A stretch of 64,000 nucleotides of DNA, from positions 142,513 to 206,512 of the forward strand of contig CACYHW010000006.1 of assembly GCA_902774335.1 (NCBI GenBank). Reading direction: 5' to 3'. Positions 1-64,000 of this stretch are shown one piece after another. A program made the translations under genes and the position numbers. Positions within the stretch are counted from its first letter, which is position 1, and each line of letters starts with the position of its first letter. Under the pieces are notes generated by a model. The model saw nothing but the letters and a program-made list of their open reading frames with translations, did not search any database and had not been told where the DNA came from. Origin of the DNA: an uncultured Bacteroidales bacterium. Lineage in GTDB: Bacteria; Bacteroidota; Bacteroidia; Bacteroidales; Bacteroidaceae.

Positions 1-1300
1 GACGACCCACAAAGTTGCGGTTGGAGGTCGATATGCTCAGCTTTCCTGCGGGAACCTTATCGGGGTTCATGGCCAGACAGGCCGAGCATGACGGCAGACG
101 CAGCTCAAAGCCGGCATCGGCCAATACCTTATCAATACCCTCATCTATTATCTGCTTACGTACCAGCCATGAGCCGGGAACCAGCCATGCGGTAACGTTA
201 TCGGCCTTCTTATGACCCTTTACCACACTTGCAAAAGCGCGGAAATCCTCAATGCGGCCGTTGGTGCAGGCACCCAGAAAACACCAGTCAACAGGTGTGC
301 CCTCCAGCTTCTGTCCCGGCTCAAACTGCATATAGTCAAGCTGGGTCTTAAGCTGCACGCGCTCCATATCACTCATGCCGTCATAAGTGGGAATGGTGCC
401 GTCAACGGCTATGCCCGCACCGGGGTTGGTTCCGTAGGTTATGCGCGGTGCAATGTCATCGGCATAATAGGTTACCTCCTTGTCAAACACCGCATCGTCA
501 TCAGTATGGAGCTCACGCCATGATGCCACCGCCATATCCCAGTCGGCACCCTTGGGGGCATACTCGCGACCCTTCAGATATGCAAACGTAGTCTCATCGG
601 GGGCAATCAGTCCGGCGCGGCTGCCCATCTCAATCGATAGGTTGGACAGCGTGAGTCGGCCCTCCATGCTCATGTCGCGAATAACCTGGCCGGCATACTC
701 AACAGCATATCCCGTAGCACCTGATGTGGTCATGCGGGCCATTATGTAGAGTGCCACATCCTTGGCTGTAACACAAGGAGCAAGCTTACCCTCTATGTTT
801 ATGCGCATGGTCTTGGGCTTGCTCTGCAGAATGCACTGCGAAGCCAGGACCTGGGCAACCTCGGATGTGCCTATACCCATTGCGATGGCACCCACCGCAC
901 CATGGGTCGATGTATGCGAGTCTCCGCACACAATGGTCATGCCAGGCAGTGAGAGAGCTTTCTCAGGACCCACCACATGGATAATTCCGTTATCCTTTGA
1001 ACCCATCTCAAAATGGGTAATCCCAAACTCACGACAGTTGGCCTTAAGTGTCTCCACCTGCTTGCGGCCCACAGGATCATCAATACGCTCCTGATTATCG
1101 GACGGGGTATTATGATCCGGCATAGCGTATATGCGCTCCGGGCAGCGTACGCCCACCTTCTTGTCACGCAGGGTATCGAATGCCTGCGGGGTGGTAACCT
1201 CGTGGCAGTACAGACGGTCTATGTACAACTGTGTGGGACCGTCGGGGATGGCCTGCACTACATGCGCATCCCATATCTTGTCAAACAGCGTCTTGCCCAT
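1..1300 (-). CDS. leuC: 3-isopropylmalate dehydratase large subunit (partial, runs off the left edge)
   Basis: Reading the minus strand from ATG at 1298-1300 gives an open frame to the window edge, about 433 of the usual ~465 residues. It begins [15 protein letters not shown] and carries [11 protein letters not shown] near residue 130, GACTNGR, and SCSACLAMN near the visible end. These hold the three cysteine positions that bind the 4Fe-4S cluster in the aconitase family. With LeuD it isomerises 2-isopropylmalate to 3-isopropylmalate in leucine synthesis; in citramalate-using organisms the same enzyme also serves isoleucine synthesis. The start lies 20 nt inside the end of leuA, so translation is probably coupled. 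leuD and leuB are likely just beyond the edge, which is an inference. Confidence 0.96.
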
Positions 1301-2807
1301 CACTCTCAGGTCTGAATTTGTTTATACAATCTATATACGCCTCAACGCTGGCGGTAACGATATCCGTATCGGACCCGAAACCGTAGTACAGATGGTTGTC
1401 ATTCTCCACCTGCATATGCACCTTACAGGCATCATCCGATCCCTTTGACAGGGCCTGGATGGTCATCTCCTTAAGCGTCATGGTACGTTTGATTATCTTC
1501 TTGAGCGCCTTGATCGATGCATCCAGCGGTCCGTTTCCGGTCGATGAAGCGTCAAACACCTGACCATCCACACTCAGACGGATAGTGGCATCGGGCACCA
1601 CACCCTTGCCGGTGGTAACCTGGAGAGCCTCCAGACGCACATGCTTTTTGGCCGATAAGTCCGCACCGGCAAGCATCAGTATATCATCATCGGTAAGTTC
1701 CTTCTTCTTGTCGGCCAGTTTCAGGAATGCCTCATATATGCGGTTTATTGCCACTGAATCAACCTTTACGCCCAGAGCATTGAGCCTATGCTTGAGTGCT
1801 GCGCGTCCCGAGCGGGCGGTAAGTACTATGTTGGCCTCTTCCAGACCCACATCCTTGGGGTTGATTATCTCATACGTGCTGGTGTTCTTGAGCACGCCGT
1901 CCTGATGTATGCCGCTGGAGTGCGCAAATGCGTTTCGGCCCACAATAGCCTTGTTGAACTGCACCGGCATGCTCATGAGCGATGACACCAGACGGCTGGC
2001 TGCAGTTATGCGCTGGGTGTTGATTCCGCACTCCAGGGGCAGGTTATGGTGGCACTTAAGGATCATTGCTATCTCCTCAAGCGATGTGTTGCCGGCCCTC
2101 TCGCCTACTCCGTTTATGGTTACCTCTACCTGGCGGGCTCCGTTCAGGATTCCGCTCATGGTGTTGGCTGTAGCCATTCCCAAATCGTTATGGCAGTGTG
2201 TGGAGAGTATGGCCTTTCCGTTGGCCAGACCATCTACATGCTCCATCAGGTACTTTATCTTGGCTCCGAACTCATCGGGCAGACAGTAACCTGTGGTATC
2301 GGGTATGTTTATTATGGTGGCGCCGGCCTTGATGGCAGCCTCGGCCACACGCGCCAGGTATTCATTATCCGTACGGCCGGCATCCTCGGCGTAGAACTCC
2401 ACCTCACAGCGCTTGGACGCAGCATACTTTACGGCTGCCACCGCACGCTCCAGGATCTCCTCACGAGTGCTGTTGAACTTGTATCGGATGTGCTCGTCGC
2501 TGGTGCCTATTCCGGTGTGGATACGCTTTAGCCTTGCGTACTGCAGGGCATCGGCGGCTGCGTCTATATCGGCCTCAACGGCACGGGTCAGGGCGCAGAT
2601 AATAGGGTTGCTCACGGCTTTTGATATCTCCACTACCGAGTTGAAATCACCCGGGCTGCTTACCGGAAATCCGGCCTCAATCACATCCACGCCCAACTGC
2701 TCGAGTTGGCGTGCCACCTCAATCTTCTCAATGGTGTTGAGCTGGCAGCCCGGGACCTGTTCGCCGTCCCGGAGTGTGGTGTCAAAGAAAATGATCCTGT
2801 CTGACAT
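1281..2807 (-). CDS. leuA: 2-isopropylmalate synthase family protein (LeuA)
   Basis: 508 aa from the ATG at 2805-2807 ([17 protein letters not shown]); an in-frame start 27 nt upstream would add nine unconserved residues. The N-terminal HMGL-like TIM barrel has the RDGEQ motif and [11 protein letters not shown] with the metal-binding HxH pair. The C-terminal ~150 residues form a LeuA-type allosteric domain (GNGPLDAS). It condenses acetyl-CoA with 2-oxoisovalerate as the first committed step of leucine synthesis. Length and regulatory domain fit LeuA, but the nearest relatives include citramalate synthases, and the isoleucine-rich leader peptide upstream keeps that alternative open. It overlaps leuC by 20 nt. 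Confidence 0.93.
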
Positions 2808-2830
2808 TCTATTTTGTTTGTTAATGTTGG

Positions 2831-2870
2831 TCAAACAAAAAAGCCTCTCTCACATCTGTGAGAAAGGCTT
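2831..2870 (-). terminator. Attenuator terminator in the leuA leader
   Basis: On the minus strand a 13-position stem (arms 2858-2870 and 2841-2853, loop AGAT, one G-U pair) runs into a T-rich tract reading TTTTTTG, 24 nt before the leuA start. Its 5' arm can pair instead with 2909-2917, part of the leader-peptide gene, giving a 9-bp antiterminator. It therefore reads as a conditional terminator controlled by leader translation. Confidence 0.85.
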
Positions 2871-2903
2871 TTGCATTTATTTTAACTCTGTCAGATATAT
2901 GCG

Positions 2904-2969
2904 TCAGGCTTCCTCACACCGGCAGTCCGGAATGATAATGGAAATAATAATGAAGCCCTGCAGTCGCAT
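2904..2969 (-). CDS. Isoleucine-rich leader peptide of the leu operon (21 aa)
   Basis: ATG at 2967-2969 opens a 21-codon frame ending TGA at 2904-2906: MRLQGFIIISIIIPDCRCEE plus Ala. Six of seven consecutive codons (2931-2951) encode isoleucine. The frame lies between a clear promoter (3004-3034) and the attenuator hairpin. Three mutually exclusive helices are visible: 2952-2957 with 2907-2912 (protector), 2909-2917 with 2858-2866 (antiterminator), and the terminator itself. A ribosome stalled at the Ile codons would cover the first segment and favour read-through into leuA. This is the classical layout of amino-acid attenuation. Control by charged tRNA-Ile rather than tRNA-Leu is inferred from codon content. 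Confidence 0.85.
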   Translation of the reverse strand: MRLQGFIIISIIIPDCRCEEA

Positions 2970-3003
2970 AAATCTTTCTAGTCGTTTTCTCTTAAATCGA
3001 CCG

Positions 3004-3034
3004 CAAAGGTAAATACTCCTGTCAAACTGACAAA
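3004..3034 (-). promoter_or_regulatory. Promoter of the leu leader/operon
   Basis: Minus strand: TTTG (3031-3034), 19-nt spacer, TACCTTTG (3004-3011). This matches the Bacteroidetes primary sigma consensus TTTG-N19-21-TAnnTTTG. Transcription would start near 2997, about 28 nt before the leader-peptide ATG. Confidence 0.8.
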
Positions 3035-3059
3035 ACAAAATCCCAAAATTTTCAAAAGG

Positions 3060-3115
3060 TGACAAAGGGGACGGTTCCGTTTGGCTCGAACCAAACGGAA
3101 CCGTCCCCTTTGTCA
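3060..3115. repeat. Perfect 25-bp palindrome, GGGGACGGTTC family (copy A)
   Basis: Arms 3060-3084 and 3091-3115 are perfect reverse complements around a 6-nt loop. A second, longer copy with the same core lies at 27300-27367. The sequence resembles short REP-like palindromes, but no RAYT transposase is present in the window, so mobility is only an inference. It separates the leu promoter region from the kinase operon. Confidence 0.9.
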
Positions 3116-3124
3116 TCTTTTTTG

Positions 3125-3132
3125 TATCTTTG
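3125..3132 (+). promoter_or_regulatory. -7 box of the kinase/peptidase/PqqD/ABC operon
   Basis: TATCTTTG matches TAnnTTTG. It ends 6 nt before the ATG at 3139, so the transcript would be nearly leaderless. No TTTG at the usual 19-21 nt spacing is visible; the TTTG at the end of palindrome A is only 12 nt away. Confidence 0.6.
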
Positions 3133-3138
3133 CAATTA

Positions 3139-3993
3139 ATGGAGAAGGAGTATTATATAGTTGCGGAGCATTTGTTTTGCGTTGAGGGCCAGGATAGTAT
3201 ACTGGGGCTCCTGACAAACTATACTCCTTTCAAGACCCACCAAAGGGACGATGCACTCTTTAGCCTGACCGTTGTAGAGGGAGGACCAATACAGTATATT
3301 GAGGAACTGCGGCAGGATGAGGAGGGGCAGGATATTGTGTGTGGACATACTGAGCAGGGTGATGCGGTTTTTGAGTTCCTATGGAGTGGCCGTACGGCCG
3401 GATGGCTGGTTTGCACAGCCGGATATCGCCAGGGCACTCTTCACTTAAGCGGATTCCAGGTTAAGGCGGCTGTTGACAATGCTCTTATGATACTCTTTGC
3501 TATGGCATCGGCCTGCTCGGGTACGGTGCTGTTCCATGCAGCGGCAGTGTCGCTTGACGGCAAGAGCTATATGTTCCTGGGCAAGAGCGGTACAGGCAAG
3601 AGCACCCATGCCAGGCTTTGGCTGCAGAACCTGCAGGGCGTGGAGCTCATGAACGATGACAACCCCGCTGTCCGCATAAAGGCCGATGGCACCGCCACCG
3701 TCTACGGAACGCCCTGGAGCGGCAAGACCCCCTGTTACCGCAACATCAGCTCACCGCTGGGCGGCGTAGTGCTGCTAAGTCAGGCTCCCTACAACAAGAT
3801 AACAAGGCTCAACGGCATAGGCGCATACGCGGCGGTGGTTGCCAGCATATCGGGCAAACGCTGGGACAGCAGGATTGCCGACGGCCTGCATGAGACAGAG
3901 AATGCTCTTGCCGCAGGCGTACCCATGTGGCATCTGGCTTGCCTTCCCGATGCCGATGCAGCTCACCTTTGTAAAGATACAATAGCGGTATGA
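3139..3993 (+). CDS. HprK-like P-loop kinase of a peptide-modification-type cluster
   Basis: 284 aa from ATG at 3139; a TTG three codons upstream also opens the frame but overlaps the -7 box. The Walker A motif GKSGTGKST (residues ~148-156) follows FHAAAV, and LMNDDNP (~170-175) is the likely Mg-binding acidic pair. This arrangement is typical of HprK/PEP-carboxykinase-fold proteins that occur beside PqqD-like proteins in Bacteroidetes and beside lasso-peptide genes. In some lasso clusters a related kinase phosphorylates the peptide. Here it begins a four-gene unit with protease, PqqD-like protein and exporter, each joined by an ATGA overlap. Phosphorylation of a small peptide is an inference; no substrate is proven by sequence. 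Confidence 0.75.
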   Translation: MEKEYYIVAEHLFCVEGQDSILGLLTNYTPFKTHQRDDALFSLTVVEGGPIQYIEELRQDEEGQDIVCGHTEQGDAVFEFLWSGRTAGWLVCTAGYRQGTLHLSGFQVKAAVDNALMILFAMASACSGTVLFHAAAVSLDGKSYMFLGKSGTGKSTHARLWLQNLQGVELMNDDNPAVRIKADGTATVYGTPWSGKTPCYRNISSPLGGVVLLSQAPYNKITRLNGIGAYAAVVASISGKRWDSRIADGLHETENALAAGVPMWHLACLPDADAAHLCKDTIAV

Positions 3994-4436
3994 CCGATGA
4001 CGTTATAATAAAGGAGGCTGTCCGCCTGGTGCAGGACGGCGTGAGCGTGACTTTCCCGGTCAAGGGGCGCAGCATGCTGCCGTTCATCTTTGGCGGGCGG
4101 GACAGCGTGATACTGCAAAAGCCGGAGCATCTGCGCGTAGGGCTGGTTGTGCTGGCACAGGTGGGGCCCGATACTTACGTGGTGCACCGCATTATAAAAA
4201 TCACGCCTGACCTCATAACACTTATGGGCGACGGCAATATACGCGGCACGGAAAGTTGTACGCCCGCCCAGGTACTGGCTATTGCCACCCATGTGGTCAG
4301 GCCCAATGGCAAACGCCGCCCGCTTGACTCCTTTGCCAAACTGGCCTTGGCGCACATCTGGTATATAATAAGACCTTTGCGCAGGTACATCCTGGCAGGA
4401 TTAAGGATATTAAGACCGAAAAAATACAAGATATGA
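3990..4436 (+). CDS. S24/S26 (signal-peptidase-like) protease
   Basis: 148 aa, starting in the ATGA shared with the kinase stop. KGRSMLP (Ser28) matches the catalytic serine box of S26 peptidases. VVHRI (His66) followed by GDGN (80-83) resembles the SipW/ER-type signal peptidases, which use histidine where the bacterial LepB type uses lysine. The C-terminus (~residues 115-145) is basic and hydrophobic and could associate with the membrane. In this setting it is a candidate leader peptidase for a small modified peptide; that role is inferred from its neighbours. It is shorter than LepB and lacks clear N-terminal membrane anchors. Confidence 0.75.
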   Translation: MTDDVIIKEAVRLVQDGVSVTFPVKGRSMLPFIFGGRDSVILQKPEHLRVGLVVLAQVGPDTYVVHRIIKITPDLITLMGDGNIRGTESCTPAQVLAIATHVVRPNGKRRPLDSFAKLALAHIWYIIRPLRRYILAGLRILRPKKYKI

Positions 4437-4702
4437 AGATAAAGAAAGGATTCATCCTCCGCACCGTCTGCGGAGAGAACGTAATAGTAGGCGAAGGCCT
4501 TGACGCCATCAACTTCGGGCGCATGCTCTCTCTTAACGAAACTGCCGCTTTCCTCTGGAAAAAGGCAATGGAATACGGTGACTTTACGGCAGATAGCCTG
4601 GCCGATGCACTCTGTCAGGAGTATGACGTGGATCAGGCTCAGGCGCTTAATGACGTAAAGGAAACCTTAGACAACTGGACTAAACTGGGAGTGATAGAAT
4701 GA
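4433..4702 (+). CDS. PqqD family protein (RiPP-recognition-element-like)
   Basis: 89 aa, ATGA-overlapped with genes on both sides. The pattern of a short beta hairpin (GENVIVGEG), LNETAAFLW, and an acidic helical C-terminal half ending in LDNWTKLGVIE fits stand-alone PqqD proteins. PqqD-fold proteins bind leader peptides and deliver them to modifying enzymes. Its position between protease and exporter supports a role as the recognition subunit of the cluster. Which peptide it binds is unknown; the 39-aa peptide encoded at 6370-6489 has a YxxP element of the kind RRE proteins can bind, a suggestion only. Confidence 0.82.
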   Translation: MKIKKGFILRTVCGENVIVGEGLDAINFGRMLSLNETAAFLWKKAMEYGDFTADSLADALCQEYDVDQAQALNDVKETLDNWTKLGVIE

Positions 4703-6312
4703 AATATTCAAGCTGGATATGGCGTAACACACAAGGTATCCGCCTTAACACCGCGGTACGAATTGTGGCAGGCACGGCACAGGTTGCCATGGGCCTTCTC
4801 ATGGTATGGCTGAGCCGCCGCTTCATTGATGAGACCATCCGTACCGGCACCACCCGTGACGTCATTGTCATGGTCACATGGCTGGTGCTTACCGTAGTAG
4901 GCGGAGTCCTGCTGCGTCAGGTCTATTTCCTGCTCACCACCAAGGCAAGTATCCGCCAAACCAACGCCATACGCCTGCGCATGTTCAGCGGACTGTTCCG
5001 CCGCCAGCTCTATGACGAGAAAGAGATACACTCGGGTGATATCAGTTCCCGCCTTACCAAGGATATCGAGGTGGTATCAGAAACCACTACCGATACCCTG
5101 CCCCAGATGTGCATCACCTGCATCCAGCTTATAGGTGCATTCCTGCTGCTGCATTACTTTGACCGCTGGCTTGCCTGGGCCCTGCTCATAATGACTCCGC
5201 TTGCCATACTCATGGCCAAGTTCATAGGCCGTAAACTGCGCCAGATGACGCTTGACATACGTCAGGACGAGAGCCGCATACAGATGCAGGTACAGGAGGG
5301 CATGGAGAACAACGCCGTGCTGCGCGCCATGGGCAGCCAAGAGTGGATGACCGGCCGTCTTGACACCGCCCAGCAGAAACTAAAGGGCAACATAATGCGC
5401 CGCACCCGCTTTACCATAATGATTCGCATCATACTGGGCAGCGCATTTGGCCTGGGATATCTGCTTGCATTCGTATGGGGAGGCCTGCAATTGCGCAATG
5501 GCGCCATCACATTCGGTATCATGACATCGTTCCTGCAACTGGTAGGCCAGATACAGCATCCCGTAATGCAGCTGCTCAACCTGGTACCTCAGGTAATACA
5601 CTCCACCGCCAGCATAGACCGTCTGGCCGAACTTGAGAGCAACGCCGTGGCCGATACAGGCACGCTGCACCCCACCCTGCGCGGAATACGATTTGAAAAT
5701 GTTGATTTCCGATATGCAGGCGGTGACCGTCAGATACTGTCCGGTTTTACACATGATTTCCAGCCCGGCACCAAGACCGCCCTTATGGGTGAAACCGGTA
5801 TAGGCAAGACTACCCTGTTCCGCCTGATGCTTGGATTCATAAGCCCCGACAGCGGCAGCATAAATCTATATGATAACAACGAAAGCCTGACAGCAGGCGC
5901 AGAGACACGCCCCGATTTTGTGTTCGTACCCCAAGGCAATACACTCATGAGCGGCACCATCCGTTTCAACCTGCAGGTAGCCGATCCGGATGCATCGGAC
6001 GAAAAACTAAAAGAGGCCCTTCATACCGCCTGCGCCGATTTTGTTCAGGAACTCCCCGACGGTCTTGACACCCTACTCGGTGAGCGCGGCAGCGGACTTA
6101 GCGAAGGCCAGGCCCAAAGAATAGCAATAGCCCGAGGCTTACTGCGCCCGGGCTCCATATTGCTTCTTGATGAGATAAGTTCTTCACTCGATCCCGAGAC
6201 CGAGGCTGAACTCTATGCCCGCCTCTTCAAGGCCTATCCGCAAAAAACAATGATTTTCATCACCCATCGCCAGACCGTCACCTCCCTCTGCGATGAAACT
6301 CTGACTCTTTAA
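4699..6312 (+). CDS. ABC transporter, fused membrane and ATPase domains (peptide-exporter type)
   Basis: 537 aa. The N-terminal ~310 residues form a six-helix ABC exporter domain. The ATPase domain has Walker A GETGIGKTT (~362), signature LSEGQAQR (~466), Walker B SILLLDE (~485) and the switch histidine in ITHR (~521). There is no N-terminal C39 peptidase domain, so leader removal would need a separate protease, as offered by the S26-like gene two positions upstream. It is the last gene of the four-gene unit. Its TAA lies in the A-tract that serves as the T-tract of the opposing terminator at 6318-6353. Export of a modified peptide is inferred from context. Confidence 0.88.
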   Translation: MKYSSWIWRNTQGIRLNTAVRIVAGTAQVAMGLLMVWLSRRFIDETIRTGTTRDVIVMVTWLVLTVVGGVLLRQVYFLLTTKASIRQTNAIRLRMFSGLFRRQLYDEKEIHSGDISSRLTKDIEVVSETTTDTLPQMCITCIQLIGAFLLLHYFDRWLAWALLIMTPLAILMAKFIGRKLRQMTLDIRQDESRIQMQVQEGMENNAVLRAMGSQEWMTGRLDTAQQKLKGNIMRRTRFTIMIRIILGSAFGLGYLLAFVWGGLQLRNGAITFGIMTSFLQLVGQIQHPVMQLLNLVPQVIHSTASIDRLAELESNAVADTGTLHPTLRGIRFENVDFRYAGGDRQILSGFTHDFQPGTKTALMGETGIGKTTLFRLMLGFISPDSGSINLYDNNESLTAGAETRPDFVFVPQGNTLMSGTIRFNLQVADPDASDEKLKEALHTACADFVQELPDGLDTLLGERGSGLSEGQAQRIAIARGLLRPGSILLLDEISSSLDPETEAELYARLFKAYPQKTMIFITHRQTVTSLCDETLTL

Positions 6313-6353
6313 AAAACGTTTCCCTGTGTCACTGCAAGATGACACAGGGAAAC
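6311..6353 (-). terminator. Rho-independent terminator of the surface-protein unit
   Basis: A perfect 14-bp stem (6318-6331 with 6340-6353) is followed on the minus strand by G and TTTTTT (6311-6316). It lies 16 nt after the stop of the 39-aa peptide gene and touches the stop codon of the converging ABC transporter gene. Confidence 0.9.
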
Positions 6354-6369
6354 AATCCATTTGTGCTAT

Positions 6370-6489
6370 TTAATTAAATATATCATCCCAAGCGGAAGTG
6401 GTGTCTTCCCCACTACCAAAAAGGATTCCCTTTGTCATTTCCAGATTGATTACCTCCGTTACGGGCTTACTGTATATCTTCTTTTCCAT
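6370..6489 (-). CDS. 39-aa peptide with YxKP motif; possible RiPP-type precursor
   Basis: ATG at 6487-6489, TAA at 6370-6372. The peptide starts MEKKIYSKPVTEVINLE, continues with a Gly/Ser stretch (ILFGSGED) and ends acidic (SAWDDIFN). Small proteins with a Lys-rich start and a Y-x-K-P element are common in Bacteroidales; their function is not generally known. It starts 5 nt after the giant surface protein's stop and is followed by a terminator, so it belongs to that transcript. It also converges on the kinase/protease/PqqD/ABC unit. YxxP is reminiscent of lasso leader motifs, but no cyclase or B2 protease is present. Coding status is likely; the precursor role is speculative. Confidence 0.62.
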   Translation of the reverse strand: MEKKIYSKPVTEVINLEMTKGILFGSGEDTTSAWDDIFN

Positions 6490-6494
6490 AGTCG

Positions 6495-9400
6495 TCATTT
6501 CTTAATCATGATTGTTTTACCATTGTGTATATACAGTCCCGGAGCGGTTGGCTCAGTCTCCAGCAGGCGACCGTTCATGTCATACCACGTATTAATATCC
6601 ATCTCACCTGTTACCGTATCAAGTGTTCCCACAGCAGTAACTGTTCCGCTGTCACTCACAAGCCTTACAGTTATGCGGCTGGGCACATCCGTATCAGTGC
6701 CGGTAGCACCAAGGGCCGATGCCCGCATCGGAGCCCGCTGTGCTCCGTTCTTATACGTCAGGTAGCAGCGCATGGGCGGAACGCTTGCACCATCCTTGGC
6801 ATGCACAAACTGTCCAGCCTCGACATCATGTCCGTCAACAGTCTTGCTCTTGGACGCAAAACCGTAGATATGGCCCGTCATAGGCTCAGTACCATAGGTA
6901 AGGTTCGTATAGGTACCGGTAAACGTCCAGTCTCCACTGGTGGTGGCCAACCCGCCCGATACGTCATAACCGGCCGTACCGTGGAACAGTACAGGTACGC
7001 TGCCTGAACCCTCCGGCAGGAACAGATAAGGTTTGTTGGCAACAGTAGCTGTAACCTCATTCATTGTAGCTACCCAACCGTCAACAGCATCATAAGTCAC
7101 ATCCACAAACTCATACGCCTTACCGCCCTCAATATCTGTCAAGGCAAACGGCAGGCAGATGGTCGATGCCTTGCCACCAGTGAACTCACGGCGGAAAGCA
7201 ACCTTACCGTCCAGGTTGCCGGGCACCGTCTCCGACTCGCTCAGGATTGTGGCAGCCACAGCACCTTCAGGATTATTATTATCATTGATATCTTTTGGGG
7301 CTACACCCACGCTCGTGGCGTTCGAAACATCACCTATAGTGCAGTTATAGTAGTAGTTGGTGGCTAGACTACCGGAATCATGCCTGCCTGCTATGGCCCC
7401 CTTGCTGTAACCGACATCTGGAATGGTGGCACCTATTGCAAGGCAGCTGCTGACAGAACCCTTATATTGTTGTCCTATGATGCCACCGTAATTTCTACAG
7501 TTTGTTACGCCATTGCCGACAATGATAGTAGCCGAACTTATGCAATTTGAGACATTGCCGTCATTTTGTCCTACGATGCCGCCATATCTGTCGCATCCCG
7601 TCAGGTTATCAGCGACGGTGAGTACAGCTTGGCTTGTGCAGTTTATGACAGTGCCGGAGTATGAGTATCCCACAATGCCGCCATGATAGTCGGCATTGCT
7701 GACCACCGTATGAATGGCAACGTTACCGTCTACGTGGCAGTTGTTGACAGTGCCTATGAGTTGGTCGGTGTAATTAGGAAGAAATCCCACTATGCCGCCA
7801 ACATTATTGCAACCTGTGATACGGGCATCGCTCAGGGTCACGTTCTTCACGGTGCCCCTTACATAGCCGAATAGTCCCTGACATTCATCGTTACCTTTAT
7901 ATATACGTATGCCGCTGATGGTGTGTCCATCTCCATCGAAGGTGCCCCAGAACTCTTTATCATATTTGATGCCGATTGAGGTGTAGTTGTTCTCGGTGCT
8001 GGTGGCATCATTCCAGTCAGTTGTGTGGGCATAGGTAATATCATTGCCCAGCTTGAAGAACTTGCCATCGAATTTATCGGCGGTATAGCCGTCGATGCCG
8101 TTCACCATCTTGGCCAGCAGGTCGAGGCCTGCGGTAGTTGTGATTATATAAGGATGCGCCTCACTGCCGTCGGCTCCTGAGGCAATGCCCCATACATCGG
8201 TAATACCACTGACGGTTGCATCGCAGGCAGGCATTTTGAAGGTGTAAGTGTCGTTGCTATAGGTGACGGCAATGTCGTTGTCGTTGGCATCCTTTACTTT
8301 AATGTCAAGGACATACCCCCGAGGAATGCTACCGTTGTATGTAAACGTAACATTGGTGTTGCTGGCGTAGTAGGTGTCAGTACCGATGGTGACGCTCTCT
8401 CCTGAGGCAGTAACGCCATCAGCGAGGGTGAGGCTATGAACGCTACGGGCACCGTTGGGGTCGACGCTGCCGTTGCCCACATTGGTGGTGTTGCCACCCA
8501 CGGTGCAGTTGAGATAATAGTTGGCGGTTAAAGTGCCGCCGGCATCCACGGCCACTATTGCGCCCATTTTTAATACAGCCGGAATGGTAACACCTACTGC
8601 AAGGCAGTTGCTGATTGTGCCACCTGTGGCATATCCCACAATACCGCCGTATTTACTGCACGTTGTCAGTCCGTCAGAATCGATGAAGGTGACCGAGCTG
8701 GTACAGTTCGAGACGGAGCCATTGCCTGCTCCCACAATACCACCATGACTTTCGGCAGAGTTTACCACAGCTTGGATGGTGACGGTACCGTCAACGTGGC
8801 AATTATTGATAGAACCAATTGTGCTGTTGTCATAGTTGGTGAGATAACCCACTATTCCGCCAACATTCTGTTTACCTGTAATGTGGGCATCGCTTAGGGT
8901 CACGTTCTTCACCGTGCCGGCATAGACATAGCCGAACAGTCCCTGGTTCTTGCTTTCACCTTTGTAGATGCGTATGCCACTGATGGTATGGTCTTTGCCG
9001 TCAAAGGTGCCGCGGAAGCTATATTTCTGTGAGGTACCAATGGCAGTGTAGTTGTTCTCCGTGTCAGCACCCTCTTCGTTGGCTTCTTTGTGGGCATAGG
9101 TGATGTCGGCACCCAGCTGGAAGAAAAAGCCATTTGGATGTTCGCTGTCAGCACCATATCCCGTACCGCTGTTCACGCGGGTGGCCAGCAGGTCGAGATC
9201 TCTTGTGGTGGTGATGGTGTAAGCCGTGGCCTCGCTTGTGCCGTCGGCTCCGTCAGGGATACCCCAAACATCAACAATGATAGAGGCCTCGCCGTTTCCA
9301 TTCAGATACACACCGCATTCGCTGCTGTTATCGCAGGTGAAGTTCGCAACCGTTCCATTGCCGTTGAGACCGCTGGTAAACACACCGGTATTATTCTGCA

Positions 9401-12400
9401 TTATTACGCCGATGTTGGCGGTATTAGTCAGCGCATCGGTGACGGTGATGACACTGCCGGGCTTCAGATACACGTTGTTCGCCGTGGTGTTGTTGCTCAG
9501 TGTATTGCCGGTGATGACAGGGTTGCCGCTGATGTTAATCGTTTTGTCGTTGTACACGTACACACCGCCGCCGGATGTTGCGGTATTGCCTGAGATTGTG
9601 CCGCCGTTCATATTGAAAGTGCCTTGGACGTACACGCCGCCGCCGGATGTTGCGGTATTGCCTGAGATTGTGCCGCCGTTCATGGTAAACGTTCCGTAGA
9701 CGCGCACGCCGCTTCCGTTGTTACCGCTGCCCCCGGTAATCGTGCCGGTGCCTGCCGCACTGCCATCAGTAAGGGTTAGCGTGCCATTGACCTCAATCAC
9801 ATAACCGTTCGCCGTTGCCGCCGTCAGATTGCGGTTGAGGGTGTGGCCGTTGAGGTCGAGGGTGACGTAATGGCGCGAGGGAATGGTCAGGTAGCCATCA
9901 GTTGTTTGGGCGGTATAATCCTGGTCGAGGGTGATGAGAGTCGGATTTTCGCTATCGGTGCTAGCAGCCGCGAACTGGCGGTTGAGCCATTCCCACTCCG
10001 TAAGCACCTCCGCGCTCACAGTGGCGTCGGCAGCGGTCATGGTGAAACTGTTGCCGCTGAGCACTTCCGTGCCCACGCTATAAACAACGATTTGGTTTGC
10101 TGACACCGTGCCCGTGTAGCCCAATGTGACAGTGGTACCCGCGGCATAATAGGTAGTGCTGCTTATCTCTACGCTCTCGCCAGTAGCGGTGATGCCGCTG
10201 CTCAAGGTGATAGTATGTACGCTACGAGCACCGCTCTGGTCACCGCTGCCAATACCGACATTAGTGGCGTTTATCGTGCCGTTCACGGTACAGCCGTGGT
10301 AGTAGTTGGACGTGTAGGTTCCTTTGTCGTCGTATCCGACGATGGCCCCCACATTGCTGTTGCCACTCACGTTGGCACCACTGGCAAGACAGTTCTCAAT
10401 TGTACCTTTGTCTTGTTGGCCAACTATACCACCATTATTACCGCACCCGGACAGACCATCGGCAATGCTGATGGTGGCGGCGCTGGTACAACGGCGAATC
10501 TTGTCATTAGAACCATTAATACTATAACCTACTATACCACCGTGAAGCCAGGAATTGTTGACGACCGCATGGATGGCTACAGTATTGGTGACATGACAGT
10601 TCTCAACCAGACCATAGTTCTTTTCGCCTATGATGCCACCTACTTCCTTGTATCCCGTGATGCGGGCATCGGTAAGAGTGACATTCTTCACAGTGCCATC
10701 AAAAGTCACACCAAACAAACCTTGCAAATTATCAACATCATCGCTGCCACTCATGTAGATGCGGATGCCACTAATGGTGTGGCCTCCACCGTCGAACACT
10801 CCTCCAAAGGAGTGATGATACTTGCCTATAGCGGTGTAGTTGTCCTCGGTGCTGTTGGCGTCGTTCCATTCGGTGGTGTGGGTGTAGGTGATATCATTGT
10901 CCAACCTGAAGTAGGTGTCGCGGAATTTGTTGGCAGTGTAGCCGTTGGTGCCGTTTACCATCTTGGCCAGCAGGTCAAGCTGGTCGGTGGTGATGATGAG
11001 GTATGGATTGTCGCTGCTGCCGCCACCACTCCATGCAGTAGTAAAGGTAACGCTGATGGTGACATCGCTAGCGGGCATGGTGAAGGTGTTGCCCGTGATG
11101 TCATGGTCGCTGCCATCATTATAGTGGTAGGTTATCTGTTGGGCTACGGCCTGGCTATAGCCCAAAGTGACGGCTGTATTACTGGCGTAGTAGGTATTGG
11201 AGCCGATTTCCACGCTCTCGCCGCTTGTCGTGACATCTGCCGGCAGAGTGAGCGCGTGGACGCTGCGGGTGCCGTTGCAGTCGCCAGAACTTGTGCCTAT
11301 ATTGGTGGTCTGGTTATTGACGGTACAGTCGTGATAGTAGTTGGCGCTAAGTGTACCTGCGTTATTGCCAACAACAGCTCCAGTATTCGAACCGCCAGTG
11401 ATAACAGCATCGGCGAGGATGACATTCTTCACGGTGCCGCTGCTACCAACATGGCCAAAAAGCCCATGATAATCGGTGCCACCTTGATTGATGCGGATGC
11501 CGCTGACAACCTTACCGTCGCCATTAAAAGTGCCATTGAACGGGTTGCTGCCGCTACCGATGGCGGTGTAGTTTTCACTATCTCCAGTGTACTCAATGTT
11601 GGTCCCCAACTTGAAGTGGGTGCCGCTGAAGTTTTTGGCGGTGTAGCCGTCGGTGCCATTCACCATCTTGGCCAGCAGGTCGAGCTGCTCGGGTGTGGTG
11701 ATGAGGTAAGGACTGCCTTTGGTTCCAGCGCCACTCCATGCTGCAGTAAAGGTAACGCTGATGGTGACATCGCTGGCGGGCATGGTGAAGGTGTTGCCCG
11801 TGATGTCATGGTCGCTGCCATCGTTATAGTGGTAGGTTATCTGTTGGGCTACGGCCTGGCTATAGCCCAAAGTGACGGTTGTATTACTGGCGTAATAGGT
11901 ATAGGAGCCGATTATCACGCTCTCGCCTGAGGCAGTGACACCATCAACGAGGGTGAGTGTATGGACGCTGCGGGCACCAGCCTGATCGGTGCTGCTGCTT
12001 TCGCCACCTACGCCCACGTTAATGGCATTAGCCGTGCTCCCCACGGTGCAGTTTCTATAGTAGTTCGAGACCAGGGTTCCGCCATCATTCACGCCTACGA
12101 TGGCCCCTACATATTGATTTTGGGAAGATATGCTGGTCCCCACGGCAAGGCAATTCTGAACAGTACCCAGATTGTAGCCAGCGATACCGCCATATTCTTT
12201 TGCATTTACACTATTTGCGCTAAGCGTTGCCGCACTGGTGCTGTTTTGAAGGAGCCCCGAGTTTCGTCCCGCGATGCCCCCATGCATGTCGCCAGTGGAC
12301 AGGGTATGAATTAACACTTGATCGGTGACGTGGCAATTGTCAACAGTTCCAACGCTGTTACCTGCGATACCGCCAGACCAAGTATCGCCGGTGATACGGC

Positions 12401-14339
12401 TGTCATCAAGGGTGATATTCCTGACGATACCCTGTTCACCAATACGCCCGAATAGACCTTGAAAACTATTAGCATCTGTAGCGTCTTTTTTGTATATACG
12501 GATACCGCTGACGGTATAGCCGTCGCCGTCGAAAGTTCCCATGAATGTATAAAACTTATTCACAGATAAACGTCCGATGGCGGTGTAGTTGTTCTCGGTG
12601 CTGTTGGCATTGTTCCATTCGGAAATGTGGGTGTAGGTGATGTCGGCACCAAGTTTAAAGAACTTGCCTTCAAAGGTATTGGCAGTATAACCATCGGTGC
12701 CGTTCACCACCTTGGCCAACATGTCCAGACCGTCAGTGGAGGATATGACGTAGGCATGGTCCTCGTCATCGCCGGTTTTGCCGTTGTCCTGCCCCCAGAT
12801 GGGCGTCCAGTTGGCGGTGAAGGTCTTGTCGCCATGCGAGCCGGCAGGGATGGTGACGGTTGTCTGCGGCGTATTCCCGTTGCTACCAGTCCAGCCAGCA
12901 AAGGTGTAGCCCGCCCTGATTGGTTTTTTCAGCGTGAAAGTTGCCGTCTCGTAGGTATAGCTATCAGGATTGGCAGTGGCCACAGTACCGTCGGCCAGGT
13001 CGTAGGTGATAGTGAAGGAGTGATTGGCATCGACCGTGATGCCAATGTTCTTATTGATAGCCTTGCCAGCGCTACTGAGTTCGTTGCCAGCCAGATCCTT
13101 AATGGTGCCGCTGATGCTGTTCACGGTGAGGGCTGTACCTGCACTGGCCGTAATTGTGCCGGAAAAGGTGAGGACGTTGGAACCGGAGCCTCCGTTGCTT
13201 GAGACATAAGACGCACTGCCCCAGGTGGTGCTGAGGGTGGGTGTGCCAGACACTGTGACAATCTCGTCGAAGGGGACGGAAACATAGAAGGTATTACCCT
13301 TGGCATGCATACTGCCGGAAATGACAGGGTCGCCGAGGCGTGAGGGAGCAGTGCCGTCAACGGCCTGAATATGGGCAACGACGTTCTTGGCGGCCCACTC
13401 GTCGCTGCCGGAACTGCCGGAGGCATTAAGGCGGAGGACGAGCGTATTAAAAGCGGTGGGTATGATAATACGCCCGTCAGTGGCGCGGTTACCGTTGAAT
13501 TTCTGCTTTTTGAGAGGCCATTTGTCACCATGGCTCCAAGGGTTCGCAGCACCTTCGTTATGGCCTGCGCTAAGGACTGGAAAGGTGTAGCTCCTATAAG
13601 TATCGTCCTTGCTGCCGGTATTCATCTCAAAGCCCGCCATATATTTGGAACTGCTGATATTGCCAGGGTCGCCATTGCTGCAGTCATCACGATTGTCGCA
13701 GGTGCTGGTGTTGTCCACCAGAAGCTGCAGGTACTCATAAGCGTCATCGTTCTCCTTGGCCTGCATACTCAGCGTCATACGGAGTTGGGCGCCGATAAAT
13801 TGATAGTAGGCCTTGGGAGCTGCTTTATTGAAGTAACTGGAACTGGCCACGGACTTATAACCGTTTTTATCATATCCGGCATCATTGGCCGTGTATTCAT
13901 TTTCCTGGATGGTGACGTCCTTAATATCGAACGCGCCGCTGCTGGGCACGCTGGTGCCTGTGGTGATGGTGCGGTCCGTGTACGCCAGGCGGAAGCCGCC
14001 CTGGTCCAGAACCTCGAAGCGGTACTTGCGGGAGGTGCCGTTCTGGTACAAATAGGCAGCGGTGCCCGGGGTGTTCTCGGTCACCTCCACCTCACGGCTG
14101 TTGTGGGTGGCATCGAAGGTCAGCTCGCCCACTTTTTCCGTGAAGTGCATTCCTGCAATGGCGCTCAAACTTACCGTGCGGTACTTTACCGTCTCAGTCG
14201 TTGAGGTGTTGGTTGTTCTGGTGATGACAAATTTGCTTGTGCCTGATGTATTCGTCACCGTGAAAGTACTAGCAGCATGTACTGTTTGTACTGCTAACAA
14301 TGTTATCAACAACAATAATAAAGAAATAATCTTCTTCAT
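6495..14339 (-). CDS. Giant modular surface protein (GLUG repeats, InlB-type repeat)
   Basis: 2,614 aa from ATG at 14337-14339, chosen because it begins a signal peptide (MKKIISLLLLLITLLAV). Rough order: 25-320 unknown beta-rich region; ~325-445 Ig-like (TAPSRLGDPVISG); ~450-510 Listeria-Bacteroides/InlB B repeat (GYTFAGWTGS, FTANWT). Then come five similar modules (starting ~515, 870, 1100, 1690, 2050) of LDLLAxxVNG, NYTAIG, GLFG, GGIVG and NYYxxCTV, that is GLUG-type beta-helix units. A separate parallel-helix stretch (~1440-1690) has MNGGTISGNTATSGGGVYV twice. The C-terminus (YDMNGRLLE, GLYIHNGK) resembles Bacteroidetes sorting/anchoring tails. The likely role is surface adhesion or glycan contact, inferred. 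Two ~185-bp stretches at 11041 and 11746 are about 96% identical. The gene is cotranscribed with a 39-aa peptide gene. Confidence 0.85.
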   Translation of the reverse strand: MKKIISLLLLLITLLAVQTVHAASTFTVTNTSGTSKFVITRTTNTSTTETVKYRTVSLSAIAGMHFTEKVGELTFDATHNSREVEVTENTPGTAAYLYQNGTSRKYRFEVLDQGGFRLAYTDRTITTGTSVPSSGAFDIKDVTIQENEYTANDAGYDKNGYKSVASSSYFNKAAPKAYYQFIGAQLRMTLSMQAKENDDAYEYLQLLVDNTSTCDNRDDCSNGDPGNISSSKYMAGFEMNTGSKDDTYRSYTFPVLSAGHNEGAANPWSHGDKWPLKKQKFNGNRATDGRIIIPTAFNTLVLRLNASGSSGSDEWAAKNVVAHIQAVDGTAPSRLGDPVISGSMHAKGNTFYVSVPFDEIVTVSGTPTLSTTWGSASYVSSNGGSGSNVLTFSGTITASAGTALTVNSISGTIKDLAGNELSSAGKAINKNIGITVDANHSFTITYDLADGTVATANPDSYTYETATFTLKKPIRAGYTFAGWTGSNGNTPQTTVTIPAGSHGDKTFTANWTPIWGQDNGKTGDDEDHAYVISSTDGLDMLAKVVNGTDGYTANTFEGKFFKLGADITYTHISEWNNANSTENNYTAIGRLSVNKFYTFMGTFDGDGYTVSGIRIYKKDATDANSFQGLFGRIGEQGIVRNITLDDSRITGDTWSGGIAGNSVGTVDNCHVTDQVLIHTLSTGDMHGGIAGRNSGLLQNSTSAATLSANSVNAKEYGGIAGYNLGTVQNCLAVGTSISSQNQYVGAIVGVNDGGTLVSNYYRNCTVGSTANAINVGVGGESSSTDQAGARSVHTLTLVDGVTASGESVIIGSYTYYASNTTVTLGYSQAVAQQITYHYNDGSDHDITGNTFTMPASDVTISVTFTAAWSGAGTKGSPYLITTPEQLDLLAKMVNGTDGYTAKNFSGTHFKLGTNIEYTGDSENYTAIGSGSNPFNGTFNGDGKVVSGIRINQGGTDYHGLFGHVGSSGTVKNVILADAVITGGSNTGAVVGNNAGTLSANYYHDCTVNNQTTNIGTSSGDCNGTRSVHALTLPADVTTSGESVEIGSNTYYASNTAVTLGYSQAVAQQITYHYNDGSDHDITGNTFTMPASDVTISVTFTTAWSGGGSSDNPYLIITTDQLDLLAKMVNGTNGYTANKFRDTYFRLDNDITYTHTTEWNDANSTEDNYTAIGKYHHSFGGVFDGGGHTISGIRIYMSGSDDVDNLQGLFGVTFDGTVKNVTLTDARITGYKEVGGIIGEKNYGLVENCHVTNTVAIHAVVNNSWLHGGIVGYSINGSNDKIRRCTSAATISIADGLSGCGNNGGIVGQQDKGTIENCLASGANVSGNSNVGAIVGYDDKGTYTSNYYHGCTVNGTINATNVGIGSGDQSGARSVHTITLSSGITATGESVEISSTTYYAAGTTVTLGYTGTVSANQIVVYSVGTEVLSGNSFTMTAADATVSAEVLTEWEWLNRQFAAASTDSENPTLITLDQDYTAQTTDGYLTIPSRHYVTLDLNGHTLNRNLTAATANGYVIEVNGTLTLTDGSAAGTGTITGGSGNNGSGVRVYGTFTMNGGTISGNTATSGGGVYVQGTFNMNGGTISGNTATSGGGVYVYNDKTINISGNPVITGNTLSNNTTANNVYLKPGSVITVTDALTNTANIGVIMQNNTGVFTSGLNGNGTVANFTCDNSSECGVYLNGNGEASIIVDVWGIPDGADGTSEATAYTITTTRDLDLLATRVNSGTGYGADSEHPNGFFFQLGADITYAHKEANEEGADTENNYTAIGTSQKYSFRGTFDGKDHTISGIRIYKGESKNQGLFGYVYAGTVKNVTLSDAHITGKQNVGGIVGYLTNYDNSTIGSINNCHVDGTVTIQAVVNSAESHGGIVGAGNGSVSNCTSSVTFIDSDGLTTCSKYGGIVGYATGGTISNCLAVGVTIPAVLKMGAIVAVDAGGTLTANYYLNCTVGGNTTNVGNGSVDPNGARSVHSLTLADGVTASGESVTIGTDTYYASNTNVTFTYNGSIPRGYVLDIKVKDANDNDIAVTYSNDTYTFKMPACDATVSGITDVWGIASGADGSEAHPYIITTTAGLDLLAKMVNGIDGYTADKFDGKFFKLGNDITYAHTTDWNDATSTENNYTSIGIKYDKEFWGTFDGDGHTISGIRIYKGNDECQGLFGYVRGTVKNVTLSDARITGCNNVGGIVGFLPNYTDQLIGTVNNCHVDGNVAIHTVVSNADYHGGIVGYSYSGTVINCTSQAVLTVADNLTGCDRYGGIVGQNDGNVSNCISSATIIVGNGVTNCRNYGGIIGQQYKGSVSSCLAIGATIPDVGYSKGAIAGRHDSGSLATNYYYNCTIGDVSNATSVGVAPKDINDNNNPEGAVAATILSESETVPGNLDGKVAFRREFTGGKASTICLPFALTDIEGGKAYEFVDVTYDAVDGWVATMNEVTATVANKPYLFLPEGSGSVPVLFHGTAGYDVSGGLATTSGDWTFTGTYTNLTYGTEPMTGHIYGFASKSKTVDGHDVEAGQFVHAKDGASVPPMRCYLTYKNGAQRAPMRASALGATGTDTDVPSRITVRLVSDSGTVTAVGTLDTVTGEMDINTWYDMNGRLLETEPTAPGLYIHNGKTIMIKK

Positions 14340-14383
14340 ACTTATCGCATTATTAAATCTACAATTGCCGGACATAAACGTTG

Positions 14384-14416
14384 CATCTACGAGCCATCTA
14401 CGAATCATCTACGAGC
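14384..14416. repeat. Three tandem 11-bp repeats before the giant surface gene
   Basis: CATCTACGAGC, CATCTACGAAT and CATCTACGAGC follow head to tail. They lie 45-77 nt upstream of the surface-protein start and overlap the end of the small membrane ORF. They could be a regulator site or slippage-prone tract; no function is evident. Confidence 0.8.
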
Positions 14417-14567
14417 CTTCAACCTTGTTTCTGCGCTCGTCGTCATCGGACCAGCGGAACTCATCAGGGTGCTCACGCATATATCTGGTGGCTTTGTAAA
14501 GGCACCAGATAAGATACGCGGCACTGAGTCCAAATACTACGGCCATTATAGCCTCGAGTGTAGTCAT
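14409..14567 (-). CDS. 52-aa single-span membrane protein (small ORF)
   Basis: ATG at 14565-14567, TAG at 14409-14411. Residues ~5-24 (EAIMAVVFGLSAAYLIWCLY) form one hydrophobic helix, followed by a charged tail (REHPDEFRWSDDDERRN). It lies 70 nt upstream of the giant surface protein on the same strand, so it is probably the first gene of that transcript. I do not recognise a family. The clean membrane-helix-plus-charged-tail pattern and synonymous-looking codon use argue that it is real. A role in assisting export of the large protein is only a guess. Confidence 0.6.
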   Translation of the reverse strand: MTTLEAIMAVVFGLSAAYLIWCLYKATRYMREHPDEFRWSDDDERRNKVEGS

Positions 14568-14656
14568 CAGGGATTTATATTGTAACTATTGAGTCAAATA
14601 CGGGCAGGTCCCGTTATAAATACGCACGCAAATATCATTATTATAATAAAGAAAGA

Positions 14657-14776
14657 CTTTCCTCTAACGGAAATTACCGTCAGAGGAAAGACTTTTTTCT
14701 GTTAGAGGAAACTTTATTCCGTTAAAGGAAAAAACCGGCTCTCTAGTTAGCGAGCAAAAACTCTCTAGTTAGCGAG
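14657..14776. promoter_or_regulatory. Array of repeated motifs between AraC-type regulator and surface-protein unit
   Basis: Four copies of a CCGTTAGAGGAAA-like 13-mer: inverted at 14658-14670, then direct at 14677-14689, 14699-14711 and 14719-14731. Two copies of CTCTCTAGTTAGCGAG follow at 14739-14754 and 14761-14776. Start-to-start spacing is 20-22 nt, two helical turns. The first pair forms a hairpin that could also terminate the regulator transcript (minus strand, followed by TTTCTTT). The regular spacing suggests binding sites for a multimeric regulator upstream of the surface-protein genes. Confidence 0.6.
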
Positions 14777-14783
14777 TAAAAAA

Positions 14784-15893
14784 TCACCCTTGATTTTTGA
14801 ACGATGAGGGAGCGGGCTTGCCCTGTGATTGGAAGGCTTTGGCCATTGATGAGGGCGATGAGAATCCGCACTGATCAGCTATTACATGTAGGCGCTCATC
14901 AGGGTTCTGGTGTATCAGACTGATGGCGTGGCGTACGCGATGCTGGCAGATCATATCATAGAATGACTGATAGCCGCTGCGGCGGATAATCTCAGTTATG
15001 TATTTGGAGTTGGTGCCCAGTCGCTGTATCAGGATGTCAATTGTAATGTGCGGCTCTGTAAAGATGTGCTCCTTTATGAGCATATCCTCCAGTTTGTTGC
15101 AGAGTTCCTTGCTGCGCTTGTCACTAAGGCGGTAAGCTGCATTATCGGGCTGCTCCATCTGCTCAATCATCTCTTCCTCACGCTTGCTGAACGCCTTGCG
15201 CCAGGGGTTAAGAGTGAATATGCAGAACCAGACATTTGTAAAGATAAATATCAGGTCACGTACAAACTTGGCCCAGATGTTATCAAAGCAGAAGTTGGTA
15301 AACAGCAGCACGCACACCAGCGTAGGCACCCACTGGATGTATCGGGCAAATCGGACCGGAAAGTCATCTGTATCGGAGTATGCGGCCTCATTTACCTGCT
15401 TGACCATTCGGCCTATACGCAGAGCCATCTTCAGGTTGAGCGTAAAATAGAAAAGAAATACAACCGATACTATTCCGAACACCCATGGACGATAACCGTC
15501 TGGCAGGTCAATCAGATGGACTGCCTGCAGGAACAGCGGTAGCAGGATTATAATGCCGGGAATAAATATGGTGTATTCTCTCGTCTTGTGGACTGCGCGC
15601 GGAAAGAAATATCCCTCACACATAACCAGCATCTGGAGTGAAAATATGAGTACGCTGAAGCTGTTTACGTAGAGCAATGCCTCCGGGTCGCCAATCTGAA
15701 CCAGGTACGGAATCTCAAACACCTGCATGAGATAAATCACACCTACCGAGCGCTGCGCCGGGAATAACTCATGGAACTGCTCCCTGTAGGCTTTCGGACG
15801 GTAAAACCATTTAAGTATCCAACCGTACAGGTTAGTTACTATGAAGGTCAGGTTAGCGGTAAACAGAATCAGGTAAATAGTCCTCTCACTCAT
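14784..15893 (-). CDS. AraC-type transcriptional regulator with N-terminal membrane domain
   Basis: 369 aa from ATG at 15891-15893 (MSERTIYLILFTANLTF); a longer in-frame start would overlap the upstream gene. The first ~220 residues contain about seven hydrophobic spans. The last ~100 form a two-HTH AraC domain (ITIDILIQRLGTNSKYITE; VRHAISLIHQNPDERLHVIA; CGFSSPSSMAKAFQ). Such membrane-tethered AraC proteins occur widely in Bacteroidetes and are thought to sense envelope signals. It follows the MetH-activation gene by 8 nt. Downstream lies the repeated-motif array before the surface-protein genes, a likely target by position. Confidence 0.82.
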   Translation of the reverse strand: MSERTIYLILFTANLTFIVTNLYGWILKWFYRPKAYREQFHELFPAQRSVGVIYLMQVFEIPYLVQIGDPEALLYVNSFSVLIFSLQMLVMCEGYFFPRAVHKTREYTIFIPGIIILLPLFLQAVHLIDLPDGYRPWVFGIVSVVFLFYFTLNLKMALRIGRMVKQVNEAAYSDTDDFPVRFARYIQWVPTLVCVLLFTNFCFDNIWAKFVRDLIFIFTNVWFCIFTLNPWRKAFSKREEEMIEQMEQPDNAAYRLSDKRSKELCNKLEDMLIKEHIFTEPHITIDILIQRLGTNSKYITEIIRRSGYQSFYDMICQHRVRHAISLIHQNPDERLHVIADQCGFSSPSSMAKAFQSQGKPAPSSFKNQG

Positions 15894-15901
15894 AATCTCT
15901 C

Positions 15902-16594
15902 TCAGATTCGACGTTTGTAACAATCCTTTTTATCACATATTCCGCATGTGTACGGAAGATATCTCACATCAGGACCTATGCCGATGATGCCACTCACTGA
16001 TTTCATGGGCAGCATGAGGCAGGAGTCCGTGAGTTCAATGCCGCAGGGGTTCTTCTCGGGGAACAGGCTGAAAAGTGCGGGTTGGGCCGATACATGCCAG
16101 CCGCAGTAGCCCGGGCTGAAACGGTTGGTGCGCTTGAATCCTGACGGATCAATCTCTTTCTGCAGCACGGTTTCCATATAATCAGCCACACTCTCTACTA
16201 TCTGGCTGCCTACACAGTCCATTGCGTAGGTCTGGAACATGTCGTCACGACGCTTTACGGCATCGGTCCACTGGAAATAGCCGTTTCCGACGGTTGCTAC
16301 AAATACGGCAAACTTCTGGGCTCCGCGTAGCTGGCGGCAGATTATCTTGCCTGCATCAAACGTTACGTGGCCGTTCTCTCCTATCAGAGTTAGCTGGTTG
16401 GCCTCAAGATCCAGCGTTCCGTCCACAATCAAATATTTGAACTGAGGACGCAGGAACTGATATGACTCGCGCAACAGGAATTCAACGGCACGACTGGTCT
16501 CAGCGTCAGCCTCGCTGTCCTTATAACCCATAAAGGAATAGACCTCCTTTAAAGGTATCTCAAGACGGTTCATGCTGAGCTGCTCCCAGGCCAT
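15902..16594 (-). CDS. Stand-alone methionine synthase (B12-dependent) activation-domain protein
   Basis: 230 aa. RFSPGYCGW (~residues 160-168) matches the RxxPGY SAM-binding motif of the MetH reactivation domain. A cysteine-rich tail (CGICDKKDCYKRR) ends the protein. In MetH this domain binds SAM and helps re-methylate oxidised cobalamin; a separate protein could serve a MetH that lacks it, or act in another corrinoid reaction. It begins 2 nt after the thrC stop, at the end of the threonine operon, which links threonine and methionine branches of the aspartate family. A second possible start (MNRLEIPL) lies seven codons downstream. Confidence 0.85.
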   Translation of the reverse strand: MAWEQLSMNRLEIPLKEVYSFMGYKDSEADAETSRAVEFLLRESYQFLRPQFKYLIVDGTLDLEANQLTLIGENGHVTFDAGKIICRQLRGAQKFAVFVATVGNGYFQWTDAVKRRDDMFQTYAMDCVGSQIVESVADYMETVLQKEIDPSGFKRTNRFSPGYCGWHVSAQPALFSLFPEKNPCGIELTDSCLMLPMKSVSGIIGIGPDVRYLPYTCGICDKKDCYKRRI

Positions 16595-16596
16595 TT

Positions 16597-17901
16597 TTAC
16601 TTGGATTCGTTAAAGAGGAACTGACGGAAATCTGTGTAGTCTTTGCTAAGCTCCACGCTCTGCTTGGTGCCCTTCATAAAGGCCTGCAGGCGTGCGGGAA
16701 TCTCAACGTCACCGCCGGTAATGGCATCCACCTTCTCCTTGAACTTGGCCGGATGCGCGGTCTCCAGGAACACGCCATACTCACCGGGCTGCAGCTGCTC
16801 ACGCAGGGCGCGGTAGCCGCATGTTCCGTGCGGGTCAAGCAGGTAACCGGTACGCTCAAAGCACTCCTTAAGGGTCTCCTTAATCTGCTCGTCGGTGTAG
16901 GTTGCACCGCTAATGTGGCCTGCAATATCCTTGTGTGAGCCGCCGTAAAGGGCAAGCACACGCGCAAAGTTGCTGGGATCACCCACATCCATTGCGTTGG
17001 CCAGGGTCTGGACCGATGGTTTGGGGCTATATACTCCGGTCTGGAGATAGTTGTAGAATATGTCATTGGCGTTGTTGGCGGCAATGAAACGCTTTACGGG
17101 CAGTCCCATGAACCAGCCAAACAGACCGGCCGTGATATTGCCGAAGTTTCCGCTCGGCACGCATATTACCAGATTATCGGCCTTACCCAGACGTTTCATC
17201 TGTGCGTAGGCGTTAAAGTAGTAGAATGCCTGCGGCAGGAATCGGGCCACATTGATTGAGTTGGCCGATGTAAGCTTCATCCTCTGGTTGAGTTCTGCAT
17301 CCATAAAGGCGTTCTTGACCAGAGCCTGGCAGTCATCAAACACGCCGTCAACCTCGACAGCGGTGATGTTACGGCCCAAAGTTGTGAACTGGCACTCCTG
17401 GATGGGGCTTACCTTGCCTTTGGGATAGAGTACATACACATGTACGCCCTCCACACCCAGGAATCCGTTGGCCACGGCGCTGCCGGTATCGCCCGATGTA
17501 GCCACCAGCACATTGACCAGCTGTTTCTCCTCCTTGTTGAAGTATCCCAGCAGGCGAGCCATAAAACGTGCGCCTACATCCTTGAACGCAAGTGTGGGAC
17601 CGTGGAACAACTCCAGCGAGTAGATGTTGTCATCGACCTTGACAACGGGAGTCTCAAAAGCAAGAGTATCATAGACAATACGCTTAAGGTCATCGGCCGG
17701 GATATCATCACCAAAGAATGCCTTGGCAACCTCAAATGACATCTCCTGGAACGTCATCTTGTCGATGTTATCAAAGAACTCCTTGCTCAACTTGTTAAGA
17801 CGCTCCGGCATGTAAAGGCCGCGGTCAGGGGCAAGTCCGCGAACCACCGCATCACGCAGGGTCACGTCACCGGACTTATGGTTTGTGCTGTAGTATTTCA
17901 T
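16597..17901 (-). CDS. thrC: Threonine synthase
   Basis: 434 aa, the usual length for the bacterial fold-type II enzyme. LAFKDVG (Lys107) carries the PLP lysine, and GDTGSAVA plus PSGNFGNI bind the cofactor phosphate. It converts O-phosphohomoserine to threonine. The start codon overlaps, as ATGA, the out-of-frame end of the apgM-like gene at 17898, showing tight ancestral coupling. It is the third enzyme gene of the thrA-apgM-thrC unit. Confidence 0.97.
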   Translation of the reverse strand: MKYYSTNHKSGDVTLRDAVVRGLAPDRGLYMPERLNKLSKEFFDNIDKMTFQEMSFEVAKAFFGDDIPADDLKRIVYDTLAFETPVVKVDDNIYSLELFHGPTLAFKDVGARFMARLLGYFNKEEKQLVNVLVATSGDTGSAVANGFLGVEGVHVYVLYPKGKVSPIQECQFTTLGRNITAVEVDGVFDDCQALVKNAFMDAELNQRMKLTSANSINVARFLPQAFYYFNAYAQMKRLGKADNLVICVPSGNFGNITAGLFGWFMGLPVKRFIAANNANDIFYNYLQTGVYSPKPSVQTLANAMDVGDPSNFARVLALYGGSHKDIAGHISGATYTDEQIKETLKECFERTGYLLDPHGTCGYRALREQLQPGEYGVFLETAHPAKFKEKVDAITGGDVEIPARLQAFMKGTKQSVELSKDYTDFRQFLFNESK

Positions 17902-19051
17902 TTCAATGATAGGAATATTCGTGTGAATTCTGTGCCCTCAATATTGCCGTAGCCGCCCTGCTTGCAACTCTCCTCGTCAAAAGCAGTCACGCCGTCAGCC
18001 TCCAGTCCCGGGGCATAGATAAGGAACGGAATGGGGTCCGATGTGTGCGTGTGGAGACCTCCTCATAGATGGGACCTATCAGGCGGCTGTCCAGATCCTC
18101 GACGGTGCGGTTCTTGAGGGTGAAATTGCCCTCATGACCGGCCTCATCGGGGGCCTCAACATGCACATATACAAAATCATCGGTCTTAAGGGCATCGATG
18201 GCTGCCTGTGCCTTGCCCTCATAATTGGTATCAAACAGGCCTGTTGCGCCCTCAACGTCAATCACCTTCATGCCGGCATAATGACCTATTCCCTTTATAA
18301 GATCCACGGCCGATATCACCGAACTCCTGCGTACATTGGGGTAGAGCTCACTGATGGGCTGCATCGATGGGCGGTAACCGGGTGACCAGGGCCAGATGCT
18401 GTTGGCGGGGTCCTTACCCTCTGCCACACGCTTAAGGTTTACCGGATGCTTGGAGAGTATCTCCTGTGAGCGCAGAATCAGGTCGTTCAGCAGGTCTGCC
18501 GTAGGCTGTGCATCGGGGGTGGCAGCCTTGATCATGAGATCACGGAACGGCTGTCCCGGGACATCGTGAGGCGGAGTGCAGATAAGCTCCTTGCGGCCGC
18601 CGTCTATAACCAGCAGATGGCGGTACTGGATTCCGGTATGGAAATGCACCTTATCCGTGCCCAGTTCCTTGTCCAAAGCCTTGATAAGCTCATCGGCCTC
18701 AGGCGTGGTGATATGTCCTGCCGAGTGGTTCTTGATAAGACCGTTCTCTATGCAGATTATGTTGCAGCGCATGCCCATCTGTCCGGGCTTGATATCCACG
18801 CCTATGTTGGCGGCCTCGAGCACGCCTCGGCCCTCGAATGACTTTGTTACATCATAGCCCATCACGGTCATGTTGGCCACCTCGCTGCCAGGGTGGAATC
18901 CGTCGGGCACGGTTTTGAGCATACCTGTGCGGCCTTTACGCGCAAGCATGTCCATATAGGGTTTGCGGGCGTTCTGGAGTATGGTCTTACCGCCAAACTC
19001 CTTTACCGGCCAGTCGGCCATTCCGTCACCCAAGATGATAATGTATTTCAT
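17898..19051 (-). pseudogene. apgM-type proposed homoserine kinase, disrupted near the 3' end
   Basis: The intact frame from 19051 matches cofactor-independent phosphoglycerate mutase-like proteins that sit between thrA and thrC in Bacteroidetes and are proposed homoserine kinases. Motifs LGDGMAD, HPGSEVANMTVMGYD and HVEAPDEAGHEGN carry the nucleophile and metal ligands. After IGPIYEEVS the frame goes wrong and stops at 17987. The expected ending (HTSDPIPFLIYAPGLEADGV to TEFTRIFLSLK) is present in another frame and ends at 17898 in a perfect ATGA overlap with thrC. The segment that should hold the LPDHPTP metal-binding motif is missing, so ~50-60 bases appear deleted near 18049-18058. The cause may be a real mutation or an assembly error. 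Confidence 0.8.
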
Positions 19052-19072
19052 TTTTGGAAAAGACTGTTTATA

Positions 19073-21499
19073 TCAGATATTAGCAATGCTCATTATGTCA
19101 GCGAACACACCTGCGGCGGTAACCGCAGCACCGGCACCGTAACCCTGAATCATCATGGGATACTCCTTGTAACGCTCGGTTGTAAGCAGTATTATGTTGT
19201 TGCTACCCTGCAGGTTATAGAACGGATGGTACTTGTCAACCTCGGCCAGCGATATGGTTGCCTTGCCGTTGTCCAGGCGTGCCACAAAGCGCATGCGCTT
19301 GCCCTCATTCTCAACGCGGGCACGGCGCTGCTCAAAGTCGGCATCCAGCTTGGGCAGTTTTTTCCAGAACTCGTCGATGGTGCCGTCAAACAGTTCCTGC
19401 GGTATAAAGAGAGAGCTCTCAACATCCTTCTGCTCAATGGCGTAGCCGCTCTCGCGGGCCAGGATGACCAGCTTGCGCAGCACATCCTTACCGCTAAGGT
19501 CGATACGCGGATCGGGCTCGCTGTAACCCTTCTCCTTGGCCAGGCGGATGGTCTGGCTCAGGGGGCACTCGGCACTCAGGGTGCTGAATATGAAGTTGAG
19601 CGTACCGCTCACCACAGCCTCGATCTTAAGGATATGGTCACCGCTGTTGATCAGGTCGTTGATGGTGTTGATTACCGGCAGGCCTGCGCCCACGTTGGTC
19701 TCAAACAGGAACTTTACGCCACGGCGGCGGGCCGTCTGCTTAAGGTCCTGATATTTCTCATACTCCGATGAGGCCGCAATCTTATTGGCAGCCACAACCG
19801 ATATGTTATGATCCAGAAAATCGTGATACAGGCTGGCCACATCGGCACTGGCGGTGCAATCCACAAATACCGAGTTGAAGATGTTCATGCCTATAACCTC
19901 GTCGTGCAGGGTCTTGATGTTACTGGCGGGAGCCTTCTCCAACTGCTCACGGTAGTTGTCCAGGCTTATGCCCTCACGGCAGAACAGAGCCTTGCTGCCA
20001 CGTGCTATACCTACCACGTTCAGCTTGAGGCCGCGTTCCTGCATCAGTTTCTCGCGCTGGCCGCGTATCTGCTCCAGCAGGCTGTTACCCACGGTACCTA
20101 CACCGCAGATGAACAGGTTGAGCACCTGATACTCGGACAGGAAGAACGAGTCGTGGATTACGTTGAGCGACTTGCGCAGCGAGCTCTTCTGTACCACGAA
20201 CGATATGTTGGTCTCTGATGCACCCTGGGCGCATGCAATAACGTTGATACCGTTGCGGCCCAGCACGCTGAACAGTTTACCGGCAATACCGGGGCTGCGT
20301 TTCATATTCTCACCCACAATGGCAATGGTTGCCAGGTCCATCTCGGCCGATATGGGGAAGATGGCACCCAGGGCAATCTCCTTGCTGAACTCCTTGTTCA
20401 GGAGCTCGCAGGCAGGTGCGGCGTCCTCATTGCGTACACCGATTGATGTACTGTTCTCGGACGATGCCTGTGACACCAGGAACACGCTGATGCCGTTCTC
20501 GGCCAGCGTCTTGAATATGCGGTAGTTCACGCCGATGACGCCCACCATACCCAGACCACGCATGGTAATCAGGGCGGTGTCGCTTATGCTTGATATACCC
20601 TTGATGGCCTTGGTTCCGGCGGGAAGCTCGTTCACGATCTCGGTGCCGCGGGCCGTGGGGTTGAATGTATTCTTGATCAGGATGGGTATGTTCTTTTGGC
20701 ACACCGGATAGATGGTGGGCGGATAGACCACCTTGGCGCCAAAGTTGCACAGCTCCATAGCCTCCACATAGCTCAGCTCATCGATGGTGTAGGCCGATGA
20801 GATCACGCGGGGATCGGCCGTCATGAATCCGTCCACATCGGTCCATATCTCCAGCACGCTGGCATCCAGTGCCGCAGCCAGGAGTGATGCGGTGTAGTCC
20901 GATCCGCCACGGCCCAGGTTGGTTATCTCGCCCGTCTGGGCATCGGCCGATATGAATCCGGGAGCAAGGGCCTTATGAGGCATATCCTTGAATGTCTCGC
21001 AGATAAGGCGGTAGGTAAGGTCGCTGTCTATGGAGTGGTTATGAGCGTTGTGCTCGGTTTTTATGAACTCACGTGAGTCGTAGAGCCTGATGTCGTCTAT
21101 GAGCTGGGCCACAATCTGTGATGACAGACGCTCGCCGTAGCTCACGATGGTATCCATGGTCTTCTCGGAAAGGTCGTGCAGCAGATAGAGACCCTGCATG
21201 ATCTCCTTGAGCTCGCCGAACAGGGTGCGTACGCCGGTAAGCGCCTTCTTCTGGCGCGCAGGCAGTATCACGTCGCTGATCATCTGCTCGTGACGCTTAA
21301 GCATAGCCTCGGTCTCAGTCTCATACTGACGGTCACCGCCGGCTGCCATGCGGGCTGTGGCAATGAGTTTGTCGGTGATTCCGCCCAGAGCCGAAACCAC
21401 TACTATCACATCATCCTGCTGTGACTCTACAATCTCCTTAAGGTTGGTGATGCTCTCCTTTGATCCAACGGACGAGCCACCGAATTTCAGTACCTTCAC
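19073..21499 (-). CDS. thrA: Bifunctional aspartate kinase / homoserine dehydrogenase
   Basis: About 808 aa. The start taken is GTG at 21497-21499 (then KVLKFGGSSVG), because the -7 box lies at 21524-21531 and overlaps a longer TTG-started frame. The N-terminal half is aspartokinase (KFGGSS, LGRGGSDYTA) followed by two ACT regions. The C-terminal half is homoserine dehydrogenase (GVGTVGNSLLEQI; NKIA; FETNVGAGLPV; GTLNFI). It catalyses the first and third steps of threonine/methionine synthesis. It heads the operon, 21 nt before the apgM-like gene. I saw no threonine leader peptide between promoter and start. Confidence 0.95.
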   Translation of the reverse strand: MKVLKFGGSSVGSKESITNLKEIVESQQDDVIVVVSALGGITDKLIATARMAAGGDRQYETETEAMLKRHEQMISDVILPARQKKALTGVRTLFGELKEIMQGLYLLHDLSEKTMDTIVSYGERLSSQIVAQLIDDIRLYDSREFIKTEHNAHNHSIDSDLTYRLICETFKDMPHKALAPGFISADAQTGEITNLGRGGSDYTASLLAAALDASVLEIWTDVDGFMTADPRVISSAYTIDELSYVEAMELCNFGAKVVYPPTIYPVCQKNIPILIKNTFNPTARGTEIVNELPAGTKAIKGISSISDTALITMRGLGMVGVIGVNYRIFKTLAENGISVFLVSQASSENSTSIGVRNEDAAPACELLNKEFSKEIALGAIFPISAEMDLATIAIVGENMKRSPGIAGKLFSVLGRNGINVIACAQGASETNISFVVQKSSLRKSLNVIHDSFFLSEYQVLNLFICGVGTVGNSLLEQIRGQREKLMQERGLKLNVVGIARGSKALFCREGISLDNYREQLEKAPASNIKTLHDEVIGMNIFNSVFVDCTASADVASLYHDFLDHNISVVAANKIAASSEYEKYQDLKQTARRRGVKFLFETNVGAGLPVINTINDLINSGDHILKIEAVVSGTLNFIFSTLSAECPLSQTIRLAKEKGYSEPDPRIDLSGKDVLRKLVILARESGYAIEQKDVESSLFIPQELFDGTIDEFWKKLPKLDADFEQRRARVENEGKRMRFVARLDNGKATISLAEVDKYHPFYNLQGSNNIILLTTERYKEYPMMIQGYGAGAAVTAAGVFADIMSIANI

Positions 21500-21523
21500 A
21501 GTAAAAACGTTTTTTTCAAACTG

Positions 21524-21555
21524 CAAAAATACTCCTTTTCCCGCAAAACTCCCAA
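21524..21555 (-). promoter_or_regulatory. Promoter of the thr operon
   Basis: Minus strand TATTTTTG (21524-21531) with TTG 21 nt upstream (21553-21555). The transcript would start only about 18 nt before the GTG of thrA. Confidence 0.6.
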
Positions 21556-21621
21556 CGCACGTACCTCTTATTGCACATTTTTACTCAATACTTATTACTC
21601 CACCCGCGTCCTACCCCCTAG

Positions 21622-21850
21622 CCTTAGGGAGCCACAACGCACGTACCGCCATTTTCATCCCTAACGTGAGCAGGAAATACGCTTTCTCGCGGGCAGCCCC
21701 CGCACCTTAGGGAGCCACAACGCACGTAGAACCATTTTCATCCCTAACGTGAGCGGAAAATACGCTTTCTCGCGGGCTACCCCCGCACCTTAGGGAGCTA
21801 CAACGCACGTAGAACCGATTTCATCCCCAAGGTGCAGCAGAAAACAAGAA
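21622..21850. repeat. 83-bp tandem repeat, about 2.7 copies
   Basis: Copies start at CCTTAGGGAG in positions 21622, 21705 and 21788. Each unit holds an imperfect inverted repeat (CACCTTAGGGA with TCCCTAACGTG). A degraded partial copy (CCAACGCACGTACC) precedes them, and a related inverted element lies at 26541-26587. The block fills the thrA-esterase gap; no reading frame of note runs through it. Confidence 0.9.
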
Positions 21851-21856
21851 ATTGAT

Positions 21857-21864
21857 TACTTTTG
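21857..21864 (+). promoter_or_regulatory. -7 box of the exported esterase gene
   Basis: TACTTTTG fits TAnnTTTG, 59 nt before the ATG at 21924. No clear -33 element is seen. Confidence 0.5.
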
Positions 21865-21923
21865 TGTGAACCAATCCAACCCATGCAGAGTCATCCAACT
21901 AACTAACAATCACTAGCAAGAAT

Positions 21924-22787
21924 ATGAAGAACCTGAACTTACAACCCAAACTGGCAATCATCACACTGCTGATTGCAGCAAGCACCATTACAACCGCCAG
22001 CGCACAGAACCGCAGGCCGCAAATCACTTACAAGACTGAGCGTAACATCTCTTACAGGACAACCGATCAGGGCGATTATGCCCGTGAACGCTGTCTGCTG
22101 GATATCTATTATCCCGAGAACATAAAGGACTTCCCCACCGTGGTCTGGTTCCACGGAGGCGGCATTGAGGGCGGCAACAAGGAGATTCCCGCCGAGCTCC
22201 AGAACAGCGGAATGGCGGTAATCGGCGTAGGATACCGTCTGCTCCCCAAAGCCACCGTCCAGGAGGCCATCGATGACGCCGCTGCCGCAGTGGCATGGGC
22301 TTTCCGTGAAATCGAAAAGTACGGAGGAAGCACCAAAAAGATATTCCTGGCAGGCCACTCCGCTGGCGGCTATCTGCTCGATATGGTAGTCCTTGACAAG
22401 CACTACCTTGACAAATACGGGATTGATGCCGATAATATTGCGGGAGCCTTCCCCTACAGCGCACAGGTGATAACCCACTACAATGTCCGCAAGCAGACCG
22501 GAGTAGGCGCACTGCAGCCCCGCATTGACGACACCGCCCCGCTCTACCACGTACGCAAGCTCGACATGCCCTTGCTGGTACTGTCGGGGGACCGTGAACT
22601 TGAGCTTTACGGCCGATACGAGGAGCAGGCCTATTTCTACCGTATGATGAAACTGAACGGCTGCGAGAAGGTATACCTGTACGAGTTTGACGGCCACGAC
22701 CACAACAACATGCCCGGTCCGGCCCACACCGTAACCAAGCGTTTCATACAGGCCATCGCCAACGGCCGCCCTCTCCCGGAGCGGTAA
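21924..22787 (+). CDS. Exported alpha/beta-hydrolase (esterase/lipase, HGGG type)
   Basis: 287 aa with a signal peptide (hydrophobic residues ~10-26, ending SAQ). HGGG (77-80) is the oxyanion-hole motif and GHSAGG carries Ser146. Asp223 (LSGDRE) and a histidine in FDGHDHNN (~258-260) complete a triad of the hormone-sensitive-lipase/BD-FAE type. It probably hydrolyses small or carbohydrate esters in the periplasm; the substrate is unknown. It is a single gene, with its stop 6 nt from the converging lipoprotein gene. Confidence 0.85.
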   Translation: MKNLNLQPKLAIITLLIAASTITTASAQNRRPQITYKTERNISYRTTDQGDYARERCLLDIYYPENIKDFPTVVWFHGGGIEGGNKEIPAELQNSGMAVIGVGYRLLPKATVQEAIDDAAAAVAWAFREIEKYGGSTKKIFLAGHSAGGYLLDMVVLDKHYLDKYGIDADNIAGAFPYSAQVITHYNVRKQTGVGALQPRIDDTAPLYHVRKLDMPLLVLSGDRELELYGRYEEQAYFYRMMKLNGCEKVYLYEFDGHDHNNMPGPAHTVTKRFIQAIANGRPLPER

Positions 22788-22793
22788 CGGAAA

Positions 22794-23645
22794 TCAGTAG
22801 ATAAAACGGAGCTCGTCCAGATAGAGCGTCGAGCCGTCGCCGCCGGTAAAATAGTCACCCAGCTCACTCGACGAAGCCACGATTATAGCCCTGGTGGGAG
22901 TTCTGTCACTACGGTAATCGATATTGATAGTAAATTCCTGATAATCATCCATGTGGCTATTATAAGACACTATGCCGTATCCTATTATGGCCGGGTCATT
23001 GTTCACGTCCAGGAACTTGGACTCGGCCGGATCGACAGTGACCTGTCCGTTCCAGTCGCCCAGCACCACGTAAATGACGCCGGTATCCATCTGCCCCTTC
23101 TTGTCATCATAGGGAGCCTTGGTATGTGATATAGCCACAGGCTGATAGCAGGCGTAACCATGGAGCGACTTGGGTCTGAGGGTAAACGGGATTCCCCATT
23201 TGAGCGATGCGTTTCCCTTCATTATGTTGATCTTATCCATCTGGCCGGTAAACAGCGTGCCTGCCGCGAACTTCTTAACCAGCAGGCTGTTTATATACCT
23301 GGACTGTATCTTGGCAGCCTGCTTGCCGTTGCCGGCTACCGCCACCTTGGAACTCTCAGGCAAACAGTTCTGAATGCCCAGGATTGAGGTAGCCTCGTTG
23401 GCCGATCCCCACACCACACGGTCCTGATCGTTCACATCGGCCCCGCAGCATACGTTAACTGAGCCTTTCTTGCTCCACTCGTCCAGGCTCATGTTGTAGA
23501 GCTGGCCCTCCTCGGCCTTGGACGGAATGGGTGCAGGCTGGTTCTCCGGCTGTTCCGGCTCTTCGATCTTGTAAATATCGTCCTTCCATTCGCTGCAGGA
23601 AATCAGCACAGCCAGGGTTGCAAGCGGCAGAAATATCTTTTTCAT
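22794..23645 (-). CDS. PCMD-domain lipoprotein
   Basis: 283 aa with a lipoprotein signal (LAVLISCSEW, Cys17) and a Pro/Glu-rich linker. The body (WGSANEATSILG; GTLFTGQM; WGIPFTLRPKSLHGYACYQP; LYLDELRFIY) matches the 'putative carbohydrate metabolism domain' proteins of Bacteroides. It is presumably exposed on the outer membrane and binds glycans or other ligands; function is unproven. It is the last gene behind the beta-barrel protein, with a 5-nt gap. Confidence 0.8.
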   Translation of the reverse strand: MKKIFLPLATLAVLISCSEWKDDIYKIEEPEQPENQPAPIPSKAEEGQLYNMSLDEWSKKGSVNVCCGADVNDQDRVVWGSANEATSILGIQNCLPESSKVAVAGNGKQAAKIQSRYINSLLVKKFAAGTLFTGQMDKINIMKGNASLKWGIPFTLRPKSLHGYACYQPVAISHTKAPYDDKKGQMDTGVIYVVLGDWNGQVTVDPAESKFLDVNNDPAIIGYGIVSYNSHMDDYQEFTINIDYRSDRTPTRAIIVASSSELGDYFTGGDGSTLYLDELRFIY

Positions 23646-23650
23646 ATGGT

Positions 23651-24373
23651 TTAGAAGTGGAATATCAGACCCATGTTAAGCCCTGTAAGGGCGGGTTTGA
23701 AACGTACGAAAGCATGATTGAGACCGGCATCGGCACGATAGGTCGAGCTCTCGTCGTTCCATGCGTAGCCGCCCTCAAGCAGAGGCAGCGAGAACTCAAA
23801 CGATATACGGTCCGTGGCAAACACGCTCACGCCCGGATAGAATCCCAGCGACACGCCTCCCAGAGCGGTGTATGCACCCTCCTTTCCACGAGCCGTCCGG
23901 TTGTAGTTCTTGTAGAATCCGGCCTGTCCGTTAATGCGTCCCTCAAAAAAGAGCGCGATTATCCTTCCGTCAAAGAGCGGCAGATACTGACGGCACGTAA
24001 GAGAGCCCTTGAGCACCTCGCGCATGAGGTGCCGGTCCCGCTCTTCATTACCCAGGAACTGAGTGGAGTCCAGGTCCACGCGGGCATCGGACAACCCCAC
24101 CCTGAGGCCTACCGATAGATTGTCCTTTACGAATCGCGAACCGCTGACCGAGATGTCAAAAATGTTTACAGAACCTTTCAGCCCGGTTACGATTCCAATC
24201 AGGTCCACGCCATCCTCGCCCCTGGCATCCCAGGAATTCCAACCCATTGAGAGCCCGGCAGACCAAGTTCCCTTCTCAATAAAGACAGCTTTGGGATTGG
24301 CCAGGCCACGCTCCTGCGCACAAACAGCGCCGGCAACGCTCCATAACAGTAACAAAAGGGTAAGTCTTTTCAT
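23651..24373 (-). CDS. Outer-membrane beta-barrel protein
   Basis: 240 aa with a signal peptide (LLLLLWSVAGAVCAQ). Alternating hydrophobic strands (GTWSAGLSMGWNSW, NLSVGLRVGLSDA, LGGVSLGFYPGVSVF) and a terminal phenylalanine (GLIFHF) are typical of BAM-assembled barrels. No specific family is recognised. It lies between radA (2-nt gap) and the PCMD lipoprotein (5-nt gap) and may work with that lipoprotein. Confidence 0.75.
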   Translation of the reverse strand: MKRLTLLLLLWSVAGAVCAQERGLANPKAVFIEKGTWSAGLSMGWNSWDARGEDGVDLIGIVTGLKGSVNIFDISVSGSRFVKDNLSVGLRVGLSDARVDLDSTQFLGNEERDRHLMREVLKGSLTCRQYLPLFDGRIIALFFEGRINGQAGFYKNYNRTARGKEGAYTALGGVSLGFYPGVSVFATDRISFEFSLPLLEGGYAWNDESSTYRADAGLNHAFVRFKPALTGLNMGLIFHF

Positions 24374-24375
24374 AA

Positions 24376-25776
24376 TTATCCGAACAACTGTTTGAATGCT
24401 TCCTCCACCTTGCTCACGGGCACTATCTTGATACCGGCTTTCTTGGTGTTGAGGCCGTGCATATTGGCCGATGGGATTATGATGCGCTCAAAGCCCAGCT
24501 TTCCGGCCTCGGCAATGCGCTGCTCGATGCGGCTAACGGGACGGATCTCGCCCGACAGGCCCACCTCGCCCGCCATGCAGACGGTGCGGTCTATTGCAAT
24601 GTCAAGGCTGCTGGATAGAATTGCGCTGATTACCGCCAGGTCTATTGCGGGGTCGCTCACCTTCAGGCCGCCGGCTATGTTCAGGAACACATCCTTCTGG
24701 CCCAGCTTGAAGCCCACGCGCTTTTCCAGTACGGCCAGCAGCATATTCATGCGGCGCACGTCAAAGCCTATGGCACTGCGCTGCGGAGTACCGTACACTG
24801 CGGTGCTGGCCAGTGCCTGAACCTCGATCAGGAAGGGACGCACACCCTCGATGGTGCAGGCAATGGATACGCCGCTCATGCCCTGATGGCTGTCCGTGAG
24901 CAGCAGCTCGCTGGGGTTGCTCACCTGACGCAGGCCGTTCTCACGCATCTCATAAATACCAAGCTCCGATGTGCTTCCAAAACGGTTCTTGATGGGGCGG
25001 AGAATACGGTACAGGTAGTGCTGGTCACCCTCAAACTGCAGCACGGCATCGACGATATGCTCCAGGATCTTGGGTCCGGCAATCGTGCCGTCCTTTGTGA
25101 TATGACCTATCAGCAGAACGGGCGTGCCGCTCTCCTTTGCGAACTTGAGCAGTGAGGCCGCGCACTCACGCACCTGCGTAAGGCTTCCGGCCGATGACTC
25201 TACGTATTCGCTGCTTATGGTCTGGATGGAGTCTATCACCACTACTGTGGGTTTGGTCTCCTTTATCTGGGTGTAGATGTTTTCAAGTGATGTCTCGCAC
25301 AGCACCATCAGGTCGTTGTTCCTGTCCTGAGCATCCTGTGCCAGACGGTCAGCGCGCATCTTGATCTGGCGGGCACTCTCCTCGCCCGATACGTAAAGGA
25401 CTTTCTGGCCTTTGAGCTGCATCACCGTCTGCAGTATCAGGGTTGACTTGCCTATTCCCGGCTCACCGCCCAGCAGAACGATTGATCCCGGCACAAGACC
25501 GCCTCCCAGCACGCGGTTCAGTTCCGCGTCGCGCATATCGATGCGTGGCTCCTCGGAGGTCTCGATAGTATCCAGAGTCTCCGGCTGCGGAGTTCCGTCC
25601 TTGAGTCCCGATGCACTCTTGCGCAGTGATGTCGTGGCCGATGGCTTATCGGCCCTGACAGTCTTCTCGACCATGGTGTTCCACATGCCGCACGACGGGC
25701 ATTTGCCGCTCCACTTGGGCGAGTCAAAGCCGCACTCGGTACATACAAAAACGGTCTTGTCCTTTATCGTTGCCAT
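24376..25776 (-). CDS. radA: DNA repair protein RadA (Sms)
   Basis: 466 aa, normal length. A zinc finger (Cys12, 15, 26, 29) leads into the RecA-like ATPase with Walker A GGEPGIGKST (~102-111). The RadA-specific KNRFG motif is near residue 262 and a Lon-like C-terminal domain follows. It promotes branch migration in recombinational repair. It is cotranscribed with pnuC (3-nt gap) and followed closely by the barrel protein gene. Confidence 0.97.
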   Translation of the reverse strand: MATIKDKTVFVCTECGFDSPKWSGKCPSCGMWNTMVEKTVRADKPSATTSLRKSASGLKDGTPQPETLDTIETSEEPRIDMRDAELNRVLGGGLVPGSIVLLGGEPGIGKSTLILQTVMQLKGQKVLYVSGEESARQIKMRADRLAQDAQDRNNDLMVLCETSLENIYTQIKETKPTVVVIDSIQTISSEYVESSAGSLTQVRECAASLLKFAKESGTPVLLIGHITKDGTIAGPKILEHIVDAVLQFEGDQHYLYRILRPIKNRFGSTSELGIYEMRENGLRQVSNPSELLLTDSHQGMSGVSIACTIEGVRPFLIEVQALASTAVYGTPQRSAIGFDVRRMNMLLAVLEKRVGFKLGQKDVFLNIAGGLKVSDPAIDLAVISAILSSSLDIAIDRTVCMAGEVGLSGEIRPVSRIEQRIAEAGKLGFERIIIPSANMHGLNTKKAGIKIVPVSKVEEAFKQLFG

Positions 25777-25779
25777 ATG

Positions 25780-26466
25780 CTATGCCTTTTTTGACATCTT
25801 GCTCCACCACACTATTCCGTAGATGGAGTTCATCATGTAGAATACGTACTGAACCACCATGATGGGCGCAAACTGCACGCCGCGGGTGGCCGCGATGGCC
25901 CACATCACCAGGTTGGCGCCGTTTACCACAATCCACATGAACCACTGCTCTATGAATGCGAACGTTAGCAGGAACTGGGCGCCTACGGCTACGGTCATGG
26001 CCAATGCGTCTGATACCGGCTGAGGGTCATCGGTCTTAAGCAGCAGGCGGCTGATGCCCCACACTGCGGCTGCGCTCAAAACGATGAGCAGCGACCTTTG
26101 AGGCCAGCTCATCCATCGGGTCTTGATGCCCTCGCTGCCGCCGCCCAGCATGCGTTTGCGCCACTGGGCCCAGCCCACAAACTGCATGGGCACATTATAG
26201 AGCAGGAACAGCACCGCATTGGCGTAAAGCCCGCTGCGCAAAGCCATATATCCCTGAATGCACGATCCTAAAAAGCCGAACAGGAAATTGAGCACGCTGC
26301 CCTTGACGCCGAAAATCACGCAGAGCACGCTGCACGTTCCGGCAATGAAACTCAGCACATTGAAATCACCCCTGAGCACGCTTACAGCCACGCTCACCGT
26401 CATGAATCCCAGTATCAGGAACCAGTCCCACCAACTGAATTTTGGTATCTCTATCTTTCCTTTCAT
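25780..26466 (-). CDS. pnuC: PnuC-type nicotinamide riboside/mononucleotide transporter
   Basis: 228 aa from ATG at 26464-26466 (MKGKIEIPKFSWWDW). About seven membrane spans, with the PnuC family pattern WAQWRKRM and VNGANLVMW near the C-terminus. It imports an NAD precursor through the inner membrane. It heads the pnuC-radA-OMP-PCMD unit. The upstream in-frame extension crosses the promoter and was rejected. Confidence 0.88.
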   Translation of the reverse strand: MKGKIEIPKFSWWDWFLILGFMTVSVAVSVLRGDFNVLSFIAGTCSVLCVIFGVKGSVLNFLFGFLGSCIQGYMALRSGLYANAVLFLLYNVPMQFVGWAQWRKRMLGGGSEGIKTRWMSWPQRSLLIVLSAAAVWGISRLLLKTDDPQPVSDALAMTVAVGAQFLLTFAFIEQWFMWIVVNGANLVMWAIAATRGVQFAPIMVVQYVFYMMNSIYGIVWWSKMSKKA

Positions 26467-26480
26467 ATGTTCAGTTTGTA

Positions 26481-26509
26481 CAAAGATAATGCAAACAGGG
26501 CAGACCAAA
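26481..26509 (-). promoter_or_regulatory. Promoter of the pnuC-radA unit
   Basis: Minus strand TATCTTTG (26481-26488) with TTTG (26506-26509) 17 nt upstream; initiation would fall ~10 nt before the pnuC ATG. Confidence 0.6.
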
Positions 26510-26540
26510 GCCACGTCCGCCACAGTATTTTTAAGCACCC

Positions 26541-26587
26541 CTCACCTTAGGAAAATGGCTCTACGTGAGCTACAGTTCCCTAAGGTG
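26541..26587. repeat. Inverted-repeat element related to the 83-bp tandem repeat
   Basis: Nine-base perfect ends CACCTTAGG (26543-26551) and CCTAAGGTG (26579-26587) flank a core with TCTACGTGAGCTACAG. In inverse orientation the core matches the units at 21622-21850. The element abuts the stop codon of the DUF2461 gene at 26588. Confidence 0.75.
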
Positions 26588-27271
26588 CTAAGATTCCTCG
26601 CGGGACCAGGTGACGGCGCGGTTTATGAAATCCAGGAAGGGCTTGGTGGTCTTGAAAAGAGCCGCCACACGCTGTGCCAGATCGGGTGCAAGTATAAACT
26701 CCTCGGTTGGAGTATAGGTCAGACAGAAACGCTTGAGACGGTAAAAATCGGAGTCAGGGGTATCGGCAGGGAATCCGGCCGGGACTTTCTTCAAAGCGCC
26801 CTCAAAGTCCAGCTCAAAGCCGGGAGCAGCCTGGGCAAGTATTTTGCGGAACCCGCCGTCACTCATCTCAATGTCCTCGCGCAGAATTGCCAGCACCTTG
26901 GGATCACACCAGTAGTCACCGGCAGCCAGCATATGGGTTCCCTCCCAACTGTCACTGGCCGATGCACTCACCTGGAAATAGTATCCGCTGTAAGGAGACT
27001 TCTTGCCGCCCGGGCAGATATAAACGCCCATGTGCGTCTTGTACGGGGACTTATCGGCCGAAAACCTTACATCGCGGTATATGCGATATGTGATGTCGTT
27101 CAGCTGCAAATCACCGATGGCCGGGTCAAACTTGCGGATATCGGCCAACAACTCCAGGGCAAAGGCATCGAACCGCTCCTTGGCCCTCTTGTACTCATCC
27201 TTATGCTCCATGAACCACTCGCGTTCATTGTTGGTGCTCAACTCCCTCAAAAATGCCAGAATCTCTTTCAT
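26588..27271 (-). CDS. DUF2461 domain protein
   Basis: 227 aa from ATG at 27269-27271 (MKEILAFLRELSTNNEREWF). The WF-x3-K-x-Y start, TYRIYRDVRFSADKSPYKTH (~75-95) and GYYFQV are the hallmarks of DUF2461/TIGR02453, a cytosolic family of unknown function. The frame extends upstream through the palindrome but the promoter position excludes that. It is a single gene transcribed divergently from the FAD oxidoreductase. Confidence 0.88.
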   Translation of the reverse strand: MKEILAFLRELSTNNEREWFMEHKDEYKRAKERFDAFALELLADIRKFDPAIGDLQLNDITYRIYRDVRFSADKSPYKTHMGVYICPGGKKSPYSGYYFQVSASASDSWEGTHMLAAGDYWCDPKVLAILREDIEMSDGGFRKILAQAAPGFELDFEGALKKVPAGFPADTPDSDFYRLKRFCLTYTPTEEFILAPDLAQRVAALFKTTKPFLDFINRAVTWSREES

Positions 27272-27277
27272 ATTCCC

Positions 27278-27310
27278 CAAAGGTAGTACATTTTCGCAAA
27301 AGGTGACAAA
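27278..27310 (-). promoter_or_regulatory. Promoter of DUF2461 gene, -33 box inside palindrome B
   Basis: Minus strand TTTG (27307-27310), 21-nt spacer, TACCTTTG (27278-27285). The TTTG belongs to the left arm of the palindrome. The -7 box lies 6 nt before the ATG. Confidence 0.7.
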
Positions 27311-27367
27311 GGGGACGGTTCTGTTTGGCTCGGGCGAGCCAAACAGAACCGTCCCCTTTGTCACCTT
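27300..27367. repeat. 33-bp-arm palindrome, GGGGACGGTTC family (copy B)
   Basis: Arms 27300-27332 and 27335-27367 are perfect complements. The outer part matches copy A (3060-3115) except for one compensated C/T change in each arm. It lies exactly between two divergent promoters and supplies a TTTG at each end. Confidence 0.92.
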
Positions 27368-27387
27368 GTCAGCTTTTGCTAATTTTG
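27357..27387 (+). promoter_or_regulatory. Promoter of FAD oxidoreductase gene, -33 box inside palindrome B
   Basis: TTTG (27357-27360) in the right arm, 19-nt spacer, TAATTTTG (27380-27387), 9 nt before the ATG at 27397. Confidence 0.75.
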
Positions 27388-27396
27388 CAGTCGGAT

Positions 27397-28974
27397 ATGA
27401 TCAAGGAATTACAACTCAGGGTTGAGCCGCAGTTTGCGTATAACGAGCAGGTGCTCAAGGAAACTGTCTCAAGGCAGTGCGGGCTTGACGTGCGCACCAT
27501 CACGGCCGTCCGCACACTCAAAAAGAGCATCGACGCCCGCCAGCGCACCATTTTCGTGAACCTGACCCTGAGGGTATTCATCAACGAGCAGCCGCCCAAG
27601 GATGAATTCACGCGAATAGAGTATCAGCCCGTTGACGGCAAGCCCACAGTCGTAGTGGTTGGCGCCGGCCCCGGCGGACTCTTTGCAGCACTCCACCTGA
27701 TTGAACTCGGTCTGCGCCCAATAGTACTTGAGCGCGGCAAAAACGTGCACGACCGCAAGGTCGACATTGCCGCAATAAGCCGCACCCACAAGATAGACCC
27801 CGAATCCAACTACAGTTTCGGTGAGGGCGGTGCCGGAGCATACTCAGACGGCAAGCTCTACACCCGAAGCAAGAAACGCGGCAGCACCGACCGCATCCTG
27901 AACATATTCTGCCAGCACGGCGCAAGCCCCACGATATTGTCCGATGCACACCCGCACATAGGTACTGACCGCCTGCCGCGCGTGATTGAAAACATCCGCA
28001 ACACCATAATAAACTGCGGCGGTGAGGTTCACTTTGAGACCCTGATGACCAGCTTCATACTGGATGGCAACCGTGTAATCGGCGTAAATGCCACTCACAA
28101 AGGACAGCAATGCACATTCATGGGACCGGTAATACTGGCTACAGGACACAGCGCCCGCGATGTATACCGTTACATGGCCGCTCAAAACTTCACTATAGAG
28201 GCCAAGGCCCTGGCCGTAGGATGCCGTCTGGAGCACCCCTCGCAACTGATAGACTCAATACAATACCACAACCGCGCCGGACGAGGCAAGTATCTGCCCG
28301 CCGCCGAGTACAGTTTTGTCACTCAGGTTAACGGACGCGGCGTTTACAGTTTCTGCATGTGTCCGGGAGGATTCGTGGTGCCGGCTGCATCGGGCCCCCA
28401 GCAGATTGTTGTGAACGGCATGTCACCCTCCAACCGAGGCTCCCGCTGGAGCAACTCCGGAATGGTGGTAGAGACCCGTATAGAGGATATTGCCCAATCA
28501 GACGCAGACATGAACGACCCTCTGGTAATGATGCGCTTCCAGGAGCAGCTGGAGCGTGACTGCTGGCAGGCCGGCAACATGCGCCAGACCGCACCCGCCC
28601 AGCGAATGGCCGACTTTGTGAACGGCCGTCTGAGCTATGACCTCCCGGAATCATCCTACTCGCCCGGCCTCATATCATCCCCGCTCCATTTCTGGATGCC
28701 CAAGTTCGTGACGGATCGTCTCAAGCAGGGATTCCTGCAGTTTGGCAAAAGCAGTCACGGATTCCTTACCAACGACGCCGTAATGATAGCAGTCGAGACC
28801 CGCACATCATCGCCCGTACGCATAGTACGCGATAACGAAACGCTCCAGCACATAGGTCTTGAAGGCCTGTTCCCCTGCGGCGAAGGAGCCGGATATGCCG
28901 GTGGAATCGTATCTTCTGCAATTGACGGCGAACGTTGCGCCGACTCAGCCGCCAGCTACCTAACACAAAAATGA
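27397..28974 (+). CDS. FAD-dependent oxidoreductase (COG2509 type)
   Basis: 525 aa from ATG at 27397. An N-terminal ~85-residue domain (QCGLDVRTITAVRTLKKSID) precedes the dinucleotide-binding motif VVGAGPGGLFAA (~89-100). FGEGGAGAYSDGKL and the C-terminal GEGAGYAGGIVSSA bind FAD. These features fit the widespread 'NAD(P)/FAD-dependent oxidoreductase' family whose substrate is unknown. The TGA stop (28972-28974) is embedded in palindrome C. Confidence 0.85.
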   Translation: MIKELQLRVEPQFAYNEQVLKETVSRQCGLDVRTITAVRTLKKSIDARQRTIFVNLTLRVFINEQPPKDEFTRIEYQPVDGKPTVVVVGAGPGGLFAALHLIELGLRPIVLERGKNVHDRKVDIAAISRTHKIDPESNYSFGEGGAGAYSDGKLYTRSKKRGSTDRILNIFCQHGASPTILSDAHPHIGTDRLPRVIENIRNTIINCGGEVHFETLMTSFILDGNRVIGVNATHKGQQCTFMGPVILATGHSARDVYRYMAAQNFTIEAKALAVGCRLEHPSQLIDSIQYHNRAGRGKYLPAAEYSFVTQVNGRGVYSFCMCPGGFVVPAASGPQQIVVNGMSPSNRGSRWSNSGMVVETRIEDIAQSDADMNDPLVMMRFQEQLERDCWQAGNMRQTAPAQRMADFVNGRLSYDLPESSYSPGLISSPLHFWMPKFVTDRLKQGFLQFGKSSHGFLTNDAVMIAVETRTSSPVRIVRDNETLQHIGLEGLFPCGEGAGYAGGIVSSAIDGERCADSAASYLTQK

Positions 28975-28999
28975 TGCAATTGGGGTCAGGCCCCAATTG
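28970..28999. repeat. GGGGTCAGGCCCC palindrome on a stop codon (copy C)
   Basis: CAATTGGGG (28977-28985), 5-nt loop, CCCCAATTG (28991-28999). The preceding AAATGATG supplies the TGA of the FAD gene. The same 3'-end arrangement occurs at copy D. No T-tract follows, so terminator function is uncertain. Confidence 0.85.
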
Positions 29000-29073
29000 T
29001 ACTATTTCGCCACATCGGCACTCTAATTAGCCACAATTATTCATTCACGCACTCCCGCCCACACGCGCAAGGG

Positions 29074-29081
29074 TATATTTG
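29074..29081 (+). promoter_or_regulatory. -7 box of the SDR-ALDH unit
   Basis: TATATTTG fits TAnnTTTG, 22 nt before the ATG at 29104; no good -33 box. Confidence 0.55.
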
Positions 29082-29103
29082 CACCTGTTATTGAAATGAA
29101 ACT

Positions 29104-30009
29104 ATGAGATTCAATGGTGCAAATGTGCTTATAACCGGTGGAGCATCGGGCATAGGCAGGATAATGGGCCGCATGGCCCTGGAGAGAGGTGCTGCAAGAC
29201 TTATCATCTGGGATATCAACGAGAGCAACATAGAGTTGGTCAAAAACGAGCTGTCCGGCAAAGGTCAGGTGAGCGGTTACCGTGTGGATGTATCGGCACG
29301 CGAGAATATAGAGCAGGCTTATGCCGATACCGTGAAGGATTGCGGTCCCATCGACGTGCTCATACAGTGCGCTGGCATTGTGACCAGCAACGCCACATTC
29401 AATAAGCTCAACACCCGCGACATAGAGCGCACCATGATGATCAACGCCGTGGCCCCCATGAACGTGGCCCACGTGATGCTGCCCAATATGATAGCACGCG
29501 ACCACGGTCACATCTGCAACATCGCATCGGCCGCCGGTATGCTCTCCATGCCCAAGATGAGCGTCTACTCCGCCAGCAAGTGGAGCGTGATAGGCTGGTC
29601 CGACTCGGTCCGCATAGAACTGGCCAAGATGAAATCAAAGGTGCGCTTTACCACCGTCGCCCCCTACTTCATCAACACCGGCATGTTTGACGGAGTATCA
29701 TCCAAGATCTTCCCCATACTCGACCCTGAAAACACCGCCCGCAAGATAATCCGTGCCATTGAGCGTAACAGGGATTTCCGCGGCATTCCTTTCGGCTTCC
29801 ATTTTATCAGATTCTGGCAAGCAGTACTGCCGGTATGCTTGTTTGATTTTGTATTTGGAACTATCTTTGGAATCTATCACACAATGGATCACTTTACAGG
29901 TCGCAAAAATGACAATAGAAAACACATCGAAGGAGCAAATTCAGCAGATTCTGCTCTCACAGCGTCAGTTCTTCAGAACGGGGACAACGCTGAGCGTAAA
30001 GTTTCGTAA
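29104..30009 (+). CDS. Short-chain dehydrogenase/reductase
   Basis: 301 aa. TGGASGIG (10-17) binds NAD(P), CAGIV follows beta-4, and YSASK (Tyr ~155) is catalytic. The hydrophobic C-terminal stretch (FWQAVLPVCLFDFVFGTIFGIY) suggests membrane association, as in lipid-acting SDRs. The last ~33 residues after FTGRK look like out-of-frame reading of the next gene: the ALDH start lies inside, giving a 101-nt overlap. One extra A in the AAAAA run before the ALDH ATG would give a TGA and a normal ATGA overlap, so an indel or a -1 slip is possible. With the ALDH it may process lipid-type alcohols and aldehydes (inference). Confidence 0.85.
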   Translation: MRFNGANVLITGGASGIGRIMGRMALERGAARLIIWDINESNIELVKNELSGKGQVSGYRVDVSARENIEQAYADTVKDCGPIDVLIQCAGIVTSNATFNKLNTRDIERTMMINAVAPMNVAHVMLPNMIARDHGHICNIASAAGMLSMPKMSVYSASKWSVIGWSDSVRIELAKMKSKVRFTTVAPYFINTGMFDGVSSKIFPILDPENTARKIIRAIERNRDFRGIPFGFHFIRFWQAVLPVCLFDFVFGTIFGIYHTMDHFTGRKNDNRKHIEGANSADSALTASVLQNGDNAERKVS

Positions 30010-31306
30010 GGAGCAGCTGCGCAAGTTGAAATCGGCCCTCAAGGAATTTGAAAAGCCGTTGGCCGATGCCCTCTGGACTGATTTGCACAAGTCATACCAG
30101 GAGGCTTACCTGACCGAAATCGGACTTGTCAAGGCCGAGATAAAGGAGCACCTGCATCATGTGGGCCGATGGGCACGCCGCCAGCGTAAATGCTCCCCTC
30201 TGACACTCTTTCCCGCCAACTCATACATTGTGAGCGAGCCACTTGGACAGGCGCTGATAGTTTCACCCTGGAACTATCCCGTACAGTTGCTGCTCAACCC
30301 GCTGGTGGGTGCCATATCTGCCGGCTGCACCGCTGTGCTCAAGCCTTCGCCCTACGTTCCTAACGTATCGGCCGTACTGGAGCAGATGATCAGGTCGGTG
30401 TTCAACGAGAACTACGTCGCAGTGGTTCAGGGAAACCGCGATGTCAACAAGGAGCTGTTCAGCAGCCGATGGGATATCATATTCTTTACCGGCAGTCCCG
30501 CTCTGGGCCGCAAGGTCATGGCTGCTGCAGCCGAGAACCTGACTCCCGTAGTACTGGAACTGGGCGGCAAGAGCCCCTGCATCATTGACAGTACCGCCAA
30601 CCTCAAGATAGCCGCCCGCCGCGTAGCCTGGGGCAAGACCCTCAACGCCGGCCAGACCTGCATCGCCCCTGACTATATCCTTATCCATGAGGATGTCAAG
30701 GAGGCATTCATCAGGGAGTTTGCCGCCGCAGTTGAGTACCTGCACGGCAGCGACATAAAGCAGTCGCAGCATTTTGTGCGCCTGGTATCGGACAAGGCAT
30801 TTGAGCGCGTAACCGGCTATCTCAAGGACGGCACAATAGTCTATGGCGGCCGCACGGACTCATCGGACCGTTTCATCGAACCCACCCTGCTGGACAATGT
30901 AAGCCCGGATGCGCCGGTAATGACCGACGAGATATTCGGCCCCATATTCCCGCTCATAACCATCAGCCCCAAAGACGGCAGTTTCAAGGATCAGGTGGAA
31001 AAGTTTATCACTGACCGCGAGAAACCCCTGGCTTTCTACTACTTTGGGCGCGAAAAAGACGGATGGGAGCTGATACACCGCACATCATCAGGCGGCGGAT
31101 GCATAAACGACACCATCATGCACATAGCCAACGGCCACATCCCGTTTGGCGGTGTAGGCAACTCCGGAATGGGTCACTATCACGGTAAGCTCAGTTTTGA
31201 CGCTTTCACGCACCAGCGCTCCATCGTCAAAGCTCCCACTTTCATTGACCTGCCCGTGCGCTACATGCCGTACAAATTCTTTGCTTTGATAAAGAGGATG
31301 ATGTAA
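29909..31306 (+). CDS. Aldehyde dehydrogenase, class-3/fatty-aldehyde type
   Basis: 465 aa from ATG at 29909 (MTIENTSKEQIQQ). PWNYP, FTGSPALG (NAD binding), ELGGKSP with Glu ~217, and NAGQTC with Cys ~251 form the active site. The length and C-terminal hydrophobic end (YMPYKFFALIKRM) match the ALDH3 group that oxidises medium- and long-chain aldehydes. It overlaps the SDR gene by 101 nt. The TAA stop is part of the -7 box of the mrp promoter. Confidence 0.92.
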   Translation: MTIENTSKEQIQQILLSQRQFFRTGTTLSVKFRKEQLRKLKSALKEFEKPLADALWTDLHKSYQEAYLTEIGLVKAEIKEHLHHVGRWARRQRKCSPLTLFPANSYIVSEPLGQALIVSPWNYPVQLLLNPLVGAISAGCTAVLKPSPYVPNVSAVLEQMIRSVFNENYVAVVQGNRDVNKELFSSRWDIIFFTGSPALGRKVMAAAAENLTPVVLELGGKSPCIIDSTANLKIAARRVAWGKTLNAGQTCIAPDYILIHEDVKEAFIREFAAAVEYLHGSDIKQSQHFVRLVSDKAFERVTGYLKDGTIVYGGRTDSSDRFIEPTLLDNVSPDAPVMTDEIFGPIFPLITISPKDGSFKDQVEKFITDREKPLAFYYFGREKDGWELIHRTSSGGGCINDTIMHIANGHIPFGGVGNSGMGHYHGKLSFDAFTHQRSIVKAPTFIDLPVRYMPYKFFALIKRMM

Positions 31307-31311
31307 CTTTG
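31280..31311 (+). promoter_or_regulatory. Promoter of mrp within the end of the ALDH gene
   Basis: TTTG (31280-31283), 20-nt spacer, TAACTTTG (31304-31311); the TAA is the ALDH stop. The ATG of mrp follows 8 nt later. Confidence 0.75.
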
Positions 31312-31319
31312 CGGTCACT

Positions 31320-32420
31320 ATGACATTATATCCCAATCTGATAAAAGAAGCCTTGCAGACGGTCCGATATCCGGGTACCGGCAAGGACATCATCTCCATG
31401 GAGATGCTTGAGGACGATATCCGCATTGACGGTAACAGCGTATCGTTCTCACTGATTTTTGAGAAACCCACAGACCCGTTCATCAAGTCAATAGTAAAGT
31501 CGGCCGAGACCGCAATCAAACTCAAAGCCGGTGATGACGTACAGGTAGAGGTAAAGGTAAAGACACGTCAGGCACCCCGTCCCGAGGGACCCGAGCTGCT
31601 GCCTAACGTCAAAAACATCATAGCCGTAGCCTCCGGAAAGGGCGGCGTAGGCAAATCAACGGTGGCCGCCAACCTGGCTGTAGCACTGGCCGGTCTGGGC
31701 TACAGGGTAGGATTGCTTGATGCCGATATATTCGGCCCCTCAATGCCCAAGATGTTCAACACTGAGGGTGCACGTCCCTATGCCGAAAACAAGGGCGGCC
31801 GCGACCTGATAATACCCGTGGAGCAGTACGGAATCAAACTGCTCTCAATAGGTTACTTTGTTGACCCCGAGCAGGCTGTACTGTGGCGCGGCGCCATGGC
31901 CAGCAACGCCCTCAAGCAGCTCATAGCCGATGCTGACTGGGGTGAGCTGGACTACTTTATAATCGATATGCCTCCCGGCACAAGCGATATTCACCTGACC
32001 CTGGTACAGACACTTGGCATAACCGGCGCAGTAGTGGTAAGCACCCCGCAGGAAGTTGCCCTGGCCGATGCCCGCAAGGGAATAGATATGTTCCGTAACG
32101 AGAAGGTTAACGTACCCGTACTTGGATTGGTGGAAAACATGGCATGGTTCACACCCGCCGAGCTCCCGCAGAACAAGTATTACCTGTTCGGCAAGGAGGG
32201 TTGCAAGCGTCTGGCCGAGGAGTTGGGAGTGCCCCTGCTGGGACAGATACCCATTGTACAGAGCATCTGCGAAGGCGGCGACAACGGAACGCCCGTCGCC
32301 CTGAACCCCGAAACAATAACGGGTCTTGCCTTCCGCGACCTGGCACAGTCAGTTGCCGTAGCCACCGATGCCCGCAACCATCAGCAACCACCCACAAAGG
32401 CAGTAAACACTCACTCCTGA
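31320..32420 (+). CDS. mrp: Mrp/NBP35-family Fe-S carrier ATPase
   Basis: 366 aa. An N-terminal MIP18-like (DUF59) domain precedes the deviant Walker A GKGGVGKST (~106-114), followed by LLDADIFGPS and DMPPGTSD. Proteins of this family bind and transfer iron-sulfur clusters. The CxxC seen in many relatives near ENMAWF is absent here, as in the Bacteroidetes branch as far as I recall. The end overlaps the converging sensor-kinase gene by 10 nt. Confidence 0.92.
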   Translation: MTLYPNLIKEALQTVRYPGTGKDIISMEMLEDDIRIDGNSVSFSLIFEKPTDPFIKSIVKSAETAIKLKAGDDVQVEVKVKTRQAPRPEGPELLPNVKNIIAVASGKGGVGKSTVAANLAVALAGLGYRVGLLDADIFGPSMPKMFNTEGARPYAENKGGRDLIIPVEQYGIKLLSIGYFVDPEQAVLWRGAMASNALKQLIADADWGELDYFIIDMPPGTSDIHLTLVQTLGITGAVVVSTPQEVALADARKGIDMFRNEKVNVPVLGLVENMAWFTPAELPQNKYYLFGKEGCKRLAEELGVPLLGQIPIVQSICEGGDNGTPVALNPETITGLAFRDLAQSVAVATDARNHQQPPTKAVNTHS

Positions 32421-34390
32421 GCGGTTAATTCAGACTTGGATTCTACGGGTGGAACGATAGGAACCTCAAAGACAAATCTGGCTCCTCCATCGGTGTATTT
32501 AGTGTCAAGATAGACATTGGCACCCATAAGTGTGGCTATCTCACGGCAGATACTCAGGCCCAGTCCGGTACCCTGGACAAAGCCGTTCAGCTTGGTAAAG
32601 CGGTCAAATATAATCTCTGCCTGGTCGGCCGGTATGCCGGGACCTGTGTCCGTGACGGTGAATGTCACGTAATCGGGCTTGGCCTTAAGGGAACTGGACA
32701 GCACGATACGGCCTTTGGACGTATGCTTGCAGGCGTTGGTCAGCAGGTTTATCAGGATCTGCTGAACTCGCTGCGGGTCGGTACGGAAAGTGAACGGATC
32801 CTCCGATTCAGGCTCATACAACATCTCAACTCCCGAATGCAACCGGTGCTCAGAACTCGTTATAGCCGCACGGCAAATATAATGGACCTCACCCTCATCG
32901 TATGTTATCTTATACTGCCCTTTATCCATATCGGTGGTATTCAGGATATCCTCAAGCAGCATTATCAGAATCTTGGTATTGTTCATGATATGGTTTGAGA
33001 ACTCCTTCTTTTCCTCCGGTGAGAGCACATCGTCAGGAAGTGACAGCAACTGCGAGAAGCCCACAATCGCATTGAGCGGAGTGCGTACCTCATGACTCAT
33101 GTTCTGCACAAAACGGGTCTTGGCAGCGTTGGCTATCTCGGCCTTGCGGTTGGCTGCAGTCAGTTCATTGATCATCTTCTGGTCACGTATCCTGCGGCGT
33201 CTCAGGCCTATCACCTGACTGTATGAGAATGCCAGAAGGCCAAGCAGCACCACTGTCACAATTATGGTGAGAGTCAGCGTGGTACGTGCCAACTGCTGAG
33301 ATGTCTGTTCAAGATCGGCAGTCAGCACTTTGTTACCCATCTTTGCGTCAAATTCAGCCATATTAATCTGGTTGAAGTTGGCAAAATTCGCTTCCATCAG
33401 TTCCATCAGGCGCTTTTCCAGGCGGAAAGCGGCGTTTTCATATCCGTAAAGTTCGGCGATATTGACAACAAACTTCATCTCACGTATTTTGGAAAGGGCT
33501 TCAATACTATCCAAATCCTTGTTGTTGATTGTACCCTCTATAATCTCATCAATGAGATGGAACATATTCCTTGCTGTTACAGAAATCAGACGCAACTGTC
33601 CATCGGCCAGACAACGGTCCCTGAGTTCCCTGTACTTGTTGACATCCTTATCCAGCGCCGCTATAACCGCCATATAATAGTTACAGCGAACAGTGTCAGT
33701 ATGATTCATGGATACTTCATAAGCCTTGTTTATGTATATCCTCATGGAATCACTCAGGACAGGATATGTATTGGACAGGTCACAGTATGCATTCGCTATT
33801 GACTGGCGCCTTACTGTAGGATCATCGGTCTCATTATAGACCTTGATGCCCTCCAGGATATATTTCTTGGCCGTCACGAAATCGCTCATGGCTGTATACA
33901 GCGAAACCATGTATCGGGAGCTGTGCCACATCCCGTAAGCATCATTCTGCTCAATAGCGTATGTCTGCATCTCCTGCAGTAACTCTATTGAAGTGTTGGG
34001 CTTTCCATTATTGTAATAAAAGTTCTGGGTCAGCTCGTAAGCGTAGTAGTAATACTGCTTGTAGCCGTATGTAAGCGCAATTGTCTTGAGTTCCTCGAAA
34101 GCCTTGAGTACGCGGCTCTCGGTCTCGATAGTTCCTTTGTTGATGTGTTTAAGCCGCTCCACATAATAAATCACCTGGGCCTTGTTGTCATTCTTGGCCA
34201 GTGCGGTTTGAAGCAACGAGTCGTTCACAAGGTCAAACTCCTCATCGGACTCGCCCCCCGCCAAAGACTCTACCCTCTGGAACAGCGCATAGCATTCATC
34301 GTCAATCCCATAAGCATTATTCTGTGCCGATGACTTAACAGCCGATGAAAACACCACCAGCAACAGGATTATTCTAAACAGTCCCTTCAT
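32411..34390 (-). CDS. Sensor histidine kinase with periplasmic TPR-like domain
   Basis: 659 aa from ATG at 34388-34390, starting a signal-type segment (FRIILLLVVFSSAVKSSA). A helical, tetratricopeptide-like sensing region (~35-370) is followed by one membrane span (LTIIVTVVLLGLLAFSYSQV). The H box NMSHEVRTPLNAIVGF lies near residue 430, and the N/G boxes follow (LINLLTNACKH; DTGPGIP; GTGLGLSIC). No receiver domain or adjacent response regulator is present, so it is an orphan. Upstream in-frame codons run into the cysK terminator and were excluded. Confidence 0.9.
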   Translation of the reverse strand: MKGLFRIILLLVVFSSAVKSSAQNNAYGIDDECYALFQRVESLAGGESDEEFDLVNDSLLQTALAKNDNKAQVIYYVERLKHINKGTIETESRVLKAFEELKTIALTYGYKQYYYYAYELTQNFYYNNGKPNTSIELLQEMQTYAIEQNDAYGMWHSSRYMVSLYTAMSDFVTAKKYILEGIKVYNETDDPTVRRQSIANAYCDLSNTYPVLSDSMRIYINKAYEVSMNHTDTVRCNYYMAVIAALDKDVNKYRELRDRCLADGQLRLISVTARNMFHLIDEIIEGTINNKDLDSIEALSKIREMKFVVNIAELYGYENAAFRLEKRLMELMEANFANFNQINMAEFDAKMGNKVLTADLEQTSQQLARTTLTLTIIVTVVLLGLLAFSYSQVIGLRRRRIRDQKMINELTAANRKAEIANAAKTRFVQNMSHEVRTPLNAIVGFSQLLSLPDDVLSPEEKKEFSNHIMNNTKILIMLLEDILNTTDMDKGQYKITYDEGEVHYICRAAITSSEHRLHSGVEMLYEPESEDPFTFRTDPQRVQQILINLLTNACKHTSKGRIVLSSSLKAKPDYVTFTVTDTGPGIPADQAEIIFDRFTKLNGFVQGTGLGLSICREIATLMGANVYLDTKYTDGGARFVFEVPIVPPVESKSELTAQE

Positions 34391-34406
34391 AGTGCCGTAA
34401 AAATAC

Positions 34407-34449
34407 AAAAAATGACACAAAAGGGTCATCTCCTTATGTGTCATTTTTT
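34407..34449. terminator. Bidirectional terminator after cysK
   Basis: AAAAAATGACACA (34407-34419) pairs with TGTGTCATTTTTT (34437-34449). On the minus strand it lies 20 nt after the cysK stop and is followed by T residues. Confidence 0.8.
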
Positions 34450-34468
34450 TACAGCACTGATTTTTTGC

Positions 34469-35410
34469 TTATTCGGCCGAAAAGAGTGCAGTTGAGAGAT
34501 AGCGCTCACCGGTATCGGGCAGCAGCACGAATACGTTCTTGCCTGCAAATTCGGGGCGTGAGGCAACTACGCTTGCTGCGTATGCTGCGGCACCGCTTGA
34601 GATACCCACCAGAAGGCCCTCCTCCTTAGCCAGAGCGCGTGCTGCATCGAATGCATCCTCGTTCTGTACGGGCAATATCTCATCAACAACGCTGCTGTCA
34701 TAGTTATTAGGAACAAAACCTGCACCTATACCCTGTATTTTATGCGGTCCGCTGGGATTACCGCTCAGCACGGCCGATGATGCCGGCTCGACTGCAATCA
34801 CCTTGGCATTCGGAAATGCCTCCTTGATGGCCTTGCCCGTGCCGCTCAGAGTACCGCCTGTACCTACACCTGCCACAAAAGCATCGATGGTGATTCCGGC
34901 TGCCTTGGCATCGGCCACAAGCTCAGGACCGGTGGTAGCATAATGCTTAGCGGGGTTGCTGGGGTTGTTGAACTGCTGCAGGATAACTGCACCGGGAATA
35001 GAGTCACGCAGTTCCTCGGCCTTGGCGATTGCACCCTTCATGCCGGTTGCTCCGGGAGTGAGAACTATCTCTGTTCCGTATGCGGCGGCCAGCTTGCGGC
35101 GCTCAATGCTCATGGTCTCGGGCATGGTAAGGATTACCTTATAGCCCTTTACGGCACCTACCAGCGAAAGGCCTACGCCTGTGTTGCCCGATGTGGGCTC
35201 TATGATTGTACCACCCTTCTTAAGGATACCCTTCTTCTCGGCATCCTCGATCATAGCCAGCGCAATGCGGTCCTTGACCGATCCGCCCGGGTTGAAGAAC
35301 TCAACCTTTGCAACAATGTTGGATTTGATACCACGGTTTGCCGTGAATTTCTTAAGACTGACTGTCGGAGTCTTACCGATAAGTTCAGTAATAGAATTGT
35401 AAATAGCCAT
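34469..35410 (-). CDS. cysK: Cysteine synthase (O-acetylserine sulfhydrylase)
   Basis: 313 aa from ATG at 35408-35410 (MAIYNSITELIGKTP). GSVKDR holds the PLP lysine (Lys46), TSGNTGVGL (~73-80) binds substrate carboxylate, and GTGGTLSGTGK binds the cofactor phosphate. It makes cysteine from O-acetylserine and sulfide. It is a single gene bounded by its own promoter and a strong terminator. Confidence 0.97.
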   Translation of the reverse strand: MAIYNSITELIGKTPTVSLKKFTANRGIKSNIVAKVEFFNPGGSVKDRIALAMIEDAEKKGILKKGGTIIEPTSGNTGVGLSLVGAVKGYKVILTMPETMSIERRKLAAAYGTEIVLTPGATGMKGAIAKAEELRDSIPGAVILQQFNNPSNPAKHYATTGPELVADAKAAGITIDAFVAGVGTGGTLSGTGKAIKEAFPNAKVIAVEPASSAVLSGNPSGPHKIQGIGAGFVPNNYDSSVVDEILPVQNEDAFDAARALAKEEGLLVGISSGAAAYAASVVASRPEFAGKNVFVLLPDTGERYLSTALFSAE

Positions 35411-35454
35411 AGTTGTATTGTTTTGTATTTGTCGTTTTGTTCCTGTTTCTGCCG

Positions 35455-35462
35455 CAAAGTTA
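35455..35462 (-). promoter_or_regulatory. -7 box of cysK
   Basis: Minus strand TAACTTTG fits TAnnTTTG. It lies 44 nt before the cysK ATG, leaving a short leader in which I see no regulatory hairpin. Confidence 0.55.
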
Positions 35463-35547
35463 TCCCCACCCGAAACAACCAACAAGAAAAATCCAAAAAC
35501 AAGAAAATCATTCTAATTACCCATCAGACAGTAGTGCAAATATTCTA

Positions 35548-35586
35548 AAATGATGCAATTGGGGCCTGACCCCAATTGCATCATTT
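35548..35586. repeat. GGGGTCAGGCCCC palindrome on a stop codon (copy D)
   Basis: AAATGATGCAATTGGGG (35548-35564) and its exact complement (35570-35586) flank a 5-nt loop, a perfect 17-bp arm pair. In the minus direction the first bases give the TGA stop of trmB. It is the same element as copy C in opposite orientation. Confidence 0.92.
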
Positions 35587-36339
35587 GCTCGTTTGCAAAG
35601 TGCTGCGCTTGGTGCGGCCGTAGCTGCGGTAGTCGTCAAGCTCAATCTCAATGTCGGGTTCCGATAGCGCTCCGTCGGACGGAAGACCGAAAACAATATA
35701 CTTGATGGTTTTACCACGCTCCAGCCACTGCTGCTCGTAGTGAGTCTTGATGGAGAGTATGTGATCGGCATCGCCGCTGGCATAGAGGTCATCGGTACGG
35801 AACTCCACCGGCAGGCGGTTGTGGTCAACCATGGCGCAGGTGTAGGTGTACAGGAAGTTGCTGTCGGTCTTGAGGTGAATCTTGCCGCCGGGTTTGAGGA
35901 TCTTACGGTAGCGCTCCATGAACCAGGTTGATGTAAGACGCTTGGTGGCCTTCTTCATCTGGGGATCGGGGAAAGTGATCCAAATCTCGCTCACCTCGCC
36001 CGGAGCAAAGAAACGCTCAATGAGTTCAATCACCGTACGCAGGAACGCCACATTCTTCATGCCGCGCTCAAGCGACATCTTGGCACCCGTCCACATGCGC
36101 GCACCCTTGATGTCGACGCCAATAAAGTTCTTGTCCGGGAACAGGCCTGCCAGCCCCACGGTATACTCACCCTGACCGCAACCCAACTCAAGGACAATAG
36201 GCCCGTCATTATGAAAGAAGGAGCTGTTCCAACAGCCCCTCATTTCAAACGGGACATCCTCACGGAACGAACCTGCAGGCTCGAACACGTGCGGATAGGT
36301 CCGCATATCGGCAAACTTGGCCAGTTTACCTTTTCCCAT
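35581..36339 (-). CDS. trmB: tRNA (guanine-46-N7)-methyltransferase
   Basis: 252 aa. [15 protein letters not shown] is the SAM-binding motif [17 protein letters not shown] is the family signature for tRNA binding and catalysis. It methylates G46 of tRNA. It follows ilvE with a 1-nt gap, and its stop lies in palindrome D. Confidence 0.95.
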
Positions 36340-36340
36340 A

Positions 36341-37363
36341 TCAGAGATCCAGAACGGTTACCCAGCCGTGAGTATCGGGAGCGTCACCATACTGGATGGC
36401 ACGCAGCTGATTGTACAGTTTGGTGAGTACAGGACCCGGCTTGCCGTCCTTGGCAACTACGTAAGACTTACCCAGCTCGATATCATCGATGCGTGAGATA
36501 GGTGAGATAACGGCTGCGGTACCGCAAGCACCAGCCTCGTCCATCTCGTTGAGTTCCTCCAGAGGAACAGGACGGCACTCAACAGTCATGCCGTTGTCCT
36601 TGGCAATCTGCTGAAGGCTCTTGTTGGTGATAGAGGGCAGGATCGACTCCGACTTGGGAGTGATGTAGCTGTTGCCCTTGATGCCGATGAAGTTGGCGGC
36701 GCCACACTCATCGATATATTTCTTCTCCTTGGCATCCAGATAGAACTCACTGCCGTAACCCTTCTCATGGGCGATGTTGTGAGCATACAGACTGGCTGCG
36801 TAGTTACCGCCAACCTTGTACTTACCCATACCCAGAGGAGCTGAACGGTCGTAAGAACGTACCAGCGCATATGCATTAGCCGAGAAACCGCCCTTGAAGT
36901 AAGGACCTACCGGCATTACAAAGATCAGGAACATATACTCTTTTGAAGGCTTGACACCTACCTCGGCACCTGTACCAATCAGCAGCGGACGGATATACAG
37001 TGATGCACCGCTCTCATAAGGAGGAATGAACTCCTTGTTGAGCTCAATGACACGCTTAACCATCTTGCAGAATGTTTCGGTAGGCAGCTCGGGCATCATC
37101 GTAGCGCGGCAGGTGCTCTGCAAACGCTCGGCGTTGGCTTCCATACGGAACACTCGTACCTTACCATCCTTGCCGCGGAAGGCCTTCAGACCCTCAAAAG
37201 CCTCCTGACCGTAGTGCAGGCAGGTGGCGGCAATATGCATGGGTACATACTCGGAGTCAGATTCCTCGATCTCACCCCATTTTCCGTCTTTAAAGCTAAT
37301 TCTGAGATTCCAGTTAGTCTTCATGTAACCGAATGACAGATTGGCCCAGTCAAGTTCTTTCAT
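36341..37363 (-). CDS. ilvE: Branched-chain amino acid aminotransferase
   Basis: 340 aa, the type II length. It shows [35 protein letters not shown] with the PLP lysine, and [10 protein letters not shown]. It carries out the last step of leucine, isoleucine and valine synthesis, so it works with the leu genes at the left end. A weak -7-like TAATTTCG lies upstream. trmB follows directly. Confidence 0.96.
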
Positions 37364-37437
37364 AACAGTAATAATTTATTCATCCGCGAAATTACAAAAA
37401 ATGGAACTAGTTTGTTATCCCATAGGTGTAAATAAGC

Positions 37438-37445
37438 TAAATTTG
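37438..37445 (+). promoter_or_regulatory. -7 box of the DUF5715-like gene
   Basis: TAAATTTG fits TAnnTTTG; a TTTG at 37411-37414 is 23 nt upstream, slightly far. The ATG follows 8 nt later. Confidence 0.55.
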
Positions 37446-37453
37446 CCGCACAA

Positions 37454-38578
37454 ATGGACAACAACAATACAAAAAACAAAATCAGGACAATAAGGTTCAT
37501 CCTGCTCTCCACGATCCTCTATTTTATTTCCGATGCTATAGGCCGGTGGTTTGTCCCTGCACAGGACGCCGTACCAAGCCTCTTTTCAATACTTTTATGG
37601 GTTATCTGCTTCATTACCGGAGCACTGCAGTTCTACCTCTGGCGCCGAATCGGACAGACATGGCTCAAATGGGCAGCAGCCATACTCTACACGGCACTTT
37701 TTGTATTCCTGCTCCACTGGGGCGGATTCTACGGTTACGGCGGCTCCACGCTCATAGGCTATAAGTTCTCGGTAACCCTGATGCCGGCCTTCGGATTCCT
37801 GATCGAGGCCACATTCACATCGTTCCTGCGCTGGTACGGAGGTCTGATAAAACGCATCTTCCACCTGGAGTCCGTCAACAGCGGCATATTCATGATGTGC
37901 ATGCTCATACCCGTAGCCCTGATCGTATTCCTGTTCATCGGTGGATACCGTCTGTCCGGAAAGCTGTCCGACAAGGGGGCCGATATACAGCAATACATCG
38001 ACGAGGGCGAGGTGAACCACAACACCGACCGACGTGAGCCGGTGCGCCAGTATGACCGTCTGTTCAACGACCTGAATGATGTGCAGCTGGAGGCAGCCCG
38101 CAAGAACGGTCTCAGAGAGCCCATCACCACCGATCAGGCCAAGAACGACCGCCGTCTTACCCTTATACAGCCCAACCAGTATTACGATGTACAGAAGCTG
38201 ACCCACTCCGTACCCTATCTGGTACCAAGGGCCGCACATCTGCTGGAGGATATGGGCAAGGCCTTCCAGGACTCGCTCTTTAACCGCGGCTACAACCGTG
38301 GTCACCGCTTTACCGTTACAAGCGTGCTGCGTACCGAGGAGACCGTCCGCCAGCTGCGCAAAACCAACGTAAACTCGACAGAGAACTCATGCCACTGCTA
38401 CGGCACCACCTTTGACATATCGTACTTTACATTCACCACACCCCAGGTGGGCAAGGTGGCATCGGTGGACAAGATGCGCCAGATACTCTATCAGGTGGCA
38501 TATGATATGAAAAGGCAGAACCGCTGTTACGTAAAATACGAAAAGAAGCAGACCTGCCTTCACATAACCGTGCGGTAA
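37454..38578 (+). CDS. Membrane protein with DUF5715/M15-peptidase-like C-terminal domain
   Basis: 374 aa. Four hydrophobic spans lie in the first ~165 residues. The C-terminal ~180 residues include FTVTSVLRTEETVRQLRK, NSCHCYGTTFDISY and VKYEKKQTCLHITVR. The H-x-x-G-x-x-x-D spacing and terminal LHIT resemble the zinc-binding pattern of M15-type D,D-peptidases and the Bacteroidales DUF5715 family. A role in peptidoglycan handling is therefore plausible but unproven. The membrane-anchored N-terminus is unusual, since the relatives I recall are small exported proteins. Confidence 0.7.
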   Translation: MDNNNTKNKIRTIRFILLSTILYFISDAIGRWFVPAQDAVPSLFSILLWVICFITGALQFYLWRRIGQTWLKWAAAILYTALFVFLLHWGGFYGYGGSTLIGYKFSVTLMPAFGFLIEATFTSFLRWYGGLIKRIFHLESVNSGIFMMCMLIPVALIVFLFIGGYRLSGKLSDKGADIQQYIDEGEVNHNTDRREPVRQYDRLFNDLNDVQLEAARKNGLREPITTDQAKNDRRLTLIQPNQYYDVQKLTHSVPYLVPRAAHLLEDMGKAFQDSLFNRGYNRGHRFTVTSVLRTEETVRQLRKTNVNSTENSCHCYGTTFDISYFTFTTPQVGKVASVDKMRQILYQVAYDMKRQNRCYVKYEKKQTCLHITVR

Positions 38579-38596
38579 TACCCGCCGGACTCAGAA

Positions 38597-39562
38597 CTAA
38601 TCGGTTATCGCATACTCATCGGTCCCGGCCCAGTCCCTTTCAACCTGCAGGCCGCCGAATCCTATATTGGTATACTCCAGACAACCGCCGGCAAAGAACT
38701 CTCCAGTGCACTCTGTGATGCGGTTTCTGGTTACGGGCACATTGGTAAGTACCCTCTCCTTCACGGCGTTGCCGTATATGTCTATGGCCGTCACTGTAAT
38801 CTCCAGCGGAAGCAGGTTACGCACGCCGTTCTTCTCCTCGTAGCGCGGGAAGGTGTAAACCTCGTACACCTTATTAGAGTGGTCCTCAATGACAAAGTTC
38901 TCCTTCTGGTTGCTCTTGGTGGTTCCCTCAAGAGTGACGGGGTTGACAGCTGCACTTCCGCCCTTATAGGCAAACTGAAGCTCGCTTACCTGTGCCGGGA
39001 CCGATGCATCCGTAAGCTTGAGACGGATCATGGCGGTGGCACGCATCAGCGACACCTCGATGGTTCCGGTCTGTTGGGTGACATTCACCTGCCCCGCCCA
39101 GCAGAAAGTATCGGTAGTCTTGAGCTGAGTGTTGCTGGAGAATGCGATTGACTCCGGATTGGTCATGGTGGGGTTCTTGTCGCCGTTATGGGCTATGACC
39201 ACAATCTTGTGCTGGCCCACGGTCAGGTTCTGCGATACGATACCGAACGACGCATCGTCACGCGTCTGGTTGATCTGGATCTTGTCAAAGGATTCCCCAT
39301 CGGCCGGATAGATACAGAAACTCAGACTGGAACATACCTGATTCACATCGACCATAGATTTGGTCAAACCGCTGTAATCGCCGCCCAGGTTATTGACACG
39401 GATGGTAACGGGTACTTTGTCCTGATCAGGAGTGATTTCATGCAGACGGGCACGGCACGATGCCATCAGAACTGAGAATCCAAGCAGAACGGCTGCGAAT
39501 AATGTTAACACTCTCTCTGTCTTCTTTGGGGCTGAAGACTGCCTCATGGTCTTTTGTTTCAT
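38597..39562 (-). CDS. FimB/Mfa2-like fimbrial anchor lipoprotein
   Basis: 321 aa from ATG at 39560-39562. A long basic N-region leads to a lipobox (VLMASC). The rest (VTIRVNNLGGDYSG; SLSFCIYPADG; VEVSLMRATAMIRLKL-like strand; VPVTRNRITECTGEFF) matches the two beta domains of Mfa2/FimB family proteins, which anchor or regulate fimbriae. No fimbrial stalk gene lies next to it, so it may be a stand-alone surface lipoprotein. Confidence 0.7.
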   Translation of the reverse strand: MKQKTMRQSSAPKKTERVLTLFAAVLLGFSVLMASCRARLHEITPDQDKVPVTIRVNNLGGDYSGLTKSMVDVNQVCSSLSFCIYPADGESFDKIQINQTRDDASFGIVSQNLTVGQHKIVVIAHNGDKNPTMTNPESIAFSSNTQLKTTDTFCWAGQVNVTQQTGTIEVSLMRATAMIRLKLTDASVPAQVSELQFAYKGGSAAVNPVTLEGTTKSNQKENFVIEDHSNKVYEVYTFPRYEEKNGVRNLLPLEITVTAIDIYGNAVKERVLTNVPVTRNRITECTGEFFAGGCLEYTNIGFGGLQVERDWAGTDEYAITD

Positions 39563-39625
39563 AGTCAAAAAGATTTTAAATGGTTATTAGAATACAGCGC
39601 AATATTAAGCATTTATTTGATAGGG

Positions 39626-39653
39626 ACAAAAAAAAAGAGGCCCGAAGGCCTCT
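39626..39653 (-). terminator. Terminator of the GH43 unit
   Basis: AGAGGCC-TTCG-GGCCTCT on the minus strand (39636-39653), followed by nine to ten T residues. Confidence 0.92.
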
Positions 39654-39673
39654 CTTTTTTATTGTCTGTCAGA

Positions 39674-41134
39674 TTAATACTGACGGAAGTTCCACTTGCA
39701 GTTTACGTCGTTGAAATCGAACTTGCCCAGTGAAGCGTTAGAGTCACCTACAGAAATAAGGCAAACCTTCTCGTCTGTGCCGGGAACAGCCTTGGGGCAG
39801 ATACGATATGTACCGTCGATGAGCTGATCGATGCTCCAGAGCTGCTCAGGAGCGCCGGTGAACTCAGGAACTGTGGTGAGCTCCTTGCCAGCGGTAGCGG
39901 CAAGAGCGCGGTTGGTACCGGCAATCACAATCTTGTAGTACGGAGTGCCAAGGGTACCCTCGTTCATAGGAACGAGCTCCCACTTCTGGTTGGGACGGAA
40001 CTGATAGTCGATAACGCGAACGTCGATGTTACCCTTAGGCCAGTTGCCGATAACGTCCTCGAGCTTCTGGAAAGGAATAACGCTGTTGGGCTGCTGGCTG
40101 CCACCGCCGAACATACCGCCCATACCGCGGCCGCCCTGCATGCGGACATACTCAGTAGCAATCTCAAGAGCATAACCACGACGCTCTGACTCGATCTCAT
40201 ATACACCGGGCTTTACGTTGTAACCAGCCTCAGGCCAGCCGTTGCGCCAAACGATAGGCAGGATAGCCAGTGTGCTGCGGCCACTCTGATAGTAGTCTGC
40301 CTCCCAGTGGAATGACATCTTCTCAACGCCTTCCTCAATGATGGTGCGGCCAAAGTGACCTGCGCCGGTATAACCGTCACGGCAACCAAGAACCATCTTA
40401 CCGCCACCCTCAACCATGTCACGGCCAACGTTGTCGATGAACGGACCTGTGGGGCTCTTTGAACGGCCGCAAACGATGTTATAGGTAGAGTTGATACCAT
40501 CGCAGCAGGTACCGTGAGTACCCAGCAGATAGAACCAACCGTCGTGCTCGATCATTGTTGTAGCCTCGCAGTCAACAGCGATGTTGATATCCTCGGCCAG
40601 AGTGTCCAGACGGGCACCGGTAGCGGGATCAAGCTCTGTCATGCGGATGAATCCGAAGTATGTACCGAATGTTACGAACAGACGGCCGTCGGAAGTCATG
40701 ATAAGACCGGCATCGATAGCGTCGCAGTCCTCATCATAGAGTGAGTGAGCAACGGTGATACGATCATCGGGATCGGGGAATCCGTAGTCCGGAGACTTAG
40801 GATCAAGGGTCTTGCCGAAGCAAGTTACGATAGTACCTGCATGGCCGCCACCCAGACCACCACCAGTGGTTGAATAAGCAAGAAGGTAACGGTCACCTAT
40901 CTTAAGCATATCGGGAGCTGCACCTACGCGGGGAATGCTCTGACCGCTGGTCCAAACCCAACCGTCTTCTGAAACAAGGCCTGAACCGCCTGTTCCCCAT
41001 GTGTAATACTTACCGTCGCACTCTGCAATTGTAGCAGGATCGTGGATGAACGGAGCACCGATCTGAGCCATTACGGTCTCAGACATTGAGACTGATACAA
41101 GGGCAACCAAGCCCAGCTGAAATATCTTTTTCAT
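39674..41134 (-). CDS. Exported GH43-like glycosidase with C-terminal lectin-like domain
   Basis: 486 aa from ATG at 41132-41134, with a signal peptide. The N-terminal ~300 residues have the five-bladed GH43 pattern: FIHDPATIAECDGKYY (Asp general base), VGAAPDMLKIGDRYLLAYS, DAIDAGLIMTSDGRLFVTFG, and GWFYLLGTHG. The last ~130 residues (RPNQKWELVPM; ALAATAGKEL; QLWSIDQLIDGTYRI) look like a ricin-type trefoil. A Gly-rich insert (GGRGMGGMFGGG) lies between. It probably cleaves arabinose-containing glycans in the envelope. Confidence 0.82.
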   Translation of the reverse strand: MKKIFQLGLVALVSVSMSETVMAQIGAPFIHDPATIAECDGKYYTWGTGGSGLVSEDGWVWTSGQSIPRVGAAPDMLKIGDRYLLAYSTTGGGLGGGHAGTIVTCFGKTLDPKSPDYGFPDPDDRITVAHSLYDEDCDAIDAGLIMTSDGRLFVTFGTYFGFIRMTELDPATGARLDTLAEDINIAVDCEATTMIEHDGWFYLLGTHGTCCDGINSTYNIVCGRSKSPTGPFIDNVGRDMVEGGGKMVLGCRDGYTGAGHFGRTIIEEGVEKMSFHWEADYYQSGRSTLAILPIVWRNGWPEAGYNVKPGVYEIESERRGYALEIATEYVRMQGGRGMGGMFGGGSQQPNSVIPFQKLEDVIGNWPKGNIDVRVIDYQFRPNQKWELVPMNEGTLGTPYYKIVIAGTNRALAATAGKELTTVPEFTGAPEQLWSIDQLIDGTYRICPKAVPGTDEKVCLISVGDSNASLGKFDFNDVNCKWNFRQY

Positions 41135-41153
41135 ATTCTGATCCAATTAGAAA

Positions 41154-42149
41154 TTAATTGTTGGTGATGGTGATGTTCTTAACGATAGAGCCATCCTCAT
41201 TGTAGAAACGCATGCACATATCGCTCATACCGGGACCGTTGATGACAGCGGCGCGAACCAGGTTCTTACCCTTCTTGAGAGTGATACGCTTTGACATACC
41301 GTCATCGGCAACCATACGGCGGTCTGACTGGAGAGTCAGCACCTTCTCACCGTTAACCCACCAAATAGAGGCGGCGTTTGAACCGGCAGCCAGACGTACA
41401 ACCATATCCTCCTCGCAGTTGATAACTGTGAAAGCATTGAAGATAAGACCGTAACGCTTCTGACCGTTTGAAGTGTTGGTAGCAAAACGGATAAGCTTGA
41501 TGTTGAAGAGCTTACTGTCAATTGAGTGCCAAGTAAGAGTATCCTTTATCATCTGGGGAGCAGGAGCAGCTGCGGGAGCACCTCCCATCATGCCGCCAAA
41601 GCCGCCGAATCCACCTGCGGGAGCACCCTGGGGACGAGCCTGACCTGCGGGAGCACCCTGAGGACGAGCCTGGCCTGCAGGAGCACCCTGGGGACGAGCC
41701 TGACCTGCACCGGGAGCGCCCTGAGGACGAGCCTGGCCACCGGCAGGAGCACCGCCGCCGAATCCGCCAAAGCCACCACGGCCGCTTGCGCGGGGAGCCT
41801 CGGTCTCTACGATAACCTGGTCACCGGTCTTGGGCAGAGCCTTGATATCGGCTGTAAACTGACCCTTGAAATACTCCTTGGTCAACTCAGCAGCAATATA
41901 GCTGTCTGTGAATACATTATTTGAACCATTAGGCTTGTTGATGGGCTCGATGATAGTCCAACGACGGATAAAACCTTTCTCATCGGGTTTGGCCGGTGTG
42001 GCATCGGCCGCAATCTCTGTAAAGTACTGGTCGAAATCAACATTTCTGTTGGCTAAGCGTGACGGATCAACCTTTGAACCGTTGGAACCACAACCAACCA
42101 AAACTGCTGCCATTCCTACAGCCAGAATTAATTTGAAGTTTCTGTTCAT
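41154..42149 (-). CDS. Lipoprotein with Gly/Pro/Gln repeat insert
   Basis: 331 aa with a lipobox (AAVLVGCGSN). The first ~115 residues (FIRRWTIIEPI; FTDSYIAAELTKEYF) and the last ~125 (WHSIDSKLFNIKLIRFA; WWVNGEKVLTLQSDRR; GKNLVRAAVINGPG) look like beta-rich binding domains. The latter resembles acetyl-xylan-esterase-associated jelly-rolls. Between them lies a low-complexity insert of GGFGGFGG and four ten-residue QARPQGAPAG-like repeats. No catalytic motif is seen. It is followed after 19 nt by the GH43 gene. Confidence 0.6.
   Translation of the reverse strand: MNRNFKLILAVGMAAVLVGCGSNGSKVDPSRLANRNVDFDQYFTEIAADATPAKPDEKGFIRRWTIIEPINKPNGSNNVFTDSYIAAELTKEYFKGQFTADIKALPKTGDQVIVETEAPRASGRGGFGGFGGGAPAGGQARPQGAPGAGQARPQGAPAGQARPQGAPAGQARPQGAPAGGFGGFGGMMGGAPAAAPAPQMIKDTLTWHSIDSKLFNIKLIRFATNTSNGQKRYGLIFNAFTVINCEEDMVVRLAAGSNAASIWWVNGEKVLTLQSDRRMVADDGMSKRITLKKGKNLVRAAVINGPGMSDMCMRFYNEDGSIVKNITITNN
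41614..41736. repeat. Four 30-bp tandem repeats inside the lipoprotein gene
   Basis: Units start at 41614, 41644, 41674 and 41704 (the last is 33 bp). They encode the Q-A-R-P-Q-G-A-P-A-G repeat. Copy number could vary between strains by slippage. Confidence 0.9.
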
Positions 42150-42270
42150 AGTGAACTTTGGATAAAAATTAGGTTTATAATAAAAAATGATTTCTGCACA
42201 TTTGGCTCGCTAAGTTACAACATTAAAGTGAAAAAGATACACAATTATTAAAGTATTTGGCACAAATACC

Positions 42271-42303
42271 AAAAAAGCAACCGGCCCCAAAAGAGCCGGT
42301 TGC
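42271..42303 (-). terminator. Terminator of the esterase pair
   Basis: On the minus strand GCAACCGGC pairs with GCCGGTTGC (42277-42303), followed by TTTTTT. Confidence 0.92.
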
Positions 42304-42327
42304 ATAAAGATTTATAGTCTATTCAGA

Positions 42328-43581
<1,254 letters not shown>

Positions 43582-43597
43582 TTAAAATAGGTTTCAA

Positions 43598-44863
43598 TTA
43601 TTTGAAGCAGATCTGTACGAACTGATAGAGGCTGCGACGCCATGTGTGCCACTCGTGAGCGGTACCCTCTGAGATGTAACCGGTGGCGTTGATGCCGGCC
43701 TTCTTAAGGTTCTCGGCTGCCTCCATAACACCCATGTTCTCCTTACCTCCGCAGCTCATGAAGAGAGCCTTGTTGGTCTCCTTGTAGCCCTCGGCACCCT
43801 CGATGTCCTGCAGAGAGATTGTACCACCGCTGAACATACCTACATATGCGAATGTCTTAGGATTAGCCAGTGTGACTGAACGTGTGGTCATACCACCCAT
43901 TGACAGACCGGCCATAGCGCGATGCTGAGTGTCAGCGATAACGCGGTAGTTCTTCTCAACCATGGGGATGATGTCCTTGATAAGTACATCGCCAAAGGCG
44001 CCACCCATCATGAAACCGCCGCCGAAGCCGCCCATACGACGCTGACCCTGGGGAGCCTGGCCCTGAGGAGCCTGTGCCTGAGCATCAGGACCGCCTGCTG
44101 CGGGACGCTGACCGCCAAAGCCGCCGAATCCGCCCATGCCGCCGGCCTGCTGACCGGGAAGCTGTGCATCGAGGCAATCGATAACGATGATGAACGGAAC
44201 AGCCTTACCCTCTGCGATCAGGTTATCCATGATCTGAGCGGTATGACCCTGCTCTGCCCAACCATGCTCGTTCTCACCCATACCGTGCATAAGATACAGA
44301 ACGGGGAACTTCTTGGTGGTGTTGGTGTAGTACTCGTTGGGGAAGTAGATGTAGCAGTGACGCATCTTCTCGGTTACTGATGACCAGTAGTAAACCTCGT
44401 TCATGCTGCCCTGCGGAACATTCTTAACCTGCCAGAAATCCTGGTCATCGGACGGAACCTCGATTCCGCTGCCCCAACGGCTTGCGCCATAATAGTAGAG
44501 GCTTCCCGGATCGGGTACGCTTGCACCGTCAATGTTGAGCTGATAGTAGTGGAAACCGGGATCCTGAGGAGCCGATGTACCGGTCCAGACACCGTTCTCG
44601 TTCTTGCTCATTGAGTATATCTTACCATCGATGTCAAGACCTACAGCAGTAGCATTGGGGGCCGATATCTGGGCACGTACCATGCGCTGTGAGTTGACCA
44701 TGGGATACTGATGGTTCTGCTGATTGTTTGAAGCGGGTTTGAAGTCTTCAACTACATCTTCGGTTACTGAGGGTACGGTGGGATTTACCTGACCGCGGCC
44801 GCCGAACTGGGCTGATGCTGACAGTGTAGCAAGAGCCATCAAAGAAAGGATAATTTTCTTCAT
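43598..44863 (-). CDS. Exported CE1-type esterase, paralogue
   Basis: 421 aa with a signal peptide (LSLMALATLSASA). Same plan as the downstream gene: E-set domain (DPGFHYYQLNIDG), LYLMHGMGENE, GLSMGG, and EGTAHEWHTWRRSL. The low-complexity insert (GGMGGFGGFGGQRPAAGG, QAQAPQGQ) sits at the same fold position. A good promoter lies at 44905-44934, so this gene heads the pair. The two genes presumably arose by tandem duplication and diverged (different signal peptides and lengths). Confidence 0.85.
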   Translation of the reverse strand: MKKIILSLMALATLSASAQFGGRGQVNPTVPSVTEDVVEDFKPASNNQQNHQYPMVNSQRMVRAQISAPNATAVGLDIDGKIYSMSKNENGVWTGTSAPQDPGFHYYQLNIDGASVPDPGSLYYYGASRWGSGIEVPSDDQDFWQVKNVPQGSMNEVYYWSSVTEKMRHCYIYFPNEYYTNTTKKFPVLYLMHGMGENEHGWAEQGHTAQIMDNLIAEGKAVPFIIVIDCLDAQLPGQQAGGMGGFGGFGGQRPAAGGPDAQAQAPQGQAPQGQRRMGGFGGGFMMGGAFGDVLIKDIIPMVEKNYRVIADTQHRAMAGLSMGGMTTRSVTLANPKTFAYVGMFSGGTISLQDIEGAEGYKETNKALFMSCGGKENMGVMEAAENLKKAGINATGYISEGTAHEWHTWRRSLYQFVQICFK

Positions 44864-44904
44864 TTATTCGTTTATTTATTGTTTGGTTAATGAATACTGA
44901 CTGG

Positions 44905-44934
44905 CAAATGTAGGAAAAAAACACAAATTAGCAA
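44905..44934 (-). promoter_or_regulatory. Promoter of the esterase pair
   Basis: Minus strand TTG (44932-44934), 19-nt spacer, TACATTTG (44905-44912), ~41 nt before the ATG. Confidence 0.65.
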
Positions 44935-44965
44935 CTCAAAGTGACCTTTTGAATGGTCATTTTGA

Positions 44966-46003
44966 CTAGCGGCATTCGTCCAGCAGGTCGTCAAGGGCCT
45001 TGCGGTCGGCCGGATAGAACTTGACAACGGGCGCTACGGTCATCCTGGCCGTTTTTCCAAGCCTTTTTTCAAGGCTCTTGTACTCAGTGTATTGTGAAAG
45101 GTAAAGTTCCTTGTCGGCATCGGCAACAGGCATATCCATACCCGCCTCCTTCATCATGAACCTGCTTTTGGCCGCCACCGACAGTTCCACGTAGAGTTGC
45201 ACGTAGCAAATCACGTCAAAGAAGACCTCCTGCGGAAAGTTGTCCCTAACCGACATCAGGAAGCGTCCCGTCTTGGTATCGCCCAGCTGCCCCTCCTTGA
45301 TTGACATGAGCAGGCTCACCTGCTTGTCCAGGCCGCGGTCCAGCCAGCGGTGTATCATGTCACCGTCATACCTGTATATCCATATGAGCAGCAGAGCCAG
45401 CGTTCCGAATACAATCACGAACTGCTTGAGCGGATTGGCGTGCATGCTGTTGTGCAGCACATGCAGCGCAGGCGCTATCACAAACAGGAACACCGACATC
45501 ACGGTATCACTACCCTTAACCGCCAGTCCCGAGCGGACACGCTCCAACAAACGGACCGAGAACATAAGCGCAACCGATATTATGGCGCTGCAGCCCATAT
45601 GCACCAGAGCCACCTCTAGGCCGCGGAACAGTATGGTACCCATACCGAGCTCCTCGCCGAGCACCAGGTAGAACACGTTCTCCAGGATTGAGAAACCGCC
45701 ACCCACGGCAGCTCCGCATATCACGCTGTCAATAAAGAAAACCGTTTTTTTGCTCCGTGCCATAAAGAGCAAAGGTATGGCCTTGACCGCCTCCTCCATG
45801 ACCGGATTGAGATAATCGGACACACCCTCCGGCAGTAACATACCCGTAAGCACGAATATGCCGAAACATATCACGGCCGACAGCATACCTGTAATGACAA
45901 GGGTAACAAGGCTCCTGACGCTTACAAGCGAGAAACTGTCCAGGCTGTACACCACAAAGATGTAGATGGCAACAGGCAGGAGGGCGGCTACGAACGACAT
46001 CAC
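44966..46003 (-). CDS. PrsW-family intramembrane metalloprotease
   Basis: 345 aa with about seven to eight membrane spans in the first 230 residues. NPVMEEAVKAIPLL (EExxK), GFSILENVFY and HxxHNSMHANPL are the family's metal-binding and catalytic motifs. A soluble C-terminal ~115 residues follows (VRDNFPQEVFFDV). PrsW proteins cleave membrane anchors such as anti-sigma factors; the target here is unknown. The start overlaps the metalloprotease stop as ATGA. Confidence 0.85.
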   Translation of the reverse strand: MMSFVAALLPVAIYIFVVYSLDSFSLVSVRSLVTLVITGMLSAVICFGIFVLTGMLLPEGVSDYLNPVMEEAVKAIPLLFMARSKKTVFFIDSVICGAAVGGGFSILENVFYLVLGEELGMGTILFRGLEVALVHMGCSAIISVALMFSVRLLERVRSGLAVKGSDTVMSVFLFVIAPALHVLHNSMHANPLKQFVIVFGTLALLLIWIYRYDGDMIHRWLDRGLDKQVSLLMSIKEGQLGDTKTGRFLMSVRDNFPQEVFFDVICYVQLYVELSVAAKSRFMMKEAGMDMPVADADKELYLSQYTEYKSLEKRLGKTARMTVAPVVKFYPADRKALDDLLDECR

Positions 46004-49002
46004 AGGAGTTTTAGGGAGATCATAAGTTCATTGCCCTTACGGCCGTCCAGTCCGAATCCGCCGGGAGCGAACAGATGACCGTAGCCCACCGAAAGGGTTG
46101 TCTTAAGGTAGTTGAAGAACACCAGCTCGGTGGTAAGCTGCACGCCGGCGCTATAGAACATCTGCTGGTCCTGACCGGGATTCCACGTCGAAAGGGCCGT
46201 GCCGAAAAGCGAACACTGCGTCCAGGTGGGATAGCAGAACAAGGCGCCGAAATCATTAAGCCTGAGCGGCTTGAGATTGAGCTCGGCCGTGGACTTGGCA
46301 AACGTATGGGCGGTAACGGCATCGATATCGGCACCCGGAAGGGCGTTTACCGTGCGGTACTGGAACGAGTTCCTGTAATCCAGGCGGTTGTTCCTGAATC
46401 CGCCAAAGTATGAGTTGCCGAAAGCCGACCTGGCATCGCCGAATGAGTGACCGGCAGCCGAACGTAGCCAGAACGATGTGTTCCTGACCACAGGCAGCAG
46501 CACACCGAAATCGGCCGTAGCCTCCACCGAAGGATAGAACTCGCCGCCGGCCAGATAGCCATAGCCCTGTATTCCCAACGTATAGCCCTGCTCACGCATA
46601 ACGGCACCCAGGGTATTCCTGGCCTTAGCTATCTTGGCATAGGCCGATACTGTCTGCATGGAGCGTATGCCCTTGTCCACACCTATCTCCTGATAGAGCG
46701 GGAGCGCATCCATATCGCCGTATGCACCTACCGAGAAGCCCCAGTCACGTACATACGGGACAAAGAATGAGTTTGAATGGTCATATGATACAGCCGCCAT
46801 ATATCCCTTGCGGCTGCTGCGCATGGGACCTGCCAGGTCATAGAAGTCGGTATGGTTCCATGCTCCTGTCACTGTCCAGAATCCGTACTTCCACTGCGCA
46901 TCGATGTGGAACCTGTTCTTCCAGTCGTTGCTGCTCCAGGGCGATATGCCCAGTCCCAGCTTGAGGCTGCTCAGTCCCACCGGATCATTGAAGATAAGCC
47001 TGTAGCCCAGCACGGGAGTAACATTATTCCAGGCCTTGCGGTCCACAAATCCCGATATGTCCGGATAGGCACCGGCAAACCTCATCTCCCTGAACACATT
47101 ATACGGAGTGATGCTGTCGTAAACCTGTCCGAAGGCTATCTCAGGCAGCGGTTTCTGCAGTTCGCTGATAGACTCGAGCACATCGGCATTCGTCTGGAAA
47201 GCCTTCTGTCCGTACAGCTCTACGGCATTGGCATCGGTCACCTCCTTGCGGTCGAGCGACACCGGACGCATTCCGTCACGCTCAAACTCCAGCGCAATAA
47301 GCTTACCGGGGCTGATCTCAAGCGGAGCGAACAGTCCTATGTCCGTATTGCTGAGCATCTGCATCTCACGTGACTGTAAGTTTATCTGCCACAAGTTGGA
47401 TACTCCCGTGTAGTATGAGCTACCTATAAGATACTTGTCGTCGAGCGAGAAGCGGAACTGTCCCAGATTGCTGTCTTCCCATGTCACAAGGGTCTCATAA
47501 CGGTAAAGGGCCTGGTCCAGATCCTGTGTGTTGAACAGGATAAGGGAGTGCTCGCCGTTGTCGCCCTGCATGGTCAGCGAGAGCATCTTGCCGTCATGGC
47601 TCACGTCAATGTCAAAGACGCTCACGCCGAACGGGAACGCATATATTATCTCCGGATTCTCAATGTTACGGTCATACCTTATTATCGATACGGTTCCGCC
47701 GTTTGAAAAGAGTCCATAGAGACGGTCCGTAGAATTATCGTAGACAATATTGTTGACGCGCTGCAGCTTGATACGCTTGACCACACGCTTACGGTTCAGG
47801 TCATACACCTCCAGGCCTCGCATCTTGGAATTGTTTACGGTGTAGATGATTCTCTTGGAGTTGGTATCCAGGGCCAGGAAAGCCGGATTGTAGAGCTGGA
47901 TGCCGCTGAATTCCACAACCTTTCTCTGCTTGAGGGTATTCAGGTCTATCTCCGTGATATGGGCAAAGTCACCCGGCGCGTTCATGGCAGCATAAGCCTT
48001 GCCTGTCCCGGCATCATACACAAAGGGTGAAACGGAGCCCAGGGGGTCCTTGGTCAGCTTGACGGTCTCGGTGAGCGGATACTCGGCAACGGCGGCCAGA
48101 TTCTGCTCCTGATGCTTCTGTTCATCAATCTTCCAGTCATTCCATGCCTTGCGAAGAGGCATGCCGTAAACGTTCTTGAACTGGTTTCCAAAGAAGGTCT
48201 TGCTGTCCGATGTCCTGTTGTAGAACTGTATCAGCTTGTCGTAACCGTATTCCGATGCCAGGTAATTAACGAACCGTGTTCCGTACAGATAAGCATTGGC
48301 GCCAACCTGGAAATCCATGGTGGTACCTTCGGTCTCAAGTCCCACAACCGAGTAGAGCTCATGTCCGCCCGATATGATGCTGCGGAAATACATCTCGTCA
48401 TAGCCGCCCAGCGCACGGCCTACTCCGCCGCCCAGCCAGGTCTCCATAAAGCAGGCTATTCCCTCGTGATACCAGCGGGGAGCATACCAGCGGGGCACGC
48501 TCAGATAACTCCATAGTGCCGATATGGGATGTGTGTTCTCGGTTCCCACCTTGGTGCCCAGGAAACGTCGCCAGCCCAAATCACGGCTGTTGTACTTGTC
48601 GCCCATGACTATATGGGTGTACTCGTGGGCAAAGAGCTGCTGATAACGTTCTATCGAGGGGTTGATGTAATACGACATGGACAACGGCGCCATTCCTATC
48701 TGGATAAGGCTGTGCGGCAACGGGGTGGCTCCGCCGTTTCCGTCGTCCTCCCAATCAGTGACAAGCATGAGCGGCGCTTCGGGGATATAAACCGAGTCGG
48801 TAGTCCAGATCTGCTCATGGAGAGCCTTTCCACGCTGGAACATGCGCACCATGTGGGGTATATACCGGGACAGATTCTTGTCAAAGAATACTATCCTGGC
48901 CTGATCCGTCTTGTACTGATAATAGGTCTGCCCCTCCGCAACGGTGGAATGGGCGATCAGTAGGAAAAGGACTAAGACAAGATAAAAGGCGTTTCTTTTC
49001 AC
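46000..49002 (-). CDS. Exported HExxH metalloprotease with beta-propeller and outer-membrane barrel region
   Basis: 1,000 aa beginning with GTG at 49000-49002 that overlaps the previous stop (GTGA). Signal peptide (FYLVLVLFLLIAHSTVA). HEYTH (126-130) and a downstream HEGIACFME (179-187, Glu180 as probable third ligand) give a gluzincin-type zinc site. Residues ~310-600 are WD40/PD40-like beta-propeller repeats (AHITEIDLNTLKQR; VSVFDIDVSHDGKMLSL; FRFSLDDKYLIGSS). From ~640 to the end alternating strands (WKYGFWTVTGAWNHTDF; LSVGYGHLFAPGGFG; LMISLKLL) predict a beta-barrel. A protease thus seems tethered at the outer membrane. The function is unknown. Confidence 0.8.
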   Translation of the reverse strand: MKRNAFYLVLVLFLLIAHSTVAEGQTYYQYKTDQARIVFFDKNLSRYIPHMVRMFQRGKALHEQIWTTDSVYIPEAPLMLVTDWEDDGNGGATPLPHSLIQIGMAPLSMSYYINPSIERYQQLFAHEYTHIVMGDKYNSRDLGWRRFLGTKVGTENTHPISALWSYLSVPRWYAPRWYHEGIACFMETWLGGGVGRALGGYDEMYFRSIISGGHELYSVVGLETEGTTMDFQVGANAYLYGTRFVNYLASEYGYDKLIQFYNRTSDSKTFFGNQFKNVYGMPLRKAWNDWKIDEQKHQEQNLAAVAEYPLTETVKLTKDPLGSVSPFVYDAGTGKAYAAMNAPGDFAHITEIDLNTLKQRKVVEFSGIQLYNPAFLALDTNSKRIIYTVNNSKMRGLEVYDLNRKRVVKRIKLQRVNNIVYDNSTDRLYGLFSNGGTVSIIRYDRNIENPEIIYAFPFGVSVFDIDVSHDGKMLSLTMQGDNGEHSLILFNTQDLDQALYRYETLVTWEDSNLGQFRFSLDDKYLIGSSYYTGVSNLWQINLQSREMQMLSNTDIGLFAPLEISPGKLIALEFERDGMRPVSLDRKEVTDANAVELYGQKAFQTNADVLESISELQKPLPEIAFGQVYDSITPYNVFREMRFAGAYPDISGFVDRKAWNNVTPVLGYRLIFNDPVGLSSLKLGLGISPWSSNDWKNRFHIDAQWKYGFWTVTGAWNHTDFYDLAGPMRSSRKGYMAAVSYDHSNSFFVPYVRDWGFSVGAYGDMDALPLYQEIGVDKGIRSMQTVSAYAKIAKARNTLGAVMREQGYTLGIQGYGYLAGGEFYPSVEATADFGVLLPVVRNTSFWLRSAAGHSFGDARSAFGNSYFGGFRNNRLDYRNSFQYRTVNALPGADIDAVTAHTFAKSTAELNLKPLRLNDFGALFCYPTWTQCSLFGTALSTWNPGQDQQMFYSAGVQLTTELVFFNYLKTTLSVGYGHLFAPGGFGLDGRKGNELMISLKLL

Positions 49003-50216
49003 CTTCTCAACAAACCAAGTTGATTTTCCTGCATCTGAGTCAGCGATACGATTGTCGACATGATTGTCTGATTCAGGAATTCTCCAAGCGGCAGCTGGTT
49101 GATGATACCTATCTCCTGCATATTTTGGTTAAGGGAACCTCTTTCCTGAAGATTCTGGTTAAGGAGACCTGTTTCCTGAAGATTCTGATTCATAACGCCC
49201 GTCTCCTCAAAATTCTGGCTGAGGGAATTTTCGATAAACTTGTTGTTCAGCATTTTGATCGTCTCCTGGAATGAATTGAGCACATTCTCGTGATCAAAAC
49301 CCTGCATGTTTGCTCCGAAAGAGGCTACGATATCATTGTTTGAAAACACATTGTTCATTACAGTGAGTTCCTGTCTGGCATTGATGACACCGTTTTCGTT
49401 CATTTTAAAAGAGTTCAGATCCTTTAACGACTCGGAATTACCCATAACGCCGAACTTGCTGAGACCGAGAGCAGTCTGCAGTGTTACATGGTCCTGCAAA
49501 GCCAACTGTATGTTCCGGTCAAACTCGTTCAGGGCAGTTACGGCCTTATCGGAGGTAAGCAGGTAACCGGAATTGACCAGCTGGTCGCACTTCTTTTCAT
49601 CGCCCTCCAGAACCGATGTCATGATCTGGTACTCCACCCACTCGTCGCGGACAACCTTAAGCTTGTCATCGGCCTTACCCTTCTTGACATACTCGTCGGC
49701 GATGGTGATAAAACGGTCTGCAAGCTCGTTCTGTTTCTGCAGGGTGGAATATGCCAATGCTGCATTGTTGGTGTTCTGTGACAGTTCCTTGCTGTTCTCG
49801 CCGCCCAGAGCGGTGTTCAGGGAACTGCCGGCCTCCTTCATGGAAGCCACAACATTGCTGAGCATGGGCTTGATGGCCTTCATATCGGTCAGGACACCTT
49901 CAAAGTCCTTAATGTCGCCGGCTACCTGAACCGACATGTCGACGAGTGCCTCAAACTGGCTGGCACGGGTCTGCATGACTGCATAGGCAACCACAACGTT
50001 GTTCCTGTACTCCTGGTCGTTGGCCAGAAGCTCCTCCATATTGCTTTGCTCAATATTGACGGTCTTGCGTGAAAAACGGCTCGACTTTGCAATGTCACCC
50101 TTGCTTCCCGACTGGTCCACAGACCAGTCAATAACGCCTGAAAAGACAAACAGAAGGGCGCACACAGCACATACGACGACAACAATAATGGCTGTGATGT
50201 TCCTTTTCTTACTCAT
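48999..50216 (-). CDS. Membrane-anchored helical protein with C-terminal 10-residue repeats
   Basis: 405 aa from ATG at 50214-50216 (MSKKRNITAIIVVVV). One N-terminal span (AIIVVVVCAVCALLFVFSGVI) is followed by a long helical, probably coiled-coil region. Residues 331-370 are four tandem decapeptides of the form (V/L/S)-L/M-N-Q-N-L-Q-E-x-G, then IINQLP. I recognise no family. It starts a unit with the metalloprotease (GTGA overlap) and PrsW, so the three probably act together. A -7-like TATCTTTA lies upstream. Confidence 0.7.
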   Translation of the reverse strand: MSKKRNITAIIVVVVCAVCALLFVFSGVIDWSVDQSGSKGDIAKSSRFSRKTVNIEQSNMEELLANDQEYRNNVVVAYAVMQTRASQFEALVDMSVQVAGDIKDFEGVLTDMKAIKPMLSNVVASMKEAGSSLNTALGGENSKELSQNTNNAALAYSTLQKQNELADRFITIADEYVKKGKADDKLKVVRDEWVEYQIMTSVLEGDEKKCDQLVNSGYLLTSDKAVTALNEFDRNIQLALQDHVTLQTALGLSKFGVMGNSESLKDLNSFKMNENGVINARQELTVMNNVFSNNDIVASFGANMQGFDHENVLNSFQETIKMLNNKFIENSLSQNFEETGVMNQNLQETGLLNQNLQERGSLNQNMQEIGIINQLPLGEFLNQTIMSTIVSLTQMQENQLGLLRR

Positions 50217-50296
50217 ATCATTCAATAGTTTAGTATTACTTTCCGGTTTGAATCGTAAAGATATATATTTTTACAATACGTTGTTTTTCTATACCG

Positions 50297-50479
50297 TTAG
50301 TCTTGGGCATCAAGTATCTTCTTTATCTCCTCGTCGGTCTTGTAGAGCTTGTCCTTACAGAACTTAATAAGCTCACGGGCTTCCTTGAGACTCTCACCGA
50401 TCTGGTCGATGTCCATCTTGTTCTCCTCAATCCTGGAAACGATCTCCTCCAGGCGTTTCATTGCTTCTTCGTATTTCAC
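50297..50479 (-). CDS. xseB: Exodeoxyribonuclease VII small subunit
   Basis: 60 aa, entirely helical: MKYEEAMKRLEEIVSRIEE, then SLKEARELIKFCKDKLY. This matches XseB, which wraps the large subunit of exonuclease VII. It lies 27 nt after xseA, the usual pairing. Confidence 0.93.
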   Translation of the reverse strand: MKYEEAMKRLEEIVSRIEENKMDIDQIGESLKEARELIKFCKDKLYKTDEEIKKILDAQD

Positions 50480-50506
50480 TGTATTCTCGATTTTATGGGT
50501 TAATAA

Positions 50507-51736
50507 TCAGATAATCTCACTCTCTACGGTACCGTCGGCGAACGCTGTGGTAAGACGGTCACCCTTGTGCAGCTGAGCGGCATCCTTAACAACATGTCCG
50601 TTCAGCATTGTCATTGTATAGCCGCGCTTCAGGATGACGGCAGGATCGGCCGAAGCCACGCTCTTTTCCAGGAGCTCCAGCTTATGCAGATGGGCGGTTA
50701 TGACATTGTTGGCACCCATTACGGCACGGTTCCATATATTCTCCAGCACCTGCTCCCCGCGCACCTTGGTGACGGCAAAGAGCGAGGGAAGTTTCTGTCC
50801 CAGCTTTTCAATACGCAGCTTCTCGCTGTTCATGCGCTCCGTGACGGCATCGCTCATGCGGCGGGTAAGGGTCTCCAATGCCTGGGCGGTATCGAACACG
50901 GTGTTGATCAGGAACTCGGCTGCGGCCGTAGGGGTCTTGACCTTGGTGTGCGCCACCACATCGGCCACGGTATCGTCGCGCTCGTGCCCTATTCCGGTAA
51001 TCACGGGCAGCGGGAAATTGGCAATGTTGAATGCCAGAGCGTATGAGTCAAAGCAGCTCAGCTCGCTCACGGCACCACCTCCGCGTATTATCACAAGCAC
51101 GTCGAAATCATCCCTGTGCATGGCAACGGCATCCATCGCCGCTATCACGCTGCGCTCCACGTCATCGCCCTGCATAAGAGCAGGGAACAGTTTGACGTAG
51201 AAACGGAATCCGTATACGTTGTTTGACAGCTGGTCGCGGAAATCGCCCCATCCGGCAGCTGTGGCCGATGATATCACGGCTATCCTGTGCGGCAGGACGG
51301 GAATGTCAAGCTCGCGGTTGAGCCCTATCACGCCGTCTTTTTCAAGTTGCTGCAGTATCTCCCTGCGGCGGCGGGCCATATCGCCCAATGTATATGTGGG
51401 GTCGATGTCCTGAACGTTGAGCGAGTAGCCGTACACCTCGTGGAAGGTTACGGTAACCTGCAGCAGGACCTTCATTCCCACTTTAAGGGTCTCGCCGGTC
51501 TGCTCCTCGAAATAGGGTTTAAGGTGCAGCCATGTGTTGCGCCATACGTTGGCTTTGGCTTTTGCCAGGAAGGTGCGTCCCGTGGGGTCCTTCTGGACCA
51601 GTTCCATATAGCAGTGTCCCTGTCCGGAGGGGCTGATGCCGCTGATTTCGGCCTGTACCCAATAGGCATCGGGCATCTCGAACTGGAGCGCGCTCCTGAC
51701 GCGTCCGTTGAGTTCCAAAAGTGTGATTGCTTCCAT
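50507..51736 (-). CDS. xseA: Exodeoxyribonuclease VII large subunit
   Basis: 409 aa. An N-terminal OB fold (YWVQAEISGISPSGQGHCYMEL) binds single-stranded DNA. The catalytic domain shows AVISSATAAGWGDF, RGGGAVSELSCFDS and GIGHERDDTVADVVAH. It is within the family's normal length range. It degrades single-stranded DNA into oligonucleotides. It begins 4 nt after the phosphoesterase gene. Confidence 0.96.
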   Translation of the reverse strand: MEAITLLELNGRVRSALQFEMPDAYWVQAEISGISPSGQGHCYMELVQKDPTGRTFLAKAKANVWRNTWLHLKPYFEEQTGETLKVGMKVLLQVTVTFHEVYGYSLNVQDIDPTYTLGDMARRRREILQQLEKDGVIGLNRELDIPVLPHRIAVISSATAAGWGDFRDQLSNNVYGFRFYVKLFPALMQGDDVERSVIAAMDAVAMHRDDFDVLVIIRGGGAVSELSCFDSYALAFNIANFPLPVITGIGHERDDTVADVVAHTKVKTPTAAAEFLINTVFDTAQALETLTRRMSDAVTERMNSEKLRIEKLGQKLPSLFAVTKVRGEQVLENIWNRAVMGANNVITAHLHKLELLEKSVASADPAVILKRGYTMTMLNGHVVKDAAQLHKGDRLTTAFADGTVESEII

Positions 51737-51740
51737 AGTA

Positions 51741-52244
51741 TCAGATATCGTTTTCGCGTTTTATTTCAAGTACCTCAAGGTTGCGGAAGGTCTTGCCGTC
51801 CACCTCCAGACGCACCAGCGTACGTACCTGCTGCCAGCCCTGCAGTCCGGCAGCACCGGGATTGATAAAGAGCATCCCGTACGTCTTGTCGTGCATAACC
51901 TTGAGTATGTGCGAATGGCCGCACACCAGAAGGTCCGGTTTCTCTATTGCCAGCTGCTCGCGTACGGACCGGTCATAATGGTCGGGCGAGCCGCCTATGT
52001 GTTTGATCATAATGTTGGCGTCCTCCACCTTGAAGCGGTAAATCTCAGTAGTGAAGCGGCGCACGTCCTGCCCGTCGCAGTTGCCGTACACGGCACGCAG
52101 CGTGGCTATCTTTGAAAGACGCTCCAGAATCTCGTACGACCCCACATCGCCGGCATGCCATATCTCGTCACACCCCTCAAGGAAGGTGGCGTAGCGGTCA
52201 TCCCAATAGGCGTGGGTATCGGACAGGATTCCTATGCGTTTCAT
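51741..52244 (-). CDS. YfcE/MJ0936-type metallophosphoesterase
   Basis: 167 aa from ATG at 52242-52244. The metal-binding motifs are in order: GILSDTHAY, WHAGDVGSY, VYGNCDG, VCGHSHILKV and FINPGAAG. It is a small cytosolic phosphodiesterase; the physiological substrate is unknown. The start overlaps the kinase-like gene's stop as ATGA. Confidence 0.92.
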   Translation of the reverse strand: MKRIGILSDTHAYWDDRYATFLEGCDEIWHAGDVGSYEILERLSKIATLRAVYGNCDGQDVRRFTTEIYRFKVEDANIMIKHIGGSPDHYDRSVREQLAIEKPDLLVCGHSHILKVMHDKTYGMLFINPGAAGLQGWQQVRTLVRLEVDGKTFRNLEVLEIKRENDI

Positions 52245-52864
52245 ATTCCCAAACGTTCCTTGGCCAAAGATACGATTATATCGGCGCACTTTTCGTATCC
52301 CAGGGTGGTGCTGTTAAGGCAGATGTCGTAAACTGCCGGATCACCCCATGTCCTGCCGGTATAATAGTTGTAGTACGATGAGCGCTTGCGGTCAATATCC
52401 TCTATCAGCGAGAGAGCCTTGGAGGGGGTCATGCCCTCATCGGCATGGCGGCATACGCGGGCTACACGGTCGTCAATATCGGCAGCGATGAATACGTTGA
52501 GCAGGCGGTCGCTGTCACGCAGCACGTAGTCGGCGCAACGGCCGATGAACACGCAGTCCTCGGTCTCGTGGATATTGCGGATGGCATCGCTCTGCATGTT
52601 GAATATGGATTCATTGCTCAGGTAGTTGTTTGACAGTCCGTTGCTGCTCAGATGGTTCATAAAGAGTCCGCGCAGTCCCTTGCGGGTCTTCTCCTCATCG
52701 GCCTCGTCAAAAAACTTTTCGCTGAAACCTGTATTCTGGGCTGCCTTCTTGAGAAGGTCCCTGTCATACACATTGACACCTAATTTCTGAGCAACAATAG
52801 CTGCTACGTTACGGCCGCCGCTACAGAACTTGCGGCCTATGCATATACAGTAGTGCTTGTCCAT
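52241..52864 (-). CDS. Cytidylate kinase-like protein
   Basis: 207 aa. GRKFCSGGRNVA replaces the standard Walker A and VFIGRCADYVLRD follows, both typical of the Cytidylate_kin2 group. These proteins are related to CMP kinase, but their substrate is unproven. It sits between the MATE pump gene (1-nt gap) and the phosphoesterase gene (ATGA overlap). Confidence 0.88.
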   Translation of the reverse strand: MDKHYCICIGRKFCSGGRNVAAIVAQKLGVNVYDRDLLKKAAQNTGFSEKFFDEADEEKTRKGLRGLFMNHLSSNGLSNNYLSNESIFNMQSDAIRNIHETEDCVFIGRCADYVLRDSDRLLNVFIAADIDDRVARVCRHADEGMTPSKALSLIEDIDRKRSSYYNYYTGRTWGDPAVYDICLNSTTLGYEKCADIIVSLAKERLGI

Positions 52865-52865
52865 A

Positions 52866-54215
52866 TTATGAGAGTTTTTTGAGTTTCTTTACTTGTGGAA
52901 TGAGCAGGGATACTCCCAGTATCACCGAGAGAAAGTCCGATGCCGGCATGCTGTACCATATTCCGTTGATGCCGTAGTAACGCGGCAGGATAAGCAGGAA
53001 CGGGATGAGCAGGAGCAGCTGGCGGGACAGCGACATTATGATTGACTTGCCCGGCATGCCTATGCTCTGGAAGAAGTTACCCGTAACCATCTGCGAGCCC
53101 ACCAGCGGGAAGATCAGGAACGTGAGCTTCATACCCGTCATGGCTATGGCGGTAAGCTCAGGATCATCAGTGAATATGCGTATGCACAAACCCGGCAGGA
53201 ACTCGGTTACTGCAAATCCCAGTGTGGTCACTATTGTGCCGAAGAACATGGTCAGGTAGAGCACCCTGAGCACACGGTCATACTGGTGTGCGCCGTAGTT
53301 GTAACCCGCGATGGGCTGCATGGCCTGGTTGAATCCCATGACCATCATCACTATCAGGAAACCGAAGCTGTTCACGATGCTGTATGCGCCGATGGCCACA
53401 TCACTGCCATACTTGAGCAGGCCGCGGTTTATGAGCAGCACCACAAAGCATGCCGCAGCGTTCATAAGACAGGGTGAAAGGCCGATGGTAACGATATTCC
53501 TGACCAGGTCCCTGCGCAGGCGGTAGGTGCCGCGCTGCAGATGTATGAGCTCGCTCTTGTCGGACAACTGGAAGCACTGCCATGTGAATGCCAGCACCTG
53601 CGATATCACGGTTGCTATGGCCGCACCCTTGATGCCCCAGTGGAACACCATGATGAACAGGTAGTCCAGCAGGGTGTTGAGCAGCACCGTTCCTATGGTG
53701 GCTATCATTGCCTTGTTGGGGTGTCCGGCGGCGCGGAGTATGCAGTTTATACCAAGATAGAGGTGAGTGAACGCGTTGCCGGCCAGGATTATAATCATGT
53801 ACTCACGGGCATACCCGATGGTTACATCGGTCGCACCGAAAACCCTCAGAATGGGGTTGATGAATATGAGCGACAACACGCCGAACAGCACTCCAATCAT
53901 GATGTTCATGGTCACCGAGTTGCCCAGCAGCATCTGTGCGCTCTTGTGGTCTTTCTGTCCCAGCTTGAGTGAAATCATGGTTCCGGAGCCTACGCCTACC
54001 ATGGAGCCCAAGGCTGCCGACAGGTTCATGAGCGGGAAGGTCACTGCCAGTCCCGAAAGGGCCATGGAGCCCACGCCGTGCCCTATGAACGCACGGTCCA
54101 CAATGTTGTAAAGCGATGACGCAAGCATCGCGATCATGGCAGGAACTGCGTATCTTATGAGCAGCTTTCCGATTTTTTCTGTTCCCAGTTCCTGAGGTGT
54201 TTTCAATTCTGCCAT
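52866..54215 (-). CDS. MATE-family efflux transporter
   Basis: 449 aa from ATG at 54213-54215 (MAELKTPQELGTEKIGKLL). Twelve spans in two matching halves; GLAVTFPLMNLSAALGSMVG and MGFNQAMQPIAGYNYGA are the family's typical loops. It exports drugs or metabolites using cation gradients. It heads the unit that ends with xseB. Confidence 0.92.
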   Translation of the reverse strand: MAELKTPQELGTEKIGKLLIRYAVPAMIAMLASSLYNIVDRAFIGHGVGSMALSGLAVTFPLMNLSAALGSMVGVGSGTMISLKLGQKDHKSAQMLLGNSVTMNIMIGVLFGVLSLIFINPILRVFGATDVTIGYAREYMIIILAGNAFTHLYLGINCILRAAGHPNKAMIATIGTVLLNTLLDYLFIMVFHWGIKGAAIATVISQVLAFTWQCFQLSDKSELIHLQRGTYRLRRDLVRNIVTIGLSPCLMNAAACFVVLLINRGLLKYGSDVAIGAYSIVNSFGFLIVMMVMGFNQAMQPIAGYNYGAHQYDRVLRVLYLTMFFGTIVTTLGFAVTEFLPGLCIRIFTDDPELTAIAMTGMKLTFLIFPLVGSQMVTGNFFQSIGMPGKSIIMSLSRQLLLLIPFLLILPRYYGINGIWYSMPASDFLSVILGVSLLIPQVKKLKKLS

Positions 54216-54239
54216 CTGTAATTTCTGTTTTTCCAACTG

Positions 54240-54247
54240 CAAAGTTA
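54240..54247 (-). promoter_or_regulatory. -7 box of the MATE-xse unit
   Basis: Minus strand TAACTTTG fits TAnnTTTG, 24 nt before the ATG at 54215. The remaining gap to the divergent gene at 54397 is AT-rich with no other clear signal. Confidence 0.6.
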
Positions 54248-54396
54248 CGTATTTATAAGGTATCATGTCTTCACGGAAACGCCAATAATACCCTCCTTTT
54301 TCCACTATTTTTTGGGGGCCGATTAAACTTTTGGATTTTCCTGATATCTTATTTGTGCAAAAAGAAAAAATGTTTCTAACCTAACTATAAACAAAA

Positions 54397-54864
54397 ATGA
54401 AGAAGATTTTATTCGCTATCGCAGCTCTGATGGTTTCAACCATGAGCTTTGCACAGGGATTTGGCGGCGGCTTCGGCGGCGGCCAGGGTATGAACATGAA
54501 TCCTGAGGATATGGCCAAGCGTCAGGCTGACCGTCTCAAGGAGCAGCTCGAGCTCTCACAGGTTCAGTACGACTCAATTTACAACTATTATGTTGCTAAC
54601 GCCAAGGAGCAGGCAGCTCGCCGTGAGCAGATGCAGAACGGTGGCGGTATGCCCGCCGAGGGTGACATGCAGGCCATGATGGAGCAGATGCAGAAGCAGC
54701 GTGAGGCTCAGGAGAAGAAGATCAAGTCTTTCCTGACCGACGACCAGAAGAAGAAGTATGACGAAATACAGGAGCAGCGCCGTCAGCAGCGTCAGCAGCA
54801 GGGCGGTCAGGGCGGATTCGGCGGCGGATTCGGTGGTGGATTCGGCGGCGGACGTCCCCAGTAA
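54397..54864 (+). CDS. Exported Spy/CpxP-like protein with Gly-rich ends
   Basis: 155 aa with a signal peptide (LFAIAALMVSTMSFAQ). The helical body (KRQADRLKEQLELSQVQYD; IKSFLTDDQKKKYDEIQEQR) repeats the LTxxQ-like pattern of Spy/CpxP periplasmic proteins. Both ends are Gly/Phe-rich (GFGGGFGGGQG; GGFGGGFGGGFGGG), similar to the inserts in the esterases at 42-45 kb. It may protect envelope proteins or bind metal; this is inferred. It is followed by a strong terminator. Confidence 0.75.
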   Translation: MKKILFAIAALMVSTMSFAQGFGGGFGGGQGMNMNPEDMAKRQADRLKEQLELSQVQYDSIYNYYVANAKEQAARREQMQNGGGMPAEGDMQAMMEQMQKQREAQEKKIKSFLTDDQKKKYDEIQEQRRQQRQQQGGQGGFGGGFGGGFGGGRPQ

Positions 54865-54886
54865 CTGGCATCCCGCACAATAACAG

Positions 54887-54917
54887 GGGGTCGCACTGCG
54901 CGGCCCCTTGTTTTTTT
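54887..54917 (+). terminator. Terminator of the Spy-like gene
   Basis: GGGGTCGC (54887-54894) pairs with GCGGCCCC (54900-54907), with TTTTTTT at 54911-54917. The next gene's -7 box begins one base later. Confidence 0.92.
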
Positions 54918-54918
54918 A

Positions 54919-54926
54919 TATATTTG
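54919..54926 (+). promoter_or_regulatory. -7 box of the MG2-domain gene
   Basis: TATATTTG fits TAnnTTTG and ends 5 nt before the ATG at 54932. The transcript would be leaderless or nearly so. Confidence 0.65.
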
Positions 54927-54931
54927 CAGCC

Positions 54932-57505
54932 ATGAAGCGTATCATAAGACTTTTTATTACCCTGTTATTTGCATGCGCCAATGTCCACGCACAGGTTCCG
55001 GACTCCGCCGCGATGACCCGCCAGCTGATGCGCTTCGCAGGAAACCTGTACCAGTTCAACAACATATACCCGCAGGAAAAAGTCTATCTGGAGTTTGACA
55101 ACACCGCCTATTTCCAGGGCGAGACCATATGGTTCAAGGCCTTTGTGACACATGCCTCCACCCTGAAGCGTGCGCCCAGCAAGGTACTGTACGTGGATCT
55201 GGTGGCACCCACCGGACATGTGCTGAGCCGCCTCAAGCTCAAGGTCGTAGCCGGACAGGCCGACGGAGCCTTCCCTCTGATTGACGCCGCCACGGCACAG
55301 GCACGCGAAAAGCGCGGTATGGTGCTCTACCCCAGCGGTTTCTACGAGGTTAGGGCCTATACGCAGAACATGCTGGATTTCAGTCCCGAAATCATATTTT
55401 CACGTGTAATTCCAGTTTACACCAAGCCCGAGCAGACCGGCAACTACCAGGAATCGCTGGTGGTGCTGGACCAGGACAACCCGCTTGTGGAATCCATCCG
55501 TGAGCAGCAGAAGGAGCCCGATGACAGGATCAACCTGATGTTCTACCCCGAGGGCGGCGACATGGTGCAGGGATTGCCCTGCAACGTAGCCTTCAAGGTT
55601 ACCGACAAGAACGGAATGCCGGTAGAGGGAACGCTGGTGGTTCGCAGTCAGGACGATTCGGTCCACACCGTACACGACGGCATGGGTTCATTCCGACTGG
55701 CATCGGGCGGCAGCGAGACCGTGCGGTTTATATCGGACGAAGGCAAGAGCACCCGCGAGAGCCTGCCCAAGGCCGTAAAGAGCGGATACTCCATGATCAG
55801 CTCGATATCAGACTCCATACTCAAGGTGGAGATAAGCCGCACACGCGACCGCGGCGGCGAAACCTCAGGACTGGCGGTGACATGCCGCGGCAGCCTGATT
55901 CATTTCCAGCAAGTTCCCGATAAGGACAACATATCGCTTGATATTGACTGCTCCGGCTGGCCTGTAGGAGTGTGCCGCATGACACTCTACGACCGCAAGG
56001 GTATGATACTCTCATCGCGCAGCCTGTTCCATAACAACGACAGGTTCCGCAGCCCGGTGATATCGCTCGTGACGGACAGCATGTCCAGAGAGCCTTTCAG
56101 CAAGGAGATACTTGAACTCAAGCTTACCGATCCCAACGGCAACCCCATACGTGACAGGTTCTGCCTGTCGGTCCGTGACGGTGACGATTTCGGCACGGGT
56201 CAGAGCGATAACCTGCAGACCAACCTTTTGCTTTCATCGGACCTGAAGGGCTTTATCCAGAACCCCGCATGGTATCTGGAGGCTAACGATAATCTGCACC
56301 GCGAGGCTCTCAACCTGCTTACCCTGGTTCAGGGATGGGAGAGATACGAATGGAGGTATATGAGCGGTCTGGAGACCTTTGACGAGCAGCATCGCGTGGA
56401 GGATAGCCTGACCATGAACGGATGGGTACTCTCCTACTCCCGCCGCAAGCCGGTCAAGGATGTCGATGTGCTGGCATCGGTGGTACCCATCATCGACAAG
56501 ACTCAGTTCGAGACCTTCCAGTACCACACCGATTCCACCGGTTATTTTGGCTTTGACCTGAAGGATTTTTACGGTCAGGCCAGAATGAGCATCAACCTGA
56601 TGACCCACAAGAGGAACGGCAACCTCAAGTACGAGACCAGCACGCGAATACGCTTTGAGCGTTCCGAGCAGCCCAGTCCCAGAGCTTACCGCAAGCAGGA
56701 GCTCTTCCTGGACAGCACCCTGAGCCGTTATGTCGAGCCCGAGGACACGGTGAACACCGACAGCGACCTGCCCACAGTCATAAAGGAAGACCTTGGTATC
56801 ATACTGGAAGATGTGGATATTACCGAGAAGCGCAGGTTCGTGGATTACGACACCTTTACATCGTGGGATGTGGCCAAGGAGACCGAGATGGAGCTTGACA
56901 TGGGCGAATATACCACCGATATCATGGGATACCTGCTGGAAAAGGGCATACGTTTCGAGAACTACCCGCCCTACTTCTACGTCCACAACCAGCAGAAGGT
57001 TCTGGACAAGAAGCCGTTTGACGAACCCATGAGTATCGACATGATCGATGTCAAGAGCATCATTGTCTACGACGACGCCATGTACCCGCGTTACTTTGTG
57101 GATTTCATACCTCTGCTGGTGGAGCAACACCGCAGACATCTTGATATCGACTGGTTCGTTTGGGTTGACACCAGCTGGACACGTTACACATTGGTGGACA
57201 TCCAGATCAAGAACGACCGCGAACTTATGTCATACCGCGACATACGCAACCTGAGCCGCCGCACCACCACCGTCGAGGGATTCTCCCAGCCGGTTGAGTT
57301 CTACGCTCCCCAGTATCCCGACGGCGCGATCTTTGGTGATATCGACGTTCGCCGCACACTCTACTGGAACCCCAACGTGCTTACCGACCAGGAGGGCAAC
57401 GCCAGGGTTGAGTTCTATAACAACAGTTACTCCACGGGGTATACTATCAGCGGTGCCGGCATTACCGCCTCCGGCACTCCCTACATCCTGAATCAAACCT
57501 GGTAA
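54932..57505 (+). CDS. Exported MG2 (alpha-2-macroglobulin-like) domain protein
   Basis: 857 aa from ATG at 54932, with a signal peptide (LFITLLFACANVHAQ). QEKVYLEFDNTAYFQGETIW (~45-65) is the characteristic start of MG2 domains in Bacteroidetes surface proteins. Further Ig-like beta domains follow (INLMFYPEGGDMVQGLPC; LDSTLSRYVEPED). Near residue 640 a segment (TTDIMGYLLEKGIRFENYPP) recalls the TonB-receptor plug-like domain found in such proteins. The end (NNSYSTGYTISGAGITASG) is a carboxypeptidase-like strand. It is probably envelope-located; the role is unknown. Confidence 0.75.
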   Translation: MKRIIRLFITLLFACANVHAQVPDSAAMTRQLMRFAGNLYQFNNIYPQEKVYLEFDNTAYFQGETIWFKAFVTHASTLKRAPSKVLYVDLVAPTGHVLSRLKLKVVAGQADGAFPLIDAATAQAREKRGMVLYPSGFYEVRAYTQNMLDFSPEIIFSRVIPVYTKPEQTGNYQESLVVLDQDNPLVESIREQQKEPDDRINLMFYPEGGDMVQGLPCNVAFKVTDKNGMPVEGTLVVRSQDDSVHTVHDGMGSFRLASGGSETVRFISDEGKSTRESLPKAVKSGYSMISSISDSILKVEISRTRDRGGETSGLAVTCRGSLIHFQQVPDKDNISLDIDCSGWPVGVCRMTLYDRKGMILSSRSLFHNNDRFRSPVISLVTDSMSREPFSKEILELKLTDPNGNPIRDRFCLSVRDGDDFGTGQSDNLQTNLLLSSDLKGFIQNPAWYLEANDNLHREALNLLTLVQGWERYEWRYMSGLETFDEQHRVEDSLTMNGWVLSYSRRKPVKDVDVLASVVPIIDKTQFETFQYHTDSTGYFGFDLKDFYGQARMSINLMTHKRNGNLKYETSTRIRFERSEQPSPRAYRKQELFLDSTLSRYVEPEDTVNTDSDLPTVIKEDLGIILEDVDITEKRRFVDYDTFTSWDVAKETEMELDMGEYTTDIMGYLLEKGIRFENYPPYFYVHNQQKVLDKKPFDEPMSIDMIDVKSIIVYDDAMYPRYFVDFIPLLVEQHRRHLDIDWFVWVDTSWTRYTLVDIQIKNDRELMSYRDIRNLSRRTTTVEGFSQPVEFYAPQYPDGAIFGDIDVRRTLYWNPNVLTDQEGNARVEFYNNSYSTGYTISGAGITASGTPYILNQTW

Positions 57506-57522
57506 AAACCTGAAGAACGAAC

Positions 57523-57536
57523 AGGGTCTGACCCTA
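57523..57536. repeat. Short GGGTCAGACCC palindrome on a stop codon (E)
   Basis: AGGGT-CTG-ACCCT (57523-57535). On the minus strand the TAG stop of the transporter gene (57534-57536) runs directly into GGGTCAGACCC. The core resembles copies C and D. Confidence 0.6.
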
Positions 57537-59225
57537 AAAGAGCGAGCACCCAATCAGCACCAACAGCTGAGCGGTAAGGATGCGAAGGAACATAGTCAGA
57601 GGATAAACTGTGGAGTAAGCCACAGCCGGAGCGTCATGCTCGGTCTGACCGTTAGCGAATGCCAGTGCAGGAGGATTCGTGCTGGCGCCTGCCACAAGAC
57701 CCAATATGCTGTAGTAATTCATGCCATGGCGCTTGCGTGCTATAAGAGCGACCACAAACACCGGAATAACAGTGATAAGCAGGCCTGCCAACATGAATGT
57801 GAGTCCGTCACCGGACATTATTGTATCAACGAATGTAGCACCCGACTTGATGCCCACACTGGCCAGGAACAGGGCTATACCCACCTCGCGCAACATCATC
57901 AGGGCGCTGGCTTTGGTATAGGTGACAAGTCCCATCTTGTATCCGAACCTGCTGATAAGGATAGCTACAACCAGCGGACCGCCGGCAAGGCCGAGCTTAA
58001 GAGGTGTAGGAATACCGGGTATGGTAAGAGGAATGCTTCCAAAGAGCACACCTACAAGAATGCCGATGAACATGGTGGCCAGGTTAGGAGCATCCAGACG
58101 CTTCATCTCATTGCCCACACGCTGTGCCACGGCTGCCACGCTGCTGGCCTTACCCACAACCGACAGGCGGTCACCTATCTGAAGTACAAGGCTGGCCGAT
58201 GCAAACAGCTCGGTACCGGAACGTACCACGCGGGTGATGGTCACATCGTACACGCTGCCCAGATGGAGCTCGCCCAGAGTCTTGCCGTTGAGCTTCTCCT
58301 TGGTCACCACGATGCGGCGTGATACCATCGGCTCAGAGCTCTTGATGCTGTCCCACTCCACATCGACCACACTTCCCAGCAGGGTACGGATAGCCTCACC
58401 GTCATCCTCGGCGCTTACCACGCACAACTGGTCGCCCAGATGTACAACGGTATCCCTGTGAGGAGTGATAACCTCGCCCTCATGGTTCAGGCGTGAGCAT
58501 ATGAACTCACGGTTGATAAGGCGGCGAAGTTCAAGGATGGTCTTGCCGTCCAGACGCTCATTCGTCATGGCAAGATACTGTCTCATGGGCTTGGTGCTGG
58601 TATCCTCCTTCTTCATGTTCTCCAGCTCCAGGTTCTCCCTGTCATCCTTGATGCGGCAGATGGCCTTCACGATCATGGGCACCATAATGACACCCAGAAC
58701 GGCAAGCGGATAGGCGCATGCATAACCGTTGGCTATCTCCACGCCTGTCTTGCCCATCTGACGGAGTGCCTCCTCGGCAGCACCCAGACCGGGGGTATTG
58801 GTCACGGCACCACTCAACACGCCCACAAGCATGGGGAAACTGTCCGGATTTGAACGGTCAAACAACAGGTAATATGCACCTATGGCAACTACGATGTTAA
58901 GCGTGATAAGAAGCACAGCCAGACGGTTCATCTTGACTCCTCCCTTAAGGAACAAGCTGAAGAATGACGGTCCCACCTGAAGACCCAGACTGTAAACGAA
59001 CAGTATCAGACCGAAGTCCTGGATAAAGCTTATTGTCTTGAGATTTCCGGTAAAGCCGAAGTGAGCCACTACGATACCGGTAAAAAGCACAAAGGCTACG
59101 CCGAACGATATACCTCTGAATTTGACCTTGCCCAGCAATACGCCGACGGCGATAACAAAAGAGTAGAGTAAGAGCAGATGTGCTATAGATTCCGTGTCAA
59201 AAAGAAGAGATTTTATCCAATCCAT
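57534..59225 (-). CDS. AspT/YidE-type transporter with two TrkA-C domains
   Basis: 563 aa. Ten or so membrane spans split into two halves (GVLSGAVTNTPGLGAAEEAL; LGLVAGASTNPPALAFANG). Between them lie two TrkA_C regulatory domains (LGDQLCVVSAEDD; IGDRLSVVGKASSV). This is the aspartate:alanine exchanger family (AAEx). The transported compound cannot be told from sequence. It converges on the MG2 gene. Confidence 0.92.
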   Translation of the reverse strand: MDWIKSLLFDTESIAHLLLLYSFVIAVGVLLGKVKFRGISFGVAFVLFTGIVVAHFGFTGNLKTISFIQDFGLILFVYSLGLQVGPSFFSLFLKGGVKMNRLAVLLITLNIVVAIGAYYLLFDRSNPDSFPMLVGVLSGAVTNTPGLGAAEEALRQMGKTGVEIANGYACAYPLAVLGVIMVPMIVKAICRIKDDRENLELENMKKEDTSTKPMRQYLAMTNERLDGKTILELRRLINREFICSRLNHEGEVITPHRDTVVHLGDQLCVVSAEDDGEAIRTLLGSVVDVEWDSIKSSEPMVSRRIVVTKEKLNGKTLGELHLGSVYDVTITRVVRSGTELFASASLVLQIGDRLSVVGKASSVAAVAQRVGNEMKRLDAPNLATMFIGILVGVLFGSIPLTIPGIPTPLKLGLAGGPLVVAILISRFGYKMGLVTYTKASALMMLREVGIALFLASVGIKSGATFVDTIMSGDGLTFMLAGLLITVIPVFVVALIARKRHGMNYYSILGLVAGASTNPPALAFANGQTEHDAPAVAYSTVYPLTMFLRILTAQLLVLIGCSLF

Positions 59226-59276
59226 TATCGTTCAACCTTTTATACGACTCAAAAATGCCTTTTCATATTTCGGATG

Positions 59277-59284
59277 CAAAGGTA
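59277..59284 (-). promoter_or_regulatory. -7 box of the AspT-type transporter gene
   Basis: Minus strand TACCTTTG fits TAnnTTTG, 51 nt before the ATG at 59225. Confidence 0.55.
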
Positions 59285-59399
59285 CGTACATTTAATGTTC
59301 GTTATTCCCGGAACCCTATTATAAATCCTTAAAAAATTAATAGATATTCAGTAAATATAAATTCATCTACATCCGATAGGAATAGTGAATCAAATTGTA

Positions 59400-59407
59400 T
59401 ATATTTG
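59400..59407 (+). promoter_or_regulatory. -7 box of the mutA-mutB operon
   Basis: TATATTTG fits TAnnTTTG. A leader of ~60 nt follows with a small hairpin (GTCAGT-6 nt-ACTGAC, 59427-59445); no cobalamin-riboswitch B12-box is visible. Confidence 0.6.
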
Positions 59408-59472
59408 CCACGCTGTGCTTATTGAAGCGTCAGTCTGATTACTGACTTAAAACTATCAAACAAGTAATACTT

Positions 59473-61350
59473 ATGACCAAGAAAAGAGAGAAACTCTTCT
59501 CGGAGTTCCCACCGGTGTCTACCCAGGAGTGGATGGAAAAGATCACCGAGGACCTTAAAGGTGCGGATTTTGAGAAGAAACTCGTGTGGAGAACCAACGA
59601 GGGATTCAAGGTTCAGCCATTCTACCGTCAGGAGGATCTGGCAGGCCTTGACACAGAAACCAAACCCGGAGAATTTCCTTACAAACGCGGAACCAAGGCA
59701 TGCAACAGTTGGTATGTACGCCAGGGTATCAGCACCAAAGACCTCAAGGAGGCCAACGCCAAGGCTCTTGACATCCTGAACAAAGGTGTCGACTCACTCA
59801 GTTTCTGCTGCGGCGGCCGTCTGATCGAGGGGGCCGATCTGGAGGCACTGCTGGACGGCATCCTGGCCGACTGCATAGAGCTCAACCTGAGTACCAAGCC
59901 CCAGCTGGCATGTGCACAGGCTCAGGCTCTGGTTGACTACTTCACCAAGAAGGGTTATGACCTGAGCGCCCTGAAGGGTTCAATATCATACGACCCCATC
60001 GGCTCAATGCTCAAGAACGGTGTTGAGTGCGGATTTGAGGATGCAGCCAAGCTGATTGAGATACTCAAGCCCCTCAAGAAGTTCCGCGCCCTCACAGTCA
60101 AGGCTTCCATGCTTACCGACTCCGGCGCATTCTGCTATCAGGAGTTAGGTTACGCTCTGGCTTGGGGTAACGAGTACATGCGTACCCTCACCGAGGCCGG
60201 CGTTCCCGCCGACGCAGTTGCCAAGAAGATACAGTTCAACCTGGGCATCGGCTCCAACTACTTCATGGAGATTGCCAAGTTCCGTGCAGCACGTATGCTT
60301 TGGGCCAAGATAGTCGAGGCCTACAAGCCCGAGTGCCACTGTCAGGACAAGCCCGAGGACGGAATCTGCCGCTGCGCCTGCAAGATGCATATAAACGCCA
60401 TCACCACCAAGTACAACCAGACACTCTTTGACCCGTACGTAAACCTGCTGCGATCACAGACAGAGGCCATGAGTGCCGCCCTGGCCGGTGTAAACTCTAT
60501 AACAGTAACTCCGTTCGATGCTGCATATGCCAAGTCCGATGAGTTCTCGGAGCGTCTGGCCCGCAACCAGCAGCTGCTGCTCAAGGAGGAGTCGCATTTT
60601 GACAAGGTGGTTGACCCCGCCGGCGGCTCATACTACATTGAGAATCTGACTGAGGCTCTGGCTCAGCAGGCATGGAACCTGTTCCTCTCTGTAGAGGATG
60701 AGGGCGGCATGCTGGCAATGGTCAAGGCAGGCAAGGTCCAGGAGGCAGTCAACGCCACCAACGCCGCACGTCATGACAACGCCGCCAAGCGTAAGGAGTC
60801 ACTTTTGGGAACCAACCAGTTCCCCAACATAAAGGAGCTGTCAGAGGGCCGTACTCCCAAGAGCTGCTGTTGCTGCTGCAAGGCAGAGGGTGAGCCAACC
60901 ATCGCTACACTTGATTCATCACGCATAGCATCACAGTTCGAGGAGCTCCGCCTGGCTACTGAGGCCAGCGGCCGTCGCCCCAAGGTATTTATGCTCACCA
61001 TAGGTAACCTTGCCATGCGTCAGGCCCGCGCCCAGTTCTCAGGCAACTTCTTTGGCTGCGCAGGCTACGAGATTATTGACAACCTTGGTTTCAAGACCGT
61101 TGAGGACGGAGCCGAGGCAGCACGCAAGGCAGGCGCCGATATCGTAGTGCTCTGCTCAAGCGATGACGAGTACGCCGAGTATGGTCCCGCCGCATTCAAG
61201 GCCGTAGGTGACAGTGCAATCTTTGTGATTGCCGGTAACCCCGCCTGCATAGAGGACCTCAAGGCCGCAGGTATTGAGAACTATGTTCACGTACGCTGCA
61301 ACGTGCTTGAGACACTGAGAGATTTCAACAGCAAGCTTAACATCAAATAA
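59473..61350 (+). CDS. mutA: Methylmalonyl-CoA mutase small subunit
   Basis: 625 aa. The N-terminal barrel (KVQPFYRQEDLAGL; SLSFCCGG; LNLSTKPQLA) and degenerate B12-like C-terminal domain (KVFMLTIGNLAMRQARAQFSGNFFGCAGYE) are those of MutA; the DxHxxG cobalamin motif is absent, as expected. It forms the heterodimer with MutB that interconverts succinyl-CoA and methylmalonyl-CoA, used for propionate formation or use. Two cysteine-rich inserts stand out: CHCQDKPEDGICRCAC (~287-302) and CCCCC (465-469). Confidence 0.95.
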   Translation: MTKKREKLFSEFPPVSTQEWMEKITEDLKGADFEKKLVWRTNEGFKVQPFYRQEDLAGLDTETKPGEFPYKRGTKACNSWYVRQGISTKDLKEANAKALDILNKGVDSLSFCCGGRLIEGADLEALLDGILADCIELNLSTKPQLACAQAQALVDYFTKKGYDLSALKGSISYDPIGSMLKNGVECGFEDAAKLIEILKPLKKFRALTVKASMLTDSGAFCYQELGYALAWGNEYMRTLTEAGVPADAVAKKIQFNLGIGSNYFMEIAKFRAARMLWAKIVEAYKPECHCQDKPEDGICRCACKMHINAITTKYNQTLFDPYVNLLRSQTEAMSAALAGVNSITVTPFDAAYAKSDEFSERLARNQQLLLKEESHFDKVVDPAGGSYYIENLTEALAQQAWNLFLSVEDEGGMLAMVKAGKVQEAVNATNAARHDNAAKRKESLLGTNQFPNIKELSEGRTPKSCCCCCKAEGEPTIATLDSSRIASQFEELRLATEASGRRPKVFMLTIGNLAMRQARAQFSGNFFGCAGYEIIDNLGFKTVEDGAEAARKAGADIVVLCSSDDEYAEYGPAAFKAVGDSAIFVIAGNPACIEDLKAAGIENYVHVRCNVLETLRDFNSKLNIK

Positions 61351-61359
61351 TCCGTAGTT

Positions 61360-63507
61360 ATGAAACCTGATTTTAAGAACATCGACATAAAGGCTGCAGC
61401 TCCCGCAGGGAAGCTTTGCGGCTGCAAGGCAAAGAAAGCAGGTGCAGACGAGATCTGGAAGACTCCGGAGCATATTGAAGTCAAGCCTGTATATACCAAG
61501 GAGGATCTGGAGGGCATGGAGCACCTCAACTACGCTGCAGGTATCGCCCCCAACCTTCGCGGACCTTATTCAACAATGTATGTGATGCGCCCCTGGACCA
61601 TCCGTCAGTATGCCGGATTCTCCACTGCTGAGGAAAGTAACGCATTCTACCGCCGTAACCTGGCCGCCGGTCAGAAAGGTCTGTCGGTTGCGTTTGACCT
61701 TGCCACCCACCGCGGTTACGATGCTGACCACGAGCGTGTGGTAGGTGACGTCGGTAAGGCCGGTGTATCCATCTGCTCTGTAGAGGATATGAAGGTGCTG
61801 TTTGACGGCATACCTCTTAACAAGATGTCCGTATCAATGACAATGAACGGCGCCGTTCTTCCTATCCTGGCCTTCTACATCGTATCAGGTCTGGAGCAGG
61901 GCGCCACTCTTGAGGAGTTGCAGGGAACCATCCAGAACGATATCCTCAAGGAGTTCATGGTACGTAACACCTATATCTATCCGCCCAAGTTCTCAATGAA
62001 GATCATAGCCGACATATTCGAGTACACATCACAGAATATGCCCAAGTTCAACTCAATATCAATCTCCGGTTACCACATGCAGGAGGCAGGTGCTACCGCC
62101 GATATCGAGCTGGCTTATACATTGGCCGATGGTATGGAGTATCTGCGTGCAGGTATCAACGCCGGCATGAATATCGATACTTTCGCTCCGCGTCTGTCAT
62201 TCTTCTGGGCCATCGGTACCAACCACCTCATGGAGATAGCCAAGATGCGTGCTGCCCGTCTGCTCTGGGCCAAGATAACCAAGAGCTTCGGCGCCAAGAA
62301 CCCCAAGTCAATGGCTCTGCGTACACACTGCCAGACATCGGGTTGGTCACTCACCGAGCAGGATCCGTTCAACAACGTAGGCCGTACCTGCATCGAGGCT
62401 ATGGCAGCAGCCCTGGGTCACACCCAGTCACTGCACACCAACGCCCTTGACGAGGCTATCGCACTGCCTACCGATTTCTCGGCACGTATTGCCCGTAACA
62501 CCCAGATCTACATCCAGGAGGAGACCAACGTATGCCGTGAGGTTGACCCTTGGGCAGGCTCATACTACATTGAGTCACTGACCGACGAGATTGCCCACAA
62601 GGCATGGGAGCACATCCAGGAGATCGAGAAGCTGGGCGGTATGGCCAAGGCTATCGAGACCGGTCTGCCCAAGATGCGTATCGAGGAGGCTGCAGCCCGC
62701 ACACAGGCCCGCATCGACTGCGGCATCCAGACCATTGTAGGTACCAACAAGTACCGTCTGGATCACGAGGATCCCATAGATATCCTTGAGATCGATAACA
62801 CCGCAGTACGCAACCAGCAGATCGAGCGCTTGAAACAGCTCCGCGCAAACCGCAACGAGGCCGATGTACAGAAGGCTCTTGATGCCATCACCAAGTGCGT
62901 CGAGACCGGTAAGGGCAACCTGCTTGCTCTTGCTGTCGAGGCCGCCAAGGTGCGTGCATCACTGGGTGAGATTTCATATGCCTGCGAAAAGGTTGTAGGC
63001 CGATACAAAGCAGTAATCAGAACAATATCAGGCGTGTATTCATCAGAAAGCAAGAAAGACGCAGACTTTGAGAAAGCCTGCCAGCTTACAGCAGAGTTCG
63101 CAAAGAAGGAGGGCCGTCAGCCCCGTATCATGATTGCCAAGATGGGTCAGGACGGTCATGACCGCGGCGCCAAGGTTGTAGCCACCGGTTACGCCGACTG
63201 CGGATTTGACGTCGATATGGGTCCGCTCTTCCAGACTCCGGCCGAATCGGCCCGCGAGGCTGTCGAGAACGATGTCCACGTGCTTGGCGTATCCTCACTT
63301 GCCGCCGGTCACAAGACCCTTGTACCCCAGGTAATCGAGGAACTCAAGAAACTTGGCCGTGAGGATATCATGGTAGTGGTTGGCGGAGTAATCCCCACCC
63401 AGGACTACGACTTCCTCTACAAAGCAGGCGCCGCCGCCATCTTCGGCCCCGGCACCAGCGTTGCCAAAGCCGCCGTCCAGGTTATGGAATTGCTCCTGGC
63501 GGAGTAA
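61360..63507 (+). CDS. mutB: Methylmalonyl-CoA mutase large subunit
   Basis: 715 aa. [35 protein letters not shown] and [14 protein letters not shown] line the CoA/substrate channel. The C-terminal B12 domain has DGHDRGA with the cobalt-binding His ~600, and [14 protein letters not shown]. It is the catalytic subunit and needs adenosylcobalamin. The N-terminal extension has CGCKAKK (Cys20, 22). It begins 9 nt after mutA. No meaB/argK gene follows within the window. Confidence 0.97.
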
Positions 63508-63536
63508 TTCCCCTGCTCGCCAAAGTGTCCCACAAG

Positions 63537-63566
63537 AACCCCGCTCACAACCCGTGTAGCGGGGTT
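63537..63566 (+). terminator. Hairpin after mutB, probable terminator
   Basis: AACCCCGCT (63537-63545) pairs with AGCGGGGTT (63558-63566). There is no T-tract, so termination is likely but not certain. Confidence 0.55.
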
Positions 63567-63669
63567 CACTGTGTTACATCCCCTCATTTCGCGCCCGTGT
63601 CCCACACTCACCCGCCTCCCAGCACCCTCTCGCCCCTCCTCCCGTGTTACACCTTGGCAAGTTTTTAAG

Positions 63670-63849
63670 AAAACTTGAAGGGGTATAGTCTCGGATAGCT
63701 TGCTCCGCCGGACATACGGGTTGGGGACACAACGTTCCGAGGCTACTCCGGACCTCTCCGGACCCTAAACGGCGAACGCCTCCTTTTTAGTCCCCTTCGG
63801 GGCCTAACAGTATTCTAAGACTTTTCCAAATATTTTTGGACGTTTTTTT
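63670..63849 (+). ncRNA. Candidate structured RNA ending in a terminator
   Basis: No reading frame of interest. A long-range helix joins TAGTCTCGGA (63686-63695) to TCCGAGGCTA (63736-63745). It encloses a small hairpin GTTG/CAAC (63720-63733) and is followed by TCCGGA/TCCGGA (63747-63762), GGC-GAAC-GCC, and a CCCC-TTC-GGGG hairpin (63792-63802). TCCAAA-TATT-TTTGGA (63825-63840) then CG and TTTTTTT (63843-63849) is a classical terminator. It matches no RNA family I can name; tmRNA, RNase P and SRP signatures are absent. The 5' end and strand are inferred from the terminator. Confidence 0.45.
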
Positions 63850-63876
63850 AGAAACTGTTATCGTTGAGTTTGTTAC

Positions 63877-63929
63877 AATACGGATATCGCGGGGGACGCC
63901 TTCTAATGGTGTCCCTCGTTTCCGATATT
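63877..63929 (+). other. Long two-part hairpin near the right edge
   Basis: AATACGGA (63877-63884) pairs with TCCG-A-TATT (63921-63929, one bulged A). Inside, CGGGGGACGCC (63890-63900) pairs with GGTGTCCCTCG (63908-63918, two G-U). The direct repeat AGTTTTGTTACAA-like (63868 and 63956) and TAGTTTTG (63954-63961) suggest a promoter for a gene beyond the window. Confidence 0.5.
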
Positions 63930-64000
63930 ACCAACTGAGTAAACTCTTCTTTATAGTTTTGTTACAAGAAGGGATGATTATAGTTTCAGGCCGATATTTG

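Follow-up and report, generated by a model that had tools for sequence, protein, structure and literature searches.

A Predicted Isoleucine-Sensing Attenuator Upstream of a Probable Joint Leucine-Isoleucine Operon in Bacteroidales

The enteric trpL, hisL, ilvGMEDA, ilvBN, and leuABCD leaders combine a short ORF bearing control codons with protector, antiterminator, and terminator helices, and the position of the ribosome determines which helix forms. The region upstream of leuA in the 64-kb stretch of DNA analyzed here (the window) is alike in each of these parts, although no sequence relation between it and the enteric leaders was shown. Leu codons abound in the leader of the enteric leu operon and Ile codons in that of the window, and the window operon, unlike the enteric one, adds a citramalate-synthase-like enzyme (the second synthase, encoded by cimA) fused to LeuD. 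Comparative work by the Lyubetsky group on attenuation in bacteria may extend to Bacteroidetes.

In C. jejuni, the leader peptide LeuL, upstream of leuABCD, has been proposed to attenuate the leucine operon (PMC3847290); LeuL differs from the window leader in having five Leu codons, in belonging to another phylum, and in that the accessible passages of that report do not mention isoleucine. Leader-peptide attenuation of BCAA genes is likewise reported for Corynebacterium ilvBNC and actinobacterial amino-acid attenuators, again in another phylum and with other gene sets (PMC11857589, PMC10272879, PMC1262725). Within the phylum of the window, leader-peptide attenuation has been suggested upstream of amino-acid operons in F. 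psychrophilum (PMC9723704), attenuation has been suggested for long 5′ UTRs with sORFs in B. thetaiotaomicron (PMC7366714), and a survey has counted leader genes in Bacteroidetes (PMC4833913); the accessible passages of these three works name neither leuA nor isoleucine. The kind of attenuator is already known, and leader-peptide attenuation in Bacteroidota was suggested earlier from transcriptomes (PMC9723704, PMC7366714, as far as their available passages go). Among the papers listed in literature searches, judged by titles, abstract openings, and some passages, with most subscription papers outside their scope, none described this leader family or a leuA operon under Ile control.

The operon and its leader

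The operon has the order leuA-leuC-(leuD::cimA)-leuB, with a fusion of 713 residues, and its distal part was read from the contig of the same genome (G000):

1281..2807, minus strand: leuA, heading the operon and encoding a 2-isopropylmalate synthase of 508 aa (profile cut-offs)
1..1300, minus strand: leuC, cut at the window edge and running on to G000:C6:142415 (locus L003; genome contig)
G000:C6:140260-142401 (L003:6261-8402), minus strand: leuD::cimA fusion, beyond the window (genome contig)
G000:C6:139186-140247, minus strand: leuB, beyond the window (genome contig)

The initial annotation had described the first gene as LeuA-like, and its product passes both NCBIfam equivalog cut-offs for isopropylmalate synthase (NF002086, 703.4 versus 532; TIGR00973, 637.9 versus 598.7). 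LeuC, LeuB, and the LeuD portion of the fusion likewise score above their NCBIfam cut-offs. LeuA carries Ala, Gly, and Tyr at the positions of Leu81, Leu104, and Tyr144 of the second synthase, residues that form the pyruvate pocket of the Leptospira citramalate synthase. By these measures LeuA is an ordinary isopropylmalate synthase.

On the minus strand at 2838-3034, 5′ of leuA, a promoter, a leader ORF, and protector, antiterminator, and terminator helices are all present:

3004..3034, minus strand: Bacteroides-type promoter, -33 TTTG (3034-3031), 19-nt spacer, -7 TACCTTTG (3011-3004)
2904..2969, minus strand: leader ORF, 21 codons, MRLQGFIIISIIIPDCRCEEA and stop; homologous leader in 11/11 aligned close relatives, window included
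2952..2957, minus strand: protector, 5′ arm, within the leader ORF just 5′ of the Ile run (pairing, fold)
2931..2951, minus strand: Ile-rich control run spanning codons 7-13, Ile-Ile-Ile-Ser-Ile-Ile-Ile (6/7 Ile)
2909..2918, minus strand: antiterminator, 5′ arm (110/110 cells paired in 11 aligned sequences)
2907..2912, minus strand: protector, 3′ arm, overlapping the antiterminator 5′ arm (pairing, fold)
2858..2872, minus strand: intrinsic terminator, 5′ arm (fold, pairing)
2857..2866, minus strand: antiterminator, 3′ arm, which is the terminator 5′ arm (pairing in 11 aligned sequences)
2839..2853, minus strand: intrinsic terminator, 3′ arm, its foot overlapped by T6 at 2842-2837 (fold, pairing)

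The promoter at 3034-3004, TTTG-19-TAccTTTG, is an exact fit to the Bacteroides consensus, which has two matches in the window versus 0.1 expected. The -7 box TAnnTTTG is unchanged in all 11 aligned sequences, namely the window, the same-genus genome G250, and nine named loci, L062-L070, whose LeuA proteins are 86-99% identical and which were assigned to the genus on this identity.

Two further features of the window may be recorded here. A REP-like palindrome, AAAGGGGACGGTTC(C/T)GTTTG with its inverse, lies at 3064-3111 and 27308-27359; the 20-mer, at up to two mismatches, has 54 forward and 57 reverse copies in the window's own genome (control 0), and one copy stands between the leuA leader and the divergent gene. 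At 6495-14408 on the minus strand, a 2637-residue ORF with many similar repeats, as seen by eye, resembles a large surface protein.

The leader ORF is enriched in codons for a presumed product of the operon. Translation of 2969..2904 yields a single Leu (codon 3) and zero Val codons besides the Ile run, in agreement with the initial annotation, which had also noted the promoter and the 21-residue ORF; all elements lie where it had put them, on the minus strand. The pattern ATH3-N3-ATH3 has only this run as a match in the 64-kb window and none in 100 shuffles. The three competing helices proposed there proved correct to within two pairs. The terminator, an intrinsic one 5′ of the first gene leuA, extends beyond the earlier 2858-2870/2841-2853 to 15 pairs (2872-2858 with 2853-2839), the antiterminator is one pair longer than first noted (2918-2909 with 2866-2857), and all six pairs of the protector (2957-2952 with 2912-2907) are standard.

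The leader folds at -53.3 kcal/mol versus -32.4 ± 3.4 kcal/mol for 200 shuffles (z = -6.25). In the minimum-energy fold, an outer helix joins the start-codon region (UAUGCG) to CGCAUA just 3′ of the stop codon, with bases invariant in 11/11 aligned sequences; this helix might link translation of the leader with the attenuation switch.

The competition among the helices was modeled with the terminator 3′ arm absent and the footprint of a ribosome, its size being an assumption, masked. In free RNA the antiterminator has a mean pair probability of 0.00 and the protector of 0.88, and with the ribosome at the stop codon the antiterminator again stands at 0.00. Stalling at Ile codons 7, 8, 9, 11, and 12 raises the antiterminator to 0.98, 0.78, 0.87, 0.86, and 0.76, respectively. 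For the last Ile codon, 13, the value is 0.016, with the protector free in the model to form around the ribosome, a closure that a real ribosome should block. When the full-length leader is folded at equilibrium, the terminator prevails in all the cases modeled (0.97-0.98); the switch must therefore act kinetically, like those of other attenuators.

This anatomy supports the Ile-responsive attenuator put forward initially, and we consider it very probable that the leader is a ribosome-mediated attenuator of the trp/ilv/his type that governs expression of a joint leucine-isoleucine operon, chiefly according to how much charged Ile-tRNA is available. From it we infer the response to Ile-tRNA and, in cells, termination and read-through as its outcomes. 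With Ile-tRNA plentiful, the ribosome would reach the stop codon and cover the antiterminator arm; with no ribosome loaded, the arm would be held by the protector helix. In either state the terminator would form and RNA polymerase would halt before leuA. With Ile-tRNA short, the ribosome would stall in codons 7-13 and disrupt the protector, and the freed arm, 2918-2909, would pair with 2866-2857 before the terminator 3′ arm is made, so that transcription would go on.

Conservation of the leader and its control codons

Loss of the leader in relatives would have spoken against the initial annotation; the leader ORF, antiterminator, and terminator are kept in all 11 aligned sequences. In this alignment, 97.6% of cells are paired in the terminator, 100% in the antiterminator, and 81.8% in the protector. 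The protector is strong in the window (probability 0.88) but weak among close relatives, where the roughly 82% of paired cells compare with 70% when the helix is slid by one column, and only the three outer pairs, GGC:GCC, are invariant. No two-sided changes occur in the helices among the 11 sequences, which are too conserved there to covary. The control run reads IIISIII or IIIDIII in seven sequences and IILSIIII in four.

Searches of 121 family genomes detected leuA in 100 and the second synthase in 91, and a leader ORF with a CCTTTC-type terminator precedes leuA in 68 of the 97 upstream regions examined. By position of cimA, leaders were detected in 56/69 genomes with cimA downstream of leuA (linked), in 11/15 with cimA far away or on another contig, and in 1/13 with none found. 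Because the detector recognizes only terminators that carry a CCTTTC-like arm, its misses, in 13/69 linked genomes (six of them of one genus) and 12/13 cimA-absent genomes, do not prove absence. Detection by the ORF alone performs poorly, at least six BCAA codons in nine being present in 69/97 real upstream regions and in 21% of shuffled ones.

Antiterminator and terminator are mutually exclusive, and over the family, unlike among the 11 close relatives, covariation is seen. The antiterminator duplex between the 3′ part of the leader and the terminator 5′ arm ranks in the best 3 of 41 (own sequence plus 40 shuffles) for 61 of 68 leaders. Antiterminator arms pair at -15.4 kcal/mol with their own partners versus -12.2 kcal/mol with swapped ones, and for both antiterminator and terminator 0/2000 permutations reach the own mean; the own arm beats the mean swapped arm in 43/50 (antiterminator) and 42/50 (terminator) distinct genus-arm cases. 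Both helices therefore covary over the family. Across the 68 leaders the median distance is 15.5 nt from the last control codon to the arm and 21 nt from the arm start to the stop codon.

Named loci give a similar survey. By our own sorting, 66 of the 80 carry cimA 3′ of leuA in the same orientation; of these, 48 have leader and terminator (L110 doubtful), 17 gave none, and L115 has too little upstream sequence; Segatella copri, Phocaeicola coprophilus, and Hoylesella oralis are among the species with a leader. Outside the family, and leaving out the family member G056, a leader with at least three Ile codons precedes 24/29 linked loci; five more loci yielded no leader in four cases, in three of which ilvC immediately precedes leuA, and a doubtful leader in the fifth.

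The codon content of the leaders varies with the linkage of cimA. Linked family leaders (n = 56) average 4.5 Ile, 4.6 Leu, and 1.4 Val codons, and unlinked or cimA-less leaders (n = 10) average 1.0 Ile (range 0-2), 6.0 Leu, and 1.7 Val, a difference in Ile with a Mann-Whitney p of 8.5e-7 (by genus, 18 versus 4, p = 0.002); G163 and G211, with 4 and 6 Ile codons, were dropped from this comparison as probable contig breaks. A LeuA tree of 51 rows, its bootstrap not settled, speaks against several independent Ile-poor events: G252, G193, G199, and G188, the four of the ten unlinked or cimA-less genomes that it covers, form one clade (100/95) with the cimA-less named locus L117. The p values therefore overstate the contrast, which we count as one event or few, not ten; possibly a single Ile-poor event spread by transfer.

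In individual rearrangements, too, the leader codons broadly match the genes behind them. G252, which has ilvA and a leuACDB operon without cimA (72% complete), has the leader MTNYSSLFLATLSLRLQL. In G193, leuA is followed by neither leuC nor leuD and has a leader of the Leu type, with 1 Ile and 5 Leu codons, and leuC-leuD-cimA stands apart behind MYSTIINSGIILSLRISCSE. In G176, cimA comes first in a run that continues with a gene resembling an aminotransferase (identified by eye), ilvDBNC, leuA, and leuC, and in G266 cimA precedes ilvDBNC, with leuA-leuC after a 4.3-kb gap; the leaders 5′ of cimA in these two genomes, MITSNLILVGIILLVLVE and MNATSVVLSLLVVILVKRK, hold Ile, Leu, and Val. Before ilvD, a candidate leader occurs in 21/30 family loci, 18 with at least three Val codons and three poor, and nine gave none; in the window's own genome, ilvD-ilvB-ilvN-ilvC follows a Val-rich leader, MYNLSVITFIVDVVVVGPAR, and a terminator (L148:8483-8700, G000:C4). 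Linked genomes with ilvA have fewer Ile codons (3.8, n = 19) than those without (4.8, n = 37; p = 0.019, uncorrected for kinship). As a separate observation on gene order, a cimA-like gene lies directly 3′ of ilvB-ilvN-ilvC on the same strand at L265 and L266 (G180 and G152).

Other cases run against this pattern. Outside the family, G004 and G116, two genomes of a single other family, carry cimA on another contig, yet have the Ile-rich leaders MNKTIIILSIILLA and MNQIITILLNLLLIS, in front of an operon that still holds leuC and leuD, needed by both pathways; G040 (leuACDB with no cimA behind) has a doubtful leader candidate with 4 Ile and 6 Leu; and 8/56 linked leaders contain at most two Ile codons. 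Ile weighting is likewise seen in leaders from beyond the genus, in G179 (5 Ile, 2 Leu), L093 (6, 2), L108 (7, 1), and L123 (6, 2), which rules out both a weighting confined to the window's genus and one tied to the LeuD fusion; L121 is fused and has a mixed leader. We therefore hold only as a tentative suggestion, somewhat short of even odds given the one-clade contrast, G004/G116, the Ile-poor linked leaders, and the weighting outside the genus, that the leaders form one attenuator family across Bacteroidales, with control codons rewritten to suit operon products: Leu and Ile with linked cimA, Leu with little Ile without it, Ile, Leu, and Val for merged BCAA genes, and Val before ilvD. In the window and its closest relatives the codons would be almost Ile alone, with leucine synthesis slaved to isoleucine supply.

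The same leaders could instead act as a general sensor of Ile and Leu, in which leucine is still read through Leu3 (and Leu6 and Leu9 in relatives) and the Ile weighting is drift within a Leu/Ile repertoire. The near-equal Ile and Leu means of linked leaders, the Ile-weighted leaders outside the genus, and the four close relatives L065, L068, L070, and G250, which read LIILSIIII, fit such a sensor, as does Leu3 itself, kept in 11/11 aligned leaders and freeing the antiterminator in the masking model when the ribosome stalls there (0.97). However, the window run is 6/7 Ile with no Leu, codon 6 is Phe in the window and L067 and Tyr in L069 versus Leu in the other eight, and classical attenuators respond chiefly to tandem codons, so we regard this explanation as unlikely.

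The second synthase and the likely route to isoleucine

The link of this operon to isoleucine would lie in the second synthase, outside the window. Its best solved relative is the Leptospira citramalate synthase 3ble (E = 6.8e-117), to which 175/318 residues of the catalytic domain are identical (55%), and it keeps Leu81, Leu104, and Tyr144, the presumed pocket residues. The second synthase scores below the curated citramalate-synthase cut-offs of NF042433 (639.6 versus 950) and TIGR00977 (171.5 versus 450) and is therefore named Leptospira-type citramalate-synthase-like, not a filed member. We predict from its sequence that it is a citramalate synthase and makes citramalate.

These missed cut-offs are what a different assignment would lean on, namely that the enzyme is another isopropylmalate or homocitrate synthase, that isoleucine arises via 2-methylbutyrate or propionyl-CoA by reductive carboxylation, and that Ile control is cross-pathway balancing; rumen Bacteroidetes do make isoleucine by reductive carboxylation of 2-methylbutyrate. 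The identity to the solved Leptospira enzyme with its pocket kept, the score against the Leptospira citramalate-synthase model, about twice that of the best isopropylmalate-synthase model (324.7 bits), and the LeuD fusion and operon position, which suit citramalate, make this assignment distinctly improbable.

The leuD::cimA fusion is intact in every named close relative for which the locus covers both parts (7/7), and genomes G000, G170, and G250 of the genus have fusion frames of 715-719 codons, which together rule out sequence error as its cause. Outside the close relatives, it occurs at L121 only among the 80 named loci. In G265 (L268), of the same genus, leuA adjoins cimA without leuC or leuD between, and no leader was found there.

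No ilvA was found among the five PF00291 genes of the window's own genome, which were read as cysK, two copies of trpB, and two genes resembling threonine synthase; this genome is 87% complete, so the result is weak alone. The threonine dehydratase model TIGR01127 (ilvA) matches in 0/7 genomes of the genus versus 30/121 of the family. Since a citramalate-synthase-like enzyme is present and no ilvA was found, citramalate is the likely route to isoleucine, and the operon most likely makes leucine and, via this route, isoleucine. LeuC, LeuD, and LeuB would be common to both pathways. Isoleucine control of the operon is expected because it has the predicted citramalate synthase together with LeuC, LeuD, and LeuB to turn citramalate into 2-oxobutanoate, and because the genus has no detectable threonine dehydratase. 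The suggestion that LeuA and LeuCD serve isoleucine thus stands as to the link through the citramalate route, but the Ile-specific enzyme would be the second synthase fused to LeuD, not LeuA. The CimA route is a recognized variant in gut genomes (PMC9026213; phyla unstated in the accessible passages).

To a constitutive terminator beside which the sORF is incidental, a metabolite-binding riboswitch, or a T-box we give almost no credence, since leaders across the family repeatedly show BCAA codons, the ORF geometry, and competing helices that covary, and a riboswitch or T-box is ruled out by the 0 matches at gathering score for 4227 Rfam families anywhere in the 64-kb window.

Ile codons before leuA thus pose an apparent paradox that is resolved since the operon is probably the isoleucine pathway as well. 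The fusion of LeuD and a citramalate-synthase-like protein also invites enzymological work. The natural rearrangements, in which cimA has moved out, genes have merged, or a separate leuCD-cimA operon has its own leader, offer a test of whether codons track operon content. We suggest leader codons as a readable marker of which product an operon serves; if this is true, isoleucine synthesis by the citramalate route in gut and rumen Bacteroidales would be predictable from sequence.
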